This document shows positions 1 through 64,000 of a stretch of 64,000 bases of DNA, in pieces. The position numbers and the translations under genes were made by a program. The stretch is from Candidatus Jingweiarchaeum tengchongense (lineage in GTDB: Archaea; Nanobdellota; Nanobdellia; Jingweiarchaeales; Jingweiarchaeaceae). Position 1 is the first letter of the stretch; each line of letters begins with the position of its first letter. The notes below the pieces were generated by a model. It saw only the letters and a program-made list of their open reading frames with translations. It was not told the DNA's origin and ran no database searches. The DNA is taken from assembly GCA_025920705.1 (NCBI GenBank), contig JAPDLJ010000005.1:1-64000 (forward strand), read 5' to 3'.

Positions 1-478
1 TAAACTTTTCTTCAAGATTCGAAACATCTAACATTTTCTTAAGCTCTTCTAAAGTTGGAACCAAATCTTTTCTTTTGGCAACTTGACTTTCGCTGTAATT
101 TTTTATGTTAATCATTCCAGCTTTTCCCAAAACTGCTGTAAAGAAACTTCTTACTGCACCATCCAAACAGTTAATGCTTTTAAGAGTATAGCCTTCCCTT
201 TCGAGATATTTTCTGAAATCAAGAATCAAATCTCTTATTCCTGTTCTTGAATTTGGATCAGAATTTCTGATTTCTTTATCTCTTTCCAATATCAATTGTT
301 TTGGCGTCTTCCTACAAAATTCACAGAAATATCTTAGTGCATGTAAGTATTGCTTTTGCGATTTATCACTAACAGTCTTTAACCAAGTTTGAACTTCCTT
401 AAACTGTAACAACCATTCTGCAGAGAAAATTTTATATTTTTCTTTATTCTTATTTTCTTTAGTGGGGTCTGATTTCAT
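1..478 (-). CDS. Tyrosine recombinase/integrase, N-terminal part (cut by window edge)
   Basis: The reverse strand is open from ATG at 478 to the window start, giving about 159 residues. The visible part looks like the helical SAM-like DNA-binding domain of tyrosine recombinases (roughly residues 20-130, with WLKTVSDKSQKQYLHALRYF near the start). It ends in the usual linker, PTLEELKKML. The catalytic domain with the Arg-His-Arg-Tyr residues would lie left of the window, so activity cannot be judged. The gene diverges from a restriction-modification operon, which suggests the edge of an integrated element. A chromosomal Xer-type recombinase is an alternative. Confidence 0.75.
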   Translation of the reverse strand, partial: MKSDPTKENKNKEKYKIFSAEWLLQFKEVQTWLKTVSDKSQKQYLHALRYFCEFCRKTPKQLILERDKEIRNSDPNSRTGIRDLILDFRKYLEREGYTLKSINCLDGAVRSFFTAVLGKAGMINIKNYSESQVAKRKDLVPTLEELKKMLDVSNLEEKF

Positions 479-494
479 CCGAAGTCACCTCACT

Positions 495-528
495 CAGAGG
501 GTATAGCTTTCCATGGCGAAACCCTCTG
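495..528. repeat. Inverted repeat CAGAGGGT-N18-ACCCTCTG upstream of the integrase
   Basis: A perfect 8-bp inverted repeat (495-502 and 521-528) with an 18-base spacer lies 17 bases upstream of the recombinase start. It stands out as GC-rich in AT-rich surroundings. It could be an operator, an mRNA hairpin or a recombination-site arm. The sequence alone does not decide. Confidence 0.5.
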
Positions 529-618
529 TTATATTTATCCACTTATTCACCTGTTAATATATAGATGGACTTACTTATAAATGTTTCTATGGTTGAATGT
601 ATATATTCCTGAATAGGT

Positions 619-634
619 AAATTTATAAATAAAT
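619..634 (+). promoter_or_regulatory. TATA-type promoter of the restriction-modification operon
   Basis: AATTTATAAATAAATC lies about 35-40 bases before the ATG at 663. This places transcription start near 650, just before an AGGTGG ribosome site (653-658). Confidence 0.5.
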
Positions 635-662
635 CAACCAATACAATATACAAGGTGGTAAA

Positions 663-896
663 ATGGAAGATGAAATATCCAAAGCTATACTTAAAGTAAT
701 AACTGCTGCAGAAGAACCTTTAGAAACAAAAGAAGTTGAAGAAAGAGTCAATAAAATTGTAAAAGATACAACTAGAACTAAATTATTTTACAGGCTTAAC
801 AACCTAAGAGCAGAAGGGCTTATAAAAGGGAAATTTGTAGGTCCCGGTAAGGGTGTTTGGATTTGGTGGAAAAAAGGAATATTTGAAAACAGATAG
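663..896 (+). CDS. Small winged-helix DNA-binding protein, first gene of the R-M operon
   Basis: A 77-residue protein. Its pattern fits a winged helix: helix 5-16, helix 22-33, a recognition-like helix around KLFYRLNNLRAEGLI, then a wing ending in VWIWWKKG. AGGTGG at 653-658 supports the ATG. Its stop overlaps the GTG of the methyltransferase (TAGTG), so the genes are co-transcribed. In restriction-modification systems a small HTH gene in this position is often a controller protein. Classical C proteins are a different HTH type, so that role is inference. It could also be a specificity or accessory subunit. Confidence 0.65.
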   Translation: MEDEISKAILKVITAAEEPLETKEVEERVNKIVKDTTRTKLFYRLNNLRAEGLIKGKFVGPGKGVWIWWKKGIFENR

Positions 897-2152
897 TGGT
901 TAAAATGCTATTCGCAAAGATAATAATTGGAGATAGTAAAAAAATGATAGAATTGCAAGATAACAGTATTGATTTAGTTGTTACTTCTCCACCTTATTGG
1001 TATATTAAAAATTATGAAGTCGAGGGCCAAATTGGGTATGGACAATCGTTACACGAATATCTCAAAAGTCTTTTTGTTGTATGGAAAGAATGTTTTAGAG
1101 TCTTGAAGCCTGGCACACGATTATGTATAAACATAGGGGATCAATTTTTAAGAAGTATAGTTTATGGGCGCTATAAGATAGCACCATTACATTCTGAATT
1201 CATTGTTCAATGTGAAAAAATTGGATTTGATTATATGGGCTCTATTATCTGGCAGAAAAAAACTACTATGAACACAACAGGTGGTGCTAATGTTATGGGT
1301 TCATATCCTTATCCACCAAGTGGACTTATAGAAATAGATTATGAATTTATTTTAATTTTCAAGAAGCCTGGTAAAAAAGTTGCACCATCAGAAGAAATTA
1401 AAGAGAAATCTAAATTAACAAAAGAAGAGTGGAAGGAATACTTTTCTGGACATTGGAATTTTCCTGGGGAAAGACAAATAGATCATGAGGCTATGTTTCC
1501 AGAAGAATTACCAAAAAGGTTAATTAAAATGTTTACTTTTGTTGGTGATGTAGTTTTAGATCCATTTTTAGGAAGTGGAACGACAATTAAAGCAGCACTA
1601 AATTTAGAAAGAAATTCAATTGGATATGAAATAAATGAAAAATTCTTACCCATAATTAAGAAGAAAATTGGTTTAACTCAAAATTTGATTAATTTCAATA
1701 AAAAAATAGAGATAATAAAAAGAGATAAAGCAATGAAAATAGAAGAGGTAATAGATTATGTTCCTAATATAAAAGATGCAAAACCTCAAATTAGTCCGGA
1801 ACTATTTAGGTTTAAACATGATAGATTATATACTGTCAAGAAAGTCTTGGATGAGAGCACACTTGAGTTAGATACAGGCTTGATAGTGAAATTATTAGGT
1901 ATAAAAATTATTAAAAGAAATGAGGCAAAAAACTATTTAGAAAAATTTGTAAAAGGAAGGCAAATATTTCTTAAATTTGATCCTTCTTACAAACCCGAAA
2001 AAAATATTGTGCCAGCGTATGTGTTTTTAAAAAATAAAATTTTCATTAATAAAGAAATGCTTAGACAAAATATTGCAAATGTACAAGAGGGACATTTTCT
2101 ATATAAAGATTATTTCCTGAAAATTAAAACATTAGGTGGAAGAAATGGCTAA
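896..2152 (+). CDS. DNA methyltransferase, N4-cytosine type (beta class), MjaI-like modification enzyme
   Basis: Predicted to methylate the target site that the neighbouring restriction enzyme cuts, using S-adenosylmethionine. Motif IV TSPPYW is at residues 30-35; the SPPY form is typical of N4-cytosine methylases. The SAM-binding motif DPFLGSGTT follows near residues 221-230, so catalytic motifs precede the SAM motif (beta-class order). At 418 residues it is longer than a minimal enzyme: about 160 residues after the catalytic core are lysine-rich and not recognised. The start is GTG at 896 or ATG at 905. Its end overlaps the next gene by 8 bases. Pairing with an MjaI-like nuclease suggests a CTAG target, by inference. 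Confidence 0.85.
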   Translation: MVKMLFAKIIIGDSKKMIELQDNSIDLVVTSPPYWYIKNYEVEGQIGYGQSLHEYLKSLFVVWKECFRVLKPGTRLCINIGDQFLRSIVYGRYKIAPLHSEFIVQCEKIGFDYMGSIIWQKKTTMNTTGGANVMGSYPYPPSGLIEIDYEFILIFKKPGKKVAPSEEIKEKSKLTKEEWKEYFSGHWNFPGERQIDHEAMFPEELPKRLIKMFTFVGDVVLDPFLGSGTTIKAALNLERNSIGYEINEKFLPIIKKKIGLTQNLINFNKKIEIIKRDKAMKIEEVIDYVPNIKDAKPQISPELFRFKHDRLYTVKKVLDESTLELDTGLIVKLLGIKIIKRNEAKNYLEKFVKGRQIFLKFDPSYKPEKNIVPAYVFLKNKIFINKEMLRQNIANVQEGHFLYKDYFLKIKTLGGRNG

Positions 2153-2810
2153 AGAATGGATATTGAATATAGCAAATGGTAGATGGGGACTTACTAAGCA
2201 AAATAGAGTTGGCCCAGTAGCTGCTTGGATAAGAGAATGCAGCCCAAAAGAAATTTCTGAATGGGAAAATTTCTACTTACAGAAATTAAGAGATTTTTTA
2301 AAGAATAAAGGAATTAATTTACAACCAACGGAATATTTAGAAAGTTTAGGAAAAACACTTTATACAAAAATAACTGAGGTTCTAAGGTCTGAGATGGATG
2401 AAGTAACAGAGGAAGAATGTATAGAATATATAAAAAATCTCGTTATTAATAGAACATTTGAAGGATATATCACCGAGAAAGAAACAATTTATGGACAGCT
2501 ACAAGAGATTTTGAATGTAAAAATAGAGCCTGCACCAGATGAATGGGACAGACTTTATAATGTGGATTTTTTTATAAAAATAAAGGACAAGTATATTGGT
2601 TTGCAAATAAAACCAGTTACTTTTGAACATGCTCCAGAATTTGCTACAAAATGGCGGGAAGCATATAAAATTTCTCATGAAAAATTTACAAAGAAATTTG
2701 GAGGAAAAGTATTCATAGTGCTATCTGTGAAAAAAGATAAGAAGAAAGTTATATTCAACATGGAAGTTATAAATGAAATAAAGCAAGAAATTAACAAACT
2801 AAGTTCATAA
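2145..2810 (+). CDS. Type II restriction endonuclease, MjaI-like
   Basis: A protein of about 221 residues starting at ATG 2145. The start is chosen because AGGTGG precedes it and it overlaps the methyltransferase end. The N-terminus (WILNIANGRWGLTKQNRVGP, then AAWIRECSPK) resembles the MjaI family as I remember it; MjaI cuts CTAG. The C-terminal half has a run typical of PD-(D/E)XK-like nucleases: acidic Asp in YNVDFFIKIK followed by YIGLQIKPVT, where the usual E-x-K has become Q-x-K. The gene order methylase-nuclease supports a restriction role. The exact family is recalled, not searched. Confidence 0.7.
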   Translation: MAKEWILNIANGRWGLTKQNRVGPVAAWIRECSPKEISEWENFYLQKLRDFLKNKGINLQPTEYLESLGKTLYTKITEVLRSEMDEVTEEECIEYIKNLVINRTFEGYITEKETIYGQLQEILNVKIEPAPDEWDRLYNVDFFIKIKDKYIGLQIKPVTFEHAPEFATKWREAYKISHEKFTKKFGGKVFIVLSVKKDKKKVIFNMEVINEIKQEINKLSS

Positions 2811-2862
2811 AGAGTAAAGAGCCAAAAATATTAAACATAACAAATATACCCTTTAACGTCAC

Positions 2863-2878
2863 TTAAATATATTTAAAT
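2863..2878 (+). promoter_or_regulatory. TATA-type promoter of purA
   Basis: TTAAATATATTTAAAT is centred about 33 bases before the ATG at 2903. This fits an archaeal TATA box with a very short leader. Confidence 0.5.
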
Positions 2879-2902
2879 AATAAAACATCCTGAAATAATG
2901 CG

Positions 2903-3904
2903 ATGTTAAACATTGTTGTTGGCGGATTTTACGGCGATGAGGGTAAAGGTAAAATAGTTGGTTATCTAGCTGTGAAAGATAACTTTGATTTTGTTGTGAG
3001 GGCTGGTGGTGGACCTCAAGCCGGACACACTGTGATCGAGGGGAAAAAGGTAACACAGATTCCTTCTGGTTTTATTAATCCAAATTCAAGATTGTTGATT
3101 GCGAGAGGAACGATAATCAATCCGGAAGTGGTTTTGGATGAAATCGAGAAATACGGGGTGGGGGATAGAGTCGGTATTGATTATGGTTGCACGATAATAG
3201 AGCAAAAACACATTGAGCAAGAGAAAGAGCTTGTAAAGAGAATTGGATCCGTTGGAACGGGTACAGGTCCTGCAAGAGCTGATAGAGTACTTAGGAAAGC
3301 AAGGATTGCAAAAGAAATTTACTCACTTAAACCATATTTGACTGATGTTGCGGATGAAGTAAATGAAGCAATTAAGAAAGGCAAAAAAGTATTAATTGAA
3401 GGAGTTCAGGGTTATGCACTTTCCCTCTTAGATCATAAATTTTATCCATACGTTACTTCTCAAGATACAACTGCGAGCCAATTTGCTGCTGACGTTGGAA
3501 TAGGTCCAAAAACAATCGATGATGTACTTGTTGTTTACAAGGCTTATGCTTCCAGAGTTGGGATTGGACCAATGAATTTTGAATGGGACGAAGAAAAAAG
3601 GAAGAAATATGGAATTGAGGAAAGAGGGACAGTAAGTGGAAGATTGAGAAGACTTGGCGATTTTGACCTTGATTTAGCAAGAGAATCCTTGATTAGAAAT
3701 ACAGGCACGCAAGCTGCAATTACATGTATTGACCGATTATTCAATGGAAATAGCGGTATAAAAAAATTTGATGAATTGACTGAGGAAGCAAAGAAATTCG
3801 TAAATCGTATAGACTATTTCTTAAGAAAAAGTTCACCTTATTTCAAGGGGATAAAAATTATTTCAACCGGACCGAACTTAGAGGATACGATTGATCTAAG
3901 ATAG
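2903..3904 (+). CDS. purA: Adenylosuccinate synthetase
   Basis: Joins IMP and aspartate with GTP to form adenylosuccinate, the first step from IMP to AMP. The N-terminal GFYGDEGKGK holds the catalytic Asp and the P-loop-like segment. AGGGPQAGHTV and GTGTGPARADR are further family signatures, and the C-terminal GRLRR segment binds substrate. At 333 residues it is the short archaeal form (bacterial enzymes have about 430). It stands alone with its own TATA box; the next gene is convergent. Confidence 0.95.
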   Translation: MLNIVVGGFYGDEGKGKIVGYLAVKDNFDFVVRAGGGPQAGHTVIEGKKVTQIPSGFINPNSRLLIARGTIINPEVVLDEIEKYGVGDRVGIDYGCTIIEQKHIEQEKELVKRIGSVGTGTGPARADRVLRKARIAKEIYSLKPYLTDVADEVNEAIKKGKKVLIEGVQGYALSLLDHKFYPYVTSQDTTASQFAADVGIGPKTIDDVLVVYKAYASRVGIGPMNFEWDEEKRKKYGIEERGTVSGRLRRLGDFDLDLARESLIRNTGTQAAITCIDRLFNGNSGIKKFDELTEEAKKFVNRIDYFLRKSSPYFKGIKIISTGPNLEDTIDLR

Positions 3905-3916
3905 AATGCTTGGCTC

Positions 3917-4342
3917 TCAAATTATTCTTATGTTCACGCCGCATTTTCCTGTTTTACAACTTGCTGTCCCAGTTTTATTTATTTCAGTAGCGCGGAGTGT
4001 AAGTTCATATTCTTTACATTCCTGCATATTGCTCATAAAAAATTTTACATTGATCGTTTCACCATTCTTTATTGCATTAATATCTTGTGATTTGTAATCG
4101 ATTACTCCTATTTCTGGGTCTTTCAGCGTCGCAGTCCATTCTTGAGATGGTATCACATACAGACCGGTGTTCTTGATCGAAACAGTAACAGAGTTGTCAA
4201 TCTCGCTACAATTTATATTAATAATTTGAAAATTGTAGGACGGTCTAAAATATTCTGGGTTTATTTGTTCAAGACAACCGAGACTCATAAAAATCAGAAG
4301 TACAACCAATGGAAAGAGTTTTTCCTTCATATTAAGTACCAC
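3917..4342 (-). CDS. Predicted lipoprotein with a CARDB-like beta domain
   Basis: A protein of up to 141 residues with an N-terminal hydrophobic segment ending in a lipobox-like SLGC (Cys 23), so probably membrane-anchored outside the cell. The rest is a beta-rich domain (SVTVSIKNTGLYVIPSQEW is typical of CARDB/NEW3-type sandwiches). The C-terminal part has four cysteines that may form disulfides. The better start may be ATG at 4330 (MKEKLFPL). Binding partner unknown. Confidence 0.7.
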   Translation of the reverse strand: MVLNMKEKLFPLVVLLIFMSLGCLEQINPEYFRPSYNFQIININCSEIDNSVTVSIKNTGLYVIPSQEWTATLKDPEIGVIDYKSQDINAIKNGETINVKFFMSNMQECKEYELTLRATEINKTGTASCKTGKCGVNIRII

Positions 4343-4514
4343 TTAAATTAGACTTAAACATAAATAATGTGCGATTAAAAAAATCCACGTAGTATTTAAG
4401 TAAAAAGTAGATAATGAGCGCTATCATAATATTGATAATCAAAATGTATCCCCACTTTGGTATCTTCATATTTATTACAAAAAAATTGGAACTTATATTC
4501 TTTAAATGCGTCAC
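4332..4514 (-). CDS. Small single-pass membrane protein (weak)
   Basis: A 60-residue open frame, or about 45 residues if it starts at ATG 4469 (MKIPKWGY). One strong hydrophobic segment is present (YILIINIMIALIIYFLL). It overlaps the start of the downstream lipoprotein gene by 11 bases, suggesting a two-gene unit. No family recognised; it may not be a real gene. Confidence 0.35.
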   Translation of the reverse strand: MTHLKNISSNFFVINMKIPKWGYILIINIMIALIIYFLLKYYVDFFNRTLFMFKSNLSGT

Positions 4515-4552
4515 ATTAGATAATTTTTTATAATAATACTAAATATGAATTG

Positions 4553-4972
4553 ATGATGAAGAATAAAGAAAAATTTGAACCAAGAAAGATGGTAGATGCT
4601 ATAATACCCTACAGAAATGGAATTGTTTTGATAGAGAGGGCAGTTGAACCATTTAAAGGAAAATTGGCATTGCCTGGTGGTCACATCGAGAAAGGTGAAA
4701 GTGCTGAGGAAGCAGTAAAGAGAGAAGTGAAGGAAGAAACGGGTTTGGAGGTTAAAATAAAAAGATTAGTCGGAATTTATTCTGGTCCGCACAGGGATCC
4801 AAGATATCCAACGATTTCTTCTTGTTATATCTGTGATATCATTGGTGGAAATTTGAAGGCATCGAGCGATGCAAAAAAGGTTGTTATTTTAAACAGAGTA
4901 AATGCGCATGATCTTGCATTTGACCATTCAAAAATGATTAAAGATGCTAATTTGATCGAAGTGATAGAATGA
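4553..4972 (+). CDS. NUDIX hydrolase
   Basis: Hydrolyses a nucleoside diphosphate linked to another group. ADP-ribose or an oxidised nucleotide is possible; the substrate is not predictable here. The NUDIX box is complete: GGHIEKGESAEEAVKREVKE followed by ETGL, with the REVKEE metal-binding core. The ATG at 4553 or 4556 is preferred over the TTG at 4550 because TTTTTTATAATAAT (4524-4537) sits about 26 bases upstream. The next gene overlaps by 4 bases (ATGA), so both are co-transcribed. Confidence 0.9.
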   Translation: MMKNKEKFEPRKMVDAIIPYRNGIVLIERAVEPFKGKLALPGGHIEKGESAEEAVKREVKEETGLEVKIKRLVGIYSGPHRDPRYPTISSCYICDIIGGNLKASSDAKKVVILNRVNAHDLAFDHSKMIKDANLIEVIE

Positions 4973-5472
4973 ACAGAATTGAAAAGTTCATTTCAAAAAA
5001 ATTTCCTAAAGATAAAATCTTGGGTTCTAATAAAGTAGTGATAGTCGATGCAGATGGCAGATGGAAAATAGGGAATATTCCAACATTCATCGGAATTGCA
5101 GTTAGAGGAAGGAAAGGTATTCTTTATTCAACAGATAAACACTTTTTCTTTACCGTTAGTTCAACAATAATGAGGATTTTCCTAATTTTTGTGATAGTAA
5201 TGGGTATGTCACCTGGCATTTATATCTTCGCAATTTATCCAAACGAAACAGTTCTTTCAATGATACTTTTTATTCTCATATTTGGGATGATGATGTTTTT
5301 CATCATCGATTTGGTAAGTGTCAGAACAATAATATTTGATAAAAAAGAGAAGTGGGAGATTAACAGAAGGAAAAGAATAATTGATTTAAAAGGTAACTTT
5401 TTAAGTGGTGTAAGTGGTTTCAATGCAAAAGGTAGATTATCTTTTAAAATCTTAGAGAGGATAGGGGAGTGA
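4969..5472 (+). CDS. Unknown two-helix membrane protein
   Basis: A 167-residue protein. A soluble N-terminal part of about 60 residues is followed by two transmembrane segments (about 66-88 and 95-115) and a basic C-terminal part that looks like a small beta domain. The layout resembles PH-like membrane proteins, but no family is certain. It overlaps the NUDIX gene (ATGA) and is followed by the UPF0200 kinase after 6 bases, so it belongs to that operon. Confidence 0.7.
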   Translation: MNRIEKFISKKFPKDKILGSNKVVIVDADGRWKIGNIPTFIGIAVRGRKGILYSTDKHFFFTVSSTIMRIFLIFVIVMGMSPGIYIFAIYPNETVLSMILFILIFGMMMFFIIDLVSVRTIIFDKKEKWEINRRKRIIDLKGNFLSGVSGFNAKGRLSFKILERIGE

Positions 5473-5478
5473 TGAACC

Positions 5479-6033
5479 ATGCGATTGATAGCGATCACAG
5501 GAATGCCTGCTGCTGGTAAAACAGAAGTAGTCAAAATACTTGAAGCGATGGGGTTCCCGGTGGTCGTGATGAGGGATGTAGTCGAGAGGGAAATGGAAGA
5601 GAAAGGGATCGAAGTGAATAATGAAAACTTAAGGAATTATGCAACTGAACTAAGAGAAAAATATGGATTCGATGTTGTTGCTAGGAGATGTAAACCATTT
5701 ATAGACGAGAAACTAAAAATGAGTGAAATCGTTGTCATCGATGGTGTCAGGGGTATAAAGGAAGTGGAATATTTTAAGGAAGTTTACGATGAAAATTTTG
5801 TTTTGATCGCAATACATGCCTCTCCTAAGACAAGGTTCGAGAGAATAAGAAAACGTGGATTAAAATGGGATATGGAAACATGGGAAGAATTCATTTGGAG
5901 GGATAAAAAGGAACTTAGTTGGGGACTGGGCGAAGCAATCGCATTGTCAGATTATATGATCGTGAACGAAGACACGCTTGAAGAACTAAGAGAAAAAGTG
6001 AATGCTGTAATCAATGAGATAATAAAGAGATAA
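5479..6033 (+). CDS. UPF0200/dephospho-CoA-kinase-like P-loop kinase
   Basis: A 184-residue small nucleotide kinase. The Walker A motif is GMPAAGKTE at residues 7-15, followed by a lid-type helix. VVIDGVRGIKEVEYF fits the acceptor-site segment of the family, and RIRKRG the lid region. It resembles the archaeal UPF0200 group, which is related to dephospho-CoA kinases; the substrate is not established by sequence. It starts at ATG 5479 with AGTGAT upstream. Its end overlaps the convergent archaemetzincin gene by 23 bases. Confidence 0.8.
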   Translation: MRLIAITGMPAAGKTEVVKILEAMGFPVVVMRDVVEREMEEKGIEVNNENLRNYATELREKYGFDVVARRCKPFIDEKLKMSEIVVIDGVRGIKEVEYFKEVYDENFVLIAIHASPKTRFERIRKRGLKWDMETWEEFIWRDKKELSWGLGEAIALSDYMIVNEDTLEELREKVNAVINEIIKR

Positions 6034-6601
6034 TTTTATTTTTACACTCATCGCAAAATCTTGAATTGAATCTATCTCTCTCCGTGTCCATCAAGCAATC
6101 GATGTGATGTTCTAATCCAAATGTGTGGCCAAGCTCATGCGCACAATTATTTGAAACTTTTAATATCAATTCATCCAAACTCTCACCATCCCAAAGAGAA
6201 GCAACGGAACTCAAGCCAATTTTACTATTCGATGTTCCGTGAAATAGGTTCGTGTATTCACCTTGTGATGTTTTTTTCCAAAGCATCATCGGTGAGATAC
6301 CCAACACACGATAGAAATTTTCCTTTTCAGCTTCTTGTTTTATTCGCTTAAAAATCGACCCTACAATTGGTCCACTAAATTCTGGAAAGTAATCAACATA
6401 GAAATCTCTCCAACCTATCTCAATCGGCTTTTCCACAATTTTCACGGCATTGAAAGTACCTCTTGGAAAGTATTGAACTGTGAATTTGCTTACATAATAA
6501 AAAAATTTTGGTGTCATCACTTCCATTTTTCCATACGGAGGTTTAAATACGGACCTTTCATTGCTTATCTTATAAACACCAAGTGTTCTTTTCATTACCA
6601 T
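6011..6601 (-). CDS. amzA: Archaemetzincin zinc metalloprotease (variant structural zinc site)
   Basis: A 196-residue metzincin peptidase. The catalytic motif HELGHTFGLEH lies near residue 155 (three His ligands plus the catalytic Glu), and the Met-turn is CLM just after. The archaemetzincin second zinc site normally uses four cysteines. Here the first is His (EHHIDCLMD), with shorter spacing, followed by CDEC about 11 residues after the Met. Peptidase activity is likely; substrate unknown. No signal peptide, so probably cytoplasmic. Confidence 0.85.
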   Translation of the reverse strand: MVMKRTLGVYKISNERSVFKPPYGKMEVMTPKFFYYVSKFTVQYFPRGTFNAVKIVEKPIEIGWRDFYVDYFPEFSGPIVGSIFKRIKQEAEKENFYRVLGISPMMLWKKTSQGEYTNLFHGTSNSKIGLSSVASLWDGESLDELILKVSNNCAHELGHTFGLEHHIDCLMDTERDRFNSRFCDECKNKIISLLSH

Positions 6602-6661
6602 TTATTGGTAGTAATAATAACTAATAAAGTTTGCGTTACATAGTTTTTAGATGTGATGACA

Positions 6662-7258
6662 ATGGGTAAACTAGTACTTGTACTCGGAGCGCAAGGTGTT
6701 GGAAAGAGTGTTGTAATACAGGAAGCAATTAAAAAGGTGAAGGAACAATACATAACAGTAAACTTTGGTGATGTTGTTTCAGAAATAATAAGAGAAAAAG
6801 GAATTGGAAATGATAGGGACAAATTCAGAAGAGAAGCCAAGCTCGATTTTTTTAAAGAAATTCAACTGGAAGCAGCAAGGAGAATTGCTGAGATGACGAA
6901 AGAAAAAAATGTAATTATCACTTCTCATGCAGTCATGTACAGAAAATCTGGATTCTTTCCAGGCTTTCCTTCTTACTTATTGGAAATATTAAAACCAGTA
7001 GCAATTGTAATCATATATTCTAAACCAGATGAAATAGAAGCGAGAAGGAGAAGGGACAGAGAAGCAGGCAAGGAATTGGATAGGACTAGGGATACCGTAC
7101 CAATGGAGATAATTAAACAAGAGCAGGAATATAGTATTTACATCACCTTTGCCTATGCGATGTTTACTGGGTGTTGTGTGAAAATCATTGAAAATCCTGA
7201 GGGAAGGCTAGAAAGTGCAGTAGATGAGCTCGTGGATGCGTTGGAAAATTTGGATTAA
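6662..7258 (+). CDS. adkA: Archaeal-type adenylate kinase
   Basis: Converts AMP and ATP to two ADP. The P-loop GAQGVGKS is near residues 9-16. VNFGDVVSEI and RDKFR match the archaeal AdkA AMP-binding region, and ARRRRDREAGKELDRTRDT the lid. About 199 residues, as usual for the archaeal family, which is unrelated in detail to bacterial Adk. The ATG at 6662 follows GTGATG, which can act as ribosome site; GTG 6653 and ATG 6656 are alternatives. Confidence 0.9.
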   Translation: MGKLVLVLGAQGVGKSVVIQEAIKKVKEQYITVNFGDVVSEIIREKGIGNDRDKFRREAKLDFFKEIQLEAARRIAEMTKEKNVIITSHAVMYRKSGFFPGFPSYLLEILKPVAIVIIYSKPDEIEARRRRDREAGKELDRTRDTVPMEIIKQEQEYSIYITFAYAMFTGCCVKIIENPEGRLESAVDELVDALENLD

Positions 7259-7614
7259 TCTTTTAAAATATGATCGTCCGGGTTCCATGCTGGAGTACAT
7301 ATGACGAAAAATTCTAATGTCCCACGATCTTTCCTTATCTTGTGCAATGTATTTGGTAGAATTTCAATAAAACTTCCTTCCTTTACTTTGATTTTATCCA
7401 ATTTACCTTTATCTAACTCACCTAAAAAAATCGTCCCATTTCCCTTTGCGATGTAATACTCTTCTCTTGTTTTCTTGTGGTAATGCAATTTTGATTCGGT
7501 CGTAATTACCACGTATGCGATGCTTCTTTCCTTATCCTTTAGAATTTCATAGATTGTTTCACCGTTGTTATTTATTTCGCTGTGCTTTGTCAAATGTTTA
7601 ACTTGATAAGGCAT
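7255..7614 (-). CDS. Cupin-domain protein
   Basis: A 119-residue single-domain cupin. Metal-ligand motif 1 is KLHYHKKTREEYYIAKGNGT (two His and a Glu); motif 2 is around ILPNTLHKI. A metal-dependent isomerase or sugar-binding role is common for such proteins, but nothing here fixes the substrate. The start region lies head-to-head with the next forward gene. The end overlaps adkA by 4 bases. Confidence 0.8.
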   Translation of the reverse strand: MPYQVKHLTKHSEINNNGETIYEILKDKERSIAYVVITTESKLHYHKKTREEYYIAKGNGTIFLGELDKGKLDKIKVKEGSFIEILPNTLHKIRKDRGTLEFFVICTPAWNPDDHILKD

Positions 7615-7659
7615 ATAAGCGCAAAAATTTTTTTAATTCTTAAATTTTTGGGTGATAGG

Positions 7660-7959
7660 ATGATGGATGAAAGATTGTTAAGGGCGCAGAAGAAAGCGAA
7701 TGAGTTGGTTGACACAATTAAACAAATTACTTATCCTGATGATTTTTCAAGATTGGAAAGAATAGCAATTGCAGACGGTGAAAGATATGTTTTTATTGCT
7801 CAAGGTATTTACCAGCTATATAATTTAAGAAAGCTAGGATTAGATAAGAATAAGAAAATTCCGCATGAAAATTTTATTCAAATCTTGTCTATGTTAAATG
7901 AAGCATATAAGAAACAAAGCCTCCAGAAATTTAGAGAGAAATATTCTTTAGGTGTCTAA
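7660..7959 (+). CDS. Unknown conserved-looking small protein
   Basis: About 99 residues, mostly helical, beginning MMDERLLRAQKKANELVDTI. The start is placed at ATG 7660, after GTGATAGG, rather than further upstream where the frame overlaps the divergent cupin gene. No recognised domain, signal or membrane segment. It ends two bases before tRNA-Pro. Confidence 0.6.
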   Translation: MMDERLLRAQKKANELVDTIKQITYPDDFSRLERIAIADGERYVFIAQGIYQLYNLRKLGLDKNKKIPHENFIQILSMLNEAYKKQSLQKFREKYSLGV

Positions 7960-7961
7960 TG

Positions 7962-8036
7962 GGGTGGTGGTCTAGCTTGGTCTAAGATGCCAGCCTGGGG
8001 CGTTGGTGGTCCCGGGTTCAAATCCCGGCCACCCCA
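7962..8036 (+). tRNA. tRNA-Pro (anticodon GGG)
   Basis: Cloverleaf read by hand: acceptor GGGGTGG/CCACCCC, D stem GTCT/AGAT, anticodon stem CCAGC/GTTGG with loop CTGGGGC, T arm CCGGG-TTCAAAT-CCCGG, discriminator A. CCA is not encoded. A short T run follows. Confidence 0.95.
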
Positions 8037-8103
8037 TTTTTCCACATATCCAACACTTTAAATGAAAATTTAAATCCAGTTTATATCGAAATAAAATCAA
8101 AAA

Positions 8104-8113
8104 GTATTTATTT
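8104..8113 (+). promoter_or_regulatory. TATA-like box of the surface protein gene
   Basis: GTATTTATTT is centred about 25 bases before the ATG at 8133, consistent with a leaderless transcript starting at that ATG. Confidence 0.4.
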
Positions 8114-8132
8114 AGTGCTTTCAAAAAATATA

Positions 8133-9545
8133 ATGATGAAGAGAATATTGTTTTTTCTTTTAATTGCAATTTTGATAATCCATATTAGCTATGCGATCAC
8201 TTACTATGTGACGCCAATAAAACAAGAAGGTAACCCTGGCGAAATACTCTCTTATAACATCACAATATTCAACAATGATAGCTTCACGAGAAACTTACAA
8301 TTCACATTTCTTGATTGGCCTTTATCTTCCTTCTCACCTTCACATCTAATGACATTGGAGCCAGGAGAAACAAAAAGTGTTGTATTAAACATTGTTATAC
8401 CTACAAACACAATACCCAACTTAAAGTATTATTTGAATACCTTTGTTTCTGATTACTCAAAAAAAGATGTGACAGTCAAGATTCCAATAATTGCGAACGT
8501 AATATTATCTTCATTGGGAAAGATAAATGTCACACAAATAGTAGCACCAGCTCAGATCGATCCAAGATACGAATTCGATGTCAAGGTAGGTATCATGAAT
8601 GTTTTTGAAATCAGGAACATAACATTAATACTAAATATATACAACACGACAGATCCTTTGACCCCACCGATCTATTCATCAAGGATCGATAGACCAATAA
8701 ATACCGGAAATATGACGATTGTCTTTTCTAGAATCAAGCTCACGGATGACCAAGTACCAGGAACTTACTTTATTAAGACTGAATTGTATGATGGTTCAAC
8801 GATGATAAGCAATCTAACAGGAGAATTTGAAGTAGTTGGATACTCGGATATAAGCTATGAAATTGAGGAAAAGACAACACTATTCGAGAAGAGCGTGATA
8901 TTCAAATTTTATAATAAAGGTACCAGAGAGAGTGGTAATGTCATACATACGCAGGCGGTTCCAAGTCTTGATTTGATTTTGCTGAAAAAAATCGAAGGAA
9001 ATGGCGAAAAAGTTGGGAATGGAATAAGATGGGTGTACAATGTAGCTCCAAAATCAACAGTTGAAATCGGATACACAGTCTCATACGTACCCGTAGTAAT
9101 ATTTCCATTCATTGTCTTGGCGCTTATATATGTGGTTTATTATGTAAATAGAAAAATAATTGTTGAAAAAGAAATAATTGAAGTACATAAAGTTGACCAT
9201 GCATTCTCATTTAAAATACTCCTAAAAGTAAAGAATGTTTCATTTGGTGCTTTCAGGGAGATCGTGATCCAAGAGCCCGTACCTGCATTCATCTCTTCTG
9301 TTGGAGGTTTTGGAACGATTGAGGCAAGGATTGTCAAAAAGGGAGCGCATAAAAACTTAGTTTGGGAAGTCAACGAGTTAAAAGCTGGTGAAGAACTCAC
9401 AATTTCATACAAGATGAAGACGAAATTGCATATTCTTGGGAAAATAAATTTACCTTGCGCCAGAGTAAAGTTTGTTGATAATAAAGGTAAAAGACATGAA
9501 AAAAAATCAAATACATTAAGTTTTGAAGTATTATCAAAAGTTTAG
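8133..9545 (+). CDS. Surface membrane protein with NEW3/DUF11-like beta domains
   Basis: A protein of about 470 residues with an N-terminal signal-like segment (RILFFLLIAILIIHISYA) and a long beta-rich region of CARDB/NEW3 type with several N-glycosylation-like NxT/NxS sites. One transmembrane segment follows near residue 325 (VVIFPFIVLALIYVVYYV). After it come about 120 residues resembling a DUF11 repeat (EPVPAFISSVGGFGTIEARI, then LVWEVNELKAGEELTISYKM). If the signal is cleaved, that last domain would be cytoplasmic, which is odd for this fold. The start is chosen from the TATA spacing. Function unknown, probably cell surface. Confidence 0.75.
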   Translation: MMKRILFFLLIAILIIHISYAITYYVTPIKQEGNPGEILSYNITIFNNDSFTRNLQFTFLDWPLSSFSPSHLMTLEPGETKSVVLNIVIPTNTIPNLKYYLNTFVSDYSKKDVTVKIPIIANVILSSLGKINVTQIVAPAQIDPRYEFDVKVGIMNVFEIRNITLILNIYNTTDPLTPPIYSSRIDRPINTGNMTIVFSRIKLTDDQVPGTYFIKTELYDGSTMISNLTGEFEVVGYSDISYEIEEKTTLFEKSVIFKFYNKGTRESGNVIHTQAVPSLDLILLKKIEGNGEKVGNGIRWVYNVAPKSTVEIGYTVSYVPVVIFPFIVLALIYVVYYVNRKIIVEKEIIEVHKVDHAFSFKILLKVKNVSFGAFREIVIQEPVPAFISSVGGFGTIEARIVKKGAHKNLVWEVNELKAGEELTISYKMKTKLHILGKINLPCARVKFVDNKGKRHEKKSNTLSFEVLSKV

Positions 9546-9564
9546 TTCTAATATTTGAAATTGA

Positions 9565-9858
9565 TCACTGTGATGATGTATGTGGTGCAGAATATTTTTT
9601 TAATATCTCAGCCATCTGTGGTTGTAATACTGAAGCAGCATCAATTATTATGTCTTTATATCTCACTTCCAAACTCTTAAAACAAGCATCGCAGATACTC
9701 TGTTTCACAATTTCAGTGCTGGGACCAAACTTTATTCCTAGTTCAAGTGTGAATATTTTTGAACACGGCTTACAAAGGTCTCTCCCACACATCGGGCAAG
9801 TTGCTGTAGCAATTCTCTCTCTACAAATGTCACAAATTGTGACTGTGACTTTTGCCAT
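9565..9858 (-). CDS. Small cysteine-rich zinc-binding protein
   Basis: A 97-residue protein with four CxxC-type pairs: CDIC, CPMC, CKPC and CDAC. This fits two zinc sites in a cross-brace or B-box/FYVE-like arrangement over residues 9-57, followed by a helical tail. No catalytic motif. It could be a protein-protein adaptor or a nucleic-acid binder; neither is shown. It is divergent from the gene at 10003. Confidence 0.75.
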   Translation of the reverse strand: MAKVTVTICDICRERIATATCPMCGRDLCKPCSKIFTLELGIKFGPSTEIVKQSICDACFKSLEVRYKDIIIDAASVLQPQMAEILKKYSAPHTSSQ

Positions 9859-9964
9859 TAAATCACCATTATTTTAAATTCTTTTATTTCTTATAAACTT
9901 TTATAATTTTAATTTATGCATAAAAAAAGAAATTTTTGTGAGAAATAGATAACTACTTAAAAAT

Positions 9965-9993
9965 AGCAAAATTTATAATAAAAGAATTTTGCT
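9965..9993 (+). promoter_or_regulatory. Palindromic operator candidate around the TATA box
   Basis: Perfect 9-bp arms AGCAAAATT (9965-9973) and AATTTTGCT (9985-9993) flank an 11-base centre containing TATAATAAAAG. This TATA-like element is about 27 bases before ATG 10003. A repressor bound here would block promoter access. Confidence 0.5.
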
Positions 9994-10002
9994 CAGAATA
10001 AT

Positions 10003-10284
10003 ATGGGTTTGGAGGACATATTGAACAAAAAACTACCAATTTTCTGCAAGTTTCTACAAGAAGAGATATACAAAGATCAGTTCAGGATAGACACCATCAG
10101 GTTCATTGGACAGGTGATATGTAGGAATGGTCTGGTAATAAATGAGATTGAATTGAAATCAAGGGAAGGAGAAAGAAGAATCGAATATTTCTCAATAAAT
10201 GAGGATGGTAAAATCGTGTACCATAAAAATTTTGGAGATATCGTCGCAAAGTTTGATAAGAAAATAATGGAATATGTTTCTTAG
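10003..10284 (+). CDS. Unknown small protein
   Basis: A 93-residue soluble protein beginning MGLEDILNKKLPIFCKFLQE. It has a predicted helix and then alternating beta strands ending near KFDKKIMEYV. No family recognised. The dyad over its promoter suggests specific regulation. The next gene has its own TATA-like element (near 10295-10308). Confidence 0.65.
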   Translation: MGLEDILNKKLPIFCKFLQEEIYKDQFRIDTIRFIGQVICRNGLVINEIELKSREGERRIEYFSINEDGKIVYHKNFGDIVAKFDKKIMEYVS

Positions 10285-10330
10285 GTTTACATGGCAAAAA
10301 ATTTATTTTTCATTCTTCTTTTCATAAAAG

Positions 10331-10861
10331 ATGGAAACGAATTGGTACGTGGTCACCGGTGGCCCTTCTTGCGGTAAAACAAAGGTGATCGAGTATCTCT
10401 CATTTTTGGGCTATCGCACCGTACCCGAAGCTGCCCGAGTGTTCTTTGATGTTGAAATGAGTAAAGGAAGAAAATTGGAGGAAATAAGGGCGAATGAAGA
10501 TGAACTTCAAAGAAGAATTCTTCAAATGAAAATAGAAGTTGAAAATAGGATTCCATGTGAACAGCTCACTTTTTTTGATCGTGGAATACCTGACAGCATT
10601 GCTTATTTCAAGATGAGTAATATGGATACAAAACCGGTAATCGAAGCCTCACAAAAAAGAAGATACAAAGGTGTGTTTTTCTTGGAGCAATTAGTTTTTG
10701 AAAAAGATTATGCTAGAACGGAAAACGAAGAAGTTGCTCGTAAGTTGGGCGATTTGATTTACGATGCTTACAATGATTTGGGATACAAAGTAATCCGCAT
10801 TCCTGTGAAACCTATCGATGAAAGGGCAAGATTGATTTTGGATAATTTACTCAATTTTTAA
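10331..10861 (+). CDS. AAA_28-type P-loop ATPase/kinase
   Basis: A 176-residue P-loop protein. Walker A is TGGPSCGKTK near residues 9-18. VPEAARVFFDVE is the conserved segment of the AAA_28/NadR-like group, and LTFFDRGIPDSIAYF carries the Walker B-like Asp and Arg. Members bind nucleotides and may phosphorylate small molecules; the substrate here is unknown. The start at 10331 fits a leaderless transcript. Confidence 0.8.
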   Translation: METNWYVVTGGPSCGKTKVIEYLSFLGYRTVPEAARVFFDVEMSKGRKLEEIRANEDELQRRILQMKIEVENRIPCEQLTFFDRGIPDSIAYFKMSNMDTKPVIEASQKRRYKGVFFLEQLVFEKDYARTENEEVARKLGDLIYDAYNDLGYKVIRIPVKPIDERARLILDNLLNF

Positions 10862-10915
10862 AATAAGTTTATTGGTAAAATATTTAAATTTCCTGAACTT
10901 CTTTAAGTAATTGTT

Positions 10916-11046
10916 CCCGGCCTGGCGGAGTGGCTAACGCGTCCGGCTGTAGAGGTAGGTTAAAGATAGCTCTTTGCTTACGATGATAACCTATCAGCGA
11001 CTCCGTTGATACCGGAAGATCCCAGGTTCAATTCCTGGGGCCGGGA
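10916..11046 (+). tRNA. tRNA-Tyr (anticodon GTA) with intron
   Basis: Exons 10916-10952 and 11011-11046 give a 73-base tRNA: acceptor CCCGGCC/GGCCGGG, anticodon stem TCCGG/CCGGA, loop CTGTAG+A with anticodon GTA, T arm CCAGG-TTCAATT-CCTGG, discriminator A. The intron sits after position 37, the usual archaeal place. A T run follows. Confidence 0.92.
10953..11010 (+). other. tRNA-Tyr intron (58 nt)
   Basis: The interval between tRNA positions 37 and 38. GGTAGGTTA (10954-10962) pairs with TAACCTATC (10987-10995) to make a 9-bp internal hairpin. The bulge-helix-bulge needed by the splicing endonuclease is not perfect when drawn by hand, so a relaxed form is likely. Confidence 0.8.
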
Positions 11047-11112
11047 TTTTTTCTCAATTAAAAATTTATATAAAGTAAAGTTTAATTAAAAGAAATTCAT
11101 AAAATAAAAGGT

Positions 11113-11185
11113 GCCCTAGTAGTCTAGTGGCCTAGGATCTCGGCCTGTCGAGCCGGGGACCCGGGTTCAAATCCCGGCTAGGGCG
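11113..11185 (+). tRNA. tRNA-Asp (anticodon GTC)
   Basis: Acceptor GCCCTAG/CTAGGGC, anticodon stem TCGGC/GCCGG with loop CTGTCGA, T arm CCGGG-TTCAAAT-CCCGG, discriminator G. It ends 3 bases before the convergent pyrG stop codon. Confidence 0.95.
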
Positions 11186-11188
11186 ATT

Positions 11189-12853
11189 TCATATTTTACA
11201 ATTCCTCTGATTAATGCAAGCATTTACAAAGTGAAAAAATAGTGGTGATGGCCTTTCAATCCTTGATTTGAATTCTGGATGCGCTTGTGTTGCAACGAAA
11301 AAAGGATGATCCTTTATTTCTATGAATTCAACTAATCTTCTATCTGGAGAAATTCCTGAAAAGATCAATCCTTTGCTTTGAAGTATCTTATGATATCTTG
11401 GATTGACCTCAAATCGATGGCGATGGCGCTCCGATATTGTCCTTTTTTTCCCATATATTTGCCAAACAACGCTACCTTTCTTCAATATGGCTGGATAACT
11501 TCCAAGTCGCATCGTTCCTCCCTTCTCCTTCACCTTCTTCTGCTCAGGCAGCATGTCAATTACCGGATACTTCGTTTTTGGATTTATTTCCGTTGAATTT
11601 GCGTTGTTTAATCCACATACATTCCTCGCAAATTCAACGACAGCCAACTGCAATCCAAGACAAAGTCCCAAGAATGGAACTTTATTTTTTCTCACGTATT
11701 CTATGCATTTTATCTTTCCTTCTGTTCCTCTTGCTCCAAAACCACCAGGAACGATTAAACCGTCTATTCCTTGGAGCGCTTCTTGGGCGCTGATCGCTCC
11801 TTTCTCTATCTCTGTTGTTTCTATCCATCTTATGTTTATTTTACATGCTAAATGCATTGCACAATGATTGAGTGCTTCGATGATTGAAACATATGAATCA
11901 TGGAGTGTTGTGTACTTCCCAGCAATTCCAATCGTGATCTCATACTTTGGGTTTTTCAAGTTTTTGAGTAATTCTTTTAATTTACCTAACTTTCTTCCTT
12001 TATATCTCAAATGAAATTTTTCTAAAATCCTTTTCACGGTACCTTGCTCTTCTAGTAGTATTGGTATTTCGTAGATTGAAGAGACATCGTGGTCTGAGAT
12101 AACGGCATTTTTATCTATGTTACAAAAAAGACTTATTTTTTCCTTTGTTTTTTCTGTCAATCTTTCCCTGCACCTGCAAATGATCATGTCTGGTTGTATT
12201 CCAGCTTCCAAGAGTAATTTAACGCTCTGCTGTGTCGGTTTTGTTTTTTGCTCACCAACCACATCAAGTGCTGGAATCAGTGTTAGGTGAATAAAAAAAC
12301 AATTTTCTTTTCCTTCTTCAAGTGCAAGTTGGCGCATTGCTTCTATAAAATAAGAATTTTCAATGTCGCCAACGGTTCCACCAATCTCTATCACAACCAT
12401 ATCTGCATTCTCTTTTTTTCCTGTTTCCCTAATCAATCTTTTTATCTCATTAGTTACATGTGGTATCATTTGAACTGTTTTACCTAGGAATTCTCCTCTT
12501 CTCTCTTTCTCAATGATGAGTCTAAATATTTTTCCTCCTGTGATGTTGTTATAATTTCTTAGATTCATATTAAGGAAGCGTTCATAGTTTCCTAAGTCCA
12601 TGTCACATTCTGTACCATCATCCAAGACAAAAACTTCACCATGCTCGTACGGGTTCATTGTTCCAGCATCAACATTTAAGTAACCATCAAATTTTATCGG
12701 ACAAATTTTGAATCCTTGATTCTTCAAAAGGAATGCGATACTTGATGATACAATGCCCTTACCCAAACCAGAAAGAACGCCACCTGTTATTATTAGATAT
12801 TTTGGCACAATTAACAAAGAATTTTTGTTTTTAAATTTTTTGCTAAGTATCAT
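11189..12853 (-). CDS. pyrG: CTP synthase
   Basis: Makes CTP from UTP with ATP and glutamine. The N-terminal synthetase domain begins [12 protein letters not shown] (P-loop) and contains GGTVGDIEN. The C-terminal class I glutamine amidotransferase domain has the nucleophile in GLCLGLQ and the His/Glu pair in QAHPEF. Full length, 554 residues. The family usually starts a few residues before ITGG, so GTG at 12808 is an alternative. ATG at 12853 lies about 27 bases from an AT-rich TATA-like run (12875-12890), which supports the longer form. Confidence 0.95.
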
Positions 12854-12888
12854 AATGTATAACTACCAAAAAGTAAAAATTTATATTT

Positions 12889-13560
12889 ATGAAAAGAAAC
12901 ATTTTCAATATGGCATTTCAAGAAATGGAGACGAGATTCTGGGAAGAACTTGAAAAGATAGCAAAGAAATTTAAAATACTTCCAGATCATGTGGTTGCAA
13001 TATATAATTTGGAAGCGACGATTGAGGACATAGAAGGAGCGCATAAAAGGCCAAGTCTACCAGAAATAATTAGTGCATCTTTTTCTACGTTTGGTAAGTA
13101 TATGGTCGAATGTGGTGGCGCACCTCAAATGATAGACAAGTCATATGGATTAAATGAAATTGTGAAAAACAGATGTATTTATTATTTATTCTCAGAAAAT
13201 TTTATCGAAGATAGGAGTGGAATAGAGAATGCACTGTTAATTTGTTTAGATCCTATAGAGAGAAAAGTTAAATTGGGAATCGTCAATGAGCATGGAGAAC
13301 AAACATTAAATGATTCGTGTCCAAAACCATTTTATCAAGGATGTACAATTAGAGAACATGCGATAAATAGGATTCGAAGGATAAATTCAAAGGAGCTCGG
13401 TGTTTGGTTGAGGGAAAAAACTTCTAAGCTTTTACCAAATTACAATGAAATTTCAAGCGAAGTTAGAAAAATACTACTTCCAATAGGAGAAAATTTGATA
13501 ATAGAATCACGCAAGGAAAGAAAGAGGAGTCATCTTACAAAACAACCATATGTTGCTTGA
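12889..13560 (+). CDS. Unknown soluble protein
   Basis: A 223-residue protein with no signal peptide or membrane segment and a basic C-terminal tail (SRKERKRSH). The start may be ATG 12889 or 12910 (MAFQEMETRFW). No domain recognised. It is transcribed divergently from pyrG, sharing a short AT-rich intergenic region, and converges on ftsZ. Confidence 0.65.
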   Translation: MKRNIFNMAFQEMETRFWEELEKIAKKFKILPDHVVAIYNLEATIEDIEGAHKRPSLPEIISASFSTFGKYMVECGGAPQMIDKSYGLNEIVKNRCIYYLFSENFIEDRSGIENALLICLDPIERKVKLGIVNEHGEQTLNDSCPKPFYQGCTIREHAINRIRRINSKELGVWLREKTSKLLPNYNEISSEVRKILLPIGENLIIESRKERKRSHLTKQPYVA

Positions 13561-13576
13561 ATTTTTCTAAAGATTA

Positions 13577-13636
13577 TGGAAGAAAAAAAAGAAAAAAATA
13601 AAGGGGGTGCTCATCTTGAGCAGGAAATGATGAGCA
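13577..13636 (-). terminator. Hairpin plus T-rich tract downstream of ftsZ
   Basis: TGCTCATC (13608-13615) and GATGAGCA (13629-13636) form an 8-bp inverted repeat directly after the ftsZ stop. On the ftsZ strand this is followed by CCCCC and then a long T-rich run (13580-13602). That fits transcription termination of ftsZ. The same bases also allow a smaller hairpin, GCTCA-TCT-TGAGC (13609-13621). Confidence 0.55.
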
Positions 13637-13639
13637 TTA

Positions 13640-14713
13640 TCATCTCAATATTTCAATACCCAACTCTTCGCTAACGAATCTTGCTTCTGCACTTGACTTT
13701 TTGTAGTCGATTGGTCCAACAATGTAAGGTGATTTCACACCAGTAATTATTGTCATTACTCTTACTTTTCCTGTCATATCATCTTGTATCCTTGCTCCCC
13801 AAATTACAGTTGCATCTGGATCAAGCGTACTTGTGGCCAGTTCACCAATTCTGTTAACTTCTTCCAATGTCAAATCTTGTCCACCTGTTACGTGTATTAA
13901 AGCACCTGTTGCACCTTCATAACTTACATCAAGTAGTGGATTTTGCAACGCTCTCTTTACTGCTTCTTCAACTCTATTCTCAGAATCACTTTCACCTACA
14001 CCAATTACGCTGACACCACCACCTTTCATGATTGCTCTTACATCAGCAAAATCCAAGTTCACCAGACTAGGTACAGCAATTGTTTCTACAATCCCTTTTA
14101 TCATTGTTGCAATCAATTCATTAGCAACCGCAAAAGCTTGTTGTATTGGTAAACTACCTGCAACTTGGACCAGTCTATTATTATCGATCACAATTACAGT
14201 ATCGCAGTGATTCCTAAGTTTTTGTAATCCATCCTCAGCCTTTTCTATTCTTGCTTTCTCAATGTTGAATGGCATTGTAACTACGCCAACGACAATTGCA
14301 CCTTGATCTTTCGCAATCTCTGCTACAATTGGCGCTCCACCAGTACCCGTACCACCACCGAGACCAGCACATACAAAAACTAGATCGCTTCCTTTAACTG
14401 CTTCTTTGATTTCCTGAGAACTTTCTCTTGCTGCTTGTTCACCTATATTTGGAAAACCACCCGCACCAAGTCCCTTCGTGATGTCTCTTCCAATCAAAAT
14501 TTTTTGATCAGCTTCGCGAGCATCAAGATGTACTTTATCTGTATTAATTGCGATAACCTTTGCACCTCTAACTCCTTTTTTAAAAAGCCAGTCTACCATA
14601 TTGTTACCTGCTCCTCCTACCCCAAACACTTTAATTGTGGCTTGAGAAGCCAGCGCTCCCTCCCAATTAAATTCATGTGTGGCTTTTAATGCATTCTGGA
14701 CGATTAAATCCAT
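13640..14713 (-). CDS. ftsZ: Cell division GTPase FtsZ
   Basis: Tubulin-like GTPase that forms the division ring. GVGGAGNNMV near the N-terminus binds nucleotide, GLGGGTGTGGAP is the tubulin signature, and NLDFADVRAIM with GESDSENR gives the T7/synergy-loop region. About 357 residues; the disordered C-terminal tail is very short. The start is placed at MDLIVQNAL (ATG 14713) because a TATA box sits 28 bases upstream. ATG 14728 would lie only about 13 bases from that box. Confidence 0.95.
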   Translation of the reverse strand: MDLIVQNALKATHEFNWEGALASQATIKVFGVGGAGNNMVDWLFKKGVRGAKVIAINTDKVHLDAREADQKILIGRDITKGLGAGGFPNIGEQAARESSQEIKEAVKGSDLVFVCAGLGGGTGTGGAPIVAEIAKDQGAIVVGVVTMPFNIEKARIEKAEDGLQKLRNHCDTVIVIDNNRLVQVAGSLPIQQAFAVANELIATMIKGIVETIAVPSLVNLDFADVRAIMKGGGVSVIGVGESDSENRVEEAVKRALQNPLLDVSYEGATGALIHVTGGQDLTLEEVNRIGELATSTLDPDATVIWGARIQDDMTGKVRVMTIITGVKSPYIVGPIDYKKSSAEARFVSEELGIEILR

Positions 14714-14735
14714 TGGCTGCACCCCCATCGCAACC

Positions 14736-14745
14736 TTTATATATT
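14736..14745 (-). promoter_or_regulatory. TATA box of ftsZ
   Basis: TTTATATATT (forward strand) reads as a TATA element toward ftsZ, centred 28 bases before ATG 14713. This favours the shorter FtsZ start and a leaderless message. Confidence 0.5.
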
Positions 14746-14765
14746 CGTATTGCTATTTACTTTTG

Positions 14766-14808
14766 TAAGAACAAGTTCATTCACACACACACGACACACA
14801 CGTTCTTA
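14766..14808. repeat. CA-rich tract bounded by inverted repeat, upstream of ftsZ
   Basis: TAAGAAC (14766-14772) and GTTCTTA (14802-14808) are perfect inverted arms. The loop holds CACACACACACGACACACAC and a small GAACAAGTTC palindrome (14769-14778). It lies just upstream of the ftsZ TATA box in otherwise AT-only sequence. Confidence 0.45.
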
Positions 14809-14947
14809 AATTTTAATTGATTAATACTACTTTAGTTATGCTTATAAAAATTTCTATACTAAAAAAAATACATTTTTCAAGTATGTATCTACTATTCAAT
14901 AAAAAAAATTTATTAAAAGAGAACGAAAAAATATGACTCAAACAAAA

Positions 14948-15436
14948 TCAACTCAATGTTGAAGCCCAATCCCCAACATAATGTGTGATTATTATAACTA
15001 AAATTGCAATTAGTAGGTGCTCAAGAACCACTTTGAATGGCTTTTCTGTTTTTTCTTGCTTAGCAATGTAATAACTAAACAATGCAATTAATAAAAAACC
15101 ATAAACAATGCTAATAATAATTGCAGTATTAAGCTCAAATAACAAAACTGGTATGACAAAAGTCAATGCAAAGAAGAATTTTGCTAGAAAACACGAGATT
15201 GTTGATGTCCATATTTCTCTTGTTGAGTGTTTAATTTCAGATTCCTCTGATATATGTACTCCAAGTGCATCTGAAAATGCGTCTGCAACCGCGATCGTCA
15301 TAATGCCTCCGAGAACAGCAAGTTTTGAATGCGTTCCAGAATGGAGACCTACGATCAACCCAAGTGTCGTTATTATACCTGAAACAAGACCAAAACTAAA
15401 TCCTTTTTTTGTGGAAGAATCTATAAATTTCATCAA
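14948..15436 (-). CDS. VIT/CCC1-like membrane transporter
   Basis: A 162-residue integral membrane protein with about five helices. The first segment (GFSFGLVSGIITTLGLIVGL) and VADAFSDALGVHISEESE match the VIT1/CCC1 iron-manganese transporter family, whose conserved Asp/Glu residues sit in and after helix 2. It lacks the long metal-binding loop of larger members. It likely exports or stores divalent metal; the metal is not defined. Confidence 0.8.
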   Translation of the reverse strand: MMKFIDSSTKKGFSFGLVSGIITTLGLIVGLHSGTHSKLAVLGGIMTIAVADAFSDALGVHISEESEIKHSTREIWTSTISCFLAKFFFALTFVIPVLLFELNTAIIISIVYGFLLIALFSYYIAKQEKTEKPFKVVLEHLLIAILVIIITHYVGDWASTLS

Positions 15437-15591
15437 AAAAATAAATAAATTTATTTTATATATACTTTATGAAAGCAAGACATCAAAATTAGTTCCAAAA
15501 TTAGATAAAGCTAGATATCCGAACAGGATATATACATACAGGAAAATTGAAATCAGATCTATCTAAATTTTTATCTTTATAACTGAAAGAA

Positions 15592-16068
15592 TCATTTAAA
15601 CAATCTAAAATCTTCTTTTACTGTATTAAGGACGAAGTAGGTGTGTGTTCGTTCGATGTTGGGAGTTGAAAGTAAAGATTTTATAAATCGACTCATATGT
15701 TCTCTATCTTTGAATCTGGCAATGATAAATGCATCGTATTCGCCAGTGACGTCGTAGACTGCCATCACATTGTCATAGCTTGCAATCACTTTTTCAACCT
15801 GAATTAATTTTCCTTTGGATATCACGATGCCTATCAACGCCATCAGCTCATAACCAACTTTATCGGGATCAATGATTGTTGTGTATCCTTTAATCACACC
15901 GCTCGATTGCATTAACTTAATCCTATTGGCAATTGTACCAATTGATATATTTGTTGTCTTTGAAATTTCTCTTAGACTTTGTCTTGAATTCAGAATAAGT
16001 TCTCTGAGAATTTTTTTATTCATTTCATCCATTTTGAACGTTCGTTCAATTTTTTTCATATTTTTCAT
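15592..16068 (-). CDS. Lrp/AsnC-family transcriptional regulator
   Basis: 158 residues: an N-terminal AsnC-type HTH (MNKKILRELILNSRQSLREI, then TIANRIKLM) and a C-terminal RAM ligand-binding/oligomerisation domain (AVYDVTGEYDAFIIARF). It is divergent from glutamine synthetase, so control of glnA and of itself is a reasonable inference. Family members usually begin close to MDEMNKKIL, so ATG 16032 is a credible shorter start. That would leave the palindrome at 16034-16049 directly upstream. Confidence 0.88.
   Translation of the reverse strand: MKNMKKIERTFKMDEMNKKILRELILNSRQSLREISKTTNISIGTIANRIKLMQSSGVIKGYTTIIDPDKVGYELMALIGIVISKGKLIQVEKVIASYDNVMAVYDVTGEYDAFIIARFKDREHMSRFIKSLLSTPNIERTHTYFVLNTVKEDFRLFK
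16034..16049. promoter_or_regulatory. Palindrome TTGAAC-GTTC-GTTCAA at the Lrp gene start
   Basis: Perfect 6-bp arms around a 4-base centre, abutting the alternative Lrp start ATG 16032. Lrp-type proteins often regulate themselves through such dyads. If translation starts at 16068 instead, the palindrome is coding and may be chance. Confidence 0.35.
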
Positions 16069-16074
16069 TTTTTA

Positions 16075-16123
16075 TATACAAATGTACAATTTTATAAATT
16101 TTTTTATACAAATATACAATTTT
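16075..16123. promoter_or_regulatory. Duplicated operator-like repeat between lrp and glnA
   Basis: TATACAAATGTACAATTTT (16075-16093) and TATACAAATATACAATTTT (16105-16123) match at 18 of 19 positions and repeat every 30 bp, about three helical turns. They lie between the glnA TATA element (16132-16144) and the Lrp gene. This is the expected place for an Lrp-type binding array. Confidence 0.6.
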
Positions 16124-16166
16124 TTAATAGTAAATTATATATCCAAATAAGTAATAAAAATTAGTG

Positions 16167-17444
16167 ATGCTAACAAAGTATGCGAGAATTTTCTTCGTTG
16201 ATATAAACGGTATGCCAAGAAATCTCATCGTACCTTATAAAAATAATCCAGAGTTGATTGGGTTTGATGGTTCTTCGGTAACTGGATTTAAAAATGTTGA
16301 GAAAAGTGATATGTTCATTTTGCCAGATTTAAATTCTAGTTTTCATCTTCCATGGGATAAGAAGAACGTAATTTCATTTTTTGCTTCTTTGTATAACACT
16401 GATTCAAAGACTTTTGAATGTGATACTAGAAGTCTCTTAAAAGAGAAGCTTAAAGAATTCGATGAGCAGGGATACAGATTCAACTTTGCATCAGAACTTG
16501 AATTCTTCTTGTTAAAAGAAAACAACGGAAAGTATGAAATTGTAGATAAGGGATTATACTGCGATGTTCCACCATTTGATGGGGCTGAGAAATTTAAATA
16601 CGATTTTATGAATGACCTGCAACACATTGGATTTGAAATTGAAAAGGCACATCATGAAGTTGCAAATTCGCAACATGAAGTTGCATTCAAATATGATGAT
16701 GCATTAAAGACTGCAGATAAGATCATTCTGTACAAAATAACTGCGAAATACAATGCTAATAAACATGGGTTCATCGCGAGTTTTATGCCAAAGGTATTTG
16801 ATGCAGTAAATGGAAGCGGCGCACATGTACATGTAAGTGTTAAGAAGAACAATAGAAATTTATTCGCTGAAGACAAGGAATTCATGGAGAATTTTATTGG
16901 TGGTATAATGAAACACTCGAAAGCTTTATCCTTAATCGTTAATCCAACCGTGAATTCTTATAAGCGACTTGTTCCAGGATATGAAGCGCCTTGTTATATT
17001 TCGTGGGGAAGGGAAAACAGATCATGTTTGATAAGAGTTCCTGCTGCAAAAAACCCATGTTCATTAAGAATTGAATACAGGCAACCAGATCCAAGTTTTA
17101 ACCCATATCTAGCATTTTTAGCAATCATTAGTGCTGGAATGGATGGGGTTGAGAATAAAATAAAAGTTGGGAAAGAAATGAACCAAAATGTTTACAAATT
17201 AAGTGAAAATGAAAGGAGAAAAAATGGAATATCTACATTACCAGCGAATCTTGAGGAGGCAATTAATGAGTTTGAAGCAGATGACATAATCAAGAAAAGT
17301 TTGGGAAATGCATTATCAAACAAGTTGATCAAAATAAAAAGAGATGAATGGAATGATTATTTGAATTCAGTAAATGGAAGGGAAGAAGATTTTAGAAAAA
17401 AAGTGACTGATTGGGAGAGGGAAAGATATTTGATTAGGTGCTAG
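16167..17444 (+). CDS. glnA: Glutamine synthetase, type I
   Basis: Condenses ammonia and glutamate to glutamine with ATP. The N-terminal beta-grasp domain contains GFDGSSVTGF. The catalytic domain has ELEFFLL, the metal-binding GSGAHVHVSV, RENRSCLIRVP and IEYRQPDPSFNPYLAFLA. About 425 residues, the length of the short GSI-alpha class. No adenylylation site (NLYDLP-type) is visible. A TATA element about 27 bases upstream supports ATG 16167. Regulation by the adjacent Lrp protein is likely. Confidence 0.95.
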   Translation: MLTKYARIFFVDINGMPRNLIVPYKNNPELIGFDGSSVTGFKNVEKSDMFILPDLNSSFHLPWDKKNVISFFASLYNTDSKTFECDTRSLLKEKLKEFDEQGYRFNFASELEFFLLKENNGKYEIVDKGLYCDVPPFDGAEKFKYDFMNDLQHIGFEIEKAHHEVANSQHEVAFKYDDALKTADKIILYKITAKYNANKHGFIASFMPKVFDAVNGSGAHVHVSVKKNNRNLFAEDKEFMENFIGGIMKHSKALSLIVNPTVNSYKRLVPGYEAPCYISWGRENRSCLIRVPAAKNPCSLRIEYRQPDPSFNPYLAFLAIISAGMDGVENKIKVGKEMNQNVYKLSENERRKNGISTLPANLEEAINEFEADDIIKKSLGNALSNKLIKIKRDEWNDYLNSVNGREEDFRKKVTDWERERYLIRC

Positions 17445-17482
17445 CATAAAGTTTAATTTCTTAGATTGTTTTGTTTATTTTA

Positions 17483-18775
17483 ATGAAGGTTGATTACGGT
17501 AATTTAGTCGAGGTAAAAACGAAGGATAAGATTTACAGGGGAATTCTGATACCAAGAGCAGAAGTTATCCCAGGTAATTATTTAGTACTAAAATTAGCCA
17601 ATGGATATAATGTGGGTATAAGTAAAAGGGAAGTGAAAAAAATAAAGTTGATAAAAAAGGTAAAAAGGAAGATAAGTTTTGTTAAAAAAATTGAGTTAAA
17701 AAAAGATTTACCAATTGTTTCCGTCCTTTCTACTGGTGGGACAATTTCATGTAAAGTTGATTATATAACAGGTGGTGTGTATCCTGCGCTAAGTGCGGAT
17801 GAAATCATTGAAAACATACCAGAGATCACAAATTTTGCAGATATAAGAGCAAGAGAGATAATGAAGGTGCCAAGTGAAGATATGAATCCAAGATTATGGA
17901 GAAGAATGGCAAGGGAGGTAGTCAAAGAATTAAATTCAGAAGCTGAGGGTGTTGTAATCACTCATGGCACTGATTGCATGCATTATTCCAGCGCAATGCT
18001 TGCCTTTATGATAAAAAATTTAAACAAACCTATTGTTTTCACAGGTTCGCAACGAAGCAGCGATAGAGGTTCAAGCGATGCATTTCAAAATCTGTTATGT
18101 TCAATTATTGCATGCGCAAATGGGAAAATAGCGGAGTCAATGATATGCATGCACGCAGGCATTGAAGATAACTTTAATTTTCTTCTTAGAGGTGTTAAAG
18201 CAAGAAAAATGCATACAGAAAGGAGAGATGCATTTAGGGCAATAAACTGTCTCCCACTTGCAAAGGTATATCCTAATGGTGAAATTAAATACAGCGAAGA
18301 AATATATAATGAAAGGAAAAGAGGAAATGTAAAATTAGATGACAGAATAGATGAGAGAGTTGCACTCGTGTATTTTTATGCTGGACAGAAGCCCGACATA
18401 TTGGATTTTTATAAGAGTGAAGGGTACAGGGGAATTGTAATCGCTGGTACTGGTCTTGGGCATGTAGCTACAAGTTTTAAAGGATATTCATGGATTTCAA
18501 AGATGAGAGAATTGAGTAAAAAGGAAATCGTGATTGCAATGACATCACAATGTCTTTATGGAAGAGTACATCCTTTTGTTTACACACCACTAAGAAAGAT
18601 ATCAATGCTAGCAAACGTGATATATTGCGAGGACATGTTACCTGAAGTTGCTTATTGTAAGTTAATGTGGGTACTTGGAAAAACGAAGGATCCAATAAAG
18701 ATAAAAGAAATGATGCTCACAAACTATGTAAATGAAATAACAAAGGTTACAAATCCAAATGCGTTTTTGATCTAA
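17483..18775 (+). CDS. gatD: Glutamyl-tRNA(Gln) amidotransferase subunit D
   Basis: Asparaginase-like subunit that releases ammonia from glutamine for the archaeal GatDE complex, which makes Gln-tRNA(Gln) from Glu-tRNA(Gln). An N-terminal SH3-like barrel (MKVDYGNLVEVKTKDKIYRG) is followed by the L-asparaginase fold, with catalytic STGGTISCK and THGTDCMHYS motifs. The start is moved to ATG 17483 to match that N-terminus. The operon continues with an unknown gene and gatE. Confidence 0.95.
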   Translation: MKVDYGNLVEVKTKDKIYRGILIPRAEVIPGNYLVLKLANGYNVGISKREVKKIKLIKKVKRKISFVKKIELKKDLPIVSVLSTGGTISCKVDYITGGVYPALSADEIIENIPEITNFADIRAREIMKVPSEDMNPRLWRRMAREVVKELNSEAEGVVITHGTDCMHYSSAMLAFMIKNLNKPIVFTGSQRSSDRGSSDAFQNLLCSIIACANGKIAESMICMHAGIEDNFNFLLRGVKARKMHTERRDAFRAINCLPLAKVYPNGEIKYSEEIYNERKRGNVKLDDRIDERVALVYFYAGQKPDILDFYKSEGYRGIVIAGTGLGHVATSFKGYSWISKMRELSKKEIVIAMTSQCLYGRVHPFVYTPLRKISMLANVIYCEDMLPEVAYCKLMWVLGKTKDPIKIKEMMLTNYVNEITKVTNPNAFLI

Positions 18776-18776
18776 A

Positions 18777-19097
18777 ATGAAGGAAGAAATTGAGAAAATA
18801 AGGAAAATTTTATGCGCGCTTGGGATCGAAGGGAAAAAAGTTAAATTTGCGATAAGAAGAAGCGAATTTCTAGATGAAGAACATGTGAACACGAGTGGTA
18901 ATATAAAGGAGAAATTCATCGAACTCCATCAAAATTACGGCGTGAAAATCGAAAACCTCAGATCTTACCCCGTATCTTACGGGGAGCTCGAAATGGAAAA
19001 ATTCATTGAATTTCTAGAGGAATACGATGAGATGTTCGATTTAAATTATACATTGATCGATGTTGATGCAATAATAATTAACCCTTCTCTGTTGTGA
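18777..19097 (+). CDS. Unknown protein encoded between gatD and gatE
   Basis: A 106-residue soluble acidic protein that starts 2 bases after the gatD stop and ends 5 bases before gatE, so it must be co-transcribed with the amidotransferase genes. A helical N-terminal half (EEIEKIRKILCALGI) is followed by an alternating alpha/beta part with a SYGELEMEKFIEFLEEYDEM helix and a hydrophobic end. No family recognised. A role with GatDE is inferred from position only. Confidence 0.7.
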   Translation: MKEEIEKIRKILCALGIEGKKVKFAIRRSEFLDEEHVNTSGNIKEKFIELHQNYGVKIENLRSYPVSYGELEMEKFIEFLEEYDEMFDLNYTLIDVDAIIINPSLL

Positions 19098-19101
19098 GAA
19101 A

Positions 19102-20970
19102 ATGGATTGGAAGGAAATTGGTCTCAAAGTTGGATTGGAAATACATCAGCAATTAGACACGCACAAGCTTTTCTGTAAATGCCCAAGTATTTTAAGACAA
19201 GACAATCCAGACATAAAATTCAGCAGAAAATTGAGGGCTGTTGCTGGTGAACTCGGTGAAATTGACATTGCTGCAAAAATTGAAGAAATGAAAAATAAAG
19301 AATTCGTTTACGAGGGATACAAGGATACAACTTGTCTTGTAGAATTCGATGAAGAGCCACCGCACTATATCAATAGAGAAGCATTGAAAATTGCATTTGA
19401 AGTGGCTTTGCTCTTAAACATGAAATTGGTTGATGAGATACATGTGATGAGAAAAACAGTAATAGATGGTAGCTGTGTCTCAGGATTCCAAAGAACAATG
19501 TTAATTGCCGAGGACGGATATGTTGATTGTTCGTTCGGTAGGGTCAGAATTCCGATGTTGGCATTGGAAGAAGATGCAGCTAGAAAAATCGGTGAAGAAG
19601 GTAACAAAGTAATATTTCGGCTTGACAGGGCTGGCATACCTCTAATTGAGATAAGGACAGAACCAGACATGCACACCCCGGATGAGGTTAGAGAATGTGC
19701 CGAGAAGATTGGTCTGCTTCTTAGGATCACTGGAAAAATGAAAAGAGGTCTAGGAACGATAAGACAAGATGTAAATGTATCTATCAAGGGTGGGGAAAGG
19801 GTTGAAATCAAAGGTGCTCAAGCACTTGAACTTTTACCAAAGATTGTTGAGTATGAGGTAATAAGACAGAAAAATTTGATTCGAATAAAAGATGAAATTA
19901 GAAAAAAGTTAAGTAATTTTGATGTCAGAGAGAAATTCTATGACATAACAAAAATTTTTCACAACACAAATTCGATTTTAATAAAAAATGCAATTCAGAG
20001 AAGGGAGATTGTTCTCTGTGTGAAAATTCCAAAACTTGCAGGTTATTTAAAAATGGAAATACAACCTGGAAAATCACTTGGTAAGGAAATTGCTGAATAT
20101 TTGTTTGTTTTGACAGGGATTAAAGGTTTCATACACTCCGATGAATTACCTGGTTATGGGATCAGTGAAAATGAGATAAATGAGATTAAGAAGGAAATAA
20201 ATGTTGGTGAAGGAGATTTATTTTTATTTGTTTTTGGAAAGGAAAATGAGGCAAAACAGGCACTTAACCTAATATTGCGAAGGATTAAGGAACTAGTGAA
20301 TGGGGTCATGAGAGAAGTCAGACAGGCGAACGAAGATGGTACTACAAGTTTCATGAGACCAATGCCTGGAGCAGCAAGGATGTACCCCGAAACAGACCAC
20401 ATACCAATTCAAATTGATAAAGAAATGATAAAGAAAATAAAGATACCTGAAAGGCCAGAAGAAAAAATCAAAAAATTTGTTCATGTATATGGGTTAAGCG
20501 AGGAATTAGCTGAACAGATACTTTGGTCAAAGGAATACAAATTCTTCGAAGAATGTGTAACAAAATTTAAAAAAGTCAAGCCAAGTATTATTGCAAAGGC
20601 ATTATTCTCAATACCGAGTGAAATAAAGAAATGTGGCCTTGATCCTGGAAAAATAGAAAAAAACCACTATATAGAGGTATTCAAACTAATAAATGATGGA
20701 AAAGTAGCAAAAGAGGCGATGGAGGAGATATTTGTTGGGCTTGCAAGAAATCCATTAAAAAAAGCAGAGGAAATTGTGATGGAAAAAGGATTAAAATTAC
20801 TTGATGAGAAAGAGTTGGATAAAATCATAAAGCAAGTAGTGGAGGAAAACAAAGACGCGTTGAAAAAACATAATGCTGAGGCAATATTAATGGGAATTTT
20901 AATGAAAAAGTTGAGAGGTAAAGCAGATGGAGAACTAATAAATAAAAAGTTAAAAGCCTTCTTGAACTAA
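19102..20970 (+). CDS. gatE: Glutamyl-tRNA(Gln) amidotransferase subunit E
   Basis: Kinase and amidating subunit of archaeal GatDE. The N-terminal GatB-type domain begins KVGLEIHQQLDTHKLFCKCP. Catalytic-cradle motifs include EFDEEPPHYINREAL and GTIRQDVNVSI. An AspRS-like GAD insert lies around residues 280-420, and the C-terminal part is the YqeY-like helical domain that contacts tRNA. Full length, 622 residues. With asnS nearby, the cell charges Asn directly but makes Gln-tRNA indirectly. Confidence 0.95.
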   Translation: MDWKEIGLKVGLEIHQQLDTHKLFCKCPSILRQDNPDIKFSRKLRAVAGELGEIDIAAKIEEMKNKEFVYEGYKDTTCLVEFDEEPPHYINREALKIAFEVALLLNMKLVDEIHVMRKTVIDGSCVSGFQRTMLIAEDGYVDCSFGRVRIPMLALEEDAARKIGEEGNKVIFRLDRAGIPLIEIRTEPDMHTPDEVRECAEKIGLLLRITGKMKRGLGTIRQDVNVSIKGGERVEIKGAQALELLPKIVEYEVIRQKNLIRIKDEIRKKLSNFDVREKFYDITKIFHNTNSILIKNAIQRREIVLCVKIPKLAGYLKMEIQPGKSLGKEIAEYLFVLTGIKGFIHSDELPGYGISENEINEIKKEINVGEGDLFLFVFGKENEAKQALNLILRRIKELVNGVMREVRQANEDGTTSFMRPMPGAARMYPETDHIPIQIDKEMIKKIKIPERPEEKIKKFVHVYGLSEELAEQILWSKEYKFFEECVTKFKKVKPSIIAKALFSIPSEIKKCGLDPGKIEKNHYIEVFKLINDGKVAKEAMEEIFVGLARNPLKKAEEIVMEKGLKLLDEKELDKIIKQVVEENKDALKKHNAEAILMGILMKKLRGKADGELINKKLKAFLN

Positions 20971-21150
20971 ATTCTCCAACGTAATTCTCTTCTTAGTTTC
21001 CATTCGTGGAACTGGTAAGAATGTGGTTACTGGTGGCTTAATATGCTCGTACGCATGCTTCACTATTCTTGGCACATATTTTACTGCTAAATAGCCAAGT
21101 ACTGCATACGCTGCTAATTCAAGCGGTGTTATCGGTATTGCTTCACTCAT
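20950..21150 (-). CDS. Small membrane protein
   Basis: A 66-residue protein with one probable membrane helix near the N-terminus (LELAAYAVLGYLAVKYV) and a Pro-rich linker. It overlaps the end of gatE by 21 bases on the other strand. No family recognised. A TATA-like AT run lies upstream (about 21165-21180). Confidence 0.5.
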   Translation of the reverse strand: MSEAIPITPLELAAYAVLGYLAVKYVPRIVKHAYEHIKPPVTTFLPVPRMETKKRITLENLVQEGF

Positions 21151-21237
21151 AAGTCACTACTTTATAGTTACTAATATATAAAAGTTTCTATTTAAATTTA
21201 TATCTTGTTATAAACTTTTAGTTAGAAGTGATGTTAA

Positions 21238-22041
21238 ATGCTGGTCATCTCTGACATTGAGGCTAAAGAAATTCTTAAAAGTAAGAGCAAGAAGATATGG
21301 GTAAATCTTTATAGAAAAAAGATAGATAGGGATGAATTGAAAATTGATGAGGAGACGTTGGTAAAAATCGCATCAAAAAAAGGTTGTTATAGAATAAGAA
21401 ACGGTAAAGTTGAAAGAATTGAGATAAGTGCAGATCACCATTACAAGCTCGTGTTGATTGCAAAATTTCATGCGCCTACAATTTACATAGATGGTATTCA
21501 CATGCATCGGATAAAAGATGTTTTTCCAGAGCAAGATGCAAGAATGAAAGTAAGCACACTGGATATCAAATATCTTGAAAGAGTGCTTGACACTTGTACT
21601 GGTCTTGGCTACACTGCGATAGAAGCATTAAAGAAAGATGCTAGAGTAACAACGATTGAGAAAGATGTGAATGTATTGAAAATAGCAAAGGTGAATCCAT
21701 GGAGTAGGTTCTTGTTCAGGGGCGTGAGGGTTGGTAGAGCAAATATTTTAATTGGAGATGCTAGTTCAATGATAAAGAAATTTGAAAATGAGTTTTTTGA
21801 TAAGATCTGTCACGATCCTCCCGCAATATATTCCAGTGGTGAACTTTATTCGCTTGAATTTTATAAAGAACTTTACAGAGTATTAAAACCAAATGGTAAA
21901 ATTTATCATTATGTTGGTGAACCTCAAAAGAAATTTCAAAGAAAGGACTTTGCGAGGGGAGTAATTGAAAGGATGAGGGAAGTTGGATTTAAAAATGTAA
22001 AAAGATGTGATAAGGTGAAAGGGGTCATAGCAAGGAAATGA
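21238..22041 (+). CDS. Predicted SAM-dependent methyltransferase (COG2521-like)
   Basis: A 267-residue Rossmann methyltransferase. An N-terminal domain of about 90 residues precedes the SAM-binding motif VLDTCTGLGYTAIEAL. The acidic post-motif is VTTIEKDVNVL, and the catalytic-loop analogue is CHDPPAIYSSGELYS. This layout matches a predicted archaeal methyltransferase group of unknown substrate. The next gene overlaps by 4 bases (ATGA), so two methyltransferases and a NUDIX gene form one operon. Confidence 0.8.
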   Translation: MLVISDIEAKEILKSKSKKIWVNLYRKKIDRDELKIDEETLVKIASKKGCYRIRNGKVERIEISADHHYKLVLIAKFHAPTIYIDGIHMHRIKDVFPEQDARMKVSTLDIKYLERVLDTCTGLGYTAIEALKKDARVTTIEKDVNVLKIAKVNPWSRFLFRGVRVGRANILIGDASSMIKKFENEFFDKICHDPPAIYSSGELYSLEFYKELYRVLKPNGKIYHYVGEPQKKFQRKDFARGVIERMREVGFKNVKRCDKVKGVIARK

Positions 22042-22646
22042 AAATTAAATCAAAAAAACAACTTGAAATTTTGCTTTCAAAATTAAGAGAATTTATCGAA
22101 CCAAAGGTAGCATTGGAACAATATGCAACACCAAGTTCCATTGCTTCTTCTGTCATATGGATTGCATATCAAATGGGTGATATTGAAGGTAAAGTAATAG
22201 CTGACTTCGCTTGCGGTACTGGAATATTTTCAGTTGGTGCTCTACTTTTGGGTGCAAAATTTGTATATGCAATTGATGTTGATAAAAATGCAATAAAAAT
22301 AGCGAAAGAAAATGCGAAAGATTTTGATAATATTGCGTTTTTTTGTATGGACATCAGTAAATTCGATAAAAAGACCGATGTTGTTATCATGAATCCTCCC
22401 TTCGGTGTAAAGAAAAAATTTGCTGACAAAAAATTTTTGCAGATTGCTTTCCATGTCTCGGACGTGATTTACAGCTTACATAAAATTGAATCTGGAAATT
22501 TTATAAAAAAATTCTCGATGGAAAATGGTTTCAATTCAATGCTATTAAAAATTTATGATTTTCCACTGAAGGCAACGATGAAATTTCATCGAAAAAGATT
22601 CCACAATGTAAAAGTCGGATTATGGAGATATGAGAAGGTGGTATGA
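22038..22646 (+). CDS. METTL5-like RNA N6-adenine methyltransferase
   Basis: A 202-residue methyltransferase. EQYATPSSIASSVIW, the SAM motif DFACGTGIFSVGALLLGA and the catalytic NPPFG motif at VVIMNPPFGVKKKFAD are the hallmarks of the METTL5 group, which methylates an adenine of small-subunit rRNA in eukaryotes. The archaeal target is likely rRNA as well. It overlaps both neighbours by 4 bases. Confidence 0.85.
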   Translation: MKIKSKKQLEILLSKLREFIEPKVALEQYATPSSIASSVIWIAYQMGDIEGKVIADFACGTGIFSVGALLLGAKFVYAIDVDKNAIKIAKENAKDFDNIAFFCMDISKFDKKTDVVIMNPPFGVKKKFADKKFLQIAFHVSDVIYSLHKIESGNFIKKFSMENGFNSMLLKIYDFPLKATMKFHRKRFHNVKVGLWRYEKVV

Positions 22647-23122
22647 TGTTATGGGTGGACTTAAACACGGATGAGGAAATACTCAAAAAAGTTGAAGAAG
22701 TCTTTGGAAAAAAAGTAGAAATAAAGAAAAGGGGCGTGAGCATATATGGAGCTTTAATTAAAGAAAATAAAGTTCTAATTATCCATCGAAGTAGAAACAC
22801 ACGGGTTGATGTTTGGGAATTTCCTGGCGGTAAATTAGAATTCGGTGAGAGCATCGAGGAAGCAGTGAAAAGAGAAGTAATGGAGGAAACTGGTTTAAAG
22901 GTTAAAATAAAGAATTTGCTCGCCACTGGTATTTATTATGTGCGAGGTGAGCAACACATTGTGATTGTTTATGTATGTGAACCTGTTTCAAATGAAATCA
23001 AACTCGAAGAGGAAAATTTTAGTGCATATAAATGGGCAACATATGAAGAAATTATCAACATAAAAAATCTTGCATTAAGTGTAAGATGTATTCTAAAGGA
23101 ATTGAAGTCGTATATTGTATGA
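22643..23122 (+). CDS. NUDIX hydrolase with N-terminal extension
   Basis: 159 residues. About 30 N-terminal residues precede the NUDIX fold. The box is complete: GGKLEFGESIEEAVKREVME followed by ETGL. The extension (ILKKVEEVFGKKVEIKKRGV) is not a recognised domain. Substrate unknown. It is the last gene of the methyltransferase operon. Confidence 0.88.
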   Translation: MMLWVDLNTDEEILKKVEEVFGKKVEIKKRGVSIYGALIKENKVLIIHRSRNTRVDVWEFPGGKLEFGESIEEAVKREVMEETGLKVKIKNLLATGIYYVRGEQHIVIVYVCEPVSNEIKLEEENFSAYKWATYEEIINIKNLALSVRCILKELKSYIV

Positions 23123-23212
23123 TTACAAAAATTTATTAAAACTAGTTGATTAAGTTTGAACGAATTAAAAAAGGTAAAAAAACGTAATTAATAAGGCTGC
23201 CAGGTTAATTCA

Positions 23213-23725
23213 ATGATTAACAGAAAACTAGAAATGAGAAATGTATATCAAATTATTGATGGTTCGAGGCAGCTAATTCAATTTGGTAATGAAACACTTG
23301 ATAAGTTGATTAATGAAACTTCATTTAACAAAAAAGTTGAACTTTTCAAGCTGATGGACCAATCATTCGAAAAGAGTGAAGAAGTTTCACTCTTGTTGGA
23401 AGAATTCAAGGGGAAAGAATTTTCGGAAATTTACATTCCAATTGTAATTGCACAACCATACGCTGGAAAAAAAGGAGAAATGGAAATTTTTAAATGGATT
23501 AAGAGTAGCTACAAAGATTCAATTGTGTTGAATGAAGATCAATTACTGAAAATAATAAAAAATTTGCATGAAAAGAGAAAACATAAAAATGTCATTGATT
23601 ATTTAATCATAAATCGCGATTACATCATTGGAATTGAAGTCAAGGGCAAGACACTGCAGGAGCTTCGCAGAAAAAAGGAAAATGTTTGGAGGAAATTAAA
23701 GAGATTTCGTACGGTGGAAAGATGA
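23213..23725 (+). CDS. Unknown protein with PD-(D/E)XK nuclease-like C-terminal motif
   Basis: 170 residues. The N-terminal 100 are helical. The C-terminal part contains VIDYLIINRDYIIGIEVKGK, which fits the D-x(n)-E-x-K pattern of many PD-(D/E)XK nucleases (Asp, then Glu-Val-Lys), followed by a basic helix. Only one candidate acidic residue precedes the E-x-K, so the call is tentative. It overlaps the alanyl-tRNA editing gene by 4 bases (ATGA). Confidence 0.55.
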   Translation: MINRKLEMRNVYQIIDGSRQLIQFGNETLDKLINETSFNKKVELFKLMDQSFEKSEEVSLLLEEFKGKEFSEIYIPIVIAQPYAGKKGEMEIFKWIKSSYKDSIVLNEDQLLKIIKNLHEKRKHKNVIDYLIINRDYIIGIEVKGKTLQELRRKKENVWRKLKRFRTVER

Positions 23726-24942
23726 ATGCATTATGCTACGAAAATCCTTATTTAAGAGAATTTGATGCAAAGATAGCAAGGATTAAAAAGGAGGGCAATA
23801 ATTTTTTGATTTCACTTGATAAAACTTATTTTTTCTATGGTTCGGGTGGACAGTCTTGTGATGCTGGAGAAATAATTGGAGGAAATGGTAAGGCAATTGT
23901 AGATGAAGTTTTTGAAGCAGATGGAGAAATAATACATAAAGCAAGAATAACTGGTAATTTGTATGAAGGTGAAAACGTCCGATGTAAAATTGACTGGGAA
24001 AGGAGATACAAATTAATGAAGGCACACACGACTGAACACTTGCTCTTCCAGTGTCTGAAAAGAAAATTTGGTAAGATATATGTTGAAAAAATTAGAATTT
24101 CTCCGGAAAAATTCTCTTTTTTCATTTCATTTGATAAAGTTGATTGGGACAAGATATTAGAAGCTGAAAAATTGGCAAATGATATAATAAGAGAGGGAAA
24201 GGATGTTTTAGTTAAAGAGATAGACATAAACGAAGCTAGAAGTTATGGTGATAATTTGAGGATTAAATTTGACCGAATCGGGAGCGATAGAATTAGAGTC
24301 GTCGAGATAAAAGATTTTGATCTTGCTGCCTGCACTGGATTACACATTAAAAATACGAAGGAAATTGAGTTTGTCTTGATCGATAAAATTACTTCTGAAA
24401 AGGGATTATATGAAGTAGAGTTTCTCATTGGCAGAGAAGCAGTTGAAAAAGCACTTGAACTATCAAAAATTGCACTTTCATTGAGTTCAATTTTACAAAC
24501 GGACTTTAGCACAATTGAAAAATTTGCTGAAAAACTTAGGAAGGATTACCTTGAACTTCAGAAAAAATTCCAAGAGATAAGTAAAAAATCCTTGGAGGAA
24601 ATTAAATACGAAGAAATTGCTGGAATAAAGTTGTATAAACAAGTTTTTGAGAAGATTGATAATAAAACATTGATGGAAAAAGTTGGGAAGATCATCAAAG
24701 AGAGTAAGACAGTTGTGATCTTTGCAAACTTAAATGAGAAGGCATCCATCATTCTTGCCAGAAGTGATGATTTGAAACTGAATGTAAGAGATCTTTTGAA
24801 TGAGGCACTAAGATTGATGAATGGTAGAGGTGGTGGTAGGGAAAATTTTGCAACGGGTGCAGGTGATAAAGAGAAAGTTGATGAAGCAATGGATTTCTTG
24901 GATAGATCAATAAAAAATTGGATAAAAGGGATAAAAATTTAA
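23722..24942 (+). CDS. AlaX-type alanyl-tRNA editing protein with DHHA1 domain
   Basis: Free-standing relative of the AlaRS editing half, which hydrolyses mischarged Ser- or Gly-tRNA(Ala). An N-terminal beta-barrel includes FYGSGGQSCDAG. The zinc editing core has HTTEHLL and CTGLHI. A coiled-coil linker and a C-terminal DHHA1 domain with NGRGGGRENFATGAG follow. The aminoacylation domain is absent, and 406 residues fits the long AlaX class. The start is set at ATG 23722 because of the ATGA overlap. Confidence 0.88.
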   Translation: MNALCYENPYLREFDAKIARIKKEGNNFLISLDKTYFFYGSGGQSCDAGEIIGGNGKAIVDEVFEADGEIIHKARITGNLYEGENVRCKIDWERRYKLMKAHTTEHLLFQCLKRKFGKIYVEKIRISPEKFSFFISFDKVDWDKILEAEKLANDIIREGKDVLVKEIDINEARSYGDNLRIKFDRIGSDRIRVVEIKDFDLAACTGLHIKNTKEIEFVLIDKITSEKGLYEVEFLIGREAVEKALELSKIALSLSSILQTDFSTIEKFAEKLRKDYLELQKKFQEISKKSLEEIKYEEIAGIKLYKQVFEKIDNKTLMEKVGKIIKESKTVVIFANLNEKASIILARSDDLKLNVRDLLNEALRLMNGRGGGRENFATGAGDKEKVDEAMDFLDRSIKNWIKGIKI

Positions 24943-24966
24943 GTATAATCTTCTTATTTTCTAAAA

Positions 24967-26256
24967 ATGAGTGAATTCAAAAAAATTGATGAAGTACTAG
25001 ACAAAAAATATGTAGATAAGGTAATTAAGCTAAGGGGTTGGGTCTATCGAAAGAGAGAACTGAAAGATATCGTCTTCCTTATAATTAGGGATTCAAGTAA
25101 TATCATCCAATGCATTGTAAAAAAGGAGAATGAAGATTTTGAAAAGGCAAGGAAAATCACGACGGAATCCTCATTGGAAATTCTTGGAGTTTTGAAAGAG
25201 GACAAACGGGCGCCAAATGGATATGAAATTGAAGTAAAAAAATTGAATGTTTATAACATTGCAGAAAGATTTCCAATCACGAAGGATCAGAGCAAAGAAT
25301 TTTTGCTTGACGTAAGGCACCTCTGGATAAGATCAAGAAAGATGAATAGTGTATTGAAGGTTAGAAGTACTGTTTTTAGTGCAATTCGTGAGTTTTTTAC
25401 AAAGAATGGTTATTATGAAGTTCAAGCACCCAGTTTTACGAAAGCTGCTTGCGAAGGTGGTGCGACGCTATTTGAAGTAAAATACTTTGATGAAAAAGTT
25501 TATCTCACGCAGAGTTGGCAATTGTATGCTGAAGCAATGATTTTTTCACTAGAGAAGATATTTTGCATTGCACCAAGTTTCAGGGCTGAGAAATCAAGAA
25601 CCAGGAGGCATTTAACTGAATTCTGGCATGCAGAATGTGAGGAAGCATGGAAAGGTAATGATGAAATAATGGAAACTGAAGAAAAGCTCATATGTTATTT
25701 GATAAAAAGAGTGATAGAAGAGAGAAAAAAAGAGCTTGAATTTCTTAAGAGGGATGTCACATTTCTTGAAAAGATTAAACCACCCTTTCCAAGGATAAGA
25801 TATGAGGAAGCGATTGACATCGCGAATAAGAATGGATTAAACTTAAATTATAAGAGTGACCTTGGCGCTGATGAGGAAAGAGTGATATCAAATCAATTCT
25901 CAACACCATTTTTTATACATCATTATCCAAAGGAGCTCAAAGCATTTTATCATAGACCCGACCCAAAGGATCCTGAGCACATTCTTTGCAATGATCTACT
26001 CGCACCAGAAGGGTATGGAGAAATAATCGGCGGTGGGGAAAGAATTTGGGAAAAAGAAGTATTAATACAGAGAATAAAAGAGCAGGGGTTAAATCCCAAG
26101 GACTACGAATGGTACATTGATTTACGTAGATATGGTAGCATTCCACATGCTGGTTTTGGCCTCGGTATTGAGAGGTTTGTCACTTGGATATGTAAGCTTC
26201 CGCACATCATGGATTCCATACCTTTCCCAAGGACGATAAATAGGTTTTATCCTTAA
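24967..26256 (+). CDS. asnS: Asparaginyl-tRNA synthetase
   Basis: Charges tRNA-Asn. An N-terminal OB-fold anticodon-binding domain (KVIKLRGWVYRKR) precedes the class II core: motif 2 SFRAEKSRTRRHLTEFWHAE and motif 3 GFGLGIERFVTW. APEGYGEIIGGGERI and the ending PFPRTINRFYP are the AsnRS rather than AspRS forms. 429 residues, full length. It starts 24 bases after the AlaX gene. Confidence 0.92.
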   Translation: MSEFKKIDEVLDKKYVDKVIKLRGWVYRKRELKDIVFLIIRDSSNIIQCIVKKENEDFEKARKITTESSLEILGVLKEDKRAPNGYEIEVKKLNVYNIAERFPITKDQSKEFLLDVRHLWIRSRKMNSVLKVRSTVFSAIREFFTKNGYYEVQAPSFTKAACEGGATLFEVKYFDEKVYLTQSWQLYAEAMIFSLEKIFCIAPSFRAEKSRTRRHLTEFWHAECEEAWKGNDEIMETEEKLICYLIKRVIEERKKELEFLKRDVTFLEKIKPPFPRIRYEEAIDIANKNGLNLNYKSDLGADEERVISNQFSTPFFIHHYPKELKAFYHRPDPKDPEHILCNDLLAPEGYGEIIGGGERIWEKEVLIQRIKEQGLNPKDYEWYIDLRRYGSIPHAGFGLGIERFVTWICKLPHIMDSIPFPRTINRFYP

Positions 26257-26289
26257 AATATTTAAACTCAGGAAATAATATAATCTTTG

Positions 26290-26763
26290 ATGGGATTATC
26301 TTTTTTGAGGAGTCAAGCTGTAATCACGTTGCTACTTTTTATTGTGATATTTTTTGTTGGAAGCATCGTCAGTGGTGTTTTGGAATTCGTTGATATAAGA
26401 ATAGAGGCCGTACCTGTCTATTTGCCATTACCCACCATAACTTCAGCTGTGAGTAGTAATATCGGAGTTTGGCTTGCGAATGCTGCAGTTGCTGCAACTA
26501 TTGCTGGATTCTTAGGTTCATATCTTGGTAAGAGAGTATTAGTATTCTATAGATACGTTGAGTATCCTTCTGATCACTTAAAAGTATTAAAATTAATTAG
26601 GATAAAACCAAGAACGATGGATGAACTTGTCAAGGAAATGGATGCTCCACCCTCTGTTATTCAAAGAGTTTTGGAAGATTTGATGAAAGATGGTCTTGTC
26701 TTACAATTTAGCAAGGATGATAAAGCAATTTATTTCTTCCCAATGCAAAGAATAAAGAAGTAA
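26290..26763 (+). CDS. Membrane-anchored winged-helix protein
   Basis: About 157 residues. Two hydrophobic segments (AVITLLLFIVIFFVGSIVSG and about residues 60-80, with AAVAATIAGFLGSYLG) are followed by a cytoplasmic MarR/ArsR-like winged helix: KVLKLIRIKPRTMDELVKEM, then PPSVIQRVLEDLMKDGLV. Likely a membrane-tethered DNA-binding regulator; target unknown. It has a TATA-like ATATTTAAA about 30 bases upstream. Confidence 0.7.
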   Translation: MGLSFLRSQAVITLLLFIVIFFVGSIVSGVLEFVDIRIEAVPVYLPLPTITSAVSSNIGVWLANAAVAATIAGFLGSYLGKRVLVFYRYVEYPSDHLKVLKLIRIKPRTMDELVKEMDAPPSVIQRVLEDLMKDGLVLQFSKDDKAIYFFPMQRIKK

Positions 26764-27831
26764 TTATCTTACCTTGAACCTTAACAAGCAAGCGATCCCA
26801 CCTAGTGCAATTAACTTTTCTCCTGCTTCGTAATCATCTCCAAGTATCATTATTCTTGCTCTTTGAGATTCTGCTTTTTTTATAATCTCTTCAATTTCAT
26901 CGAATTTATTTTTCTCCTTAAATTCCATAAAAGTCTTCTCAGAAATGAGAAGCGTATCAACAGCACCGTAAGTTAATGCATTCTTGACCTCTTCAATACC
27001 ATAGGTGGCAGGTCCATCCTTTGATATCTCAAGAAGTAACTTCTCCATCACTTTCGTATCCTCACTTATCTTCTCATCCCTAATTATTTTATCAACATAA
27101 CCAAGTTTGATCACTTCATTTATCCCTGTCCTTCCGGTTGTGGAAACATTACAGTATGTTGATTTGTTTGATACATCACTAAATTTTGAACTCATAATTT
27201 TTTTAAAATCCTCGAGATAGAAATTTAAACTTGCAATAATTACATTATTAATCTTCTCACTTTCTATTATTTCCTTAATCCTCTTTGCTAGTGCTATATA
27301 AAACTCTTCTATTACTTTTTCTCTTGTTTTTTCCTCCTTACCTGGTATGCTTCTTGATATTCCTTGAATGTAAGATAAGCCTATTCCCCTAAGTACTGCA
27401 AACTCAGCTTCGCCTGGCTCAAAGCAGACAATCAGAACCTTCGGTTTCTTAGAGATCTCAACTGCTTCTCTTACACGCTTGATCTCCAATTGACTCCATT
27501 TCTCCTTTTCTATCAAAATAATTGAGTTTTGCTTTATAGTGAATGAATGGAAACTTCCAATTGCAACGCTCTCTTCACTACTTTCAACTATTCTTCCAAG
27601 AATTTTAAGTGCATTTGCGTACTTCTGAAATTCAATTTTCTCTACGCGCAGCTTCAATGTCAGCGGTTTGATCTTTCCTACTTGTCTCTCTTCTTTTTTG
27701 ATCTTTCTTCTTGTCCTCATCTTCACGAGATCATTTTTATTTACGATTTGATAAATTGTCCAAAGGTCCTCACTGCTTTGTACTTTTAATTTCACTCTCC
27801 CTTTCTTAAAATTAGAAAAAAGTATTTGCAT
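26764..27831 (-). CDS. pelA: Pelota (Dom34), ribosome rescue factor
   Basis: Releases stalled ribosomes together with aEF1A/ABCE1. It shows the three-domain family layout: an N-terminal Sm-like domain (SSEDLWTIYQIVNKNDLV, then MRTRRKIKK), a central eRF1-like domain (VLIVCFEPGEAEFAVLRGIG) and a C-terminal domain (GPATYGIEEVKNALTYGAVD). The start is set at MQILFSNF (ATG 27831), after the upstream stop codon, since the family begins there. Co-transcribed with the regulator gene upstream. Confidence 0.93.
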   Translation of the reverse strand: MQILFSNFKKGRVKLKVQSSEDLWTIYQIVNKNDLVKMRTRRKIKKEERQVGKIKPLTLKLRVEKIEFQKYANALKILGRIVESSEESVAIGSFHSFTIKQNSIILIEKEKWSQLEIKRVREAVEISKKPKVLIVCFEPGEAEFAVLRGIGLSYIQGISRSIPGKEEKTREKVIEEFYIALAKRIKEIIESEKINNVIIASLNFYLEDFKKIMSSKFSDVSNKSTYCNVSTTGRTGINEVIKLGYVDKIIRDEKISEDTKVMEKLLLEISKDGPATYGIEEVKNALTYGAVDTLLISEKTFMEFKEKNKFDEIEEIIKKAESQRARIMILGDDYEAGEKLIALGGIACLLRFKVR

Positions 27832-27832
27832 C

Positions 27833-28774
27833 TCAAACACTTTCCAGTAGCTCAACACTATCTATTTTTCCATCTCCATCAAGGTCAAATCCTTGAATCA
27901 CGCATGCAAAATCTTCATCGTTCTGATAATTCTTTAAAACATCTTTGTAAAATCTCGTAATTCCAAGCACGCACGCTTTCGTTCCTATTGCACGGAGACC
28001 TGCAAGAACCAAGATCTTGTTTTCTTTATTGAATGGGTTTCTTATTCTAGCGATCACACCGCAGCTCTCCGCAGTATAAACACTTTTCTCTGAGACAATG
28101 CCTTTCCAATAATTCTGCTCATCGAATTTTATTGGTAAATACTTGTTCATCTCTGCAGTTAGTATATTCGTCCCAGGACCACCAATCAATATCAAATTAT
28201 TTTGCTCCTCCTTTTCTGCTTTGATATCAACATCAAGCTTTATTGCAAATTCTTTTGGTAAATTACAAATTTGGCCAAGGAAGATTCCCAAATAAATCCC
28301 GTAGTGGCCATCCCTGGCGCTTGCTTTGAATGGACCATGCGGGTCAGGAGATCCGACTACAATCTTGCAATTCAATTCACTATCCTTGACAAATGGTGAA
28401 AGAAATTCTCTGAGCTTCTCATTTATTCTTGGAATTGAAAGAGGGGGTATTTTCTTTTCGCCACCGGGTATTTCTAAGCCAAATGCATAACTTGAAACTT
28501 TGTAAAACTTTGCAATTCCGCCTTTCTTCTCCTCCTTTCTCTCAATGGAAATCAAACCGGAGTTCTTCAATTGTTTTATGTGAAAGTATACTTTTTGTTC
28601 ATGCATTTTCAAAATCTTTGCGATCTCAGCTGGATACATTGGTTTCGATGCAAGAAGTTTTAATATTTTCCATCTAATTGGATTTAAAATTGGTTTAAGT
28701 GCCTCTGGATCACTGAATAGAAGTATGTCTTTCGCGTATGTTTTGTTTTTTTCATCACTTATAATAACTTTCAT
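27833..28774 (-). CDS. HTH regulator fused to S-layer-like domain and EF-hand loop
   Basis: 313 residues. An N-terminal ArsR-like winged helix (PIRWKILKLLASKPMYPAEI, then HEQKVYFHIKQLKNSGLISI) is followed by an alpha/beta domain. Its LILIGGPGTNILTAEMN and ILVLAGLRAIGTKACVLGI segments resemble the C-terminal domain of archaeal S-layer proteins. The last residues contain DLDGDGKIDSVE, a perfect 12-residue EF-hand/dockerin calcium loop. There is no signal peptide, so the protein is cytoplasmic. A calcium-sensing regulator is possible by inference. It ends one base before pelA. Confidence 0.75.
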   Translation of the reverse strand: MKVIISDEKNKTYAKDILLFSDPEALKPILNPIRWKILKLLASKPMYPAEIAKILKMHEQKVYFHIKQLKNSGLISIERKEEKKGGIAKFYKVSSYAFGLEIPGGEKKIPPLSIPRINEKLREFLSPFVKDSELNCKIVVGSPDPHGPFKASARDGHYGIYLGIFLGQICNLPKEFAIKLDVDIKAEKEEQNNLILIGGPGTNILTAEMNKYLPIKFDEQNYWKGIVSEKSVYTAESCGVIARIRNPFNKENKILVLAGLRAIGTKACVLGITRFYKDVLKNYQNDEDFACVIQGFDLDGDGKIDSVELLESV

Positions 28775-28829
28775 TTTACCACTAATATAGAATTTTATAA
28801 TGGTTAATAAACTTTTTCATTACAAGTTT

Positions 28830-29876
28830 TTATCTTGTGTGTTTCACTTTTTGTATAATGTTCTTGGCGTATTTCTCAGGTTCTTCGAGTGCTCTGTTTA
28901 TTGCTATTTCTGCGATTGTCGCACCTTTGTCTGCGATCTTATTCAAAGTTGAAATGATCGTCCTTAAATGTGGTATTCCTGGAAGCTCATCCATTAGTTT
29001 ATTTGATTCTAATTCAATATTTTTCTTTGTTTCTATGATTTTATTTGCGCATTTGATGTCCCTATTGAAAAAACACTCGAGAGCTTTTTGAAGTATCATC
29101 CCCGTTGACTCCCCTATGTAATAGATTTGTTTAACATATTTTTCTGGCAACTTGTTCTTGTAATTCATCAGCATGACCACTGTCTTGGAGAGATCTTCTG
29201 AGTAATCCGCACTCAATTCAAGATATTGTAAAATTAATCGTGTGGCTGGAAGTACGAGTATGTTATCAACACCTATCTTCTCTGCAATGTCTGGTTTCAC
29301 CTGTGCTAGAAGAACTAAACGTACTGCAAGATAGTAGATAGAGTCAGCTTCCTCCTCACGTTTTATTGCTTCTTCAGCTAATGACTTATCTCTTTCAATA
29401 ATTGCCTGCATGGCTTCAGAGAGTATAGTTAATGTAATCGTACAAAGTCTACGCGTCAGTATGTCAAGTTTGAATCTTGTTGGTTCGATTGAACACTGTA
29501 GTAAGATTTCTTTGGGTGTTTCTTCCACAATTCCCAAGCCTATCAGTTTTCTGACGATTCTTCTCATTTCGGTTGTATGTTTTCTTCCTATTCTTGTTTG
29601 TGATGAAATTCTCATAAAATCATGGCCATGCATGTAGTTACCGACAATTAGTCTTTCAAGTAATCCTGGTTCATCACAAGCATCAACGTTTATCACATAT
29701 TCTCCAATTTCATTGTCTGTTTTCTTCTGGTTCGTGGATATTTTCAATGTACCATTTTTTTCCGTTGTGATGAAAACGAGATCACCCGGATTAAGCTTAT
29801 TTTGTTTTACCCAATCGCTTGGGAGAGACACCGTCAACGTTGAATAACCCACTTTTTGTATTTTCCTACTTTCCAT
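28830..29876 (-). CDS. AbrB-PhoU fusion regulator
   Basis: 348 residues. An N-terminal SpoVT/AbrB swapped-hairpin domain (RKIQKVGYSTLTVSLPSDWV) is fused to a PhoU-like region with two three-helix bundles (KREEEADSIYYLAVRLVL, then ELSADYSEDLSKTV). Family members are archaeal PhoU-like regulators linked to phosphate control. No phosphate transport genes are visible in the window. It is divergent from the RHH-GcvH gene with a shared 92-base promoter region. Confidence 0.85.
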   Translation of the reverse strand: MESRKIQKVGYSTLTVSLPSDWVKQNKLNPGDLVFITTEKNGTLKISTNQKKTDNEIGEYVINVDACDEPGLLERLIVGNYMHGHDFMRISSQTRIGRKHTTEMRRIVRKLIGLGIVEETPKEILLQCSIEPTRFKLDILTRRLCTITLTILSEAMQAIIERDKSLAEEAIKREEEADSIYYLAVRLVLLAQVKPDIAEKIGVDNILVLPATRLILQYLELSADYSEDLSKTVVMLMNYKNKLPEKYVKQIYYIGESTGMILQKALECFFNRDIKCANKIIETKKNIELESNKLMDELPGIPHLRTIISTLNKIADKGATIAEIAINRALEEPEKYAKNIIQKVKHTR

Positions 29877-29968
29877 TTTGGATCACCATTATATACTAAT
29901 ATATATTATATATGCATCAAATATATATTTTTCGATTATGATATATACTATAAAGGAGGTGATTGAAA
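29877..29968. promoter_or_regulatory. Shared divergent promoter with strong ribosome site
   Basis: TATA-like runs toward each gene lie at about 29899-29912 (reverse) and 29920-29931 (forward). ATATACTA occurs at about 29891-29898 and 29943-29950. AAAGGAGGTGAT (29952-29963) is a near-perfect Shine-Dalgarno site 5 bases before ATG 29969, unusually strong for this window. Confidence 0.55.
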
Positions 29969-30559
29969 ATGAGCGAGAAAAAAACACTAAACCTAAAGCA
30001 GGAGCTCATAAATGAGATCGAAAAAGCAATGAAAACGGGACATTATCAAACTGTGGATGAATTCATTTCAGAAGCAATTAAACTACGCATTGATCAACTA
30101 ATGAGGAAAGAGGCATTGCCAGATGAGAAACGTGATGAAATTTTGACTAAATCAGCATTTTTGTTATACTCACCAAAACACACATGGGCTCAGATAACAC
30201 CAAAAGGAACGATACGTGTTGGTATTTCGGAATACGCACAAAAGTATCTTAAAGGTATCGCAAATGTCCGTACAGAACCCGTTGGAACTGAAATCAAAAA
30301 GGAAGATCCATTTGGTATGGCAGAAACATGGATGTTCATATTTGACTTGTATTCGCCTGTCAGCGGGGAAATAGTTGGTTTCAATGAAAATTTGATTGAT
30401 GAACCATACATAATCAATTCGGATCCGTATGGTAAAGGTTGGATTGTTGAAATCAGACCAAAAGACATATCAACTTTTGAAAAAGATTTAAAAGAATTAT
30501 TAAGTGAAAACGAATATAACAAGTTTGTCAGTAAATTGGAGAATAAATTGGTGACTTGA
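29969..30559 (+). CDS. Ribbon-helix-helix protein fused to GcvH-like domain lacking the lipoyl lysine
   Basis: 196 residues. Residues 3-50 look like a ribbon-helix-helix DNA-binding domain (KKTLNLKQELINEIEKAM, then QTVDEFISEAIKLRIDQLM). Residues 64-185 align with glycine-cleavage H protein: LYSPKHTWAQ, VGISEYAQKYLKGIA, DLYSPVSGEIVGFNENLI, SDPYGKGWIVEI. At the lipoylation site the usual ESVKA reads ETWMF, so the modified lysine is Met 122 (codon ATG at 30332). It cannot carry lipoate there. Most likely a regulator that reuses the H-protein fold to sense or bind something. The start is fixed by the ribosome site. Confidence 0.85.
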   Translation: MSEKKTLNLKQELINEIEKAMKTGHYQTVDEFISEAIKLRIDQLMRKEALPDEKRDEILTKSAFLLYSPKHTWAQITPKGTIRVGISEYAQKYLKGIANVRTEPVGTEIKKEDPFGMAETWMFIFDLYSPVSGEIVGFNENLIDEPYIINSDPYGKGWIVEIRPKDISTFEKDLKELLSENEYNKFVSKLENKLVT

Positions 30560-30636
30560 ATCTAATAATTTTGAGCACCACCTTTTTTAATTTTTTTATA
30601 CACAAGAAATTTAAAAATAAAAATGATAATTTAATT

Positions 30637-31119
30637 ATGGACAAGCTTGAAGAAGCTTTGCAAAATATAGAGGTTTTCTGCAGGGTCCTAGTGGAAAAAA
30701 TAGTACAATATGAAAGAGGTATAGAAAGCAATGTTGCTGTGGAACCAATGGAAAAGTTGCTCAGAGAAAAATATGTAATAAAAGAAGATTTTAGGGGAAA
30801 ATATCTTACAAAGAAGTCTGAAATGAACTTAACCAGCGGTTTTATTCCTGCACCACAAATTGAAGAGCCTTTAATTGATATTTTTGAGGAAGAAAATAGG
30901 ATTAAGATTATAATGCAACATAACTGTTCTGAACCAATAAAAGTCTATCCGCTCAAAAACGGATTGAAAGTGTGTAAAATAATTTGTTACAACGATATTG
31001 ATAAAGGAAAAGTATGTACAGAAAAATGTAAAGAGCTTAATTTATCAATCGATAAGCCAATTCAAGGAATATTCAGCAACTGCAATAATAATGTTCTGGA
31101 AATCTGCGTAAACTACTAA
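30637..31119 (+). CDS. Hsp20/alpha-crystallin-like small protein
   Basis: About 160 residues from ATG 30637; a longer frame upstream has no good start. An N-terminal helix (LEEALQNIEVFCRVLVEKIV) is followed by PLIDIFEEENRIKIIMQHNC, which resembles the first strands of Hsp20 or gas-vesicle GvpH-type proteins. The rest is beta-rich with six cysteines, which is unusual. It follows the RHH-GcvH gene by 77 bases. Function not established. Confidence 0.6.
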   Translation: MDKLEEALQNIEVFCRVLVEKIVQYERGIESNVAVEPMEKLLREKYVIKEDFRGKYLTKKSEMNLTSGFIPAPQIEEPLIDIFEEENRIKIIMQHNCSEPIKVYPLKNGLKVCKIICYNDIDKGKVCTEKCKELNLSIDKPIQGIFSNCNNNVLEICVNY

Positions 31120-31158
31120 AAAAAAGTTTATAGTGGTAAATGTTTAGTGTTTTATAGT

Positions 31159-31170
31159 ATTTTTAAATGA
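31159..31170 (+). promoter_or_regulatory. TATA-like box of the glm operon
   Basis: TATTTTTAAATG is centred about 28 bases before ATG 31193, suggesting a leaderless glmS message. Confidence 0.45.
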
Positions 31171-31192
31171 GTACTTAATTAATAATAAACAA

Positions 31193-32965
31193 ATGTGTGG
31201 TATTATTGGTTATTTCGGAAACAGGAATGCTGCTCCTATCATATTAGAAGGTTTAAGGAGATTGGAATACAGGGGATACGATTCTGCTGGAATGGCAATT
31301 ATAACAAACAATGGAGTAAAAATAAAGAAGGATGTGGGTAAAGTGGATGAAATCCATGCAAGATTAAATTTTTTGGAACATGAAGGCAATATCGCAATTG
31401 GGCACACAAGATGGGCAACACACGGTGGAGTAACGAGGGAAAATGCACACCCACACATTTCTAACAATGGTAAAATTGTGATCGTACATAATGGAATTAT
31501 AGAAAATTTTCAAGAGCAACGTAAATTCCTCACCTCACAAGGATTCAAGTTTTATTCTCAAACCGATACAGAAACGATTCCAAATACAATTGAATATCAC
31601 ATGAGAAGGGGATATGATTTTTTTGAGGCTGTGAAACGCTCATTGAGGCACTTGGATGGGCAGTATGCAATCGTATTGATACACGAAGATGAGAAGAAGC
31701 TTGTTGCAGTCAGGAAAGAAGCCCCACTAGTAATTGGTGTTGGTGAAGGTGAATACTTTGTCGCTTCCGACATTCCGGCTTTTTTGGAGCATACAAAAAA
31801 TGTGATCTTTCTCGAAGAAAAAGACATGGTGATGATTGATAAAGATGGATTGAAAATTTTCAATCTAATAAAAGACTCCTTTGTTGAAAGGCCGATTGTT
31901 TCGATTGATTGGAATGCGGAGCAGGCTAAAAAAGGAGAATTTGATCATTTCTTTATGAAAGAAATTGTTGAGCAAACAGAAGTGATATCAAGAATAGCAA
32001 AATTGGAAGACGGATTAATTAAAGATATAGCGGATGAAATAAGAAAGGCTAAAGGTACATATATTGTTGCTTGCGGCACGGCTGCGCATGCAAGCATGCA
32101 TGGTGTATATCTATTTTCAAGAATTGCAAAAAAACACATAAATTTCTGTATTGCATCCGAATTTCCTCACTTTAAACACTTTCTAACACCAGAAAGCTTG
32201 GTCATCGCTGTTTCACAAAGTGGTGAAACTGCTGACACATTAGCTGCGATAAGAGCAGCGAAGTCTGCTGGTGCAAAGGTGATCTCAATTACAAACGTGA
32301 TGGGTTCGACACTCATGCGTGAATCGGATAAATCAATATTACAACGTGCGGGACCTGAAATTTGTGTTGTATCAACAAAAGCATACACATCCCAACTGGC
32401 AATACTTTATTTATTAGCATGTGAATTAGCAGGAAAGCTTGATGAAGGAAAGGAAAAAATACGTGAACTCGGTAGATATATTTACTATTTAACCTCAATT
32501 AACATGAGAAAGTATTTGAAGCAACTTGCCGAAAAATTGAGATATACCGAGCATCTTTATTTGATTGGTAGGGGTTTGCAATATCCAACAGCATTGGAAG
32601 CTGCATTAAAAATAAAAGAAGTCTCATACATTCATGCAGAAGCATATGCTGGTGGAGAGTTAAAGCATGGTACAATAGCGCTCATTGAACATGGAACACC
32701 TTGCATCGTGTTCACATCAGAAGAGAACGAGAAGGAAATAATAAGTAATGCAATGGAATTGAAGGCGCGAGGCGCTTATATCATCGGTGTAGGGCCAAGA
32801 AACAATGATGTTTTTGATTTTTTCATCAAAGTAAGAGAAGCTGGAGAATTAAATTCAATCTGTCAGATAATTCCAATGCAAATATTGGCTTATCAATTGG
32901 CTATTTTAAGGGGATGTGACCCTGATAAGCCAAGAAATCTGGCAAAGGCAGTTGTAGTTAAGTGA
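31193..32965 (+). CDS. glmS: Glutamine-fructose-6-phosphate aminotransferase
   Basis: Makes glucosamine-6-phosphate, the first step to UDP-GlcNAc. The N-terminal nucleophile Cys 2 is in MCGIIGYFG. The glutaminase domain contains LEYRGYDSAG and HTRWATHG. Two SIS isomerase domains follow (VIAVSQSGETADTL and EVSYIHAEAYAGGELKHG). 590 residues, full length. It leads a three-gene set with glmM and a glmU-like gene. Confidence 0.95.
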   Translation: MCGIIGYFGNRNAAPIILEGLRRLEYRGYDSAGMAIITNNGVKIKKDVGKVDEIHARLNFLEHEGNIAIGHTRWATHGGVTRENAHPHISNNGKIVIVHNGIIENFQEQRKFLTSQGFKFYSQTDTETIPNTIEYHMRRGYDFFEAVKRSLRHLDGQYAIVLIHEDEKKLVAVRKEAPLVIGVGEGEYFVASDIPAFLEHTKNVIFLEEKDMVMIDKDGLKIFNLIKDSFVERPIVSIDWNAEQAKKGEFDHFFMKEIVEQTEVISRIAKLEDGLIKDIADEIRKAKGTYIVACGTAAHASMHGVYLFSRIAKKHINFCIASEFPHFKHFLTPESLVIAVSQSGETADTLAAIRAAKSAGAKVISITNVMGSTLMRESDKSILQRAGPEICVVSTKAYTSQLAILYLLACELAGKLDEGKEKIRELGRYIYYLTSINMRKYLKQLAEKLRYTEHLYLIGRGLQYPTALEAALKIKEVSYIHAEAYAGGELKHGTIALIEHGTPCIVFTSEENEKEIISNAMELKARGAYIIGVGPRNNDVFDFFIKVREAGELNSICQIIPMQILAYQLAILRGCDPDKPRNLAKAVVVK

Positions 32966-32993
32966 AGTAAAAAAATTTATATTTAGTTCATGT

Positions 32994-34352
32994 ATGGATG
33001 AAAAAATGAGTATATTCAGATCATATGATATACGAGGGATTTATCCGAATGATTTGAATGAAAAATTAGCATTTGACATTGGTGCTGCGTTCGGCACATA
33101 CATTAAGGGAAAAATCGTTGTTGGTTGTGATTCAAGATTAAGTAGTCCTCCTTTAAAAAAGGCATTAATAAAAGGTCTTCTATCTACTGGAGCAAATGTA
33201 ATTGACATTGGATTAACCACGACACCAATTGTGATGTTTGCGACAAGATACTTAAATTGTGATGGTGGAGTAATGGTCTCTGCTAGCCATAATCCAAAAA
33301 ATTACAATGGGTTCAAGCTCTACGGTAAAAATGGGCTTCCGATTGGAATGGATTATGGAATGGAAAAAGTGCAGGAAATATTTGAGAAAAAATCGTTTTC
33401 AAAGGGTGAGGGTAAATCGACAAGAAAACGCATCTTTAATCAGTACTCAAAATTCATTCTTTCTCAAATAAAAATTAAGAAGCCTTTGAAAATGAAGGTT
33501 GTCGTGGATTGCGGTAATGGTTCGCCCAGTATTATTTATCCTAAAATCTTGAAGAGAATTGGATTGGATGTTTATGAGTTATATTGCGAACCTGATGGTA
33601 ATTTTCCAAATCATGAGCCAGATCCATCGAAAGAAGAAAATCTAAAGGACATTAGGAAAAAAGTGGTAGAAATAGGTGCGGATCTTGGGTTTGCATACGA
33701 TGGTGATGGAGACCGAGTAATTGTGATAAACAAAGATGGAAACATTGTTTACGTGGGTGTAATATTCTCAATATTAATAAAAAGTGCATTGGAGAGATAT
33801 CCTAGTGGTAAGGTAATCTATACTGTTGTCGATTCAAGAGCAATCGAAGAAACAATAAAAAATAATGGTGGTATACCAATACCATGTAGGGTTGGACACA
33901 CATTCATTTCACAAAAAATGTTCAAAGAAGGCGCAATTCTGGCGGGTGAGATCTCTGGTCACTATTACTTTAAAGAGATATTCGGTTGCGATGATGCATT
34001 ATTTGCAACGCTTAGATTAATTGAATATTTAGTAAATTCTGGTAAAGATTTATCTTATTATGATAAGGCACTTCCAAGATACTACGCTGAGATATCCGAG
34101 AAATCAAGGTATCAAATAAAAGAATCTGAAAAATTTGCTTTCATAGAACGATTAAGGGATGAATTTGTGAACAAGGGATACAAGGTCGATACCACGGACG
34201 GTGTGAAGGTGGTATTCGATGATGCCTGGCTTCTTGTAAGACCATCACACACAGAAGCGGTGGTTGCTATCGTTTACGAAGCAATAAATAAAGATGCATT
34301 TGATAAGATGAAGAAATTGGCCAATGAAATAATAGAAAAAATACCAAGGTGA
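32994..34352 (+). CDS. Phosphohexomutase (GlmM/ManB type)
   Basis: Interconverts sugar 6- and 1-phosphates. The phosphoserine loop is VSASHNPKNYNGFK, the metal loop DGDGDRV and the sugar-binding loop GEISGHYY. 452 residues. Position between glmS and the nucleotidyltransferase suggests glucosamine-6-phosphate as substrate (GlmM); mannose or glucose phosphates cannot be excluded. The start is ATG 32994, or 33006. Confidence 0.9.
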   Translation: MDEKMSIFRSYDIRGIYPNDLNEKLAFDIGAAFGTYIKGKIVVGCDSRLSSPPLKKALIKGLLSTGANVIDIGLTTTPIVMFATRYLNCDGGVMVSASHNPKNYNGFKLYGKNGLPIGMDYGMEKVQEIFEKKSFSKGEGKSTRKRIFNQYSKFILSQIKIKKPLKMKVVVDCGNGSPSIIYPKILKRIGLDVYELYCEPDGNFPNHEPDPSKEENLKDIRKKVVEIGADLGFAYDGDGDRVIVINKDGNIVYVGVIFSILIKSALERYPSGKVIYTVVDSRAIEETIKNNGGIPIPCRVGHTFISQKMFKEGAILAGEISGHYYFKEIFGCDDALFATLRLIEYLVNSGKDLSYYDKALPRYYAEISEKSRYQIKESEKFAFIERLRDEFVNKGYKVDTTDGVKVVFDDAWLLVRPSHTEAVVAIVYEAINKDAFDKMKKLANEIIEKIPR

Positions 34353-34356
34353 TGAA

Positions 34357-35685
34357 ATGCAGGCGGTTGTATTGGCTGGTGGTGAAGGGAAAAGGATATA
34401 TCCTTTATTTGCTGGCAGACCAAAGCCAATGTTCAAAATAATTGGGAAACCTATTATTGAATGGACTATTTTAAATGCAAAAAATGCTGGGATAAATGAT
34501 TTCGTGATTGTAATTGGTAAAAATGGTGAGGAGATAAAAAATCATTTCGAGAATGGGAAAAAGTTTGGAGTTAAAATAAAATACGCGCTTCAGGAAGAGC
34601 CACTTGGCATGGCAAATGCACTTCAAAGTGCTGAAGAATTTTTAGATGAGCATTTTCTTGTAATCAATGCTGATGATGTGATTGAGAAAGAAGCGTATGA
34701 ACTCACGATAAATGAATTTGAAGAAACAGGTGCTGACATCATACTCTGCGCAAGAGAAGTCGAGGAAACTTGGAAATATGGTATACTTGGCTTAGATGAG
34801 AATGGTTTCGTGAAAAGAATCATTGAAAAACCAAAAAAAGGTGAGGAGCCAAGCAATTATGCAGTAATAAGTCCTTATTTGATGACAAAGGAGATATTTG
34901 AATACTATAAGAAAATCCAGGTTTCAGATCATCAGTATGAAGATGCAATCCAAGCATTCATTGATGACCATGGGAAAGTCAGATACGTAATTTACAATGG
35001 CTTCTTTTCATCATTCAAATTTCCATGGGATTTATTTAGGATAAATAAGTTTCTTATGGATAATTTTATGGAACCAAAGATTAGTGAAGAGGCAAAAATA
35101 ACAGAGAGTGCTAAAATTGAAGATAAGGTTTTCATCGCAGATGGTGTAAGAGTACTTGAAAATGCAACAATAAGGGGGCCTTGCTTTATCGATGAGAATT
35201 CAATAATTGGTAATAACGCACTCATTAGGAACTATACATCAATAGGTAAGAAGTGTGTAGTTGGATTCTCAACAGAAATCACAAATTCAATCATATGTGA
35301 TGGTTGTTGGTTTCACACGAACTACATTGGCGATTCGATCGTCGATGAAAATTGCGCATTTGGTTCTGGTGCTGTAACTGCAAATTTAAGGTTCGACGAA
35401 GAAAATGTAAAGGTCAAAATTGGTGATAAAATCATTGATACCGGCCTTCAGAAGCTTGGTGTGATCATGGCCAGAAATTGTAGGGTTGGAATTAATGCTT
35501 GTTTGATGCCTGGGATAAAAATTGGTCAAAACAGTGCTATTGGTCCTGGTGTCGTGATATATGAAGATTTACCAGAAAATAAAATCATCTTAAAAAAGAA
35601 AGAGTGCAATGAAGTAATTGATAATAAGTATTTTTTTGGAGATCGTGAAGAGAGAATAAAAAAATTTTCTAAAGAAATTAAGTGA
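34357..35685 (+). CDS. Bifunctional sugar-1-phosphate nucleotidyltransferase/acetyltransferase (GlmU-like)
   Basis: 442 residues. An N-terminal nucleotidyltransferase domain (VVLAGGEGKRIYPLFAGRPK) is followed by a C-terminal left-handed beta-helix of hexapeptide repeats (INACLMPGIKIGQNSAIGPG). In archaea this two-domain type makes UDP-GlcNAc from glucosamine-1-phosphate. GGTGAT just before ATG 34357 supports the start and coupling to the mutase gene. Confidence 0.9.
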   Translation: MQAVVLAGGEGKRIYPLFAGRPKPMFKIIGKPIIEWTILNAKNAGINDFVIVIGKNGEEIKNHFENGKKFGVKIKYALQEEPLGMANALQSAEEFLDEHFLVINADDVIEKEAYELTINEFEETGADIILCAREVEETWKYGILGLDENGFVKRIIEKPKKGEEPSNYAVISPYLMTKEIFEYYKKIQVSDHQYEDAIQAFIDDHGKVRYVIYNGFFSSFKFPWDLFRINKFLMDNFMEPKISEEAKITESAKIEDKVFIADGVRVLENATIRGPCFIDENSIIGNNALIRNYTSIGKKCVVGFSTEITNSIICDGCWFHTNYIGDSIVDENCAFGSGAVTANLRFDEENVKVKIGDKIIDTGLQKLGVIMARNCRVGINACLMPGIKIGQNSAIGPGVVIYEDLPENKIILKKKECNEVIDNKYFFGDREERIKKFSKEIK

Positions 35686-36816
35686 TCATAAAATTTTGAG
35701 TAGATTTAATGTCGTTGAAATCATTCCAATGATGCCAAAAAGTGCAATGAAAATGAGTGGTAGGTCACCACCTGGCACAACATAACAAGGCTTTTCGTCA
35801 CCAAATTTTCTAGCTTTTTTGATCAAAAAGCAAAAAATGATGTAGGTTAAGCTTCCTGCGTATGCTCCGCTTATCTCTAGCGCTTGTATGAAAGTTGGGT
35901 TTGCAATTAACATTAAGAAATATGGGACGATGCAAGCAAGTATCCATGGTATTGGTCTATTTAACTTATAATCAAATTTAAATGTATCCTTCAAAACCCA
36001 TGCAAGCATGATGAATGGGGTAGCCAGGGTGAATATTGCAAATAGATTCGAGAAAATGAATAAATGAGTGTCACTCACGCTTTCCGTGGCTATTTCTTTG
36101 ACATCCTGGCCAAATCTACCTACGAAAACGAATGAGAATGATGTAAAAATTGTTAAGCAGATCAACATTCCTATAATAACGGTTTTTTTTGTTAATTCTT
36201 TTTTTTTCTCCATTATCCTCTCGAGATTTGGAACAACAGAATAACCCATGCATGCAAACATTGCTACACCATAAGGCAAAAAGAACTTTGACGTATCAAA
36301 ACTTTTAAGATTTTGGAATTTGATTCCTGGAAAAAGCATTAAACAAAGTAGGATCACCATAATGATCTTTATAAAAGAGAGATAAAGCTCAACTTTTTCA
36401 ACAAGTTTTAATCCGATGTAAACAATTGGTGAAGCAATAATGAAAAATATTGTGGAATAGAGAACAGGTTGTCCACTAATTAAAGTCGATGCGGATGAGC
36501 CAATGCCAATAAGGTAAGCAATCAATGCACCATACATACCAATTACGGTGAAAAAAAGCATTATTGTCTTTGCCTTTTTACCAAGATATTTCTCTGTGAG
36601 ACCAACAATTTGAAGCGTTTCTTTTGTTCTTAAACACACCTCGCACATATAAAGCAAGATGAGCGTACTAATTGTGCCCACGATCATTAAATTTATTAAA
36701 CCAATTAAAAATCCAGCTTTTGCAAATACGTATGGCAATGCGAGAATTCCAGCACCGAAAACAGTCCCAACAATTGCGGCTACACCATGTAAGAAATCCT
36801 TATCAAATTCAAGCAT
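35686..36816 (-). CDS. Amino acid permease
   Basis: 376 residues with about 11 transmembrane segments. The first (VAAIVGTVFGAGILALPYVF) has the glycine-rich unwound helix of the APC/aromatic amino-acid permease families. Substrate unknown. It is convergent with the glm operon; its stop directly abuts the end of the glmU-like gene. Confidence 0.85.
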   Translation of the reverse strand: MLEFDKDFLHGVAAIVGTVFGAGILALPYVFAKAGFLIGLINLMIVGTISTLILLYMCEVCLRTKETLQIVGLTEKYLGKKAKTIMLFFTVIGMYGALIAYLIGIGSSASTLISGQPVLYSTIFFIIASPIVYIGLKLVEKVELYLSFIKIIMVILLCLMLFPGIKFQNLKSFDTSKFFLPYGVAMFACMGYSVVPNLERIMEKKKELTKKTVIIGMLICLTIFTSFSFVFVGRFGQDVKEIATESVSDTHLFIFSNLFAIFTLATPFIMLAWVLKDTFKFDYKLNRPIPWILACIVPYFLMLIANPTFIQALEISGAYAGSLTYIIFCFLIKKARKFGDEKPCYVVPGGDLPLIFIALFGIIGMISTTLNLLKIL

Positions 36817-36852
36817 AGCATATTTAAATCATGTAATACTTAAAAATTTTGA

Positions 36853-36927
36853 GCCCCCATAGTCTAGTCCGGTCAAGGATGCAAGCCTCTCGAGCTTGAA
36901 ACCCGGGTTCAAATCCCGGTGGGGGCA
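36853..36927 (+). tRNA. tRNA-Glu (anticodon CTC)
   Basis: Acceptor GCCCCCA/TGGGGGC, D stem GTCT/GGAT with an 11-base loop, anticodon stem CAAGC/GCTTG with loop CTCTCGA, T arm CCGGG-TTCAAAT-CCCGG, discriminator A. Confidence 0.93.
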
Positions 36928-36943
36928 TAACGAGAGGAGTGAA

Positions 36944-37729
36944 ATGGAAAGTGAAGTTAAGAAACATTTTTACAATTTTTTGTCTATTTTTTTAGCCGCA
37001 GTATTTACCTTCTATCTAAGCTCTTTTACAAATGCTGTTCTAGCTGCAAGTTTCTTTGGCATCGTCTTTGCTGTTTTATTTAAAAAATATGCTAAAGTAG
37101 CATATTGTGGATGTTTCATTGGAATGTCATCTTATCTCATACTTGAGTCAATTTATTTCATTTTTCTTGCATCGATGCTAGCAACGATTCTATTACATTT
37201 ATTTAAGGGTAAATTAGAATATGGTGGAAAATTGGGTCTAATTGCATTTCTTTCGGTTCTAATCATTGAATTGCCGGACATATATCGCGCAGAATATAAT
37301 ATCGTCGCAACTGATATTGAAATGAACTTACTTTTAAGTATCCTGGTAATTTTTGTCGCTATCGTTTCATTGGAACTCACATGGATTTTAAGGAATATAC
37401 TCAAATTGGGATTTCCTGAGAGTGAAAGTGTACTTGCTTCTGCTTTTACTGGGTTAATATTTGGTTTGTGTGCTTTTCTAGTGCCTGAAATTAAATCGAT
37501 GGGTGAGGTTGCATATGCTGCTTCTTTTGCTGGAATGTCAAAACCAAAGTTAATTAGAAGGTATATGTTACTAATAGCATTGTTAACCGGTGCGCTTTAT
37601 TTTATTACGGTGCCAATTTTCAGGGGTTTTGGTGGTAAACTTGGTGCGATTGCATTTTTATCCGTTATCATTTCTGTAATGTTCGCATACTTGTGGGACT
37701 ATAAAAAGTTTAAAATAAGTAAAAAATGA
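36944..37729 (+). CDS. Unknown polytopic membrane protein with internal duplication
   Basis: 261 residues and about eight membrane segments. The two halves (about 30-108 and 161-246) are similar: each begins (S/N)xVLAxxFxGxxF, continues VAYxxxFxGMS and ends GGKLGxIAFLSV. This implies tandem duplication of a four-helix unit. No family recognised. The start is ATG 36944, 17 bases after tRNA-Glu, preceded by GAGGAG; longer frames would run into the tRNA. Confidence 0.7.
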   Translation: MESEVKKHFYNFLSIFLAAVFTFYLSSFTNAVLAASFFGIVFAVLFKKYAKVAYCGCFIGMSSYLILESIYFIFLASMLATILLHLFKGKLEYGGKLGLIAFLSVLIIELPDIYRAEYNIVATDIEMNLLLSILVIFVAIVSLELTWILRNILKLGFPESESVLASAFTGLIFGLCAFLVPEIKSMGEVAYAASFAGMSKPKLIRRYMLLIALLTGALYFITVPIFRGFGGKLGAIAFLSVIISVMFAYLWDYKKFKISKK

Positions 37730-37739
37730 CTTAAATACC

Positions 37740-38066
37740 ATGGGTAGTAAGATCGTGAAAATTAGAAATTGGCAGAAATTCAAGGAACTGATAAATACTC
37801 AGGGCCTTGAAAGCATTGTTTACAATATCGAGCAAAATGGATTATCTGAATCAAGAGAATTAACAGTATTAAGAATCATTGCACCATTGAAGGATGGATA
37901 TTATATATTCATTGATTTTCCAAAAGAGGATAAACTAGGAGAAACAGGTATCAGATTAAGTAAAGACAATTTTGGTAATCGATATATTGATGAAAAAGAT
38001 GTTATAGATTTCTTAAAGCATCAATTTAATAAAAAATTAAATATCTGTTCCTATTGGACGATTTAG
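37740..38066 (+). CDS. Unknown small protein
   Basis: A 108-residue alpha/beta protein beginning MGSKIVKIRNWQKFKELI. Strand-rich middle (TVLRIIAPLKDGYYIFIDFP) and C-terminal helix. No recognised domain. It starts 10 bases after the duplicated membrane protein, so probably the same operon. Confidence 0.6.
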   Translation: MGSKIVKIRNWQKFKELINTQGLESIVYNIEQNGLSESRELTVLRIIAPLKDGYYIFIDFPKEDKLGETGIRLSKDNFGNRYIDEKDVIDFLKHQFNKKLNICSYWTI

Positions 38067-38119
38067 CGTTATCACAATAAAACAATAAGTTTATATTTTA
38101 CTATGAAGTAGTAATAAAT

Positions 38120-38623
38120 ATGATAAAAAAAATAAAACCAAGTGCTGAGAAGTATTTTGAAATTCTTTTAAAGTTAAACAGCGGTAGAATCGAAGCCGAA
38201 AATGATAAATTAGTTATTGGTATGTTGGAAGATTCAAATTTCAAAGGAGTAAAAGAAAATTTAAATAAAACAATTGATGAATTACTCAAATTTTTTGATG
38301 CAGATGTGAAATCAAAAGATGTATTGGATGCAAACAGAATTTATGCTTGTAATATTGAAATTAAGAACAGAAAAGGTGAGGATGTCTTGGTTGAAATTGC
38401 TGATGGTCTCGTGGGAGAGCCAAAGTACTTTGCATTTATAATGAACAAAGGAAAAATTGGAAGTTTAGAGTTGGCAGAAATAATTGGTCATTATGTAAAT
38501 TACATATCAAGATTCTTTAATTGTAAATCACTAATCTTTGCTTCTGGCACACAGGGAGATATAAGGAAAATTGGGTTCATAATCGAAGAAAAGGAACCAT
38601 TGAAATTACAATATGTTGTTTGA
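38120..38623 (+). CDS. Unknown soluble protein
   Basis: 167 residues, alpha/beta, with no signal or membrane segment. The segment GHYVNYISRFFNCKSLIFAS and the strand before it give no clear family. A TATA-like TTTATATTTTA (about 38091-38101) precedes the ATG. It converges on the SAMP/ThiS-like gene with no gap. Confidence 0.6.
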   Translation: MIKKIKPSAEKYFEILLKLNSGRIEAENDKLVIGMLEDSNFKGVKENLNKTIDELLKFFDADVKSKDVLDANRIYACNIEIKNRKGEDVLVEIADGLVGEPKYFAFIMNKGKIGSLELAEIIGHYVNYISRFFNCKSLIFASGTQGDIRKIGFIIEEKEPLKLQYVV

Positions 38624-38917
38624 TTAACCACCCGCGATCACAGACAAAACAAGGATTTCATCGTTTGGTTCAATCATTTCTTCTAAAATCTCAGAAGCAA
38701 ACGCGCCTTGTGTGAGTTTATTATTTCTCTTAATTATGATTAAACTTGGGGATTCTGTGATGCCATTTGGCCTGTGTAAATATTGATAAACAGGATTTCC
38801 AAATTTATGGTGCAATTTTTCCAAAATTTCTTTAAATGGAACTTTATCTTGAATTTCCATTGAGTATTCACCTGGAAAAATTTCTTTGAGACTTCCTTTA
38901 AAATAAATTTTTACCAT
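38624..38917 (-). CDS. Ubiquitin-like SAMP/MoaD/ThiS-family protein
   Basis: A 97-residue beta-grasp protein ending in Gly-Gly (VLSVIAGG), the tail activated by E1-like enzymes. It may serve as sulfur carrier for tRNA thiolation or molybdopterin, or as a protein modifier. The TtuA/NcsA-like thiolase at 54.6 kb makes a sulfur-carrier role plausible. No E1 enzyme is visible in the window. Confidence 0.85.
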   Translation of the reverse strand: MVKIYFKGSLKEIFPGEYSMEIQDKVPFKEILEKLHHKFGNPVYQYLHRPNGITESPSLIIIKRNNKLTQGAFASEILEEMIEPNDEILVLSVIAGG

Positions 38918-38996
38918 AATTATTAAGTAACGTGATAACTATTAAAAAATTGTGATTACAAAAATCTTTTATATCCAAAGCTTCACGACTTTCTAT

Positions 38997-39338
38997 ATGT
39001 GGGTCAAAAAATATAAATGGGTAATTGGTGTTTTCTTCCTATTGATTCTTGTTGAAATCTCGATACTAAAATTGAGGGAAGAGATTTCACTCGTTACTAT
39101 ATTAGAAATTGCATCCGCATGTTTATTTATCATATTATATTATTTTATTATAAAAACAGAGTTAAGAATTGGTTCAAAGGTAATAGAAGAAAGATTTCAG
39201 ATGATAGAAACTAAATTTGAGAAACTTGAAAATAAACTCCGGGAAGAAATTCAGTTTTTAAAGTTGGAGATTGCCGAACTAAGAAAGATCATGGAATCAT
39301 TAAATAAAGACATTAAAATTTTAAAGAAAAGACATTGA
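38997..39338 (+). CDS. Membrane-anchored coiled-coil protein
   Basis: About 113 residues: two close membrane segments (WVIGVFFLLILVEISIL and ILEIASACLFIILYYFII), then a long charged coiled coil (EERFQMIETKFEKLENKLRE onwards). The start is set at ATG 38997 because TTTTATATCC lies about 26 bases upstream; GTG 38952 is possible. Possibly a structural or division-related protein; not shown. Confidence 0.65.
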   Translation: MWVKKYKWVIGVFFLLILVEISILKLREEISLVTILEIASACLFIILYYFIIKTELRIGSKVIEERFQMIETKFEKLENKLREEIQFLKLEIAELRKIMESLNKDIKILKKRH

Positions 39339-40004
39339 TTATTTCTTTTCCAATGCCTTCTCTATCTCTGCTATTTCTCTCTCAAGTTCTTTAATCACAA
39401 TGGTGCTATCAACAGCTGTGAGTTGGGAACCACAATAGGGACAACAGAAATTATTTTGCATTGCTTTTGTGAAACTCATTCTAACCTTACATTTTTCACA
39501 TTGGAAAAGTTGAATAACCTTTTCCTTCTCCAATCTTTCTTTTAGTCTTGCCAATTTTATCTTTCTCCTCTTCTTTAATAAGTATAGTGGTCTATCCGGC
39601 ACTACCTTCCAAATATATATCCACCATCCTTTTCTCCTGTCCCTCCTTTTTGTATATTCAACCAATTTCTCATTGTAAAGTTTGTATAACAGACTTCGAA
39701 CAACATTTACCTCAAGATTTAATCTACGAGCTAGCTCAAATTCATCCATTTTATCAACTCTTGAAAGTATGCTATATAATCTTATTCCATCTCGGCCACT
39801 GATCCCAAGAATCAGCTTTGCAATTCTCCTATCTTTTATTAATTCACTTGGTCTGATAGTGATTTTTCTAGCGCTTCGTTTAACTTCTTCTTCTTTTTTA
39901 ACCCTTTTCGTTCTTTTTTTGATTTCTTTTTTAGTTTTTTTAGTCTTAACCTTCTTAATTTCTTTCTTTTTTTTACCTAAAATACGAGAGAGCAAGTTGT
40001 TCAT
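39339..40004 (-). CDS. tfe: Transcription factor E (TFE alpha) with lysine-rich N-terminal extension
   Basis: Helps open promoters with RNA polymerase, TBP and TFB. The winged helix begins GRDGIRLYSILSRVDKMDEF and continues VNVVRSLLYKLYNEKLVEY. The zinc ribbon follows: CEKC, then CPYC about 17 residues later. The first 50 residues are almost only Lys/Arg/Glu, an extension ordinary TFE lacks. Its start overlaps the end of the site-2 protease gene by 32 bases. Confidence 0.85.
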   Translation of the reverse strand: MNNLLSRILGKKKKEIKKVKTKKTKKEIKKRTKRVKKEEEVKRSARKITIRPSELIKDRRIAKLILGISGRDGIRLYSILSRVDKMDEFELARRLNLEVNVVRSLLYKLYNEKLVEYTKRRDRRKGWWIYIWKVVPDRPLYLLKKRRKIKLARLKERLEKEKVIQLFQCEKCKVRMSFTKAMQNNFCCPYCGSQLTAVDSTIVIKELEREIAEIEKALEKK

Positions 40005-41151
40005 ACAAGTAGTATATATAAGGAGTGATTATATTTAAAATTAACACCATGGTAAAAATTGAAAAAATTGCATTTATTACGAGTTGTAACGTCTTCTTTT
40101 CTTTGATGAATATGTTGAAAATATCATAAACAATCCTCCCACCATCGGCAATCCATATTGGTATCAAATTGACCATACCAACGCTCAGATTCAAATTTAT
40201 GGTCCATGTGATCACATTCAAAATTTTAAAAAATAAATTAAGTAGTGTTTTTCCGTATTTCATAACCGCTTCTTTCTTATATTCCCAGTTTTGCGTGACT
40301 GTAACGCCCATATAAGCTTTATTTTGCTTCTCACTAAGTTTTATATAAAAAGTACCATTTTCTGTTTGTACAGCAACAATTTCCCCAGGATTTGATTGGT
40401 TCATAAATTGTACAAATTCAGTTATATTGTTTATTTCAAAATCGTTAATTCTTTTAATAACCATGTTCTCTTTTAAACTTGCATTAAAGGCTGGAGAATT
40501 TTTTTCAACAGAGATTATTTTAACCCCATCTAGATGGACCAGATTGGTTGTAATTGGTGATAGAAATACCGATGTAAGATAGATTAGTAAAAAGGCAAGT
40601 GATATGTTCGCAATTGAACCAATACTTGCCACCCTCAATCTTTTTATCCTACTTTCCTTCAACATTTGTCTTTCATCTACTTCAGTAAATGCGATTGGTA
40701 AGAAGATAAATAAACCAAATCCTAAACTTTTGACTTTGATTTTTTCGTTTAATGCTACGATTGCATGTGAAATTTCATGAACGATTATCAGTATAAAAAT
40801 TGAGATGATACCCTCAATAAATGGTATGTAAATGGGTGAACCTGGTATCTTTATTCCTGGTATTGCTAATGTGATTGTTGGTTGCGGCTTTGGTACGGTT
40901 AGAATAGTGTACAAGCTCTGAAATAGGAAAATACAAATCTGAATCATAAAATAAACAGCAATGAAGATGGATATCGTTGATAAAATTTTTATGAATTTAA
41001 ATTTGGATATTTTTTTGAGAAAATTCAAACCTTTCTTTGTCTTGAAAACATAGAAAACTTTCTCCATCACTTGTAACTTATTTCTATTGATGTAAAATAA
41101 GATGATGAGTATCGAATAAAAGATAATCGCAATCAAAAAATCTGGAATCAT
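39973..41151 (-). CDS. Site-2 protease (M50) with PDZ domain
   Basis: Intramembrane zinc protease, about 392 residues. The HEISHAIVA motif gives the catalytic Glu and two His; LIPIWIADGGR supplies the Asp ligand. A PDZ-like domain lies between (FNASLKENMVIKRINDFEIN). It likely cleaves membrane-bound regulators or signal peptides. The start is set at ATG 41151, after the L40e stop; a longer frame would overlap L40e. Confidence 0.88.
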   Translation of the reverse strand: MIPDFLIAIIFYSILIILFYINRNKLQVMEKVFYVFKTKKGLNFLKKISKFKFIKILSTISIFIAVYFMIQICIFLFQSLYTILTVPKPQPTITLAIPGIKIPGSPIYIPFIEGIISIFILIIVHEISHAIVALNEKIKVKSLGFGLFIFLPIAFTEVDERQMLKESRIKRLRVASIGSIANISLAFLLIYLTSVFLSPITTNLVHLDGVKIISVEKNSPAFNASLKENMVIKRINDFEINNITEFVQFMNQSNPGEIVAVQTENGTFYIKLSEKQNKAYMGVTVTQNWEYKKEAVMKYGKTLLNLFFKILNVITWTINLNLSVGMVNLIPIWIADGGRIVYDIFNIFIKEKKTLQLVINAIFSIFTMVLILNIITPYIYYLYEQLALSYFR

Positions 41152-41189
41152 TTTAGAGAAAATAGGAAAATGAATCTTATATTCTTTTT

Positions 41190-41360
41190 CTAACCTTTTA
41201 CTTCTTTGTGTTTTGGTCTCAGTGCGCGTGAGCCGCACTTCCTACATTTAACCTTTCCAGACTTCACTTTATATGGGCTGGCTCTTATTTTTGACTTGCA
41301 TACCCTACATACAAATACATTCTGAAACAGCCTTGATTCTGCTTCTTTGAATTTTGCCAT
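41190..41360 (-). CDS. rpl40e: Ribosomal protein L40e
   Basis: A 56-residue protein, MAKFKEAESRLFQN at the start and ALRPKHKEVKG at the end, with a four-cysteine zinc ribbon (CRVC and CRKC). This is the archaeal L40e pattern. It is the first gene of an L40e-site-2 protease-TFE unit. Confidence 0.9.
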   Translation of the reverse strand: MAKFKEAESRLFQNVFVCRVCKSKIRASPYKVKSGKVKCRKCGSRALRPKHKEVKG

Positions 41361-41384
41361 AGAGAAAGACTATGAAGGAGTCTA

Positions 41385-43019
41385 TTAATAAGCTTTTCTA
41401 CCAAGGAATTCAAGTAACTTTGAAATAACTTTGTTAATGAAATAGATTAGATAATCGATCAATGTTTTTTCTTTGACGATAAGGATGGATTCATAGTGAT
41501 CTGTCTTATTTGCATACTCCAGGTAAACATTTACTTTGTAACTGCCCGTCTCATTCGGAATTTCCAATTGGTATTTAAATTCTTTCTCTTGAGTTATCAG
41601 AAACATACCTAGATCGTAATTGTAACTAATGTTGGAATAGTTTATTTTTAAACCTACATTTTTTAGAATGGTGTTTCCAACATTTTTAAGCTTTAAAAAA
41701 ATGTTGGTTGGAAATGCGGTCTTATTCGGTGATATTAATATATCTGCTCTTAAAATGTTCTTCTCTATGGAAACATTCTCTTGCGTAATTATTATTTCAT
41801 CAAGTCTTGTTCTCTCAGTTATTTTGGGATTAATGGTCAAATTTAAATTAATTTCTCTTGCACCAAAAACAAAAATTAAAATTGGATTGATGTACAGGGC
41901 ATTTGGTTTAAGATTTTTTTGTGTATGGAATACATAATGAATTTGTTTTGATGAAAGTGGGGGTATAACAACACTCGAATACTCATCGCCATAGACTAAT
42001 TCCAAATCTTTCACTTTCGTAATCATGGCACTTGTTAGTACGTAACTATTCAATGGATTTTTTATTTCTAGAATTAGAAGTACATTATCATCGCATGCTG
42101 CTATTTCCTTACTCAAATAAGCCTTCGATTCTAAAGCATCAAATGAACTTGAATAGTTAATTAATTCATAGGAAAAGCTGTAATTTGAATATAAAATTGA
42201 TGCGTTACCTTCATAAGAGTAAACTGTTTCTACAGCGTTGGATGTATTGTCAGCATACAACCTAATGTGTGATGCATCAACATAACCGAATTGTCCATAT
42301 GTTGGATCAAATTCAACAAACCCGTTTTCCGGTATGTAAATATCTACCCACATATGTTCCCTCATTTCCTTTCCGGAATGGGCGATTCCAAACACATTCC
42401 TTGCTGGTATACCAACGCTTCTCAAAAATGCAACAAATAGAGAGGAAAAGCCACTGCATAACGCCTTCCTACTTTTTAATACATACGCTGGTGAAGTGTT
42501 CACACTGGAAACATAGATGAGTGACTCATCATATTTTATATTTTTACGTATCCAGTTAAAAAGTCTTAATATTGCATCATAATAATCGATTGCACCCTGA
42601 ACTATTTCACTTGCAGTTTTAGCAACTTCTTCATCGTATTCCCACTCTAAATACCTCTCAATCTCCTTAGGATAATTTGTATATGGAAATGGATAGGATC
42701 GATTTAGTTTTGCGAATGTTTTGTTAAGGAAGATGGTTGAGTTAATCCACCAATCCACCCTGTTTTTTGGATGATTGTATATTTTCGTGAAGACGGTGTT
42801 GTTGTATTTATCAATTGACAGGTTACCATTGTGCACAATTGAATGGTAGTTTTGTGGAACAAATCTAACAGTAAGATTAAGCATTTGGAAGTTTCCACTC
42901 AGCAATATATACCCGCTTGCGTTAAATTGAATGAATGCTTCATTTGCTTTGTACTCTTGTGCTATTGAAATATTTATAAGGATTAGAGTTACAAAAGCAA
43001 TTACTAAAAATTTCTTCAT
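41385..43019 (-). CDS. Surface protein with transglutaminase-like domain
   Basis: 544 residues. N-terminal signal peptide (KKFLVIAFVTLILINISIAQ), then a transglutaminase-like cysteine protease fold near residues 140-250: CSGFSSLFVAFLRSVGIPAR, EHMWVDIYIPENGFVEFDPT (Cys-His-Asp triad). CARDB-like beta domains follow, with a C-terminal hydrophobic anchor around IDYLIYFINKVISKLLEF. Probably a membrane-attached, externally facing peptidase or cross-linker. Many N-glycosylation-type sites. Confidence 0.85.
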   Translation of the reverse strand: MKKFLVIAFVTLILINISIAQEYKANEAFIQFNASGYILLSGNFQMLNLTVRFVPQNYHSIVHNGNLSIDKYNNTVFTKIYNHPKNRVDWWINSTIFLNKTFAKLNRSYPFPYTNYPKEIERYLEWEYDEEVAKTASEIVQGAIDYYDAILRLFNWIRKNIKYDESLIYVSSVNTSPAYVLKSRKALCSGFSSLFVAFLRSVGIPARNVFGIAHSGKEMREHMWVDIYIPENGFVEFDPTYGQFGYVDASHIRLYADNTSNAVETVYSYEGNASILYSNYSFSYELINYSSSFDALESKAYLSKEIAACDDNVLLILEIKNPLNSYVLTSAMITKVKDLELVYGDEYSSVVIPPLSSKQIHYVFHTQKNLKPNALYINPILIFVFGAREINLNLTINPKITERTRLDEIIITQENVSIEKNILRADILISPNKTAFPTNIFLKLKNVGNTILKNVGLKINYSNISYNYDLGMFLITQEKEFKYQLEIPNETGSYKVNVYLEYANKTDHYESILIVKEKTLIDYLIYFINKVISKLLEFLGRKAY

Positions 43020-43056
43020 ATTTACATTTATATTTTTGTCTTTTTATAAATTTATT

Positions 43057-43671
43057 ATGTTTTGTGACTTTAGAATCTGTTTTTCAGAAGAAATTGATGA
43101 AGTTAGGAAATTATTGCAGAAATTCGGTTTTGATGGTGCGTGTATAATTATGGAAGATCTAAGTAGTTATGAAAAGACAAAGAAAAAAATTTTGGATATC
43201 AACATAAATAATTTTAAATTTTTATTCGGTCTGGAATTATCAAGTGGTAAAATAGATTTACTTAAAAATAGAAAGGAATTTGATTATTTTGTTTTCAGAG
43301 ATCCAAGTTACAACATTGCAAGGATGCTTGTAAATAAGAAAAAAGTTGATTGCATATACTTCAGTAAAAAATTTTATTTTAATGATATATTAGCAAAAAA
43401 AATGAAGCAAAATAAAATTGCTCTAGAATTCTGTTTTAATGATGTCTTGAATGCTGATGGAAAAGAAAGGTCAGTTATTTTATGGAATATGATTGTAGCT
43501 GCAAAAATTTGTAAAAAATATGGAACACCCTATATCATCACGAGTGGAGCCAAAAACATCTTTGAACTTAGGAATAGAAACTCTCTCGAAAATTTTGCTA
43601 GAGTATTGGGCTTCCAAAAAACAAAAAATGCATTTTGTGTACCAAGGTTGTGTGATATACATGAAGATTAA
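43057..43671 (+). CDS. rnp3: RNase P protein component 3 (Rpp30)
   Basis: TIM-barrel-like subunit of RNase P, which matures tRNA 5' ends. 204 residues from ATG 43057. The start is chosen because the upstream frame overlaps the divergent surface protein gene and a TATA-like element sits at 43026-43036. LEFCFNDVLNADGKERSVIL and TPYIITSGAKNIFELRN match the family. It overlaps rnp2 by 11 bases and leads the RNA-processing superoperon. Confidence 0.85.
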   Translation: MFCDFRICFSEEIDEVRKLLQKFGFDGACIIMEDLSSYEKTKKKILDININNFKFLFGLELSSGKIDLLKNRKEFDYFVFRDPSYNIARMLVNKKKVDCIYFSKKFYFNDILAKKMKQNKIALEFCFNDVLNADGKERSVILWNMIVAAKICKKYGTPYIITSGAKNIFELRNRNSLENFARVLGFQKTKNAFCVPRLCDIHED

Positions 43672-43987
43672 AAAGATTTTAAGGGAACGAAAAAGATATA
43701 TAGTATTTGATACTCTTTCAGAAGGTAAGGTAAATATAAATGAGTTAAAAAATTTAATTATAAGTACTTGCATAAAAGTACTTGGAGAAATAGAGTTTGC
43801 AAAGGCAAACATGCAGATATTGAAAATAGATGAGAAGGGGGGAATAATTAAAGTTTCAAATAACAAATTAAATGAAGTAAAATTTGCACTGTCTTTATTG
43901 AAAAAAATTAATAATACAAACATAATGATTATATGTAAAAAAGTATGTGGAACATTAAAAAAAGCAAAGAGAATAAAAGGTGAATAA
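43661..43987 (+). CDS. rnp2: RNase P protein component 2 (Pop5)
   Basis: 108 residues starting at MKIKKILRERKRYIVFDTLS, typical of archaeal Pop5. Works with Rpp30 and the RNase P RNA. The start is set at ATG 43661, within the end of rnp3. psmA follows immediately. Confidence 0.85.
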   Translation: MKIKKILRERKRYIVFDTLSEGKVNINELKNLIISTCIKVLGEIEFAKANMQILKIDEKGGIIKVSNNKLNEVKFALSLLKKINNTNIMIICKKVCGTLKKAKRIKGE

Positions 43988-43988
43988 A

Positions 43989-44708
43989 ATGCCGACAAAT
44001 ATACCATCTGATTTAATGGGATATGACAGGGCTATAACTGTTTTTAGTCCTGATGGGAGATTGTTGCAGGTAGAGTATGCGAGAAAAACAGTTGCTCAAG
44101 GTACAACCGCAATCGGAATTGTTTGTAAAGATGGTGTTGTCCTTGTTGCAGATAAGAGAATATTAGATAAATTAATTGTTGCCAGCAGCGTAGAAAAAGT
44201 ATTTCAGATCGACACGCACATTGGTTGCACAATGTCAGGATTAATATCTGATGGCAGAGTTTTGGTTGAAAGAGCGCAGGAAGAAGCGCAGCGACATAGA
44301 TTAGTGTATGACGAGCCAATAGATGTACTTGGCTTGACAAGAGAGATATGTAACTACAAACAATATTACACACAGTATGCTGGTGTTAGACCATTTGGTG
44401 TGAGTTTACTAATTGCTGGGGTGGATGAAAGTCCAAGATTGTTTTTGACAGAACCGAGTGGTATATTCTTTGAATATCAAGCAGTTGCAATTGGTGAAGG
44501 TGCGCCAGTCGCAAATAAAATACTTGAAGATGAATACAGGGAAGACATTACGATAGAACAGGGAATTGCACTTGCAATAAAAGCAATAAAAAAATTTTTG
44601 ATGAATAAGTTCAAAAAAGACCGAATCGATGTCGCGATCATTGATACTCAAACAAAAAAATATAAAAAAATTTCTGGAGAAGAACTTGATAAATATATAA
44701 AGGAATAG
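43989..44708 (+). CDS. psmA: Proteasome subunit alpha
   Basis: Forms the outer rings of the 20S proteasome. The N-terminal signature YDRAITVFSPDGRLLQVEYA is complete, followed by the Ntn fold without a catalytic Thr. 239 residues. Located between rnp2 and sdo1 as in many euryarchaea. Confidence 0.95.
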   Translation: MPTNIPSDLMGYDRAITVFSPDGRLLQVEYARKTVAQGTTAIGIVCKDGVVLVADKRILDKLIVASSVEKVFQIDTHIGCTMSGLISDGRVLVERAQEEAQRHRLVYDEPIDVLGLTREICNYKQYYTQYAGVRPFGVSLLIAGVDESPRLFLTEPSGIFFEYQAVAIGEGAPVANKILEDEYREDITIEQGIALAIKAIKKFLMNKFKKDRIDVAIIDTQTKKYKKISGEELDKYIKE

Positions 44709-44715
44709 ATCAGAA

Positions 44716-45405
44716 ATGGTTAAAATTGAAGATGCTGTAATAGCTAGATTAAAGAAAGATAATAAAGTTTTTGAAATTCTAGTTGATTGTGAAAAAGCAT
44801 TAGATTTCAAAAAAGGGAAAAGTGTCAGTATTAGGGATGTCTTAGCAGTTGAGGGTATTTTCAAGGATGCAAAAAAAGGGGAGAAGGCTTCTGGAATAAA
44901 AGATGTTTTTGGTACAGATGATGTGTTCGCTATATCTGAAAAGATAATAAAAGAGGGTGAGATTCAGCTAACGACTGAGTATAGAAGAAAGCTTGTAGAA
45001 GATAAAAAGAAACAAATTATTGATGCGATTTCAAAGAAAGCAATTGATCCAAGAACAAATTTACCAATACCTCCAACAAGGATTGAACTCGCGATGGAAC
45101 AAGCGAGAGTGCATATCGACCCGTTTAAAAGCATTGATGAACAAGTAAAGAGCGTGATTGATGCAATAAAATTTATCCTACCAATCAAAATTGAAAAGAA
45201 AAAGATACAGATAATATCGCCTGTCCAGTATTCTTCAAGAATACTAAATTTTGCGCAAAGACATTGCGAAATCAAGAAGGAGGAGTGGTTAAATGATGGT
45301 TCTCTAGTACTATTGATAGAGATACCTGCTGGTACAATGGGTGAGGTTCTTAGTGAAATAAATAAAATAAGTGGTGGAAAAATTGAAAGTAAAATAATTG
45401 AATAG
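44716..45405 (+). CDS. sdo1: Ribosome maturation protein SDO1/SBDS
   Basis: 229 residues with the three SBDS domains: an N-terminal FYSH-type domain (VFEILVDCEKALDFKKGKS), a helical middle domain (TRIELAMEQARVHIDPF) and a C-terminal ferredoxin-like domain (EWLNDGSLVLLIEIPAGTMG). Acts in 50S subunit maturation. Followed directly by exosome genes. Confidence 0.95.
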   Translation: MVKIEDAVIARLKKDNKVFEILVDCEKALDFKKGKSVSIRDVLAVEGIFKDAKKGEKASGIKDVFGTDDVFAISEKIIKEGEIQLTTEYRRKLVEDKKKQIIDAISKKAIDPRTNLPIPPTRIELAMEQARVHIDPFKSIDEQVKSVIDAIKFILPIKIEKKKIQIISPVQYSSRILNFAQRHCEIKKEEWLNDGSLVLLIEIPAGTMGEVLSEINKISGGKIESKIIE

Positions 45406-45414
45406 GTGATGATG

Positions 45415-46104
45415 ATGGGGAAGTTGAATGTAAAACCAAGGGAAATTGTCGTTCCTGGCGAACCGTTAGCCGAAGGTCTCGAATACTTACCATCTGGAGG
45501 AACTTACAGAGAAAATGAGAATATCTACGCAAGCAAACTTGGTATTGTTGAAATAGATGGCAAAATAATAAAAGTAATACCATTGACTGGTGTGTATATA
45601 CCTAGCAAGGATGATAGGGTTATAGGAAAAGTCATTGACTTTGGGTTTTCTGATTGGTATGTGGATATTGGATCACCATATCCTGCTAATCTAAGGATGA
45701 GCGAAGTAGTTACTGGTTATGTTGACTTAATGAAAACAGATTTGAGCAAATATCTTGACATAGGTGATATCATTTTCACCAAAATTCTAAATATCTCAAA
45801 ATCAAAGTTTATCCAGCTAACAATGAAGGACATTGGATTAAAGAAACTAAGTGATGGCAAAATAATAAAGATAATACCATATAAAGTTCCAAGAGTAATC
45901 GGAAAACAAGGGAGTATGATCAATCTAATTAAGGAAAAAACAAATTGTGAAATTATTGTTGGACAGAATGGTTGGATTTGGATCAAAGGGAAAAATACAG
46001 AAGATGAGTTACTCGCAACAAAAGTGATATATTTAATTGAAAGTGAAAGTCATCTTTCTGGATTAACAGAAAAAATCAAACAAATGTTGGATAGAAGGGG
46101 ATGA
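45415..46104 (+). CDS. rrp4: Exosome RNA-binding subunit Rrp4
   Basis: Cap subunit of the archaeal exosome: an N-terminal domain (REIVVPGEPLAEGLEYLPSG), an S1 domain (DIGDIIFTKILNISKSKFIQ) and a KH domain (VPRVIGKQGSMINLIKEKTN). The start is at ATG 45415, 5 bases after AGGTGAT. It overlaps rrp41 by 4 bases. Confidence 0.95.
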   Translation: MGKLNVKPREIVVPGEPLAEGLEYLPSGGTYRENENIYASKLGIVEIDGKIIKVIPLTGVYIPSKDDRVIGKVIDFGFSDWYVDIGSPYPANLRMSEVVTGYVDLMKTDLSKYLDIGDIIFTKILNISKSKFIQLTMKDIGLKKLSDGKIIKIIPYKVPRVIGKQGSMINLIKEKTNCEIIVGQNGWIWIKGKNTEDELLATKVIYLIESESHLSGLTEKIKQMLDRRG

Positions 46105-46796
46105 TGATGGAAAAAAGGTTTGATGGTAGAAAATTTGATGAGTTACGCGAAATAGAAGTAAAGGTGGGTATTTTAAGTGCTTGCGATGGTTCTGCAATGT
46201 TTAGAATTGGAAATACGATCGCAATTGCGGGTGCATTTGGACCCAGGGAATGTCATCCAAAACATTTACAGGATCCCGAAAAGGCAATACTGAAATGCCA
46301 TTATGATATGATGACTTTTTCTGTTCCTGAAAGAAAGAGCCCTGGTCCAGGTAGGAGGGAAATTGAATTATCTTCTGTGATAAGAAGAGCATTGACTCCA
46401 GCGATTTTTTTAGAGGAATTTCCAAAAACATCAATTGATGTTTTTATACAAATAATGCAGGCAGATGCTGGCACTAGATGCGCAAGTATATGTGCTGCTT
46501 CTCTTGCACTAGCTGAAGCAGGCATACCAATGAGGGACTTGGTAAGTGCTGTTGGTGTGGGTAAAGTAAATGGTAAACTCGTATTGGACTTGACAAAGGA
46601 AGAAGAAGATACGGAGGGTGCCGTTGATATGCCAATTGCAATCATGCCAGGGAAGAAAAAAATTACATTATTGCAGATGGATGGAAAGTTAAGCAGGGAT
46701 GAACTTGAAGAAGCAATAAAACTTGGAGTTAAAGGTTGCTTACAAATATACGAAATTCAAAAAAAAGCATTGAAAGAAAAGTATAAGGTGAGGTAA
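46101..46796 (+). CDS. rrp41: Exosome catalytic subunit Rrp41
   Basis: RNase PH-fold phosphorolytic 3'-5' exoribonuclease, the active subunit of the exosome hexamer. GSAMFRIGNTIAIAGAFGPR, RREIELSSVIRRALTPAIFL and VDMPIAIMPGKKKITLLQMD are conserved. 231 residues. FAU-1 begins at the next base. Confidence 0.95.
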   Translation: MMMEKRFDGRKFDELREIEVKVGILSACDGSAMFRIGNTIAIAGAFGPRECHPKHLQDPEKAILKCHYDMMTFSVPERKSPGPGRREIELSSVIRRALTPAIFLEEFPKTSIDVFIQIMQADAGTRCASICAASLALAEAGIPMRDLVSAVGVGKVNGKLVLDLTKEEEDTEGAVDMPIAIMPGKKKITLLQMDGKLSRDELEEAIKLGVKGCLQIYEIQKKALKEKYKVR

Positions 46797-48170
46797 ATGA
46801 GAAGGGTCAAAATAAGAGGTATATATGCAACTGCATTAACAAAACTATTGAAAGATAGAAATTTTGAGATTGTGCTTCCTTCTGAAAAAATTTCTGAAAG
46901 GTTTGACCTATCAAATAATAGCGGTGCTGATATCTTGATATATGATAAAGAAGATATGAATGGTGTGACAATACATGGAAATGGATGTGAAGAAGTTATA
47001 AGCATCTTGAAAGAAGAATTTGATGATGTGATAATTAGGAAAGTTGAAAGTGGAGCTATATATTGTGGCTTCATTAAAGAGGTAGACCCAAAGCGTAAGG
47101 ATATTTTAATAGACATTGGTGCAGATAAATATGGCTTACTTTCATTACATAATTATTGGGGATATCTGAGAGAAGGAGAAAAGGTTCTAGTCCAGGTAAA
47201 AGGAGAAATAAAAGATTTTTATCTGCTATCAAATCAGTTAAGAATGTTTGGAGAAAGTCTAGTGTTAATAAAAAATGGCTTCACGAAATTAAGTAAACAC
47301 ATAAAGAACCAAATCGAGAAGGATAAGTTATTAGATTTAAGCAAAGAAGCAAAGATGAAGGGTTGGGGTATACTTGTCAAGTCACTTGCAGAGGGTAGAG
47401 ATATTAAAGAATTAAGGGCTGAGATGGAAAGATTAATTGAAAAAGAAAGTGAAATAAGAAAAAGATTTGAGAATGCTGAAAAACCGACAATTTTAGAAAA
47501 TGGATTTGAAATTTATTTTGTTGATTTTACGCCAATGAGTAAGGCAAAATTAGATAGAATAAGAAATTCCGTTGAAAAAACAATCGAAGGACATCATTTA
47601 CTAAAATCTGGAAATCTTTGTGAACTGGCTGATTTTGCTGATTCATTGATTGGTGAAATTGAGGAGAAGAAGATAATCGAAAAGATAAGTGCTGTGATAA
47701 AGGAAGAACTCCCTCGTGTCGGTAATAAGTACCAAGTAGTTGTCAAAAAATTGAATGGCACGGAAAGAACAGTTCACGGAGTAATAAGTGAAATGAACGA
47801 TTTTGTTAAGATAAAGAGAAATTTAAAGGCTGGAAGGAAATATGATGCGCTGGACATGGAGATAGAGGAAGGAGATTATGCGCTTACATTTATTAAAAAT
47901 GGTGCTTGGTTAATGAAAAATGAATATTACAACAAAGATGGAAAGTTAAAGGGAAAATATTTCTCAATAACGACAGCGATTGAGTTGTTCCCTAAATTTG
48001 CGAGATGCATTGACTTGGAGTTAGATGTGGTGGAGAACAGCAATGGTGAGAGGAAAATAATTGATATGGAGATCATGGAAGAAAAAATAAAAGAAGGTGT
48101 AATAAGTAAGAAGATGGGTGATAAGGCAATTGAAATTGCAAATAGAATAATGAGTGGTGAATTGAAATGA
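46797..48170 (+). CDS. FAU-1-like S1/DUF402 RNA-binding ribonuclease
   Basis: 457 residues. An S1-like segment near residues 85-145 (DILIDIGADKYGLLSL) and a C-terminal DUF402 domain (YYNKDGKLKGKYFSITTAIE, then LDLELDVVE-like) match the archaeal FAU-1 family, described as RNase E/G-like and involved in 5S rRNA processing. It is inserted between rrp41 and rrp42, which are normally adjacent, with no intergenic gap and a 4-base overlap with rrp42. Confidence 0.75.
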   Translation: MRRVKIRGIYATALTKLLKDRNFEIVLPSEKISERFDLSNNSGADILIYDKEDMNGVTIHGNGCEEVISILKEEFDDVIIRKVESGAIYCGFIKEVDPKRKDILIDIGADKYGLLSLHNYWGYLREGEKVLVQVKGEIKDFYLLSNQLRMFGESLVLIKNGFTKLSKHIKNQIEKDKLLDLSKEAKMKGWGILVKSLAEGRDIKELRAEMERLIEKESEIRKRFENAEKPTILENGFEIYFVDFTPMSKAKLDRIRNSVEKTIEGHHLLKSGNLCELADFADSLIGEIEEKKIIEKISAVIKEELPRVGNKYQVVVKKLNGTERTVHGVISEMNDFVKIKRNLKAGRKYDALDMEIEEGDYALTFIKNGAWLMKNEYYNKDGKLKGKYFSITTAIELFPKFARCIDLELDVVENSNGERKIIDMEIMEEKIKEGVISKKMGDKAIEIANRIMSGELK

Positions 48171-48940
48171 GTGAAAAGAAAAGTTATCTCAAACATTTAG
48201 CCGAGAAAAATGTAAGGTTGGATGAAAGGGATATGTTCGAGTATAGAAAACCAATCGAAATAAAAACGAATGTATCAAAAAATGCAGATGGATCTGCATT
48301 TGTAAAACTTGGCGAAACACAAGTGATTGCTGGAGTAAAAATTAGCGTGGGTGAACCATTTCCAGACAGACCGGATGAGGGTACTTTTATTGTGAATGCT
48401 GAATTTGCGGCCATTGCATCACCAAGATTTGAACCAGGTCCGCCTGGTGAAGATGCAATTGAATTGGCGAGAATTATTGATCGAGGAATTAGGAGCGCAA
48501 ATGCGATTGATCTCAAGAAACTCTGTATTGATTCTGGAAAACTTGTCTGGATAATTTTCATTGATATCTATGCACTAAATTATGATGGAAACTTAGTTGA
48601 TGCATCTATGTTGGCAGCTATGGCAGCGCTAAAGGATGCTAGATTTCCGAAGCTGGATGGTGAAAAAATTGTTTATGGAGAAAAAACAGATAAAAAATTA
48701 CCAATAAATAGTATTCCAATAAGTTGTACATTTGTAAGAATAGGGAATGCAATGATAATTGATCCAAACTTAAAGGAAGAGGATGCAAGTAACTGTGGGC
48801 TCGTAGTCACTTGTAATGAAAATGATGAGATTTGCGCATTACAAAAACTTGGATTAGAAGCAATCAATGAAGATGAGGTTCTAAAGTGTGTGGAAATTGC
48901 GATTGAAAAATCAAAGGAACTAAGAAAATATGTGGGGTAA
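48167..48940 (+). CDS. rrp42: Exosome non-catalytic subunit Rrp42
   Basis: RNase PH-fold partner of Rrp41. RLDERDMFEYRKPIEIKTNV, GSAFVKLGETQVIAGVKISV and ELARIIDRGIRSANAIDLKK are typical. 257 residues. Its own phosphorolytic site is inactive in the family; it supports RNA binding. Confidence 0.95.
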   Translation: MSEKKSYLKHLAEKNVRLDERDMFEYRKPIEIKTNVSKNADGSAFVKLGETQVIAGVKISVGEPFPDRPDEGTFIVNAEFAAIASPRFEPGPPGEDAIELARIIDRGIRSANAIDLKKLCIDSGKLVWIIFIDIYALNYDGNLVDASMLAAMAALKDARFPKLDGEKIVYGEKTDKKLPINSIPISCTFVRIGNAMIIDPNLKEEDASNCGLVVTCNENDEICALQKLGLEAINEDEVLKCVEIAIEKSKELRKYVG

Positions 48941-48945
48941 TTAAA

Positions 48946-49137
48946 ATGGAAAAATACACAAAATTTGAAAAAGCAAGGATAATAGGTGCAAGAGCACTTC
49001 AATTGTCAATGGGTGCACCAATGTTAATTAAAAAACCAGAAGGTGTGTATAGTGCAATTGAAATCGCAAAAATTGAGTTTTCAGCAGGAGTGCTACCAAT
49101 CACAGTGAAAAGAATAATGCCAGGAGAATTGAAATGA
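48946..49137 (+). CDS. rpo6: RNA polymerase subunit Rpo6 (RpoK)
   Basis: A 63-residue subunit homologous to Rpb6 and omega. KFEKARIIGARALQLSMGAP and the ending LPITVKRIMPGELK are diagnostic. It overlaps the enolase gene by 4 bases. Confidence 0.95.
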   Translation: MEKYTKFEKARIIGARALQLSMGAPMLIKKPEGVYSAIEIAKIEFSAGVLPITVKRIMPGELK

Positions 49138-50276
49138 AATTTAAAAAAATAAAAGCCAGAAAGATTTTAAATTCACTGGGTAACGAAACGATTGAAGTCG
49201 AAATTGATACAGATAAAGGAAAATTTTTATCATCTCTTCCTTCTGGAACGAGCAAAAGTAAGTTTGAAAAATATTTAAACATTGATGAAGAAGTAAGAAG
49301 AATTAATATGCTTAAAATGAGAAAGATTGATCTTAATTCAATATCGGATTTGATGAAACTTGAAGAAGAACACCATTCTTTGTTGGTTTCATATGCGCTT
49401 TTAAAAGCATTAGCAGAAGATAAAAAAATTCCTGTTTGGAAGCTAATAAACAAAAATGCAAAGAGATTCCCAATTATCATTTCAAAGATGATCGGTGGAG
49501 GAAAGCACGGCAAATACCCTGAGTTTCAAGAGTTCCTTGTTTTTAACAGAACAAATGATATTGAACGTATGGTTAAAAATAACTTAACTTTCTATCATGA
49601 AATAAAAAAAATTCTCAGTAAGCGTGAAGATTTCCTTTTTTCAAGAGATCTAGAAGGTGGTTGGAGCATAAGAATAAAAAATGAAGAAGCACTTAATTTA
49701 TTAAGGGAAATAAGTGAACTTTTCATGGACAAATATAAGATTAAGATGGAGATCGGAGTTGACATTGCTGCTTCTTCATTTTATGATGATGAAAAGAAGA
49801 AGTATGTATACGGTGACAAGGAATTGAGTAGGGATGAACAAATAAGCTATGTGTCCGAGCTCATTGATAGGTTTAATCTTGCTTATGTTGAAGATCCATT
49901 ATATGAAGAGGATTTTGATGGATTTGCTATTATCACAAAAAATTTTGGAAAAAAATGTTTGATCTGTGCTGATGATTTGACTGCAACGAATACAAAAAGA
50001 ATTGAGATTGCAAATCAATACGGTGCAGTAAATGCATGCATAATAAAACCAGATCAAGTTTATTCGTTAAATGAAACGTTCGCGTTTTCAAAGTTAGCAG
50101 AAAAATTTAAGTATAAAAGAATAATATCACATCGTTCAGGAGAGACGTGTGATGACGTACTCTCCGACTTGGGATTTGGGTTACAAGTCGATATGTTTAA
50201 AATAAGTTTATGCACAGGTGAAAGAACCGTAAAAATAAACAGGTTATTCAAAATAAAGGAGGAGTTATATGGCTGA
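49134..50276 (+). CDS. eno: Divergent enolase
   Basis: Interconverts 2-phosphoglycerate and phosphoenolpyruvate. Signatures are present but altered: KARKILNSLGNETIEVEID, LPSGTSKSK (usually GAS in place of GTS), EFQEFLVF, LEGGW, CADDLTATN, CIIKPDQ and ISHRSGETCDD. Key acidic, Lys and His-Arg-Ser residues remain. 380 residues, about 40-50 shorter than usual. Likely active, but fast-evolving. Its place between rpo6 and rpsB is conserved in archaea. Confidence 0.88.
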   Translation: MKFKKIKARKILNSLGNETIEVEIDTDKGKFLSSLPSGTSKSKFEKYLNIDEEVRRINMLKMRKIDLNSISDLMKLEEEHHSLLVSYALLKALAEDKKIPVWKLINKNAKRFPIIISKMIGGGKHGKYPEFQEFLVFNRTNDIERMVKNNLTFYHEIKKILSKREDFLFSRDLEGGWSIRIKNEEALNLLREISELFMDKYKIKMEIGVDIAASSFYDDEKKKYVYGDKELSRDEQISYVSELIDRFNLAYVEDPLYEEDFDGFAIITKNFGKKCLICADDLTATNTKRIEIANQYGAVNACIIKPDQVYSLNETFAFSKLAEKFKYKRIISHRSGETCDDVLSDLGFGLQVDMFKISLCTGERTVKINRLFKIKEELYG

Positions 50277-50859
50277 ATTATTGATCGCGCTTGATAAATA
50301 TGTAAAGTCAGGTATACATATTGGTAGTAAATTCAAGACAAAATTTATGGAACCATACATATTTAAAGTGAGACCGGATGGTCTAAGTGTATTCAACATC
50401 CAAAAGATAAATGATAAGTTGAGCGCCGCATGCAATTTTATTGCTCAATACGAACCAGATAAGATCCTCATCGTCTGTAGAAAGGAAAGCGGTAAAAAGC
50501 CATTAAAGACGCTATCAAAAATTACTGGAATAAGGGTAATTACCGGTAGATATCTACCCGGATCAATGACAAATCCAAATTACCTTGGAAATTATATGGA
50601 ACCTGAAATACTGTTTGTATGTGATCCGTGGGCTGACAGACAAGCGATTAAAGATGCTTTAAAAATTGGTATTCCTATTATTGCGCTTTGTGATTCAAAT
50701 AATACGACAAATAATATTGATCTCGTAATTCCATGCAATAACAAAGCAAAAAAAGCACTTTCACTTATTTTCTATGTTTTAACGAAAGAATATTTGAAAG
50801 CAAAGGGGAAGATAAAAAGCGATAAAGAATTTAATTATAAATTAAAAGATTTTATATAG
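50269..50859 (+). CDS. rps2: Ribosomal protein S2
   Basis: 196 residues, archaeal form. GIHIGSKFKTKFMEPYIFKV, RYLPGSMTNP and ALCDSNNTTNNIDLVIPCNN match the family. It overlaps the enolase end by 8 bases. Confidence 0.95.
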   Translation: MAELLIALDKYVKSGIHIGSKFKTKFMEPYIFKVRPDGLSVFNIQKINDKLSAACNFIAQYEPDKILIVCRKESGKKPLKTLSKITGIRVITGRYLPGSMTNPNYLGNYMEPEILFVCDPWADRQAIKDALKIGIPIIALCDSNNTTNNIDLVIPCNNKAKKALSLIFYVLTKEYLKAKGKIKSDKEFNYKLKDFI

Positions 50860-50866
50860 TGATAAA

Positions 50867-51745
50867 ATGGAGTTTAGAAGACCAATCGTTAGTGGTCAAT
50901 TTTATGCAAGCAATGCAGAAGAGCTTAAAGAGGAAATAAGTAAAAGTTTTCTTTCTAAATTTGGTGTTAGAAAGATACCAAAAATTGTTGAAAAAGAAGA
51001 ATTAATTGGTGCAGTCTCCCCACATGCTGGATATTTTTTTTCAGGTGCCTGTGCATCGCATACTTATTACAGAATCTCACAATCAAAAAAACCCGATGTC
51101 TTTTTGATATTTGGTGTGAATCATAACGGTATAGGAAAAAATGTTGCTACATCTGTTTTAAACTGGAGAACACCATTGGGTGAAGTAAAGGTGGACCAAG
51201 AATTTGCTAGAGCATTGACAAAAAATAAAGTAGTAGAAATAGATGAAATTGCGCATCAATATGAACATAGCATTGAAGTACAATTACCTTTTCTCCAATT
51301 CATTTTTGGTGATTTTAAATTTTGTCCAATATGTTTCCAAAATATAAGTTTTGAAGATTGTGAGAAAGTTGCAGAAGAAGTATTGACGATAAAAAGAGAA
51401 ATGAAGAAAAAAATCACTATGATTGCAAGCTCAGATTTCACGCACTATGGATATGGTTATGGCTACGTTCCATTCTCTGGAAGTATCGAAGATGTAAGAA
51501 AGAAATTGTATGAATTGGATGAAAGGGCAATCAAATACATTTTAAAACTAGATGCAAAGGGATTTTACGATTATGTCACATCACAAGAAATGACTATATG
51601 TGGTTACATACCAATTACTGTACTTACAATTCTTGCGAATAAATTGGGCGCAAAAAAAGGAGAACTTCTAAAGTATTATACGAGTGGGGATGTGATCGGA
51701 GATTACAGAAATGCGGTTGGATATGCTAGCATAGCAATTTATTAA
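50867..51745 (+). CDS. MEMO family protein
   Basis: 292 residues. AVSPHAGYFFSGACASHTYY, GVNHNG, HSIEVQLPFLQ, SDFTHYG and MTICGYIP contain the conserved His and Cys metal-ligand residues of the MEMO/AMMECR-associated family. The metal-dependent reaction in archaea is not known from sequence. Last gene of the superoperon, overlapping taw3 tail to tail. Confidence 0.92.
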   Translation: MEFRRPIVSGQFYASNAEELKEEISKSFLSKFGVRKIPKIVEKEELIGAVSPHAGYFFSGACASHTYYRISQSKKPDVFLIFGVNHNGIGKNVATSVLNWRTPLGEVKVDQEFARALTKNKVVEIDEIAHQYEHSIEVQLPFLQFIFGDFKFCPICFQNISFEDCEKVAEEVLTIKREMKKKITMIASSDFTHYGYGYGYVPFSGSIEDVRKKLYELDERAIKYILKLDAKGFYDYVTSQEMTICGYIPITVLTILANKLGAKKGELLKYYTSGDVIGDYRNAVGYASIAIY

Positions 51746-52283
51746 AATTTTTAAGCTTATTTTTTGTTTTCATTAGTTTTTCATTGGCAATTGAGATGAT
51801 CTTTGAGAAAGATTTCTTATTTAACATCAATTCATTATCAACCTTGATTGGAAAAGTTATTCTTTCCGCATCTCTAATCTCAATCATAATTCCATATTTT
51901 GTCTCGTATGCACCGCTATGCTTAAATCCAGCTTTCCTTGCTATTTCCAGAATTCTAAATGCTTCTTCTAATCTCTTTGTTTTGATGTGCAGTATCACCC
52001 CCTCCATATTGAACCATATGTTCCTCAATTTTGAACACTTTAACTTTGACCATATATCACTTACACTCACTTCTTTGTGTGATTTAAATACAAATTTTGA
52101 TTCATTCTTCTTATATTTATCAAAGAACCCAATTAGACAGATTCTCCCAGCACATGATGACACAGAATATGTTTCTGGAATTGAATTTATCAAATCAAGA
52201 GTCGGGATTATCTCATCATCCACTTCCTTCTCATTTATTTTTTTGTAGAGTTCTTTTAAAATCCTCTCTTTTTCGAATGCCAT
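51726..52283 (-). CDS. taw3: tRNA wybutosine/wyosine methyltransferase Taw3
   Basis: 185 residues. SVSSCAGRICLIGF, WFNMEGVILHIKTK and GFKHSGAYETKYGIMIEIRD are the TYW3/Taw3 signatures. Methylates a wyosine precursor at position 37 of tRNA-Phe. It is divergent from a DUF192 gene with only 34 bases between. Confidence 0.9.
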   Translation of the reverse strand: MAFEKERILKELYKKINEKEVDDEIIPTLDLINSIPETYSVSSCAGRICLIGFFDKYKKNESKFVFKSHKEVSVSDIWSKLKCSKLRNIWFNMEGVILHIKTKRLEEAFRILEIARKAGFKHSGAYETKYGIMIEIRDAERITFPIKVDNELMLNKKSFSKIISIANEKLMKTKNKLKNFNKLLC

Positions 52284-52317
52284 ATTTATTTTAAATTATG
52301 AAATAATTAAATTAATT

Positions 52318-52647
52318 ATGATTTTTAAAATTAGGGGAAAAAAACTAAAAATAAAGGTATGCAAATCTTATCTATCAAAAGTTTTTGGTCTAATGTTCTC
52401 AACGATGAAAAACTTAGATGGTGCGCTACTCTGTTTCGATAAAGAAGATAAGTATGCGATTCATATGTTTTTTGTTTTCCAACATTTGGACATCGTTTGG
52501 TTGGATTCAAAGAAAAGGGTTGTTGATGTACAAAGGGCTGTGCCATTTGCATTCAAGATATATAAACCAAGAAAAGCAGCCAAATACATACTTGAATTAA
52601 AAAAAGATATCTTAAATTTAAAAATAGGGGAACAAATCAGATTTTAA
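52318..52647 (+). CDS. DUF192 protein
   Basis: A 109-residue single-domain DUF192 protein. VCKSYLSKVFGLMFSTMKNL, DGALLCFDKEDKYAIHMFFV and DIVWLDSKKRVVDVQ fit the family. No signal peptide here, although many family members are exported. Function unknown. Its end overlaps tgtA on the other strand by 4 bases. Confidence 0.85.
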   Translation: MIFKIRGKKLKIKVCKSYLSKVFGLMFSTMKNLDGALLCFDKEDKYAIHMFFVFQHLDIVWLDSKKRVVDVQRAVPFAFKIYKPRKAAKYILELKKDILNLKIGEQIRF

Positions 52648-54362
52648 ATGATTCCTTCCCTGACCTTCACTGCCAAACCACGTTTGAATTCTAGCATTTC
52701 TTCTGCATTCAGTACTGCTTCACCAACAGCAATTAGGTTATCATCCTCATCGACTACCAACACTTCTTCCCTTGGTATTATTTTCATATCGCAATTTTTT
52801 ACAAATTTAGCAAATAAATTCTTCCCCTCTGATATGAGTTGTTGAACTTTTTTATCATTGCAAATAATTACTCTATAGTTTGGAAATTTTAATGCGTTTT
52901 TAAGAAGTTTTGCACCTTCGATCCTTAATGCAAAAAAACCATCTCTAGCTCTTAATGTCGCTATGAGCTTACCGTTCAAAAATATCTTTCTTATTCTACC
53001 TGTTTTCTCACTCTTTATTATTTTCACATTGTCTGGAAAAAGAATTTTACCTGTACCATTACCAAATTGGAAATCAGCTATTTCCCTAATTGTGCTGATA
53101 TCCCCCTTCTTCTTTTTGTGCAGTTCAAATGGGTTTAATCCCGTAACTTGGCAGAATGGATAGGTATAATTTTTTAGTGAAAGTGGTACTTTGTTTGAAC
53201 CTATCCTTTGCTTCAATCTTTTTATTGCTCTTCTTATTTCCGGTCTACTAAAATCCTCTTTGTCAAATAAAAAAATGCTGGATCTCTTCCTGATTGGTTC
53301 AAATTTTTCAAAGAATTTGGAATGCTTCAATAGATATCTGAATGCTCTATTTAAATTTGGATGTGAGAGGGATCTAATTTTACACAATTCCCATAACCTA
53401 TTTTCCCTTATCGCCTGTTTTATTGTATCAATCTCTTTGATGCAAGTATGGAGATTGTGCATTGCAAGAAATTTTATTCTATCCTCTCTCATCATCTCCC
53501 TAACTTCGCTTGGCTTCTTCGATGCGCACACCTTACAATTGCATGGAAAATAATCTAATTCTTCTAATTTTTTTGTACCGTATTCTGTCATATAGCGATT
53601 GTCCTTTGCAAATAATACATAGCTTGCTGAATCAAAAATATCGTATCCTAAGAGCACTAAAAATGAAAAGATGATTGGATGACCGGCACCAAATGTGTGG
53701 AGAGGTTTTGATTTTGGAAGATTTAATTTTGCATTTAAACAGATCTTTATTATTTTCTCAAAATCATAATTTTCATAGTAGATTAAAGGTATACCAACTG
53801 AGTAAATATCAAAATTAAATTTTGTCATTTCCTCACAGCTCTTCTTTAATAAATCAACGAACATTCCACCTTGTATTGGTCCACACCAAAGAATATCTCC
53901 TCTTGAAATTTTTTTCAACTCCTTTGCGCTCTTAATTGTCTCTCTAACACTTTTAATCACTTCTCTTCTATTCTCATTTCTCGTTGGTGTATCTAGAATA
54001 ACACCAATGTCAGGTTTAATGTATTTTTGAAATTCAATTATCTCTTCATTTGACACATCTATTCTCCCGAATTTTTTTAATTGAAATGCACCAGAATCAG
54101 TCAAAATAATCCCATTAAAATCGAAGAACTTGTGTACGCCAATATTCATCACTTCTTTTTCAAAATATTTTCTAAGTAAATAAGCGTTTGTCATCAGCGC
54201 TTTTATACCAAATTCTTTTTGAAGCTCATGACATGAAATTGGTTCATCTTTCACGTTTACCACTGGTAAAAGTAATGGTGTCTCAATAATTTTTTCATTG
54301 AGCTCAAGCTTACAAATTCTTCCCATCGCGTCTCTGTCTCTTATTTCAAAGTTTAAATGCAA
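52644..54362 (-). CDS. tgtA: Archaeosine tRNA-guanine transglycosylase
   Basis: Exchanges guanine 15 in tRNA for preQ0 on the path to archaeosine. The catalytic TIM barrel contains TDSGAFQLKKFG and ILDTPTRNE; the zinc site is CNCKVC with a later His; the C-terminal PUA domain ends EMLEFKRGLAVKVREG. 572 residues. The start appears to be TTG at 54362, which gives the family's FEIRDRD N-terminus; the first internal ATG would cut it. Confidence 0.93.
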   Translation of the reverse strand: MHLNFEIRDRDAMGRICKLELNEKIIETPLLLPVVNVKDEPISCHELQKEFGIKALMTNAYLLRKYFEKEVMNIGVHKFFDFNGIILTDSGAFQLKKFGRIDVSNEEIIEFQKYIKPDIGVILDTPTRNENRREVIKSVRETIKSAKELKKISRGDILWCGPIQGGMFVDLLKKSCEEMTKFNFDIYSVGIPLIYYENYDFEKIIKICLNAKLNLPKSKPLHTFGAGHPIIFSFLVLLGYDIFDSASYVLFAKDNRYMTEYGTKKLEELDYFPCNCKVCASKKPSEVREMMREDRIKFLAMHNLHTCIKEIDTIKQAIRENRLWELCKIRSLSHPNLNRAFRYLLKHSKFFEKFEPIRKRSSIFLFDKEDFSRPEIRRAIKRLKQRIGSNKVPLSLKNYTYPFCQVTGLNPFELHKKKKGDISTIREIADFQFGNGTGKILFPDNVKIIKSEKTGRIRKIFLNGKLIATLRARDGFFALRIEGAKLLKNALKFPNYRVIICNDKKVQQLISEGKNLFAKFVKNCDMKIIPREEVLVVDEDDNLIAVGEAVLNAEEMLEFKRGLAVKVREGII

Positions 54363-54594
54363 TTATCTCACCACTTTTCTTTCTTATCATAGCAATTCTA
54401 TGTCCTGGAATAAATATTTCCTTATCATTCTCACCATAGTGGAATCCGGATTTCTCAACTTTGGTAATTTTCCCTCCATCAATACATTTAAATTCGCCTT
54501 CCTCACTTCTATGTCTTATCACGATTTCTAACTCATCTAACTTGAGGTATTTCTTGTCATACACACATCTAAGTAATATTTTTATTGGATGCAT
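54346..54594 (-). CDS. DUF504/UPF0248 RNA-binding-like protein
   Basis: About 82 residues starting HPIKILLRCVYDKKYLKLDE and containing VIRHRSEEGEF, KITKVEKSGFHYG and IPGHRIAMIRKKSGEI, typical of DUF504. Role unknown; linked elsewhere with RNA processing. It overlaps tgtA by 17 bases and the TtuA-like gene by 13 bases, so all three are one unit. The start is set at ATG 54594. Confidence 0.85.
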   Translation of the reverse strand: MHPIKILLRCVYDKKYLKLDELEIVIRHRSEEGEFKCIDGGKITKVEKSGFHYGENDKEIFIPGHRIAMIRKKSGEIIAFKL

Positions 54595-55508
54595 TGCTTC
54601 AACTCCTCTTTTATTTGACAAACCGAACATATTTTTTGGCTTGAAGGTTCTCCACAAACAGTACAATTTGATATATCCTCTCCTTTTTTAGCAAATTCAC
54701 GCTTCATCTTGTTAAACATTGCGTCAAAAGTATGAATTATGTTTATCTTTGCGCTTGGATTTATCTTCTCGATTTCATTTAAGAAATCTCTGACACTACC
54801 ACGAAATGCAAATTTTGAATATGGGCATGGCAAATGAAATGCGTTTATGTTATTTATAAGCGCGTAAACAGTCGTTTCCTTCTCTGAGACGATTCTGAAT
54901 GGCTTAACTCTTGAAACGAATTTTTCATGCTCAAAAATACCAGCTATTGCTCCTAACCTTATTAATTTTCTAAAGTCATTTTGGAAAAAGTTCATCATAA
55001 TTGCTTGTGATTCATCATCAAGATTATGACCTGTGACTATTTTTTCTGCATTCAATTCTCTCGCTTTTTTATTCATTAAATATCTCCTTAAGATACCACA
55101 AATTGAGCATGGATGGTGCTTTCTTATTTTGATTATTTCATCAAGTGTGAGGCCCATTTCATCTTTAAATGAAAAAATGTGGTACTCTATTCCCCATTCC
55201 TTGCAATACTTTCTTACATTTTCTATCGTAATGTTCCTATAACCTTCAATTCCTTCATCTATCGTGAGGCAAAAAATATCGTTTTTTGGAAAAAATTTTT
55301 TTATAAAAAAAAGCACTGATAATGAATCCTTGCCCCCACTACTTGCAATTGCTATCCTTTCATTTGGATTGATCAGTTTATTTTTTTCAATATTTTTCAA
55401 TACTCTACTTTCAAAACTCTTTCTGAAACATTTTTCACAAAATCTTTTTTCTAGATAGTTGATTTCAATTATTGCCTTGCTATTGCAAATTGAGCACTTC
55501 ATAAACAT
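54582..55508 (-). CDS. tRNA thiolation enzyme, TtuA/NcsA family
   Basis: 308 residues. N-terminal zinc finger (CSIC, CEKC), the PP-loop SSGGKDSLSVLF for tRNA adenylation, central HHPCSICGILRR with GHNLDDESQAIMMNFFQND, and a C-terminal zinc finger (CTVCGEP, CSVC). Predicted to thiolate uridine in tRNA, using a ubiquitin-like sulfur carrier such as the protein at 38.6 kb. Exact position (54 or 34) not determined. Confidence 0.9.
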   Translation of the reverse strand: MFMKCSICNSKAIIEINYLEKRFCEKCFRKSFESRVLKNIEKNKLINPNERIAIASSGGKDSLSVLFFIKKFFPKNDIFCLTIDEGIEGYRNITIENVRKYCKEWGIEYHIFSFKDEMGLTLDEIIKIRKHHPCSICGILRRYLMNKKARELNAEKIVTGHNLDDESQAIMMNFFQNDFRKLIRLGAIAGIFEHEKFVSRVKPFRIVSEKETTVYALINNINAFHLPCPYSKFAFRGSVRDFLNEIEKINPSAKINIIHTFDAMFNKMKREFAKKGEDISNCTVCGEPSSQKICSVCQIKEELKQCIQ

Positions 55509-55537
55509 TTTTATTTACTTCATTCTTTTAAATTTTG

Positions 55538-56239
55538 ATGAGTAAGAAAAAAGAAGTACTAAAAGTATATGAGAGTATTGCAGAAGCTTGGGATAGGTTA
55601 AGGAGAAAACCATACGCAGAACTCTATCATTTCTTGGATGAAGTATCAAATGAAGTTAGTACAGGTAAAGTGATTGATGTGGGGTGTGGAAATGCGAGGA
55701 ATGGGATTGAATTTGCCAAGAAAGGATTTGATGTTTTTTGTGTTGATATATCAAGGAAAATGATAGAAATTGCAAGGAAAAATGCTGAAAAGGAACGTGT
55801 AAAAATGAAGTTCGTTGTTGCTGATGTATGTGCATTACCATTCAAAGAAAATTCATTTGATGTCCTACTCTCAATTGCAGTCATTCACCACTTAGAGGAA
55901 AATGAGCGAATTAAGGCATTGAACGAAATGAAGAGAGTAATGAAGGATGGTGGAATTGGTCTCATCAGTGTCTGGCATAGAAACTACATAAAGTACATAT
56001 TAAAATTTGCACCAAAATATTTGTCTCAGAAGATCATAGGAAATAGTGGAGATATGTACATACCATGGAAAACAAAAGAGAAAGTTTTTTATAGGTTCTA
56101 TCATCTATTTAGTTTAGGTGAATTTAAAAAAGAGTTGTTAAGGAGTGGTATAGAAATTTTAAAAATATTTCCGGAGAAAAAAGCAAAATTTAAGTCGTTT
56201 ATTTTCTCAAGGAACATATTTGCAAAGATTAAAAAATGA
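55538..56239 (+). CDS. SAM-dependent methyltransferase, Trm9/ALKBH8-like
   Basis: About 233 residues. KVYESIAEAWDRLRRKPYAE, SAM motif VIDVGCGNARNGIEFAKKGF, ADVCALPFKENSFDVLLSIA and VIHHLEENERIKALNEM resemble Trm9-type tRNA wobble-uridine methyltransferases. A general small-molecule methyltransferase is the alternative. The RNase J frame begins inside its last codons; the preferred RNase J start is 20 bases further on. Confidence 0.8.
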   Translation: MSKKKEVLKVYESIAEAWDRLRRKPYAELYHFLDEVSNEVSTGKVIDVGCGNARNGIEFAKKGFDVFCVDISRKMIEIARKNAEKERVKMKFVVADVCALPFKENSFDVLLSIAVIHHLEENERIKALNEMKRVMKDGGIGLISVWHRNYIKYILKFAPKYLSQKIIGNSGDMYIPWKTKEKVFYRFYHLFSLGEFKKELLRSGIEILKIFPEKKAKFKSFIFSRNIFAKIKK

Positions 56240-56258
56240 GAATTGGATGGTGATAATT

Positions 56259-57590
56259 ATGGGTATAGAACTTTGGGCAATTGGTGGTTATAATGAAATT
56301 GGTAGAAATATGAGTGCAATAAACGTAGATGGTGAAGTAGTGATTTTAGATATGGGTGTGTGGCTTGAGAAGATATCTGGTTATGAAAATGGAGATGCGA
56401 TGAGGTTAAGCGCGAATGAGCTCTTAAATATGGAGGCAATACCAGATGATACGATCTTCGAAAAAGCCTGGGGTAATAAAGTCAAGGCAATTTTAATTAC
56501 CCACTCTCACCTAGATCATGTTGGTGCTTGTACGAAGATTGCTCCAAAGTATGATGCGCCGATCATCGCAACTCCATTCACTTGCGAAGTACTTGAAAAT
56601 TTGAAAAGAGAAGAGAAAGGTATAACAAACAAAATAATAAGATTAAATGCGGGATCAAAATATGAAATTTCAAAGAATTTGCTAATAGAATTTGTCTATG
56701 CCACACATTCTACCCCACAAACAGTAATTATTACATTGCATACGAAGTATGGTGCAATAGTATATGCAAATGATTTCAAGTTTGATGAATATCCTGTGCT
56801 GGGAAAAAGGACAGACTATAAGCGATTAGTAGAAATTGGAAAGGATGGTGTAATTGCGCTAATATCTGATTCAACAAGGATAGACGAAGAAAAAAGAACA
56901 TTTTCTGAAAGTTTAGTAAGAGAGATGCTAAAGGATGTATTACTTTGGACGGATAATGAGAAAAATGCAATAATTACCACCACGTTTGCATCTCATATTG
57001 CTAGGTTGAGTACAATACTAAATTTTGCAAAAGAGATGGGAAGAAAACCTGTTTTCATTGGTAGGAGTCTAGCAAATTATATAAGTGCTGCTGAACGAGT
57101 TGGGTTAGTAAATTTTTCAAAAGAAGCAAAGATATATGGATACAAAAATGAGATAAAAAAAGCACTGAAGGAGATTAATAAAAGCAGGGAAAAATATTTC
57201 ATTATATGTACGGGAAATCAGGGAGAACCAGACGCAGTGCTTACAAGAATTGCGCAGGGAAAATTGCCTTTCGATATATTACCTGAAGACCAAATCGTTT
57301 TTTGTTGCAACACAATACCATCGCCGATAAATGAGGCAAACAGAGCGAATTTGGAAAGAATGTTAAAATCAAAAAGAGCACGAATTTTTACAGATATACA
57401 TGCTTCTGGTCATGCTGCAAGAGAAGATCATAGAGAATTGTTAAAAATGTTAGAACCTAAGAATTACATACCATGTCATGGTGGTATCCAGAAACAAGCA
57501 AGCGCAGTTGAATTAGCAACTGAAATGGGTTATACATTGGGAAAAGACGTGCACCTGCTCCAAAATGGGCAAAAATTAAAAATCATCTAA
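56259..57590 (+). CDS. rnj: Ribonuclease J
   Basis: Metallo-beta-lactamase/beta-CASP nuclease acting 5'-3' on RNA. LWAIGGYNEIGRNMSAINVD, the metal motif THSHLDHVG, YANDFKFDE, the beta-CASP part (TTFASHIARLSTILNFAKEM) and PCHGGIQK are present. 443 residues from ATG 56259, chosen because GGTGAT precedes it and the family begins there. Confidence 0.93.
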   Translation: MGIELWAIGGYNEIGRNMSAINVDGEVVILDMGVWLEKISGYENGDAMRLSANELLNMEAIPDDTIFEKAWGNKVKAILITHSHLDHVGACTKIAPKYDAPIIATPFTCEVLENLKREEKGITNKIIRLNAGSKYEISKNLLIEFVYATHSTPQTVIITLHTKYGAIVYANDFKFDEYPVLGKRTDYKRLVEIGKDGVIALISDSTRIDEEKRTFSESLVREMLKDVLLWTDNEKNAIITTTFASHIARLSTILNFAKEMGRKPVFIGRSLANYISAAERVGLVNFSKEAKIYGYKNEIKKALKEINKSREKYFIICTGNQGEPDAVLTRIAQGKLPFDILPEDQIVFCCNTIPSPINEANRANLERMLKSKRARIFTDIHASGHAAREDHRELLKMLEPKNYIPCHGGIQKQASAVELATEMGYTLGKDVHLLQNGQKLKII

Positions 57591-57605
57591 TATCTATTTT
57601 AGAAA

Positions 57606-57980
57606 ATGATAGAGATAATTTTGATTGCAATTGCATTGGCAATCGTCTTAATATTACTATTCTCAAAAAAAGGTAAAGTAGAAGAGAAAGGTGGAAGATG
57701 GAAAAAACTTTATTCTTCATTAAAATTGGAAAGGTCAGTTCAAAAGAAACCTCCATCACTTGAAGAAATAATAGAAGTGATAAATAAAAATGAAGATGTG
57801 AGGAGAAAGATTAAAGAAATATTAAAGGAGGAATTAAAGAAAGAGATAATGGCTGAGATAAGATTGAAAAGAAAAAAGAAGATGAAGGAAATCAAATCAG
57901 AGAAGCAAGAGAAAGTAGAAGAAAAAAAGAAGCTAGAGTTAAAGGAAATACCAACAGTAAGTAGTACGATGTTAAAATAA
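57606..57980 (+). CDS. Membrane-anchored charged helical protein
   Basis: 124 residues: one N-terminal membrane helix (IEIILIAIALAIVLILLF), then an almost entirely Lys/Glu helical tail (IKEILKEELKKEIMAEIRLK). No family recognised. It begins 15 bases after RNase J and may tether a partner to the membrane, by inference. Confidence 0.6.
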   Translation: MIEIILIAIALAIVLILLFSKKGKVEEKGGRWKKLYSSLKLERSVQKKPPSLEEIIEVINKNEDVRRKIKEILKEELKKEIMAEIRLKRKKKMKEIKSEKQEKVEEKKKLELKEIPTVSSTMLK

Positions 57981-57983
57981 TTA

Positions 57984-59516
57984 TTAAAGATTCAAAATGT
58001 CTTCTCTGACTTTTTTCACACCTATAGCATCAACGAGCATGCCAAGTCTTGGTCCCATCTCCTTGTTTATTAAGCATTTATACAAAATTTTAAACATCTC
58101 AGGAGCCTCTATATTTTTACTTTTTGCGAAATTGTAAACAGAATTATGGACATCTATTGCTTTCATATTTTCATTCAAGTTCATTGCCCATTCTTTCACC
58201 AGTTCAATTTCATCTATCCTCCTGGGTTCGTATGAAAATAATAATTCCTCGGGTGCAAATTTCTTTTTGAACCATTGTTTTATGTAAGGATAAAGATATT
58301 TTGCGCCCGTTTTGTCTTCGCATTTTTCGATTATTTTATCCTTATCTTTATATAACTGATATTTTATTATTAATTCTGAAATATCAATCCTCCACTTTCT
58401 TTTTTTTGTTGATAATTTATATGCGACGATCTTTTTTCTTTCTGCTCTCGTAAGTTCTTCTCCACCTCTTTCAATCATGTCTGCAATTTTTTTGTAATCA
58501 TCAAAATATTTAATCATTGAATAGCCGCTTGGGTCCAGGTCTTTATTTTGTGAAATGTCTGGAAAAAATAATATATATTTCAAAAGTTCAGGTGGTATTA
58601 TTTTCAATGCCTCCTTCACATCTATCCCCACACCTTTCGATTTTGAAGATTTTTTACCATGGTAAAGGATGAATCCATGCATCCATGTGATTGGTGGTTC
58701 TTGATTAAATAGTTCTCTAAAAACTGCTTCACATGTGTCCCAACTTCCTCCCCTAGTATGGTGATCAACACCTGCTCCTTCAGCACTCACATTCAGTACC
58801 TTCATCTCTGATGGCCAATGCAAACGCCATGTAATTTTGTACTTATGTAGTTTTATGTTCATCTCACCTTTGTATCCGCACCCTTTCGTGTAACCAACAT
58901 CCCGAGTACAGCTATATTTTATATTTCCATTCTCATCAAAACTTTCAACGATCGTTGTTGATATCCTACCACACTTCTCACATATTGGCATAATAGGGTT
59001 CCATTCTTGTCCTTCATCTTTCTTGAGAGATGTTCTAAAGACAATTTCTCTTGTTTTATCATAATTTTTCAAGAAAAAAAGTGCTAGTTCGTCAAATAGT
59101 CCTTTAGCATAAAGTTCATTCATTTTCAAAACTTCAATTTTCAATCCAAGTTTTTTTATTATCTTTTTTGTTTCATTCAAAAAGTGCTCTCCATATGAAT
59201 CGCAACATTCAAATGGATCTGGAACATCACAAAGTGGTTTTCCAAGATGCTCCTCTAATTTCTTCTTATATTTTTCTAGAGGTGCTGGTATTGAATCAAA
59301 TGCATCCAGTATATCACCATAGAAAAAGTGCTTGACCTTCTTTTTCCTTTCCTTTAACTGGAGTGCGATCGCTGCTGGAAAAAGGAATTCACACATTGTG
59401 CCAAAATGGACAGGACCACTTGTTGTTATTCCACAAGATATTATATAAGGTTCCCTCTTCCCACTTATGATTTTATCTGCAATATTCTCACTCCAGTGTA
59501 TGTTTCCTTCGTCCAT
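57984..59516 (-). CDS. lysS: Lysyl-tRNA synthetase, class I
   Basis: 510 residues. The class I core has the HIGH-type GPVHFGTMCEF and the KMSKS-type KKSSKSKGVG. Zinc-type cysteines (CEKCG, then CTRD and CGYKG) lie in between, followed by the helical anticodon-binding domain. This archaeal type is unrelated to the common class II LysRS. Confidence 0.95.
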   Translation of the reverse strand: MDEGNIHWSENIADKIISGKREPYIISCGITTSGPVHFGTMCEFLFPAAIALQLKERKKKVKHFFYGDILDAFDSIPAPLEKYKKKLEEHLGKPLCDVPDPFECCDSYGEHFLNETKKIIKKLGLKIEVLKMNELYAKGLFDELALFFLKNYDKTREIVFRTSLKKDEGQEWNPIMPICEKCGRISTTIVESFDENGNIKYSCTRDVGYTKGCGYKGEMNIKLHKYKITWRLHWPSEMKVLNVSAEGAGVDHHTRGGSWDTCEAVFRELFNQEPPITWMHGFILYHGKKSSKSKGVGIDVKEALKIIPPELLKYILFFPDISQNKDLDPSGYSMIKYFDDYKKIADMIERGGEELTRAERKKIVAYKLSTKKRKWRIDISELIIKYQLYKDKDKIIEKCEDKTGAKYLYPYIKQWFKKKFAPEELLFSYEPRRIDEIELVKEWAMNLNENMKAIDVHNSVYNFAKSKNIEAPEMFKILYKCLINKEMGPRLGMLVDAIGVKKVREDILNL

Positions 59517-59599
59517 CTTAGCTCACTAAAATATAGAACTATTTAAATTTTAAATATATGCATGAATATTTAAATTCTCATATTTTTATGAAATTTATG

Positions 59600-60517
59600 G
59601 GTAATGGTGTGCTGGTGAGTGGTTCAAATACAATTTCGATTTCTGAAGAAGTTTGCAGAACAAGTAAAATACCTATGATTGAAAAGATCGTGAGAAGATT
59701 TCCTGATGGTGAGATTTATGTGAGGTTCTCAGATGTGAATTTCAAAGAAAAAAATGTTTATATAATTCATTCAATGGCTCCAAGACAAAATGATAGTTTG
59801 ATCGAACTTTTCTTAAGTGTCGATGTGATTAGGGAATATTCACCAAGAAAAATAAATTTGATTGCACCATACATGGCATATGCCAGGCAACACAAAAAAT
59901 ACAACATCGGGGAAGCACTTAGCTTGAGAACAATAATAAAGATATTAAAAATTCTCGGGGTTTCTGAAATAACAACAATTGATGCGCACTTTTGTAGGAG
60001 AGAAGGGACATTCAACTTCTTTGGTATGAAAATACAAAATTTAACAGCTGCGCCGTTAATATTTGAATACATAAAAAGAGAAAGTGGAATAAAGGATTTC
60101 GTTGTAGTTGGAGTTGATGCTGGTTCAAGGGATTTTTTATCAAAAATACGCTCAAAAAAAGTATTTTTAAGAAAAGAGAAATATTGTCCAATCTGCAATA
60201 AGAAAGCAATAAAGTGCGAATGCAAAACAAGAAAAAAAAGCTATAAGATCGTAATAAAAGGTTTCGAGAAAGTTAAAAACAAAAATGTGATGATATTGGA
60301 TGATATTATCTCAACAGGTGGCACGATGAGCGCATGTGCTTTGGCAGTCAAAAAAGTTGCAAGATCAGTTTACATTGGATGTACGCATGGTTTATTTCTG
60401 GGTAGAGCATTGGATATTTTAAAAGAAAATTGTGACCTAATCGTTTCAACGAACACAATAAAATCCAAAGCATCAAAGGTTTCAATTGCTCCGTTAATAA
60501 AAAAAGTTATAAGATAA
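59600..60517 (+). CDS. prs: Ribose-phosphate pyrophosphokinase with cysteine-rich insertion
   Basis: Makes PRPP from ribose-5-phosphate and ATP. RRFPDGEIYVRF, APYMAYARQHKKYNIGEALS, TTIDAHF and the PRPP loop DDIISTGGTM are conserved. Between the VFLRKEK strand and the PRPP loop sits CPIC (196-199) followed by CEC (206-208), a possible zinc knuckle not expected in this family. The start is placed at ATG 59600 (MGNGVLVSGSN) by family length; ATG 59558 and 59591 are alternatives. Confidence 0.9.
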   Translation, partial: GNGVLVSGSNTISISEEVCRTSKIPMIEKIVRRFPDGEIYVRFSDVNFKEKNVYIIHSMAPRQNDSLIELFLSVDVIREYSPRKINLIAPYMAYARQHKKYNIGEALSLRTIIKILKILGVSEITTIDAHFCRREGTFNFFGMKIQNLTAAPLIFEYIKRESGIKDFVVVGVDAGSRDFLSKIRSKKVFLRKEKYCPICNKKAIKCECKTRKKSYKIVIKGFEKVKNKNVMILDDIISTGGTMSACALAVKKVARSVYIGCTHGLFLGRALDILKENCDLIVSTNTIKSKASKVSIAPLIKKVIR

Positions 60518-60532
60518 AGAGAGTTAAACAAA

Positions 60533-62248
60533 ATGATGAAGGATTTAATTTTAAAACACGCATTAAAAAATGCGATCGAGCACGGTGGAAAAGCGATTGT
60601 TGGAGCAGTAATTTCAAAAGTAATTGCTGAAAAACCTGAACTTAAAACAAGAATCAAAGAATTAAGTAAAGAGATCAGTGAGATTGTTAAAGAGGTAAAT
60701 GAGCTGAGTGTTGAGGAACAGAAAAAGAAACTTGAAAAGGTTGCTCCTGAATTACTTGAGAAAAAGAAAATTGAAGAGAAAAAAGGACTAAAGCCGTTAC
60801 CAAACGCTGAAAAGGGCAAAGTTGTAACTAGACTCCCTCCTGAGCCCAGCGGCTTCATGCATATAGGTCACGGAATGAGTGGCTTACTGAATTATTTGTA
60901 TGCAAAAATGTACGATGGAAAGGTCTGGTTAAGATTTGAAGATACAAACCCAAGAAAAGTAAGGAAGGAATATTACGATAGTTTCAGACGTGGATATAGA
61001 TGGTTGGGAATAGAATGGGATTACGAAAAAAGAAATTCTGATGACATTGAGATTTATTACAAATATGCAAGTAAATTGGTGCTAAGTGGTGCAATGTATG
61101 CTTGTGAATGTAAAAAAGATAAAATAAGAAAAAATAGATCAGTTGGTATTGAATGTGAACATAGAAGTAATAGCATAGAAGAGAATTTTGAGAAATGGGA
61201 AAAAATGTTGGCTGGATTCTACAAAGAAGGAGAAATCATCTTCAGATTAAAGGGGGATATGAACAGCAAGAATTATGTGATGAGGGATCCAACACTTTTT
61301 AGAATTGTTGATTTTCCACATCCTTTCACAAGAGAGAAATACAAAGTTTGGCCTACGTATGATTTTTCAGTTGCAATCGAGGATAGTATTTGTGGGATCA
61401 CACATGTTTTAAGAAGCAGTGAATTTGCGCAAAGAGGAGAATTACAAAATAGGATACGTGAATTGCTTAATTTGAAAGGACCTTTGATCATCGAATATTC
61501 AAGATTCAATTTCAAAGGTTCACCTGTATCAAAGAGAAAGATAAGACCATTAATTGAGAGTGGTATAATAAAAACATGGGATGATCCAAGACTCACAACA
61601 ATCGATGGAATCAGAAGAAGAGGAATAATACCAGAGGCAATAAGGGAATTCACAATCACACAAACTGGGATCACGCAAAGTGAACGGGCATATGAATGGG
61701 AACTGCTATTTGCAGTGAATAGAAAAATGCTTGATCCTATAACAAAAAGATATTTTGTTGTGCTAGATCCAATCAAGGTTCTCGTTAAAAATGCGCCTAG
61801 TATGGTGGTAAAACTAAAGTATCATCCTGAGAAAGAGCTTGGATTCAGGGAAATAAAAGTAAATGGTATTTTCTATTTGCAAAGAGATGATGTCAGACTA
61901 TTCAAAGAAAATGACATTATAAGATTGAAGGACTTGTTCAATATAAAAATAGAAAAAATTAGTGAGAAAGAAGTAATTGCATCTTTTTATGGTAAAGAAA
62001 TGATTGAAAAAGTTCCGAAGGTACAATGGGTTACAGATGAAAATGTTAAATTGGTTGTTTATTACCCGGATGTTCTGTTTATAAATGATGAAGTAAATAA
62101 AAGAAGCTTGGAAATGAAGAGAGGTATTGGTGAAATCGCTTGCTCGTCTTTAAAAGAAGGTGATATAATACAAGCCGAAAGAATCGGTTTCATGAGATTG
62201 GACAAAAAAGAGAATGATGAATTATCCTTTATTTTTTCACATAGATAA
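60533..62248 (+). CDS. gltX: Glutamyl-tRNA synthetase
   Basis: 571 residues, archaeal/eukaryotic-type GluRS. An N-terminal helical extension of about 100 residues precedes the HIGH motif (PPEPSGFMHIGHGMSG), DTNPRKVRKEYYDSFRRGYR, the KMSKS-type GSPVSKRKI, and a beta-barrel anticodon domain at the end. It supplies Glu-tRNA(Gln) to GatDE, since no GlnRS is seen. Confidence 0.94.
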   Translation: MMKDLILKHALKNAIEHGGKAIVGAVISKVIAEKPELKTRIKELSKEISEIVKEVNELSVEEQKKKLEKVAPELLEKKKIEEKKGLKPLPNAEKGKVVTRLPPEPSGFMHIGHGMSGLLNYLYAKMYDGKVWLRFEDTNPRKVRKEYYDSFRRGYRWLGIEWDYEKRNSDDIEIYYKYASKLVLSGAMYACECKKDKIRKNRSVGIECEHRSNSIEENFEKWEKMLAGFYKEGEIIFRLKGDMNSKNYVMRDPTLFRIVDFPHPFTREKYKVWPTYDFSVAIEDSICGITHVLRSSEFAQRGELQNRIRELLNLKGPLIIEYSRFNFKGSPVSKRKIRPLIESGIIKTWDDPRLTTIDGIRRRGIIPEAIREFTITQTGITQSERAYEWELLFAVNRKMLDPITKRYFVVLDPIKVLVKNAPSMVVKLKYHPEKELGFREIKVNGIFYLQRDDVRLFKENDIIRLKDLFNIKIEKISEKEVIASFYGKEMIEKVPKVQWVTDENVKLVVYYPDVLFINDEVNKRSLEMKRGIGEIACSSLKEGDIIQAERIGFMRLDKKENDELSFIFSHR

Positions 62249-62258
62249 GATTTAATTA

Positions 62259-62747
62259 ATGGATAAATTACTAATTATCATGCATTGCCTCAGATGTGGC
62301 AAATGTTGTATGTTTGGAATCAAGGTAAGCGAAGAAGACATAAAAAGGGTAAAGGAATTTTACGAAAGATTTTCACCTTTCCTAAATGAACTAAAGAGAA
62401 TCAGAGATAATGGTATAAAAAAAAGGGAAGATATAATGACAAACTTATTCTCTATCCCAACAGAACTTTGGATGAATATTTTGATATTGGACAGATGGAA
62501 CAACATTGATGAAGTTATTGATGCATTAGAAATTTTAAAATTAAGAAAATTTGAGGATCAAATTGTTTTTCATCCTTTTTTTGATTCATTTGTTTTAAGA
62601 AAAATAGACGGTAGCACTTGTGGAAATTTTTGTATATATTACCAAATCAAGAATGGTGTGCCTACTTGTGGAATAAATGTAGTTAAGCCAACAAGTTGCA
62701 TAAAATATTTTTGTGAAAGAGCAAAATTAAGCGGTGAACAGGGATGA
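62259..62747 (+). CDS. YkgJ-type CxxCxxCC metal-binding protein
   Basis: About 162 residues, or 155 if starting at MHCLRCGKCC (ATG 62280). CLRCGKCC near the N-terminus and C-terminal cysteines (STCGNFCIYY, TSCIKYFCERA) form the zinc or Fe-S cluster site of the UPF0153/YkgJ group. Function unknown. It overlaps the phosphoesterase by 4 bases. Confidence 0.85.
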   Translation: MDKLLIIMHCLRCGKCCMFGIKVSEEDIKRVKEFYERFSPFLNELKRIRDNGIKKREDIMTNLFSIPTELWMNILILDRWNNIDEVIDALEILKLRKFEDQIVFHPFFDSFVLRKIDGSTCGNFCIYYQIKNGVPTCGINVVKPTSCIKYFCERAKLSGEQG

Positions 62748-63352
62748 AGATACTTGCTGCAAGTGATATCCACGGTGACAAGGAGCTCGTAAAAAAATTA
62801 GCTAAAAAGGCAAAGGAAAAAAACGTTGATCTTGTAATCTTATGTGGAGATTTGACATTTGCTGAGCAAGACTTGGAAGGTTTGATAGGTCCGTTTAGGG
62901 GCGTGGGAAAAAAAGTGGCATTGATACCTGGGAATCATGAAACAATCGCTACTGCAGATTTTTTGGTTAGACTTTATGCGCCTGGCACATACAATCTACA
63001 TGGATACAGCTTGAAATTTGGTGATGTTGGTCTTTTTGGATGCGGGCTCAGTAACATTGGACTTTTTAGAATCGACGAAGATGAAGTAAAAAAAGTATTA
63101 CTCAAGGCATTCGAAAAAATAAAGGATTCAAAGAAGAAAATACTTGTTACGCACACACCACCATTCGGTACGAAACTTGATGACCTAGGTTTTATGCATG
63201 TTGGGAGTGAAGGAATAAGAGAGGTAGTTGAAATAACAAAACCAGACATTCTACTTTGCGGACATATGCATGAAACATTCGGTAAAAAGGATAAGATAGG
63301 AAAAACAAAAATAATAAATGTTGGAAGAAGGGGAAAAATAATTTGTATTTAG
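62744..63352 (+). CDS. Calcineurin-like metallophosphoesterase
   Basis: 202 residues. All five metal motifs are visible: SDIHGD, CGDLTF, PGNHET, VTHTPPFG and CGHMHE. Probably a nucleotide or small-molecule phosphodiesterase; substrate unknown. Confidence 0.92.
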   Translation: MKILAASDIHGDKELVKKLAKKAKEKNVDLVILCGDLTFAEQDLEGLIGPFRGVGKKVALIPGNHETIATADFLVRLYAPGTYNLHGYSLKFGDVGLFGCGLSNIGLFRIDEDEVKKVLLKAFEKIKDSKKKILVTHTPPFGTKLDDLGFMHVGSEGIREVVEITKPDILLCGHMHETFGKKDKIGKTKIINVGRRGKIICI

Positions 63353-63765
63353 CTCCTTCTTACATACATTGGTTTTGGTAATTGATACACCTTTGCATTG
63401 TAAGCGATTCCCGCAACGGCTTTTATTTCTCCTGTACCATTCTTGTTCATTACAATTATGCTCATCTTTGGTGTAATATTCAATAGACCATCTGAATCAA
63501 TTGATATTTGGAAAGCTGCCGGTGATACTATTGGTCCATCAATGCCATATAAAATGTAAACTGGCTTACCGTCAATCTCCGATACTTTCTTGAATCTTGC
63601 ACCGCAGATTGTGTTATCTGGTAATAGTATGCCTGAAAGCTTGCTCAATGGTTTCCCATCTTCTTGTTCTGGTAGAAATATTGGTTGGCCAATCACGCCG
63701 ATCCTATTTATCTCCCCTTCTAATATTTCCTTCAAACTTTTTTCTGCTTTTTTTGTTAAGACCAT
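63349..63765 (-). CDS. Unknown beta-rich protein
   Basis: 138 residues. A helical start (LTKKAEKSLKEILEGEINRI) is followed by beta-rich sequence with repeated Gly/Pro turns and ends LPKPMYVRRS. No recognised domain and no signal peptide. It overlaps the phosphoesterase tail by 4 bases; a short AT-rich promoter region separates it from the next forward gene. Confidence 0.6.
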   Translation of the reverse strand: MVLTKKAEKSLKEILEGEINRIGVIGQPIFLPEQEDGKPLSKLSGILLPDNTICGARFKKVSEIDGKPVYILYGIDGPIVSPAAFQISIDSDGLLNITPKMSIIVMNKNGTGEIKAVAGIAYNAKVYQLPKPMYVRRS

Positions 63766-63841
63766 AAAATTTAAAGTAAATCGCTTATTTAATTACTTTT
63801 TGGTAGTAAATTTTATAAAATCGCTCCGCATACTTTTTCAC

Positions 63842-64000
63842 ATGGGAGGCAATGTGTGCGATAGATGTGGCAATTGTTGTAAAGAATATGTATTTGACTC
63901 TAACATAAACAGAGTAAAAAAAATATCGAAACTTGTAACAATAGATGACATTCTAAAGATTAACAGATTTATGGAATTGACTGAGGACGAAAAATTTTTA
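63842..64000 (+). CDS. Second YkgJ-type CxxCxxCC protein (cut by window end)
   Basis: 53 residues visible from ATG 63842: GGNVCDRCGNCCKEYVFD gives the CxxCxxCC motif, as in the gene at 62259. The rest is outside the window. A TTTTATAAA element (63811-63819) lies about 27 bases upstream, supporting the start. Confidence 0.75.
   Translation, partial: MGGNVCDRCGNCCKEYVFDSNINRVKKISKLVTIDDILKINRFMELTEDEKFL

Follow-up and report, generated by a model that had tools for sequence, protein, structure and literature searches.

The 64,000-nucleotide stretch of Candidatus Jingweiarchaeum tengchongense analysed here (the window) encodes a protein in which a predicted N-terminal ribbon-helix-helix (RHH) domain is joined to the fold of the glycine cleavage H-protein (GcvH), with methionine in place of the lysine that carries lipoate. 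This protein, RHH-GcvH', is most likely a NikR-like one-component regulator with its dead H-protein domain as a sensor or docking module. In Bathyarchaeia the lipoate-less regulator apparently sits before Hdr/hydrogenase operons, and the distantly related archaeon of the window has apparently acquired it without the operon. No earlier description of an RHH-GcvH' regulator was found in the literature searched. The features of the locus are collected in Table 1.

Table 1. Features of the RHH-GcvH' locus in the window
Feature	Position	Strand	Basis
RHH-GcvH' gene, 196 aa (residues ~1-50 RHH, ~51-64 linker, 65-188 GcvH fold)	29969..30559	+	ORF read and domain searches
Predicted N-terminal RHH domain, residues 1-50	29969..30118	+	RHH_1 in relatives, NikR alignment
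GcvH-fold domain without lipoyl lysine, residues 65-188	30161..30532	+	Pfam, Foldseek
ATG codon (Met122) replacing the lipoyl-lysine codon	30332..30334	+	Alignment to solved H-proteins
Shine-Dalgarno AAAGGAGGTGAT	29952..29963	+	Read directly, kept in relatives
Candidate bipartite promoter/operator element: TATA-rich ATATATGCATCAAATATATATT and downstream GATATATAC	29908..29948	+	PWM
TATATACT, counterpart of the GTA(T/A)(T/A)TAC element	29890..29897	.	Visual footprint
Candidate RHH target blocks TATATATC / GTATTTAC	within 29877..29968 (or L032 7870..8000)		
AbrB/MazE + PhoU-domain regulator gene, 348 aa, divergent partner	28830..29876	-	57% identical to Bathyarchaeial protein
Cys-bearing Hsp20/alpha-crystallin-like protein, third module gene	30637..31119	+	39% identical to Bathyarchaeial protein

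Domain architecture

The C-terminal domain matches Pfam GCV_H (E=1.3e-31), and the best PDB matches of the AF2 model are all H-proteins (Foldseek E 6e-12, TMt 0.8), in agreement with an earlier sequence-only reading in which the GcvH fold was followed nearly end to end. The whole hammerhead-type fold is shared with GcvH (PF01597 / NF002270), including the SDPYG-W motif. Alignment with solved H-proteins places Met122 at the lipoyl-lysine (ETWMF vs ESVKA/ESTKS), as had been proposed. The protein thus has the fold of a functional GcvH but not the ES-x-K lysine, and its genome has no lipoate ligase; it further differs from GcvH in the tryptophan preceding the lysine site, the N-terminal RHH domain, the lack of gcv context and its placement in a separate clade. 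Loss of the Glu14 equivalent, weighed as further evidence of inactivation, is not counted because Lys-bearing Bathyarchaeial GcvHs vary at the same place. The Shine-Dalgarno site, previously described as unusually strong, is indeed so: it is 12 bases long (AAAGGAGGTGAT) and complementary to the 3' end that 16S rRNA usually has, and most relatives have a similarly strong site.

The window protein alone gives a weak ParD match in its N-terminal part. Across the family, Pfam RHH_1 matches 12 of 29 members (best 4e-6), ParD and RHH_6 are matched as well, and a family profile covering residues 1-60 gives an in-register alignment with NikR (E=0.024). The RHH_1 matches and the NikR alignment show the beta-alpha-alpha sequence pattern of an RHH domain and agree with the earlier assignment. 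The AF2 monomer has two helices in residues 1-48 at low confidence (pLDDT 38-48), so the RHH fold predicted for residues 1-50 rests on sequence. NikR, the nearest solved RHH protein fitting the fusion in register, has a comparable architecture, with an N-terminal RHH domain and a C-terminal sensing/tetramerisation domain, and it serves hydrogenase needs. However, the C-terminal domain of NikR is an ACT domain, while the fusion has a GcvH fold, no evidence of a nickel site and a different operator; in all 29 members scanned this domain is GCV_H rather than an ACT domain with a Ni site.

A conserved family without the lipoyl lysine

The same fusion, which the sequence-only reading had proposed to seek in other archaea, is found in Bathyarchaeia, and all fetched loci together contain 50 distinct RHH-GcvH' proteins, the window's included. 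The residue at the lysine site is Met in 38, Trp in eight, Pro in three and Leu in one, and tryptophan directly precedes the site in all 50 (Trp121 in the window). Lysine occurs there in 0/50, so Met122 is not a local error, an explanation that would have called for fusion homologues keeping the lysine. Stand-alone GcvH domains keep it in 39 of the 41 compared; one of the two exceptions is L112, an unfused protein with the motif ETWNF, and the other is a fusion fragment at a contig edge (L105). The former (L112:238-723) is a Lys-less GcvH from a Bathyarchaeial genome, and the DNA directly upstream has no RHH reading frame.

A scan of public genomes with the window protein gave 18 close relatives, titled Bathyarchaeota or 'uncultured archaeon', of which the 16 full-length ones are 56-64% identical to it. 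When 257 genomes across the class were searched with a profile, further fusions appeared, including tandem pairs in which the leading gene either encodes Trp in place of the lysine (ETWWF) or has three residues inserted. The fusions form a single clade (support 100/100), separate from the lipoylatable GcvHs, both those of Bathyarchaeia and those of the phylum to which the window belongs. Strong purifying selection acts on this clade: dN/dS is about 0.02-0.03 for close relatives, and among computable pairs it lies at 0.01-0.03 for the full gene and does not exceed about 0.02 in the H-domain.

All fusions except that of the window come from Bathyarchaeia. Among 398 genomes of other Thermoproteota classes, the only full-length fusions were in genomes that the Bathyarchaeia search had already turned up, and no second case emerged from 371 genomes of the phylum that includes the window. 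The fusion was not found on viral contigs, where the search gave one Lys-bearing GcvH (L133, on a 298 kb IMG/VR contig) and stand-alone RHH proteins (L134-L136, also IMG/VR), 36-38% identical to the RHH part. The window's own class has a distinct small GcvH-like group (L011, L013-L020) that keeps the lysine in the motif E[AS]xKW[STA]G.

Gene neighbourhood in Bathyarchaeia

An AbrB-PhoU gene lies divergently in 36 of the 37 loci whose upstream DNA is available, one of the 36 being the window. Archaeal AbrB/MazE-PhoU genes are usually linked to pst genes; the one in the window belongs to this group, but here the gene is locked to RHH-GcvH' instead. The Cys-bearing Hsp20/alpha-crystallin-like gene is the third conserved neighbour and lies beyond the AbrB-PhoU gene in Bathyarchaeia. 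On the other side, of the 37 Bathyarchaeial loci whose downstream DNA is available, 28 continue with an Hdr operon (two of them by way of a TauE gene) and six more with a TauE transporter unit. The operon order is NfnB-like flavoprotein, MvhD(-HTH), HdrA, MvhD, HdrC and HdrB, with NiFe-hydrogenase genes nearby. In all six Bathyarchaeial genomes checked, a normal Lys-bearing GcvH is encoded elsewhere as well. One FlpD/MvhD subunit in such an operon has a C-terminal winged HTH (L032:10436-11200) and is a possible second regulator.

These neighbours bear on the function of the RHH domain. ParD/CopG-type RHH domains are commonly antitoxins, and the fusion could, given its weak ParD match, belong to a toxin-antitoxin pair as the antitoxin, with its H-domain carried along as a passenger. 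This seems very unlikely, since the conserved neighbours are AbrB-PhoU, Hsp20-like and Hdr genes with no toxin family among them; AbrB is an antitoxin-type fold too, yet it is fused to PhoU.

The neighbourhood also recalls LbpA of the sHdr sulfur-oxidation system, which is GcvH-like, is encoded beside hdr genes and keeps the lysine in 95/95 aligned sequences (PMC6067878). LbpA, however, acts as a metabolic carrier and has no DNA-binding domain, and the Bathyarchaeial operons are of the HdrABC-MvhD-NiFe type. Membership of the fusions in the LbpA group was rejected: they lack the lysine, and FlpD/MvhD is absent from the window genome.

Docking on enzymes is what H-proteins are made for, the fusion gene heads Hdr operons, and LbpA works with Hdr-like complexes (PMC6067878). 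The dead H-domain might accordingly sense no small ligand and instead dock a protein of the Hdr/hydrogenase complex, or a genuine lipoyl-GcvH, reporting complex abundance or redox state to the promoter. We hold this possible but somewhat doubtful. The protein is kept in the window genome although FlpD/MvhD and any other GcvH are absent, so neither partner is obligatory there, and the only CCG-domain gene of that genome adjoins a GlcD-type FAD oxidase and a small ferredoxin.

The module in the window genome

The window genome is a single MAG, alone in its order (1.1 Mb, 92.5% complete, contamination 0.47%). Its small size and its gene content suggest a DPANN-like host class. A search of it gave no second GCV_H domain and no FlpD/MvhD. 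The sequence-only reading had seen no lipoyl ligase gene nearby, and the absence extends further: lipoate ligase/octanoyltransferase (PF21948) is missing genome-wide, in a search whose control gave matches in 13 of 14 genomes. With all three lacking, the module therefore stands alone in this genome. The nearest thing to Hdr there is a cluster on C40 (L052:6291-10097), where a GlcD-type FAD oxidase, a small ferredoxin-like protein and a CCG (HdrB/GlcF-like) protein are encoded within four kilobases.

A GcvH fold that has lost its lysine could act as a decoy or competitor for lipoyl attachment or for glycine-cleavage partners, as had been suggested from the sequence. This reading fails because the window genome has neither a ligase nor another GcvH to compete with, and we consider it extremely improbable. 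The Bathyarchaeial loci likewise have Hdr/hydrogenase genes and not gcv genes adjoining the fusion.

The three adjacent module genes are closest to Bathyarchaeia (64% identity for RHH-GcvH', 57% for AbrB-PhoU and 39% for the Hsp20-like gene), while the adjacent pelota gene is 44% identical to genomes of the window's DPANN-like class vs 34% to Bathyarchaeia. On these identities, the three genes appear to be a transferred island in which the Hsp20-like gene has been relocated. The Bathyarchaeial affinity of three neighbouring genes in a single MAG without others of its order would also be seen if the contig were Bathyarchaeial contamination, in which case there would be no cross-phylum case, although the fusion family itself would stand. 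Contamination is unlikely: besides the affinity of pelota, GC is flat across the island, the contamination estimate is low and no Hdr genes follow the island in the window. Nearby, the window encodes an ArsR-type HTH with a partial S_layer_C match and an EF-hand-like C-terminus, an odd architecture (27833-28774, minus strand).

A conserved element upstream of the fusion gene

An AT-rich element in two parts, 20-75 bases upstream of the gene, is common to the relatives. A PWM built only from Bathyarchaeial loci (n=11) scores 28.3 bits at the window copy, the sole match above 12 in 64 kb, while 40 dinucleotide shuffles gave a mean of 7.9 and a maximum of 15.0 bits. The element is kept in the window despite protein identity of about 60%. 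Nearly every type I locus has a single copy, placed before the fusion gene and nowhere else; at the tandem-pair loci and at L045 the score is low or no copy was detected. Near the start of the divergent gene, relatives also have a conserved GTA(T/A)(T/A)TAC, which is weaker in the window.

The first block is probably a TATA box, and the second would lie where transcription should start, a usual position for a repressor. Because part of the element is core promoter, its conservation need not mean binding by the RHH domain. The PWM gave no convincing second copy at other operons in any of the fetched loci, so the proposed regulon is taken no further than the fusion gene's own operon.

Proposed mechanism

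The proposal that a metabolic carrier domain has been turned into a regulator is well supported genomically by the conserved Lys-less fusion, the upstream element and the divergent regulator partner. We consider it fairly probable that the protein is an autoregulating one-component transcription factor with the dead H-domain as a sensor or assembly module. The RHH dimer would bind the AT-rich element in its own promoter, a region that also serves the AbrB-PhoU gene in the opposite direction. The GcvH fold, unable to carry lipoate, would serve as the sensor or assembly module, and DNA binding would change when its remodelled hairpin (E-T-W-M-F vs E-S-V-K-A) is occupied by a ligand or by another protein. 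In Bathyarchaeia the target would be the NfnB-like/MvhD/HdrABC operon (with NiFe hydrogenase) or the TauE-type transporter unit that immediately follows. The window archaeon, without such an operon, would have kept only the three-gene regulatory island. Within this scheme the GcvH fold, the missing lysine, the fusion, its conservation under selection, the gene order and the kept promoter element are observed, and DNA binding, the operator's identity, sensing, the target and the direction of control are inferred.

Implications

The window protein passes the NCBIfam cut-off for GcvH (NF002270; 117.9 vs 117 bits), which means that annotation pipelines will give it the wrong name GcvH, and such a label would falsely imply a glycine cleavage system wherever these genes occur. 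If the proposed function is true, a carrier protein has become a transcription factor and the loss of its defining residue has been fixed. The chances seem about even that the fusions represent a new archaeal regulator class, in which a dead H-protein fold receives a signal and controls flavin-based electron-bifurcating Hdr/hydrogenase operons, and whose self-contained cassette of three genes (RHH-GcvH', AbrB-PhoU and Hsp20-like) moves between archaeal phyla. Bathyarchaeia are abundant uncultured sediment archaea, and RHH-GcvH' would, if so, be a first candidate regulator for their Hdr/hydrogenase electron-bifurcation operons.
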